From a bacterium (GTDB lineage Bacteria > JAHJDO01), in assembly GCA_030611945.1 (NCBI GenBank), contig JAUWOV010000061.1, forward strand, positions 1-10,315: a DNA stretch of 10,315 nt, written 5' to 3'. A program made the position numbers and the translations under genes. Shown one piece after another: positions 1 to 10,315 of this stretch. The notes under the pieces were generated by a model, which saw nothing but the letters and a program-made list of their open reading frames with translations, searched no databases and was not told the DNA's origin. Within the stretch, counting starts at the first letter, position 1; each line of letters begins with the position of its first letter.

Positions 1-1053
1 TGCATTGCGAGGCTGTGTGAGGATTTTTACAAAGTCGTTTTCGGTTAAACTTGAGAGTTCAACTCTTATCGGGAACCTTCCCTGCAGTTCAGGGATAAGG
101 TCTGACGGTTTACTCACATGAAAAGCGCCGGCCGCTATAAATAGAATATGATCTGTCTTTACCATTCCATATTTTGTGGCAACAGTCGTTCCTTCCACAA
201 TAGGCAGTATGTCTCTCTGCACTCCCTCTCTTGACACGTCAGGTCCCGACTGCGATTTAGCGCCTGCAACCTTATCAAGCTCATCAATAAATACTATGCC
301 GGAATTTTCCACTTTGGATATAGCGGTACGAATAATTTCATCCATGTTAAGTAATCTTTCTGCTTCTTCCTGAGTGAGGATACGTCTCGCTTCCTTAATG
401 GCTGCTTTTCTTTTTTTGCTTTGTTTCGGCATCATTTTGGAAAACATATCTTGGAAATTTATTCCCATTTCTTCTATGCCGGAACTTGAGAAGATTTCAA
501 CCATTGGCATTATGTGATTTTTTGTCTCAAGCTCAACCATTCTATTATCAAGTTTGCCGTCAGCAAGTCTCATTCTTAGCTTTTCTCGCGTTCTTTTAAT
601 TTGAGCTTCCTTTTCCTTATCATCAGTTTTGCTTTTTGCATGGGGCAGTAGCAGATCTAACAGCCTTTCCTCTGCAAGCTCAGCTGCTTTTATTTCAACA
701 CGGCAGGTTTCGCTGTCCTTTACCATTTTTACTGTAAGATCAGTCAAATCCCTTATCATGGATTCTACGTCTCTGCCAACATAGCCAACCTCTGTGTATT
801 TTGATGCCTCAACCTTGATAAATGGCACCTGAGCCAATCGCGCAAGGCGTCTGGCAATCTCTGTTTTTCCTATACCTGTTGGTCCGATCATAATAATATT
901 CTTTGGAGCAACTTCGTCACGCAGTTCCAATGGCAGTTTTTGTCTGCGCCATCTGTTTCTCAAAGCTATAGCAACAGACTTCTTAGCATTGTTTTGTCCG
1001 ATAATATATTTATCAAGCTCTTTTACAACTTGTTTTGGTGTTAGTGCATCCAT
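1..1053 (-). CDS. hslU: HslU, ATPase/unfoldase subunit of the HslUV protease (C-terminus cut by window edge)
   Basis: AAA+ unfoldase that unfolds cytoplasmic substrates and feeds them into the HslV peptidase. The first 351 codons are visible and stay open to the left edge; the family is about 440-470 residues, so roughly the last 90 or more are missing. Seen: Walker A GPTGIGKT at residues 57-64, the GYVG pore loop at 90-93, an inserted charged helical I-domain around 110-240, Walker [10 protein letters not shown] with D257 and E258, and GRFPIRVEL with the probable arginine finger R326. The start ATG at 1053 is preceded by GGGAGA (1062-1067), 8 nt upstream, which touches the hslV stop codon. 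Only 13 nt separate it from hslV, so the two genes are surely co-transcribed and possibly translationally coupled. No frame break is seen. Identification is firm. Confidence 0.96.
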
Positions 1054-1066
1054 TAGAATTTTCTCC

Positions 1067-1594
1067 CTATAGTTTCTCTACAACAATATTATCATTTGTA
1101 TATATACATATTGAAGATGCTATTAGAATGGCTTCCTTAACAATTTCTGATGCTGAGAGGTCTGAATGTTTTATCAGCGCTTTAGCTGCGGAAAGAGCAT
1201 AAGGACCACCTGAACCTATGGCTAATACTCCGTCACTTGGTTCAATAACATCTCCATTGCCAGATATAAGAAGCGAATAATCCCTATTGACAACAGCAAG
1301 CAAAGACTCCAGTCTTCTTAGAACTCTATCTGTGCGCCAGTCTTTTGCAAGCTCAATTGCAGCCCGCTGAAGGTTGCCGCTATACTCTTCTAGCTTTTTC
1401 TCAAACCTTTCAAACAGGGTAAAAGCGTCTGCTGTCGCTCCTGCAAAACCAACCAGCACTTGATCATTATATAATCTACGCAGCTTTTTTGCATTCTTCT
1501 TCATAATAGTTTCGCCCTGTGTAACTTGCCCATCGCCGCCTATAGCCACTTTTCCCTTATGTCTTACAGTAAGGATTGTAGTTGATCGTGTCAT
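1067..1594 (-). CDS. hslV: HslV, threonine peptidase subunit of the HslUV protease
   Basis: Proteasome-beta-like peptidase forming the double hexameric core of HslUV in the cytoplasm. The 175-residue length fits the family. Aligned from memory with E. coli HslV, the catalytic N-terminal threonine is T5 in the run STTIL, so a four-residue propeptide (MTRS) would have to be removed. The conserved GGDGQ follows at 19-23 (D21 matches mature Asp17) and K37 matches mature Lys33. Other family signatures are [37 protein letters not shown] and ICIYTN. GGAGG at 1601-1605, 6 nt before the ATG, supports the start. It is the first gene of the hslV-hslU operon, with its own promoter upstream. A short propeptide also occurs in other bacterial HslV proteins (B. 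subtilis ClpQ and Thermotoga, from memory). Confidence 0.97.
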
Positions 1595-1641
1595 TTTTTT
1601 CCTCCATGAACTGGTTTTTAAATCGCAAAAAATCTTCTATC

Positions 1642-1670
1642 AATATAACATCTTGAGGCTCTGCAAGCAA
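1642..1670 (-). promoter_or_regulatory. Predicted sigma-70 promoter of hslV-hslU
   Basis: On the minus strand, TTGCTT (1665-1670) and TATATT (1642-1647) are separated by exactly 17 nt. The -10 is preceded by TGT, giving an extended -10 (TGnTATATT). The -35 is weak (3/6) but an extended -10 compensates for that. Transcription would start near 1635, leaving about 40 nt of leader that contains the GGAGG ribosome-binding site. Confidence 0.6.
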
Positions 1671-1689
1671 TGAATTAAAAAACGGGAAA

Positions 1690-1710
1690 ATATCACAATA
1701 ATTGTGTTAT
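1690..1710. promoter_or_regulatory. Palindrome in the hslV/rhlE divergent region, candidate operator
   Basis: CACAAT-A-ATTGTG (1694-1706) is a perfect 13-bp palindrome. It extends outward to 1690 and 1710 (ATA/TAT) after one mismatched pair, making a 21-bp site. It overlaps the putative extended -10 of rhlE and lies about 20 bp upstream of the hslV -35, a position suited to a dimeric repressor. The regulator is unknown. A coincidence in AT-rich DNA is possible but unlikely at this length. Confidence 0.5.
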
Positions 1711-1713
1711 GAT
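1705..1713 (+). promoter_or_regulatory. Predicted extended -10 promoter of rhlE
   Basis: TGTTATGAT forms an extended -10 (TGn followed by TATGAT, 5/6 to consensus). No recognisable -35 lies 16-18 nt upstream. Transcription would start near 1720, about 25 nt before the rhlE start. The element shares bases with the 1690-1710 palindrome, so a protein bound there would block it. Confidence 0.45.
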
Positions 1714-1744
1714 ACCATTTAAATTTAGGGATAAAAATTAGACA

Positions 1745-3025
1745 ATGATGCCATTTAAAGAACTGGGAATTATTGAGCCTATCTTAAGAGCTCTCAAAGA
1801 AGAAAAGTATACTGAGCCTACATCAATACAAGTTAAGGCTATTCCACTCATTCTAAAAAGAAATGATGTATTAGGCAGTGCTCAAACCGGGACAGGTAAA
1901 ACAGCGGCTTTTGCTATTCCCATCCTGCAACACCTCTTTCTTGCCCGTCAACAGAATAACAGTCCACGCAAAATTAAGTCGCTCATCGTCACTCCTACAC
2001 GCGAATTGGCGATTCAGATCGCAGAGAGCTTTACGACGTATGGAAAATTTACAGGAATCAAAAATACTGTCGTTTTCGGTGGCGTGAAGCAAGGTGCACA
2101 AACGAATGCCCTTCGTAACGGTGTAGATGTTCTCGTTGCAACGCCAGGAAGGCTTTTGGACTTAATAAATCAGGGCTTCATCAGATTAAATGATGTCGAA
2201 TACTTCGTATTGGACGAAGCTGACAGGATGCTCGACATGGGGTTTATCAATGACATTCGAAAGATCATCGCCAAATTACCAACGAAACGGCAGTCTTTGT
2301 TTTTTTCAGCAACAATGCCGAATAATATTGTAGAACTTTCGAGAAAAATTTTAAGGAATCCTATGAAAGTTGATGTAAGTCCCATTTCCTCCACTGCTGA
2401 AACTATAAAGCAATATCTGTATTATACCAATAAAGCACATAAGAAAGATTTGCTTATCCATATACTTAAGGATCAAAAGATTGATCAGGCATTGTTATTT
2501 TCCAGAACAAAACATGGTGCTGACAAAATAGATCGTAACCTAAAAAAACAAAAGATTAATTCGGCAGCTATACATGGCGATAAAGCTCAAAATCAAAGAC
2601 AAAAAGTCCTGGCGCAATTTAAAACCGGAGAAGTTAGGGTGTTGGTGGCAACGGATATTGCCGCAAGAGGTATTGACATTGACAAACTAAAATATGTCAT
2701 AAATTATGATATGCCGAATATAGCCGAAACATACGTCCACAGGATAGGCAGGTCCGGTAGAGCAGGGGAAGAAGGCAATGCTATATCCCTTTGCGAACCT
2801 GAAGAAAATGCTTATATAAAAGATATCGAAAAATTGATAAACCAGAAAATAGAACTTGTCAAAGAAAACCCTTATCCTCAAACAGAAAAGCCAATGACAG
2901 GAAAGGAAAAAAAGGAATGGGAAAAAGAGAAACAACTAAGAAGACAAGAATATTTTACTGCAAAGAATAAAAAACAAAATAGAACAAGCTCATCAGGATT
3001 TTCCAAGCGATCCAGCGGACGCTAA
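1745..3025 (+). CDS. rhlE: DEAD-box ATP-dependent RNA helicase, RhlE type
   Basis: ATP-dependent RNA unwinding or remodelling enzyme; RhlE relatives act in ribosome assembly and RNA decay. All core motifs are present: Q motif (F4, EPTSIQ 24-29), I AQTGTGKT 46-53, Ia PTRELA 84-89, GG 112-113, Ib TPGR 133-136, II DEAD 157-160, III SAT 188-190, V ATDIAARGID 302-311, VI HRIGRSGRAG 332-341. The run TKHGAD plus SAAIHGDK matches RhlE closely. A short basic, Lys/Arg-rich tail (about 387-426) replaces the long RGG tail of E. coli RhlE and probably binds RNA. An in-frame TAG at 1739-1741 limits the start to ATG 1745 or 1748; the AGGGA at 1727-1731 is a poor, distant ribosome-binding site. Bases about 1875-2290 are clearly richer in GC than the rest of the gene. 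Confidence 0.93.
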   Translation: MMPFKELGIIEPILRALKEEKYTEPTSIQVKAIPLILKRNDVLGSAQTGTGKTAAFAIPILQHLFLARQQNNSPRKIKSLIVTPTRELAIQIAESFTTYGKFTGIKNTVVFGGVKQGAQTNALRNGVDVLVATPGRLLDLINQGFIRLNDVEYFVLDEADRMLDMGFINDIRKIIAKLPTKRQSLFFSATMPNNIVELSRKILRNPMKVDVSPISSTAETIKQYLYYTNKAHKKDLLIHILKDQKIDQALLFSRTKHGADKIDRNLKKQKINSAAIHGDKAQNQRQKVLAQFKTGEVRVLVATDIAARGIDIDKLKYVINYDMPNIAETYVHRIGRSGRAGEEGNAISLCEPEENAYIKDIEKLINQKIELVKENPYPQTEKPMTGKEKKEWEKEKQLRRQEYFTAKNKKQNRTSSSGFSKRSSGR

Positions 3026-3045
3026 CACATACTAAAAACTGCTAG

Positions 3046-3064
3046 CAAATGATACTATCATGTG
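3046..3064. repeat. Palindrome between rhlE and the flavoprotein gene
   Basis: ATGATA-C-TATCAT (3049-3061) is a perfect 13-bp palindrome. After one mismatched pair it extends to CA/TG at the flanks, 19 bp in all. It sits 13 bp before the flavoprotein ATG, within the only 52 bp separating the two genes. With no T-run after it, it does not look like a terminator. It may be an operator or an RNA hairpin affecting translation of the downstream gene; the sequence differs from the 1690-1710 palindrome. Confidence 0.4.
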
Positions 3065-3077
3065 ATACTAATTTCAA

Positions 3078-4349
3078 ATGATGTTACAAAATCAATATGA
3101 CATTATCATTATAGGCGCAGGACCGGCAGGTTTGATTGCGGCTATTGAAAGCTATAAATCTTCTGAGAAAATATTAATTCTTGAAAAAATGCATAATCCT
3201 GCGTTGAAACTAAGGATTTCAGGAAAAGGACGATGCAACATTACCAACAATGCTGTATTGGAGGATTTTATTTCGCATTTTGGTAAGAACGGAAGGTTCT
3301 TGAAATTTGCTTTCGCAAATTTTTTTAATACAGACCTTATTAAATACTTTGAAAAGCTGGGTGTTCAGTTTAAGCTTGAACGAGGAGAGCGTTACTTTCC
3401 AAAAAATGATGATGCAGGGGAGATTGCAAAAGCTTTGCTTAACAAAGTGAAACTGCTGAATATTCCCATTTCTACTAATTCAGAAGTAATCAATATTACA
3501 AAATTACCTGATAAAAAATTTACTATTACAATTAATAAGAATGCTAAACACATTCAAAAGAACGCCCAGCGCATTCAAATAAAAGCAGATAAAATTGTGC
3601 TTGCAACCGGAGGTAAATCGTATCCCAGAACCGGTTCGACAGGAGCAGGATTTAAACTAGCCTCTCAGCTTGGACATACAATTACACCTATCTCTCCATC
3701 TATTGTGCCTATTGAAATTAAAGGTAATGCTGCGAAAAAACTTCAGGGATTAAGCTTGAAAAATGTAAAAGCGCAAGTATGGTGTGGAAACAAAAAGGCT
3801 GATGAACGGTTTGGTGAAATGCTGTTTACTGATTTTGGTCTCTCCGGTCCGATAATTCTTTCTTTGAGCAAAACTGTTGTAAAACTTGTTGATGATAAAG
3901 AAAAGGTGTTTATCTCTATAGATTTAAAACCTGCTCTTGACCACAAAATGGTTGAGCGAAGAATTATAAGAGAAATAACTGAGCATAGCAAACAGGGTTT
4001 TAAGCATTTACTAAAAAAACTGCTGCCGGGAAAACTGGTTTCTGTATTTATTAAGAAATTAAAGATTTCAGAGGAAAAGCAACTGAACCAGATTAATTCT
4101 GAAGAACGCAGGAAACTGAGGATGCTGCTGAAGGAATTTCAATTTGAAGTAGCAGGTTACAGGTCATTTAATCACGCCATTGTAACGTCCGGCGGAATCT
4201 GCATAAAAGAGATCAATCCCCAAACAATGGAATCGAAACTTGTCAAAGGCCTATATTTTGCAGGAGAGATTATTGATGTTGATGCTGATACAGGTGGATT
4301 TAATCTGCAGGCTGCCTTTTCAACTGGATGGGTTGCTGGAAGAAGCTGA
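3078..4349 (+). CDS. HI0933/BaiN-family NAD(P)/FAD-dependent oxidoreductase
   Basis: Predicted soluble flavoprotein of the HI0933 (YhiN/BaiN) family, whose physiological substrates are mostly unknown; a few members act on bile acids. Seen: N-terminal FAD-binding Rossmann motif GAGPAG (13-18), SGKGRCNITN (48-57), ERYFP (104-108), ATGGKSYPRTGSTG (176-189), LFTDFGLSGP (249-258), and the C-terminal FAD-binding signature GLYFAGEIIDVD...GGFNLQAAFSTGWVAG (391-421). The 423 residues match the usual family length. An in-frame TAA at 3069-3071 forces the start to ATG 3078 or the adjacent 3081; no convincing ribosome-binding site precedes either. It follows rhlE by 52 bp on the same strand and is probably co-transcribed. 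Its stop is 2 bp from the stop of the convergent xerC. The specific reaction cannot be inferred. Confidence 0.9.
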   Translation: MMLQNQYDIIIIGAGPAGLIAAIESYKSSEKILILEKMHNPALKLRISGKGRCNITNNAVLEDFISHFGKNGRFLKFAFANFFNTDLIKYFEKLGVQFKLERGERYFPKNDDAGEIAKALLNKVKLLNIPISTNSEVINITKLPDKKFTITINKNAKHIQKNAQRIQIKADKIVLATGGKSYPRTGSTGAGFKLASQLGHTITPISPSIVPIEIKGNAAKKLQGLSLKNVKAQVWCGNKKADERFGEMLFTDFGLSGPIILSLSKTVVKLVDDKEKVFISIDLKPALDHKMVERRIIREITEHSKQGFKHLLKKLLPGKLVSVFIKKLKISEEKQLNQINSEERRKLRMLLKEFQFEVAGYRSFNHAIVTSGGICIKEINPQTMESKLVKGLYFAGEIIDVDADTGGFNLQAAFSTGWVAGRS

Positions 4350-4351
4350 AT

Positions 4352-5299
4352 TCATGCTCTTGGGTGAGCTTTTTTATACGTTCTTTTCAATTTTTCAGGT
4401 GTAAGGTGTGTGTATATTTGCGTTGTTGATAAACTTACATGCCCAAGCAATTCCTGCACAGATCTGAGATCAGCGCCGGCGTCCAAAAGATGTGTTGCGA
4501 AACTATGCCTGAAAGTATGAGGAGTGATTCCTAATGTTTTCGGAATTCCAATAATATGTTTACGCACAATTCTCTCAACGCTTCTTGAAGTGAGCCTTCC
4601 TCCCCATTTATCAAGAAACAATGCTTGTCTATCCTTAGATATGTCGAGCTTTTCATTATTAAATAATGTGTCTCTAACATCAGAATATCTATTTATTACA
4701 TCAAGGGCAGTATCCCCAATAGGAACAATGCGCTGTTTGTTTCCTTTGCCCTTAACCTTTATGGTTCCGCCGCCAAAATCTATGTCACGGATATTGAGAC
4801 CTGTAAGTTCTCCAACTCTTATGCCTGTTGAATAGAGTGTTTCAAATATAGCTCTGTCTCTTATTCCTAATACATCATTTTCGTCAGGTTTTTCTATTAA
4901 TTTAATCATATTCTCTACAGTAAGAAATTCCGGCAATTTTTTCGCGGTTTTGGGAGTGGAGACGACTAGTGTTGGATTTGTCTTTTGATATCCTTCTCTT
5001 ACAAGAAACTTAAAAAAAGACCTGATTGTGGCAAGTTTTCTTCCTATGGATTTATTTGAATAGGCTTTGTTTTGTAAATGCGCCAGAAATTTTCTTATAG
5101 TTCTGTGTGTAATGTTTCCCAATTCTTCTTTATCTGATTTTAAGAATTCTAAGAATTGCTTAATATCAGATGAGTAAGCTTTAATAGTGTATTCTGACAC
5201 ATTGCGCTCAATTTCCAAATATGTAATAAAGTTTTGGACATTTGTCCCGACATTATCGGGATGTTTCGGATTTCGGATTTCGGATTTCGGATTTCCCAT
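4352..5299 (-). CDS. xerC: Tyrosine recombinase XerC/XerD-like
   Basis: Site-specific tyrosine recombinase, expected to resolve chromosome dimers at dif with a XerD partner. Seen: N-terminal SAM-like core-binding domain (about 20-105) and catalytic domain (about 125-310) with the full catalytic set R161 (TGIRVGEL), K185 (KGKGNKQR), H261 and R264 (HTFRHSFATHLL), H287 (LLGHVSLSTTQ) and nucleophile Y296. The 315 residues are slightly longer than the usual 295-305. The excess is residues 1-19, encoded by a 7-bp tandem repeat and a short inverted repeat. The next possible in-frame start (TTG, residue 28) would clip the domain, so ATG 5299 is kept. It lies 1 nt after the upstream stop, with no good ribosome-binding site, suggesting translational coupling. 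XerC rather than XerD is favoured by the nearby hslVU, a known partnership; an integrase of a mobile element is unlikely. Confidence 0.85.
   Translation of the reverse strand: MGNPKSEIRNPKHPDNVGTNVQNFITYLEIERNVSEYTIKAYSSDIKQFLEFLKSDKEELGNITHRTIRKFLAHLQNKAYSNKSIGRKLATIRSFFKFLVREGYQKTNPTLVVSTPKTAKKLPEFLTVENMIKLIEKPDENDVLGIRDRAIFETLYSTGIRVGELTGLNIRDIDFGGGTIKVKGKGNKQRIVPIGDTALDVINRYSDVRDTLFNNEKLDISKDRQALFLDKWGGRLTSRSVERIVRKHIIGIPKTLGITPHTFRHSFATHLLDAGADLRSVQELLGHVSLSTTQIYTHLTPEKLKRTYKKAHPRA
5245..5261. repeat. Short inverted repeat within the xerC 5' end
   Basis: TCCCGA-CATTA-TCGGGA: perfect 6-bp arms around a 5-nt loop, inside the first codons of xerC (encoding about PDNVG). It lies beside the 7-bp tandem array, and together they make up the atypical N-terminal extension. 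It may be part of the same dispersed repeat element. Confidence 0.6.
5267..5294. repeat. Tandem repeat of 7 bp, four copies (cggattt)
   Basis: Four perfect head-to-tail copies of cggattt, with a preceding ttt as a partial fifth. Because the unit is 7 bp, three units make seven codons, so on the minus strand the array reads through in the cycle N-P-K-S-E-I-R without a stop. It encodes residues 2-11 of the predicted XerC. I recall similar NPKSEIR-type arrays in genomes of uncultured candidate phyla; that is memory, not a search. Confidence 0.85.
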
Positions 5300-5308
5300 T
5301 TTAATGGG
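5295..5308 (-). promoter_or_regulatory. Hairpin enclosing upstream stop and xerC start
   Basis: CCCATT-AA-AATGGG on the minus strand: 6-bp arms that in RNA would pair as about 5 bp with a 4-nt loop. The element contains the TAA of the exported-protein gene and the ATG of xerC. The only AGGA upstream (5315-5318) is 15 nt away, too far for an ordinary ribosome-binding site. Reinitiation by ribosomes ending the upstream gene is therefore the likely route to xerC translation. Confidence 0.4.
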
Positions 5309-5774
5309 TATATGTCCTGATTTTTACTTTATCGGAATTTTTGATATAAAACACGTCTGCTACTAATGCCCTGGATTTCTTATATCCTATCCATTTTATC
5401 CTCATAGAGAATGAATCACTCTGCATATTTTCAGAAGCCAACCTCCACCACCTCTCCATTTCTGCAGTAGCTTTTGGGGAATGGTTTTTAACCAGATCTC
5501 TGAATATTGAATCAACAAAAATCTCTATAAAACCAATCTTCTTATCAACCTGTATTTCTAGAATATATTCACTACCATCGTATAATATGCGCGCAGTTTT
5601 CTTATCAGTTTGTGTAGCTCCGTGCCATCTTTGTTCACGCGAAGTGACTATGCTTGTATCCTTGTTTGTTCGCTCGTGTAAGCCAATAGATATCTGTTTC
5701 TTTTCTTTGCAGCAGGTGTAGTGAGCCACAAATAGCATCAGCAGAAGCAATACTATGGTATTTAGTGCTTTCAT
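5301..5774 (-). CDS. Unknown small exported or membrane-anchored protein
   Basis: I do not recognise this 157-residue protein. It starts MKALNT, then has a hydrophobic stretch at about 5-19 (IVLLLLMLFVA) and C21-C22 followed by a lysine-rich segment. That fits a Sec signal peptide or an N-terminal anchor; HYTC is a poor lipobox, so a lipoprotein is possible but not supported. The rest is soluble, polar and mixed alpha/beta, with a Trp-rich patch (ERWWRLA, about 107-113) and basic residues towards the end. GAGGAG (5780-5785), 5 nt before the ATG, is a strong ribosome-binding site, which argues for a real gene. It lies 53 nt after the redoxin gene and 1 nt before xerC, in the nrdR-led run. Nothing points to a role in nucleotide metabolism or recombination. 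Confidence 0.75.
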   Translation of the reverse strand: MKALNTIVLLLLMLFVAHYTCCKEKKQISIGLHERTNKDTSIVTSREQRWHGATQTDKKTARILYDGSEYILEIQVDKKIGFIEIFVDSIFRDLVKNHSPKATAEMERWWRLASENMQSDSFSMRIKWIGYKKSRALVADVFYIKNSDKVKIRTYTH

Positions 5775-5827
5775 GATTTCTCCTCATGATATGCGAGTTA
5801 ATAGCTTTTTTACATAATCAGTGATTT

Positions 5828-6106
5828 TTATTTAATCAGCACTTCTATCTCCCCTGATGGAGGAACCTCCAGCTCCCATCTCTTTATTTCTTTGCCATCC
5901 TTTTCCACCAATGTTGTTGGAATATTATCTACATTATAAAATGCGCCTTCCGCTAATCCCTCAACTGTGTCCATATTATAGAAAGACATCTTAACCTGAT
6001 CAGACACATTCCATTTTGGCAGAAAAAACTCCAGTTTATTTTTTGTAGTCTTGCACTTTGCGCAGTCGGGCTTGCCAAACACCTTTATACTTGTACTCTC
6101 TGCCAT
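5828..6106 (-). CDS. Glutaredoxin/thioredoxin-fold protein, probable NrdD reductant
   Basis: Small cytoplasmic dithiol redoxin of 92 residues. Seen: a beta strand ending KVFGKPDCAKC with the active-site pair C15-x-x-C18 (CAKC), and the cis-proline loop NIPTTLV with P63, the two hallmarks of the thioredoxin fold. Length and layout resemble NrdH-like and glutaredoxin-like proteins. The gene starts 15 nt after nrdD, with AAGGAGA (6115-6121) 8 nt before the ATG and abutting the nrdD stop, so the two are one transcript. Known: some class III reductases (Neisseria bacilliformis, Methanosarcina barkeri) use thioredoxin or an NrdH-like redoxin instead of formate. I infer that this protein delivers electrons to the NrdD encoded just upstream. 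A general disulfide reductase is the alternative. Confidence 0.85.
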   Translation of the reverse strand: MAESTSIKVFGKPDCAKCKTTKNKLEFFLPKWNVSDQVKMSFYNMDTVEGLAEGAFYNVDNIPTTLVEKDGKEIKRWELEVPPSGEIEVLIK

Positions 6107-6121
6107 AATACATGTCTCCTT

Positions 6122-8515
6122 TCAGGCTATTTTATATTGACCTTTTTGTCTATCCCTTAATTCGCCAAGCTTTGATTTATTCCAGTTATTTACTCTGCTG
6201 AAATATCCAACGATTCTTGTTATACCATATACATCTTGACTATCGCAATTACCGCATGTATCAACTAAACCCCGCGTAGTCTTCTTACAACTATTACAGA
6301 TCGTAAACTCAGGAGATATTGTTAATTGAGCGGCTTTTGTATTAAAAAAAGTTTTTTTAACAAGATTAAATATGCTCTCGGGAGAAGGCTTTGCCTCCCC
6401 AATAAATGCGTGCAGGATAGCGCCGGATTCTATCATTGTATGAAACTTTGCCTGCTTTTCTATTCTTTCTACCAAACCTATTTCAGCATCTGCGCGAAAA
6501 TGAATAGAATTAGTATAATAGTATTCATCCTGAGCCATATTGCCTTTTACTATATCCTTGCTTTCAGGGTATTCCCTCATATCCACTTTTGCAAGACGTC
6601 TTGCCGCGCTTTCTGCAGGGGACTCTTCAAGAGCAACCCTTAATCCGTGTTTTTGCTCGTATTTTTTAGTAGTCAGATTCATAAAGGAGATTATTTTGAG
6701 CCCTAATCTGTATGTCTCCTCATCTTCATGAAGTTCTTTTCCTGTTAAATGCTGAACGCATTCATTAAGACCTATAATACCAATTATATAGGTAGCCTCA
6801 TCCAGATCAACATACTTTCTTCCATCTTTTGCTTTTTTACCAATCTGCCATAACGGCATAGTTTTATTCTTCATAAGAGATGCAATAAACTTTTTCTTTT
6901 GTATGTGAGCTGTCATAGCTAGATCCATTGCATGTTCAATTTCCTTATAAATGCCGTCTATATTCCCTTTACCCGCTCTGTAAGCTGCTTGCGGCAGATT
7001 TATTGTAACATTCTGAAATCCACAGAAGCGCATGCTTTCAGGATGCTTTATCATATAATCATCCTTTATCTGGGTTCTCAGACGACAGCAGGCGCTGAGT
7101 GTAACCTCATCCCTGTCAAACACAAAGTAGGGAGTCCCATTCTCGCTTGCTATTTTACACGCATATTTAAGAAGCTCAAGCTGAGCCGGGTTATTGAATG
7201 TATCCTCACTTATATGCAGATCCATTTTAGGGAATGCAAATACATTTCCATTTCTGTCACCAGCTCTCCATACATCCATCATTGCCTTAGTAAATTTCTG
7301 AGCCCACGATTCATACTCAGCATAAGTCTTGCCTGTGTATTCTCCCTTTGGCCCTATAGCTTCAATATTTTTTAGATATCCGGGAATACCTGTATGAATA
7401 TTAAAATCCAAAAACAATGTTTGCCCTCCGCGGCTGAATGCATTTTGGCTGGCGCTGAAAATCAGATACTGCGCCTCCTGGCGCATTTCCTTCTCACTCA
7501 TTCCAACAACATACGGAGCATAGAAGATATTTATATACCCAACGCCCAGAGCTCCTGCATAATAAGCCTGCATGGATGCTAAAAATGTATTTAAGTGGCC
7601 TGTCAGGGTTCTGGCGTGAGAAGCTGGAGCTGAAGAAGTGTCTAAATTCACTAATTCAAGTCCATACTTTTTTATGTATTCCAGAGAATGAGAAGAACAA
7701 TATACCCTTGTAGGATATCCAAGATCATGCAGATGAATTATGCCTTTAAGATGCGCCTCGCTAATGTCCGAACTAAATATCTTCCGCAAAGCATATTGCT
7801 TTAAAGTACTCTCTGCAATTGTCAGGTTTATCGCTTCCGGATTGTTAACAGCAATATTGGAATTCTCATTGCTTTTTGAGAAAACAAGTTGATCTATGTC
7901 AAATATTGGCATTCCCAATACCTGCTGCTTTGAAAGTTTTTGTTTATATCCATTGATAAACAGCTCATTATCCACCAGCTCTCTTATAAGGGATGTAGAT
8001 ATCTTTGTAAGCCCGGACGTAAAGATGTTTTCTTCAACAGACGTGGCTATTTTGTCTGCTATTGACTGAGACACACCGGCTTCTTTTACAAGAGCCATTG
8101 ATATTTTCGCTTTATTCCATGGAAGAATTTCGTCCTGGGTAATGGTTGAGACAAAAAGAGATAGATCAGTTGTTGTTGCTTTTGTTTTCTTCTCCTTTCT
8201 AACCTGAAGCATTTCCCGTAATCGGCTGCGCTCATTTCTATAGAGGATATACGCCTTAGATGTTTTAGCATGCCCCGTTTCAATAAGCACTTTCTCTACA
8301 ATATCCTGAATTTCTTCTATTTCCGGGATCTTGTTTCTAAAGTTTTGCTCAAGATATGAAGTTATAGCATTGGTTAATTCCTCAGCTACTGCTTTATCTT
8401 GTCCACCAACAGCAGCAGCAGCTTTTAAAATAGCCTGCATAATCTTATTTTTATCAAATAAAACTACTCTGCCATCCCTTTTCCTAACTGAGGTAAGCGC
8501 GCGTGTATTTGCCAT
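6122..8515 (-). CDS. nrdD: Anaerobic (class III) ribonucleoside-triphosphate reductase NrdD
   Basis: Glycyl-radical enzyme reducing NTPs to dNTPs without oxygen. Numbering here is from ATG 8524 (800 residues); I prefer ATG 8515, the fourth residue, because AGGGG at 8525-8529 is 9 nt before it but directly abuts 8524. Seen: an ATP-cone at about 10-105 (RKRDGRVVLFD, ETGHAKTSKAY), a second, diverged ATP-cone-like region at about 117-205 (LPWNKAKISMAL, SLIRELVDNEL), then the barrel with HLHDLGYPTRVYC (C276), LSACCRLR (C479, C480) and VTINLP. A Zn site of C743, C746, C757 and C760 precedes the glycyl-radical motif RIVGY (G773). Adjacent cysteines and the downstream redoxin suggest the redoxin-dependent, Thermotoga-like subtype. 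It begins 2 nt after nrdR ends. The NrdG activase it requires is not in this window. Confidence 0.95.
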   Translation of the reverse strand: MANTRALTSVRKRDGRVVLFDKNKIMQAILKAAAAVGGQDKAVAEELTNAITSYLEQNFRNKIPEIEEIQDIVEKVLIETGHAKTSKAYILYRNERSRLREMLQVRKEKKTKATTTDLSLFVSTITQDEILPWNKAKISMALVKEAGVSQSIADKIATSVEENIFTSGLTKISTSLIRELVDNELFINGYKQKLSKQQVLGMPIFDIDQLVFSKSNENSNIAVNNPEAINLTIAESTLKQYALRKIFSSDISEAHLKGIIHLHDLGYPTRVYCSSHSLEYIKKYGLELVNLDTSSAPASHARTLTGHLNTFLASMQAYYAGALGVGYINIFYAPYVVGMSEKEMRQEAQYLIFSASQNAFSRGGQTLFLDFNIHTGIPGYLKNIEAIGPKGEYTGKTYAEYESWAQKFTKAMMDVWRAGDRNGNVFAFPKMDLHISEDTFNNPAQLELLKYACKIASENGTPYFVFDRDEVTLSACCRLRTQIKDDYMIKHPESMRFCGFQNVTINLPQAAYRAGKGNIDGIYKEIEHAMDLAMTAHIQKKKFIASLMKNKTMPLWQIGKKAKDGRKYVDLDEATYIIGIIGLNECVQHLTGKELHEDEETYRLGLKIISFMNLTTKKYEQKHGLRVALEESPAESAARRLAKVDMREYPESKDIVKGNMAQDEYYYTNSIHFRADAEIGLVERIEKQAKFHTMIESGAILHAFIGEAKPSPESIFNLVKKTFFNTKAAQLTISPEFTICNSCKKTTRGLVDTCGNCDSQDVYGITRIVGYFSRVNNWNKSKLGELRDRQKGQYKIA

Positions 8516-8517
8516 CT

Positions 8518-8979
8518 TTAACATCCCCTATTTTTGATTATAGTCTTTGCATGGTCCATGAAATCTCCTACGTCTTCAAATTGACGATATACTGAAGCGA
8601 ATCTTACGTATGCAACTGCGTCTAAATCATGCAGCTTTTTCATAACCAATTCACCTATCTCTTCTGAGGCAACCTCCTTATTCATGTCATTCCAGAGTTT
8701 CTTCTCTATGTCATTTACTATCCCCTCCAAAACCTCCATGCTTATAGGTCTTTTTTCACAGGCTGTTACAATGCCGTTTAGAAGTTTTTCCCTGTTAAAC
8801 TCCTCTCTGCGATTATCTTTTTTAATAACCATAATTGGAATCAACTCTATCTTTTCATAGGTAGTAAATCTCTTTGCGCATTTCAAGCACTCTCTTCTTC
8901 GTTTTATAACATTGTTTTCCCTGCTTTCTCTGGAATCAATTACTTTGTCTTCCTCATAACCACAGAACGGACACTTCAT
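8518..8979 (-). CDS. nrdR: Transcriptional repressor NrdR
   Basis: Zinc-ribbon, ATP-cone repressor of ribonucleotide reductase genes; it senses ATP/dATP and binds paired NrdR boxes. Seen: zinc ribbon C3-x-x-C6 and C31-x-x-C34 with the basic stretch KRRREC between, then an ATP-cone from about 46 ([16 protein letters not shown]) to about 136 ([17 protein letters not shown]). The 153 residues are typical. The start ATG is supported by GAGGGG (8988-8993), 8 nt upstream, which lies inside the first NrdR box. It is the first gene of the run nrdR-nrdD-redoxin-exported protein-xerC, and the boxes at its own promoter imply autoregulation. Identification is firm. Confidence 0.97.
8525..8529 (-). promoter_or_regulatory. 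Ribosome-binding site that favours the nrdD start at 8515
   Basis: AGGGG lies within the last codons of nrdR. It is 9 nt before the ATG at 8515, a normal spacing, and 0 nt before the alternative ATG at 8524, which could not use it. The choice removes three residues (MLK) from the longer reading. Confidence 0.65.
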
Positions 8980-8987
8980 TTAAAATA

Positions 8988-9003
8988 CCCCTCTATATTG
9001 TGT
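8988..9003 (-). promoter_or_regulatory. NrdR box 1 (start site and leader of nrdR)
   Basis: Minus-strand ACACAATATAGAGGGG agrees with the remembered NrdR consensus ACACWATATATWGTGT at 13 of 16 positions. It begins about where transcription should start and runs over the nrdR ribosome-binding site. Its centre is 31 bp, three helical turns, from box 2. Confidence 0.75.
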
Positions 9004-9010
9004 AAAATAA

Positions 9011-9039
9011 AATATAACACCCAACATATAGGGTGTCAA
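9011..9039 (-). promoter_or_regulatory. Sigma-70 promoter of the nrdR-nrdD operon
   Basis: On the minus strand, TTGACA (9034-9039, perfect -35), a 17-nt spacer and TATATT (9011-9016, 5/6) preceded by TGT (extended -10). Transcription would start near 9004. Box 2 fills the spacer and box 1 covers the start region, so NrdR binding would directly block RNA polymerase. Confidence 0.85.
9019..9034 (-). promoter_or_regulatory. NrdR box 2 (within the promoter spacer)
   Basis: Minus-strand ACCCTATATGTTGGGT agrees with the NrdR consensus at 13 of 16 positions. It overlaps the last base of the -35 and most of the spacer. It is embedded in a wider inverted repeat, ACACCC(N8)GGGTGT at 9017-9036 (one end offset), which could also form a weak hairpin at the end of the dCMP deaminase transcript. 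Confidence 0.75.
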
Positions 9040-9050
9040 GGAAAATTTTT

Positions 9051-9536
9051 TTACTCCTCGTACTCCTGCTCTTTATCATTTAAGACATCAAGCTGAATGC
9101 CAACCTGTTTGAACATTTCTCTGGTTAAACCGGCAGTATGATATTTTTTCTGGCATACAACCCGCTTGATACCGGCAGCAATTATTATGCGGGCGCATAC
9201 TGAACACGGCTCCATCTTGACATAAAGAGTAGCGCCTTCCAAAGCCACACCTATTCTGGCTGCATGCACAATAGCATTCTGCTCAGCATGTATGGTGCGG
9301 ACACAATGGTCATGTAATTTCCCTGAGCTATCTCCTTCTTCTGTTGACTTAATCATCAAATGCCCAACTTCATCGCAATGAGCCAGTCCCGGCGGAGAAC
9401 CAACATAACCGGTAGAGAGAATATGGTTATTCCTAACAATTACACAACCAGCCCGACCGCGTCCACAAGTAGCTCGGGAGGCAACTGTCTTCATTATTTT
9501 CATAAAATAACTGTCCCAATTTGACCGCTCACTCAT
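9051..9536 (-). CDS. dCMP deaminase (ComEB/dCMP deaminase family)
   Basis: Zinc hydrolase converting dCMP to dUMP, the substrate of thymidylate synthase. Seen: zinc and proton-shuttle motif HAEQNAI (H83, E85) and PCSVC (C111, C114), preceded by HCVR (77-80). The segment STGYVGSPPGLAHCDEVGH (41-59) and the downstream KYHTAGLTREMF are typical of dCMP rather than cytidine or tRNA-adenosine deaminases. The 161 residues are normal for the family. AAGGAG (9545-9550), 8 nt before the ATG, supports the start. It lies upstream of nrdR on the same strand with 71 nt between, so the two neighbouring units both serve deoxynucleotide supply. It has its own predicted promoter. Riboflavin-type deaminases are excluded by length and motifs. 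Confidence 0.93.
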   Translation of the reverse strand: MSERSNWDSYFMKIMKTVASRATCGRGRAGCVIVRNNHILSTGYVGSPPGLAHCDEVGHLMIKSTEEGDSSGKLHDHCVRTIHAEQNAIVHAARIGVALEGATLYVKMEPCSVCARIIIAAGIKRVVCQKKYHTAGLTREMFKQVGIQLDVLNDKEQEYEE

Positions 9537-9569
9537 TAATTTTACTCCTTAAAATTTGCGTGTTCGTAA

Positions 9570-9597
9570 CTTATCAAAAACAGAAGGATTGTGTCAA
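9570..9597 (-). promoter_or_regulatory. Predicted promoter of the dCMP deaminase gene
   Basis: Minus-strand TTGACA (9592-9597, perfect -35) with a 16-nt spacer to GATAAG (9570-9575, 4/6). The -10 is mediocre. The 89-nt gap downstream of the rnhB-yraN stop leaves room for it and contains no clear terminator hairpin. An ACACAAT half-site directly after the -35 resembles one arm of an NrdR box, but the other arm is absent. Confidence 0.5.
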
Positions 9598-9625
9598 CAG
9601 AAATTCAAAACATTTATATAGACTT

Positions 9626-10315
9626 TTAAAAGGCATTCTGAATTAGCTTAAAATCAACCATATTCTTTTTTGAATCAAACAGGATAGAGACCACATCAAA
9701 ACGAAAGCAGAGATTCCGATACTTGCTTGTTTTAATATATGCCTCTGCAATACGACGAATTCTATTCTGCTTAGTGTGAGTAACTGAACTTTCTGGCGGG
9801 CCAAATCTGTCTGAGGAACGAGTTTTAACCTCAATAAATATCAGTACATCCTTATGCCTTGCAATAATATCTATTTCTCCCCATAGTGACCTATAATTTC
9901 TTTCAATGATTTTATATCTCTTTGTCTTAAGAAATCTACATGTAAAGTCTTCTCCATATTCTCCTAAAGATATCTTTCCACTTTGCTTATTCTCCTTTTC
10001 CCGAACAGGAGAAAACGACCTTCTATGAATAGGGGATATGCCAAATTTTGCTATTACTTCAAGATGAAACTGTGTAGCATACCCCTTATGTTTTTCAAAG
10101 CCGTACTGAGGATATTGTTTTGCGTAATCTATCATTATTCTGTCTCTTGTAACTTTTGCAATAATAGACGCTGCAGCTATTGACGCGCTTTTTGAATCAC
10201 CTTTAACAATTGCTGTCTGCGGTTTTTTTAAGCTTGATACTCGTAATCCGTCAACCAGTATACATTCTGGGGAGATATTTAAGTTATCAATTGCTCTATT
10301 CATAGCGCGGTGTGT
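9626..10315 (-). CDS. rnhB: RNase HII fused to a YraN/UPF0102 nuclease-like domain (N-terminus beyond right edge)
   Basis: One uninterrupted frame joins two families; residue numbers count from Met at 10303, and the frame stays open to 10315 (T-H-R-A before that Met), so the true start is outside. Residues 1-100 are the C-terminal part of RNase HII, which cuts RNA in RNA-DNA hybrids: LVDGL with D18, [22 protein letters not shown] with D54 (two of the four expected acidic catalytic residues), then [11 protein letters not shown] and HRRSFSPV. Residues about 112-210 are YraN/UPF0102: [21 protein letters not shown] (E143, D145) and IFIEVKTR (E158, K160), a PD-(D/E)XK-like nuclease fold of unknown role. 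A short charged linker (101-111) joins them. The two genes are commonly neighbours, and I see no stop or slippery run at the junction. It sits 89 nt upstream of the dCMP deaminase gene. Confidence 0.9.

Follow-up and report, generated by a model that had tools for sequence, protein, structure and literature searches.

An RNase HII-YraN fusion encoded throughout a bacterial genus and recurrent in other bacterial lineages

Ribonuclease HII (RnhB; PF01351) nicks DNA 5' of ribonucleotides, and the recognition of single ribonucleotides involves its GRG motif, the lysine of its NDSK motif and the tyrosine of its KGY motif. In most other bacteria rnhB and yraN are adjacent or overlapping, yet separate; the pairs found in Clostridia and many other bacteria have the same genes, order and strand as the locus described here, usually overlap or lie a few bases apart, and give two polypeptides where the fusion gives one. 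YraN (UPF0102; PF02021) is widespread and conserved, and its job is poorly understood: it has been placed by sequence among the PD-(D/E)XK nucleases (PMC1189080, PMC1913061), the ID...EVK catalytic motif of this superfamily has been described (PMC1189080), and a 2024 preprint, as cited in PMC12455585, presents it as a helicase-associated nuclease that promotes recombination in natural transformation. Among 68 loci with separate genes (picked by their similarity to the fusion, hence not a random sample), 67 have both domains on one strand with 7-217 nt between them; at 11 of these 67 loci the two share a frame and are parted by a stop. An earlier sequence-only reading of this DNA had likewise called the two genes frequent neighbours.

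The window (the whole 10,315-nt stretch of DNA analysed, contig C102) ends within a gene in which these two families are joined (Table 1). The single uninterrupted frame that the sequence-only reading had described is present, encodes 229 residues and is open at the contig end; an ATG at 10303 is not the gene start. The encoded protein matches Pfam RNase_HII over residues 2-103 (E 3.9e-22) and UPF0102/YraN over residues 121-211 (E 5.9e-30, 103.9 bits, profile positions 1-80 of 80). YraN is thus complete in the window, with GEID and EVK in place (E158 and K160, as named previously, belong to the EVK motif), while the RNase HII part covers only profile positions 85-198 of 199 and 2 of the 4 catalytic carboxylates. 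The aspartates D18 and D54, singled out in the sequence-only reading, correspond to carboxylates three and four of RNase HII, which we take to be D107 and D129 in Thermotoga maritima numbering (the D107 match being made via the D107N chain of 3o3f); the first two (DEAGRG) lie beyond the contig end. A linker does exist between the domains, as claimed, and its length is about 12 residues instead of the proposed 11.

Table 1. Features of the fusion gene and its downstream neighbour in the window
Feature	Position	Strand	Description and basis
5'-truncated RNase HII-YraN fusion gene	9626..10315	-	229 residues + stop; contig ends inside the gene; open frame and Pfam
RNase HII domain, C-terminal half	10007..10315	-	catalytic Asp codons 10250-10252 (LVDG) and 10142-10144 (TRDR)
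Putative relic of the yraN translation start	9980..9997	-	AAGGAG-AATAAGCAA-AGT; last codon ATG in G001 and G003
Interdomain linker, ~12 residues	9968..10003	-	alignment; low-confidence region (pLDDT 63-73) of the sibling model
Complete YraN/UPF0102 domain	9629..9967	-	GEIDII + EVK catalytic motif; Pfam, alignment, fold match
dCMP/cytidine deaminase-like gene (comEB type), downstream neighbour	9051..9536	-	adjoining in G002 too

Since only this part of the RNase HII profile is present, the intactness of its active site is not to be judged from the window, and the earlier claim that both active sites are intact stands for a full-length copy on contig C37 of the same bin and for the sibling copies, not for the window copy by itself. 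The C37 gene (1816-2772, 319 aa, conserved start MFFYENK; a longer mechanical ORF starts inside rplS) encodes a protein that scores over the cut-offs of both Pfam families (RNase_HII at 17-193, profile 1-198 of 199, 149 bits; UPF0102 at 211-301, profile 1-80 of 80, 100.8 bits) and of both NCBIfam equivalogs ('ribonuclease HII' and 'YraN family protein'). In alignment with T. maritima RNase HII, all four carboxylates (D20, E21, D112 and D148; 3o3g/3o3f) are present, and GRG 23-25, K51 (NDSK) and Y169 (KGY) align with those of 3o3g. The YraN site comprises GEIDII at 236 and EVK at 252, with E237, D239, E252 and K254 present, and in alignment with separate YraN proteins E237, D239, E252, V253 and K254 are at least 90% invariant. 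The full-length copies support a genuine fusion in which both catalytic sites are conserved. Compared with bacterial RNase HII (3o3f/3o3g; Escherichia coli 7uwe), the full-length fusion has in common the complete fold, the four carboxylates, GRG, Lys and Tyr (with ~50% identity to these structures), and differs in adding a C-terminal YraN domain past the usual end (HRxSFxPV); compared with YraN/UPF0102 (3fov), it has the complete domain with the GEIDII and EVK site, joined to RNase HII in place of a free protein.

The AlphaFold2 model of L026, a sibling protein of 324 aa (mean pLDDT 91.3, pTM 0.67), is weakest near residues 190-210, in the linker region, and depicts what are predicted to be two well-folded domains with a tether of uncertain geometry. 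Residues 3-202 of the model match RNase HII 3o3f (Z 28.2, rmsd 2.7, 195 aligned) and residues 210-324 match UPF0102 3fov (Z 15.6, rmsd 1.6, 97 aligned), the next matches of the second domain being archaeal Hjc proteins (top 1gef, Z 9.8). The PD-(D/E)XK fold is common to the fusion and archaeal Hjc (Z 8-10); the Hjc profile (PF01870) scores the window protein at 14.3 bits, under its cut-off of 21.1, and for this reason we do not regard the YraN part as an Hjc member.

Comparison with kin (five genomes of the genus and, otherwise, domain-level relatives) revealed that the fusion is encoded in one frame in 5 of 5 genus genomes. Over seven alleles (seven contigs, five genomes) dN/dS came to 0.110 in the RNase HII part, 0.134 across the junction (17 codons) and 0.088 in the YraN part, the junction substitutions being mostly synonymous; all three parts are thus under purifying selection. 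The architecture is not confined to the genus, as its presence in other families and in the phylum of genome G058 shows. In a sample of 385 genomes, uninterrupted fusions were found in at least 8 of the 380 outside the genus, in at least six families (a lower bound); these eight, among the matches listed (G202, G058, G332, G166 and G019, G297 and G010, and G298), are single ORFs with both Pfam domains. In the G058 phylum, 94 of 120 genomes matched both domains without interruption, and the four stop-flagged genomes that were retrieved (L211-L214) all proved to have single fused ORFs, so that ~98 of 120 genomes, in ~23 families, carry the fusion, which in this phylum is the rule; some of its genomes have RNase HII alone at the matched site (L215, L216, L217 and L219). 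The search for other proteins with both domains that the sequence-only reading had called for recovered them in several lineages, and they were placed on trees. Two of the outside fusions (L165 and L166, in G297 and G010) have a longer frame (396 and 421 aa between stops), in which a charged N-terminal stretch precedes RNase HII. Within the genus, a second, lower-scoring match to the RNase_HII family occurs in G002 (L115; G002:C47:5884-6495, 107 bits, 316-aa frame), which is possibly an RNase HIII; no such second match was seen in the other four genus genomes. RNase HII and YraN are both known families, and their fusion is genuine and recurrent; in the literature searched, largely open access, no paper mentions YraN together with RNase HII and we found no description of the fusion, while public domain databases may list this architecture.

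The junction itself offers an indication of how the two genes were joined. In six of the seven alleles it reads AAG GAG AAT AAG CAA xxx, where the codon xxx takes three forms: ATG in both G001 alleles and in G003, AGG in C37, G002 and G004, and AGT in the window; the variant of G003 reads AAA GAG AAC with CAA-equivalent spacing. An intact AAGGAG-9 nt-ATG is found in one sibling genome (G001), and this arrangement looks like a former yraN ribosome-binding site and start codon that is now decaying. We infer that the stop of rnhB was lost upstream of a yraN start that can still be recognised, and in G001 a free YraN could be made from the internal start alongside the fusion. Free trees required six changes of the fusion state in one case and four in another; in the four-change tree a starred (98%) branch separates the genus from the fused phylum, and the AU test rejects neither a single clade uniting all fused proteins (p 0.656 and 0.655 in two runs) nor a clade of the genus with the fused phylum (p 0.67).

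Taken together, the sequence comparisons make it probable that this genus-wide (and elsewhere phylum-wide) fusion places two complete nucleases in one polypeptide, held by a short tether. Its N-terminal part would be a working RNase HII nicking 5' of ribonucleotides in DNA, and its C-terminal part a working PD-(D/E)XK YraN acting on branched or displaced-strand DNA, with the ComM helicase as its probable partner, a link drawn from the preprint cited in PMC12455585; the fusion would have arisen via boundary loss between two adjacent, co-transcribed genes. The proposed partner is available, since ComM is encoded in all five genus genomes; ComEC is likewise found in all five, and DprA scored over the cut-off in four. 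Against a working YraN counts a recombinant UPF0102 protein that had no detectable nuclease activity (PMC10140301). Substitution of YraN for a missing RuvC was rejected, as RuvC is present in four of the five genomes, i.e. in every one that is more than 90% complete. The gain from such an arrangement is most likely a fixed 1:1 supply and a shared delivery to DNA, and not new chemistry.

Beyond this proposal, the fusion may be largely neutral: an operon boundary was lost, both halves kept their old jobs without benefit, and free YraN would still be made in some species. Such a course is favoured by the gene pairs that overlap or abut elsewhere, 11 of the 67 sharing a frame, and by the relic AAGGAG-9-ATG start of G001 and the ATG of G003, whereas the long persistence of the fusion across a whole phylum speaks against it, as does the fact that G000 (the bin of C37), G002 and G004 lack the internal ATG while YraN stays under purifying selection. 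We hold a neutral fusion to be possible, if somewhat unlikely.

The sequence-only reading had connected YraN, by way of the fusion, with ribonucleotide excision or the removal of Okazaki primers. This link is conjectural: adjacent and often overlapping operon partners can fuse by simple boundary loss, and a fusion is no proof of joint action. Under functional coupling both nucleases would act in sequence on one substrate (e.g. a strand-exchange or R-loop intermediate that RNase HII nicks at ribonucleotides or RNA-DNA junctions, leaving a flap or branch for YraN to trim). That the fusion is kept in ~23 families of another phylum and in further lineages suggests more than a passing accident, and the selection on the junction is comparable to that on the domains; however, most bacteria keep two genes, the linkers of different lineages are unlike in both length and sequence (which gives no hint of an exact arrangement of the two domains), no firm interface emerges from the L026 model with its pTM, and selection on both domains is no sign of joint action. 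We consider coupling unlikely, and about equally so in its most ambitious form, in which RNase HII-YraN would be a dedicated two-step enzyme, fixed in a phylum and present in other lineages too, that couples incision at ribonucleotides or RNA primers to branched-DNA processing in recombination. The fusion itself shows a pairing of rnhB and yraN strong enough to turn covalent and to persist phylum-wide; a long-lived fusion to a well-understood enzyme provides a guilt-by-association lead on YraN, whose function becomes testable in a single protein with two catalytic sites that can be inactivated separately.

An artefact of assembly or sequencing, with two genes joined through a frameshift or an overlooked stop, might be suspected from the position of the window copy at a contig end and from a bin with overlapping contigs and an apparent second strain, but its probability is negligible, since the same in-frame junction recurs in seven contigs of five genomes with codon-structured divergence, purifying selection extends across it, and the fusion also turns up in genomes of another phylum that consist of one contig (G399 and G442, for example). 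The congeners carry this junction and not two separate genes with the same sequence at the join, the finding that, if made in all close relatives, would have counted against the fusion according to the sequence-only reading.

On C37 the gene order is rpsP-trmD-rplS-fusion, followed by an rRNA operon; in sibling genomes rpe and ffh extend the operon on its upstream side (names of these neighbours read from translations), and the fusion is followed by lptD or a dCMP deaminase gene where C37 has the rRNA operon. The latter is complete (16S, two tRNAs, 23S and 5S, in the order 16S-tRNA-tRNA-23S-5S; L005:2914-8022, in G000) and begins ~140 bp past the fusion. The window contig overlaps C37 at 91.6% identity (window 9624-10315), C51 at 95.4% (305 bp at the end of C51; window 9216-9520) and C63 at 94% (129 bp at both contig ends; window 1-129). 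As these overlaps (92-95% identity) each coincide with a contig end, a true second gene copy in one genome is disfavoured, and the two fusion copies in the bin look like the signature of a second strain; G001 likewise has two fusion copies on two contigs.

Elsewhere in the window, a dispersed repeat of ~30-36 bp (5262-5297; MGNPKSEIRNPKHPDN...) that occurs on many contigs of the genus genomes sits at the start of the longest ORF of a xerC-like gene, and for this reason the gene probably starts further downstream than that ORF implies.
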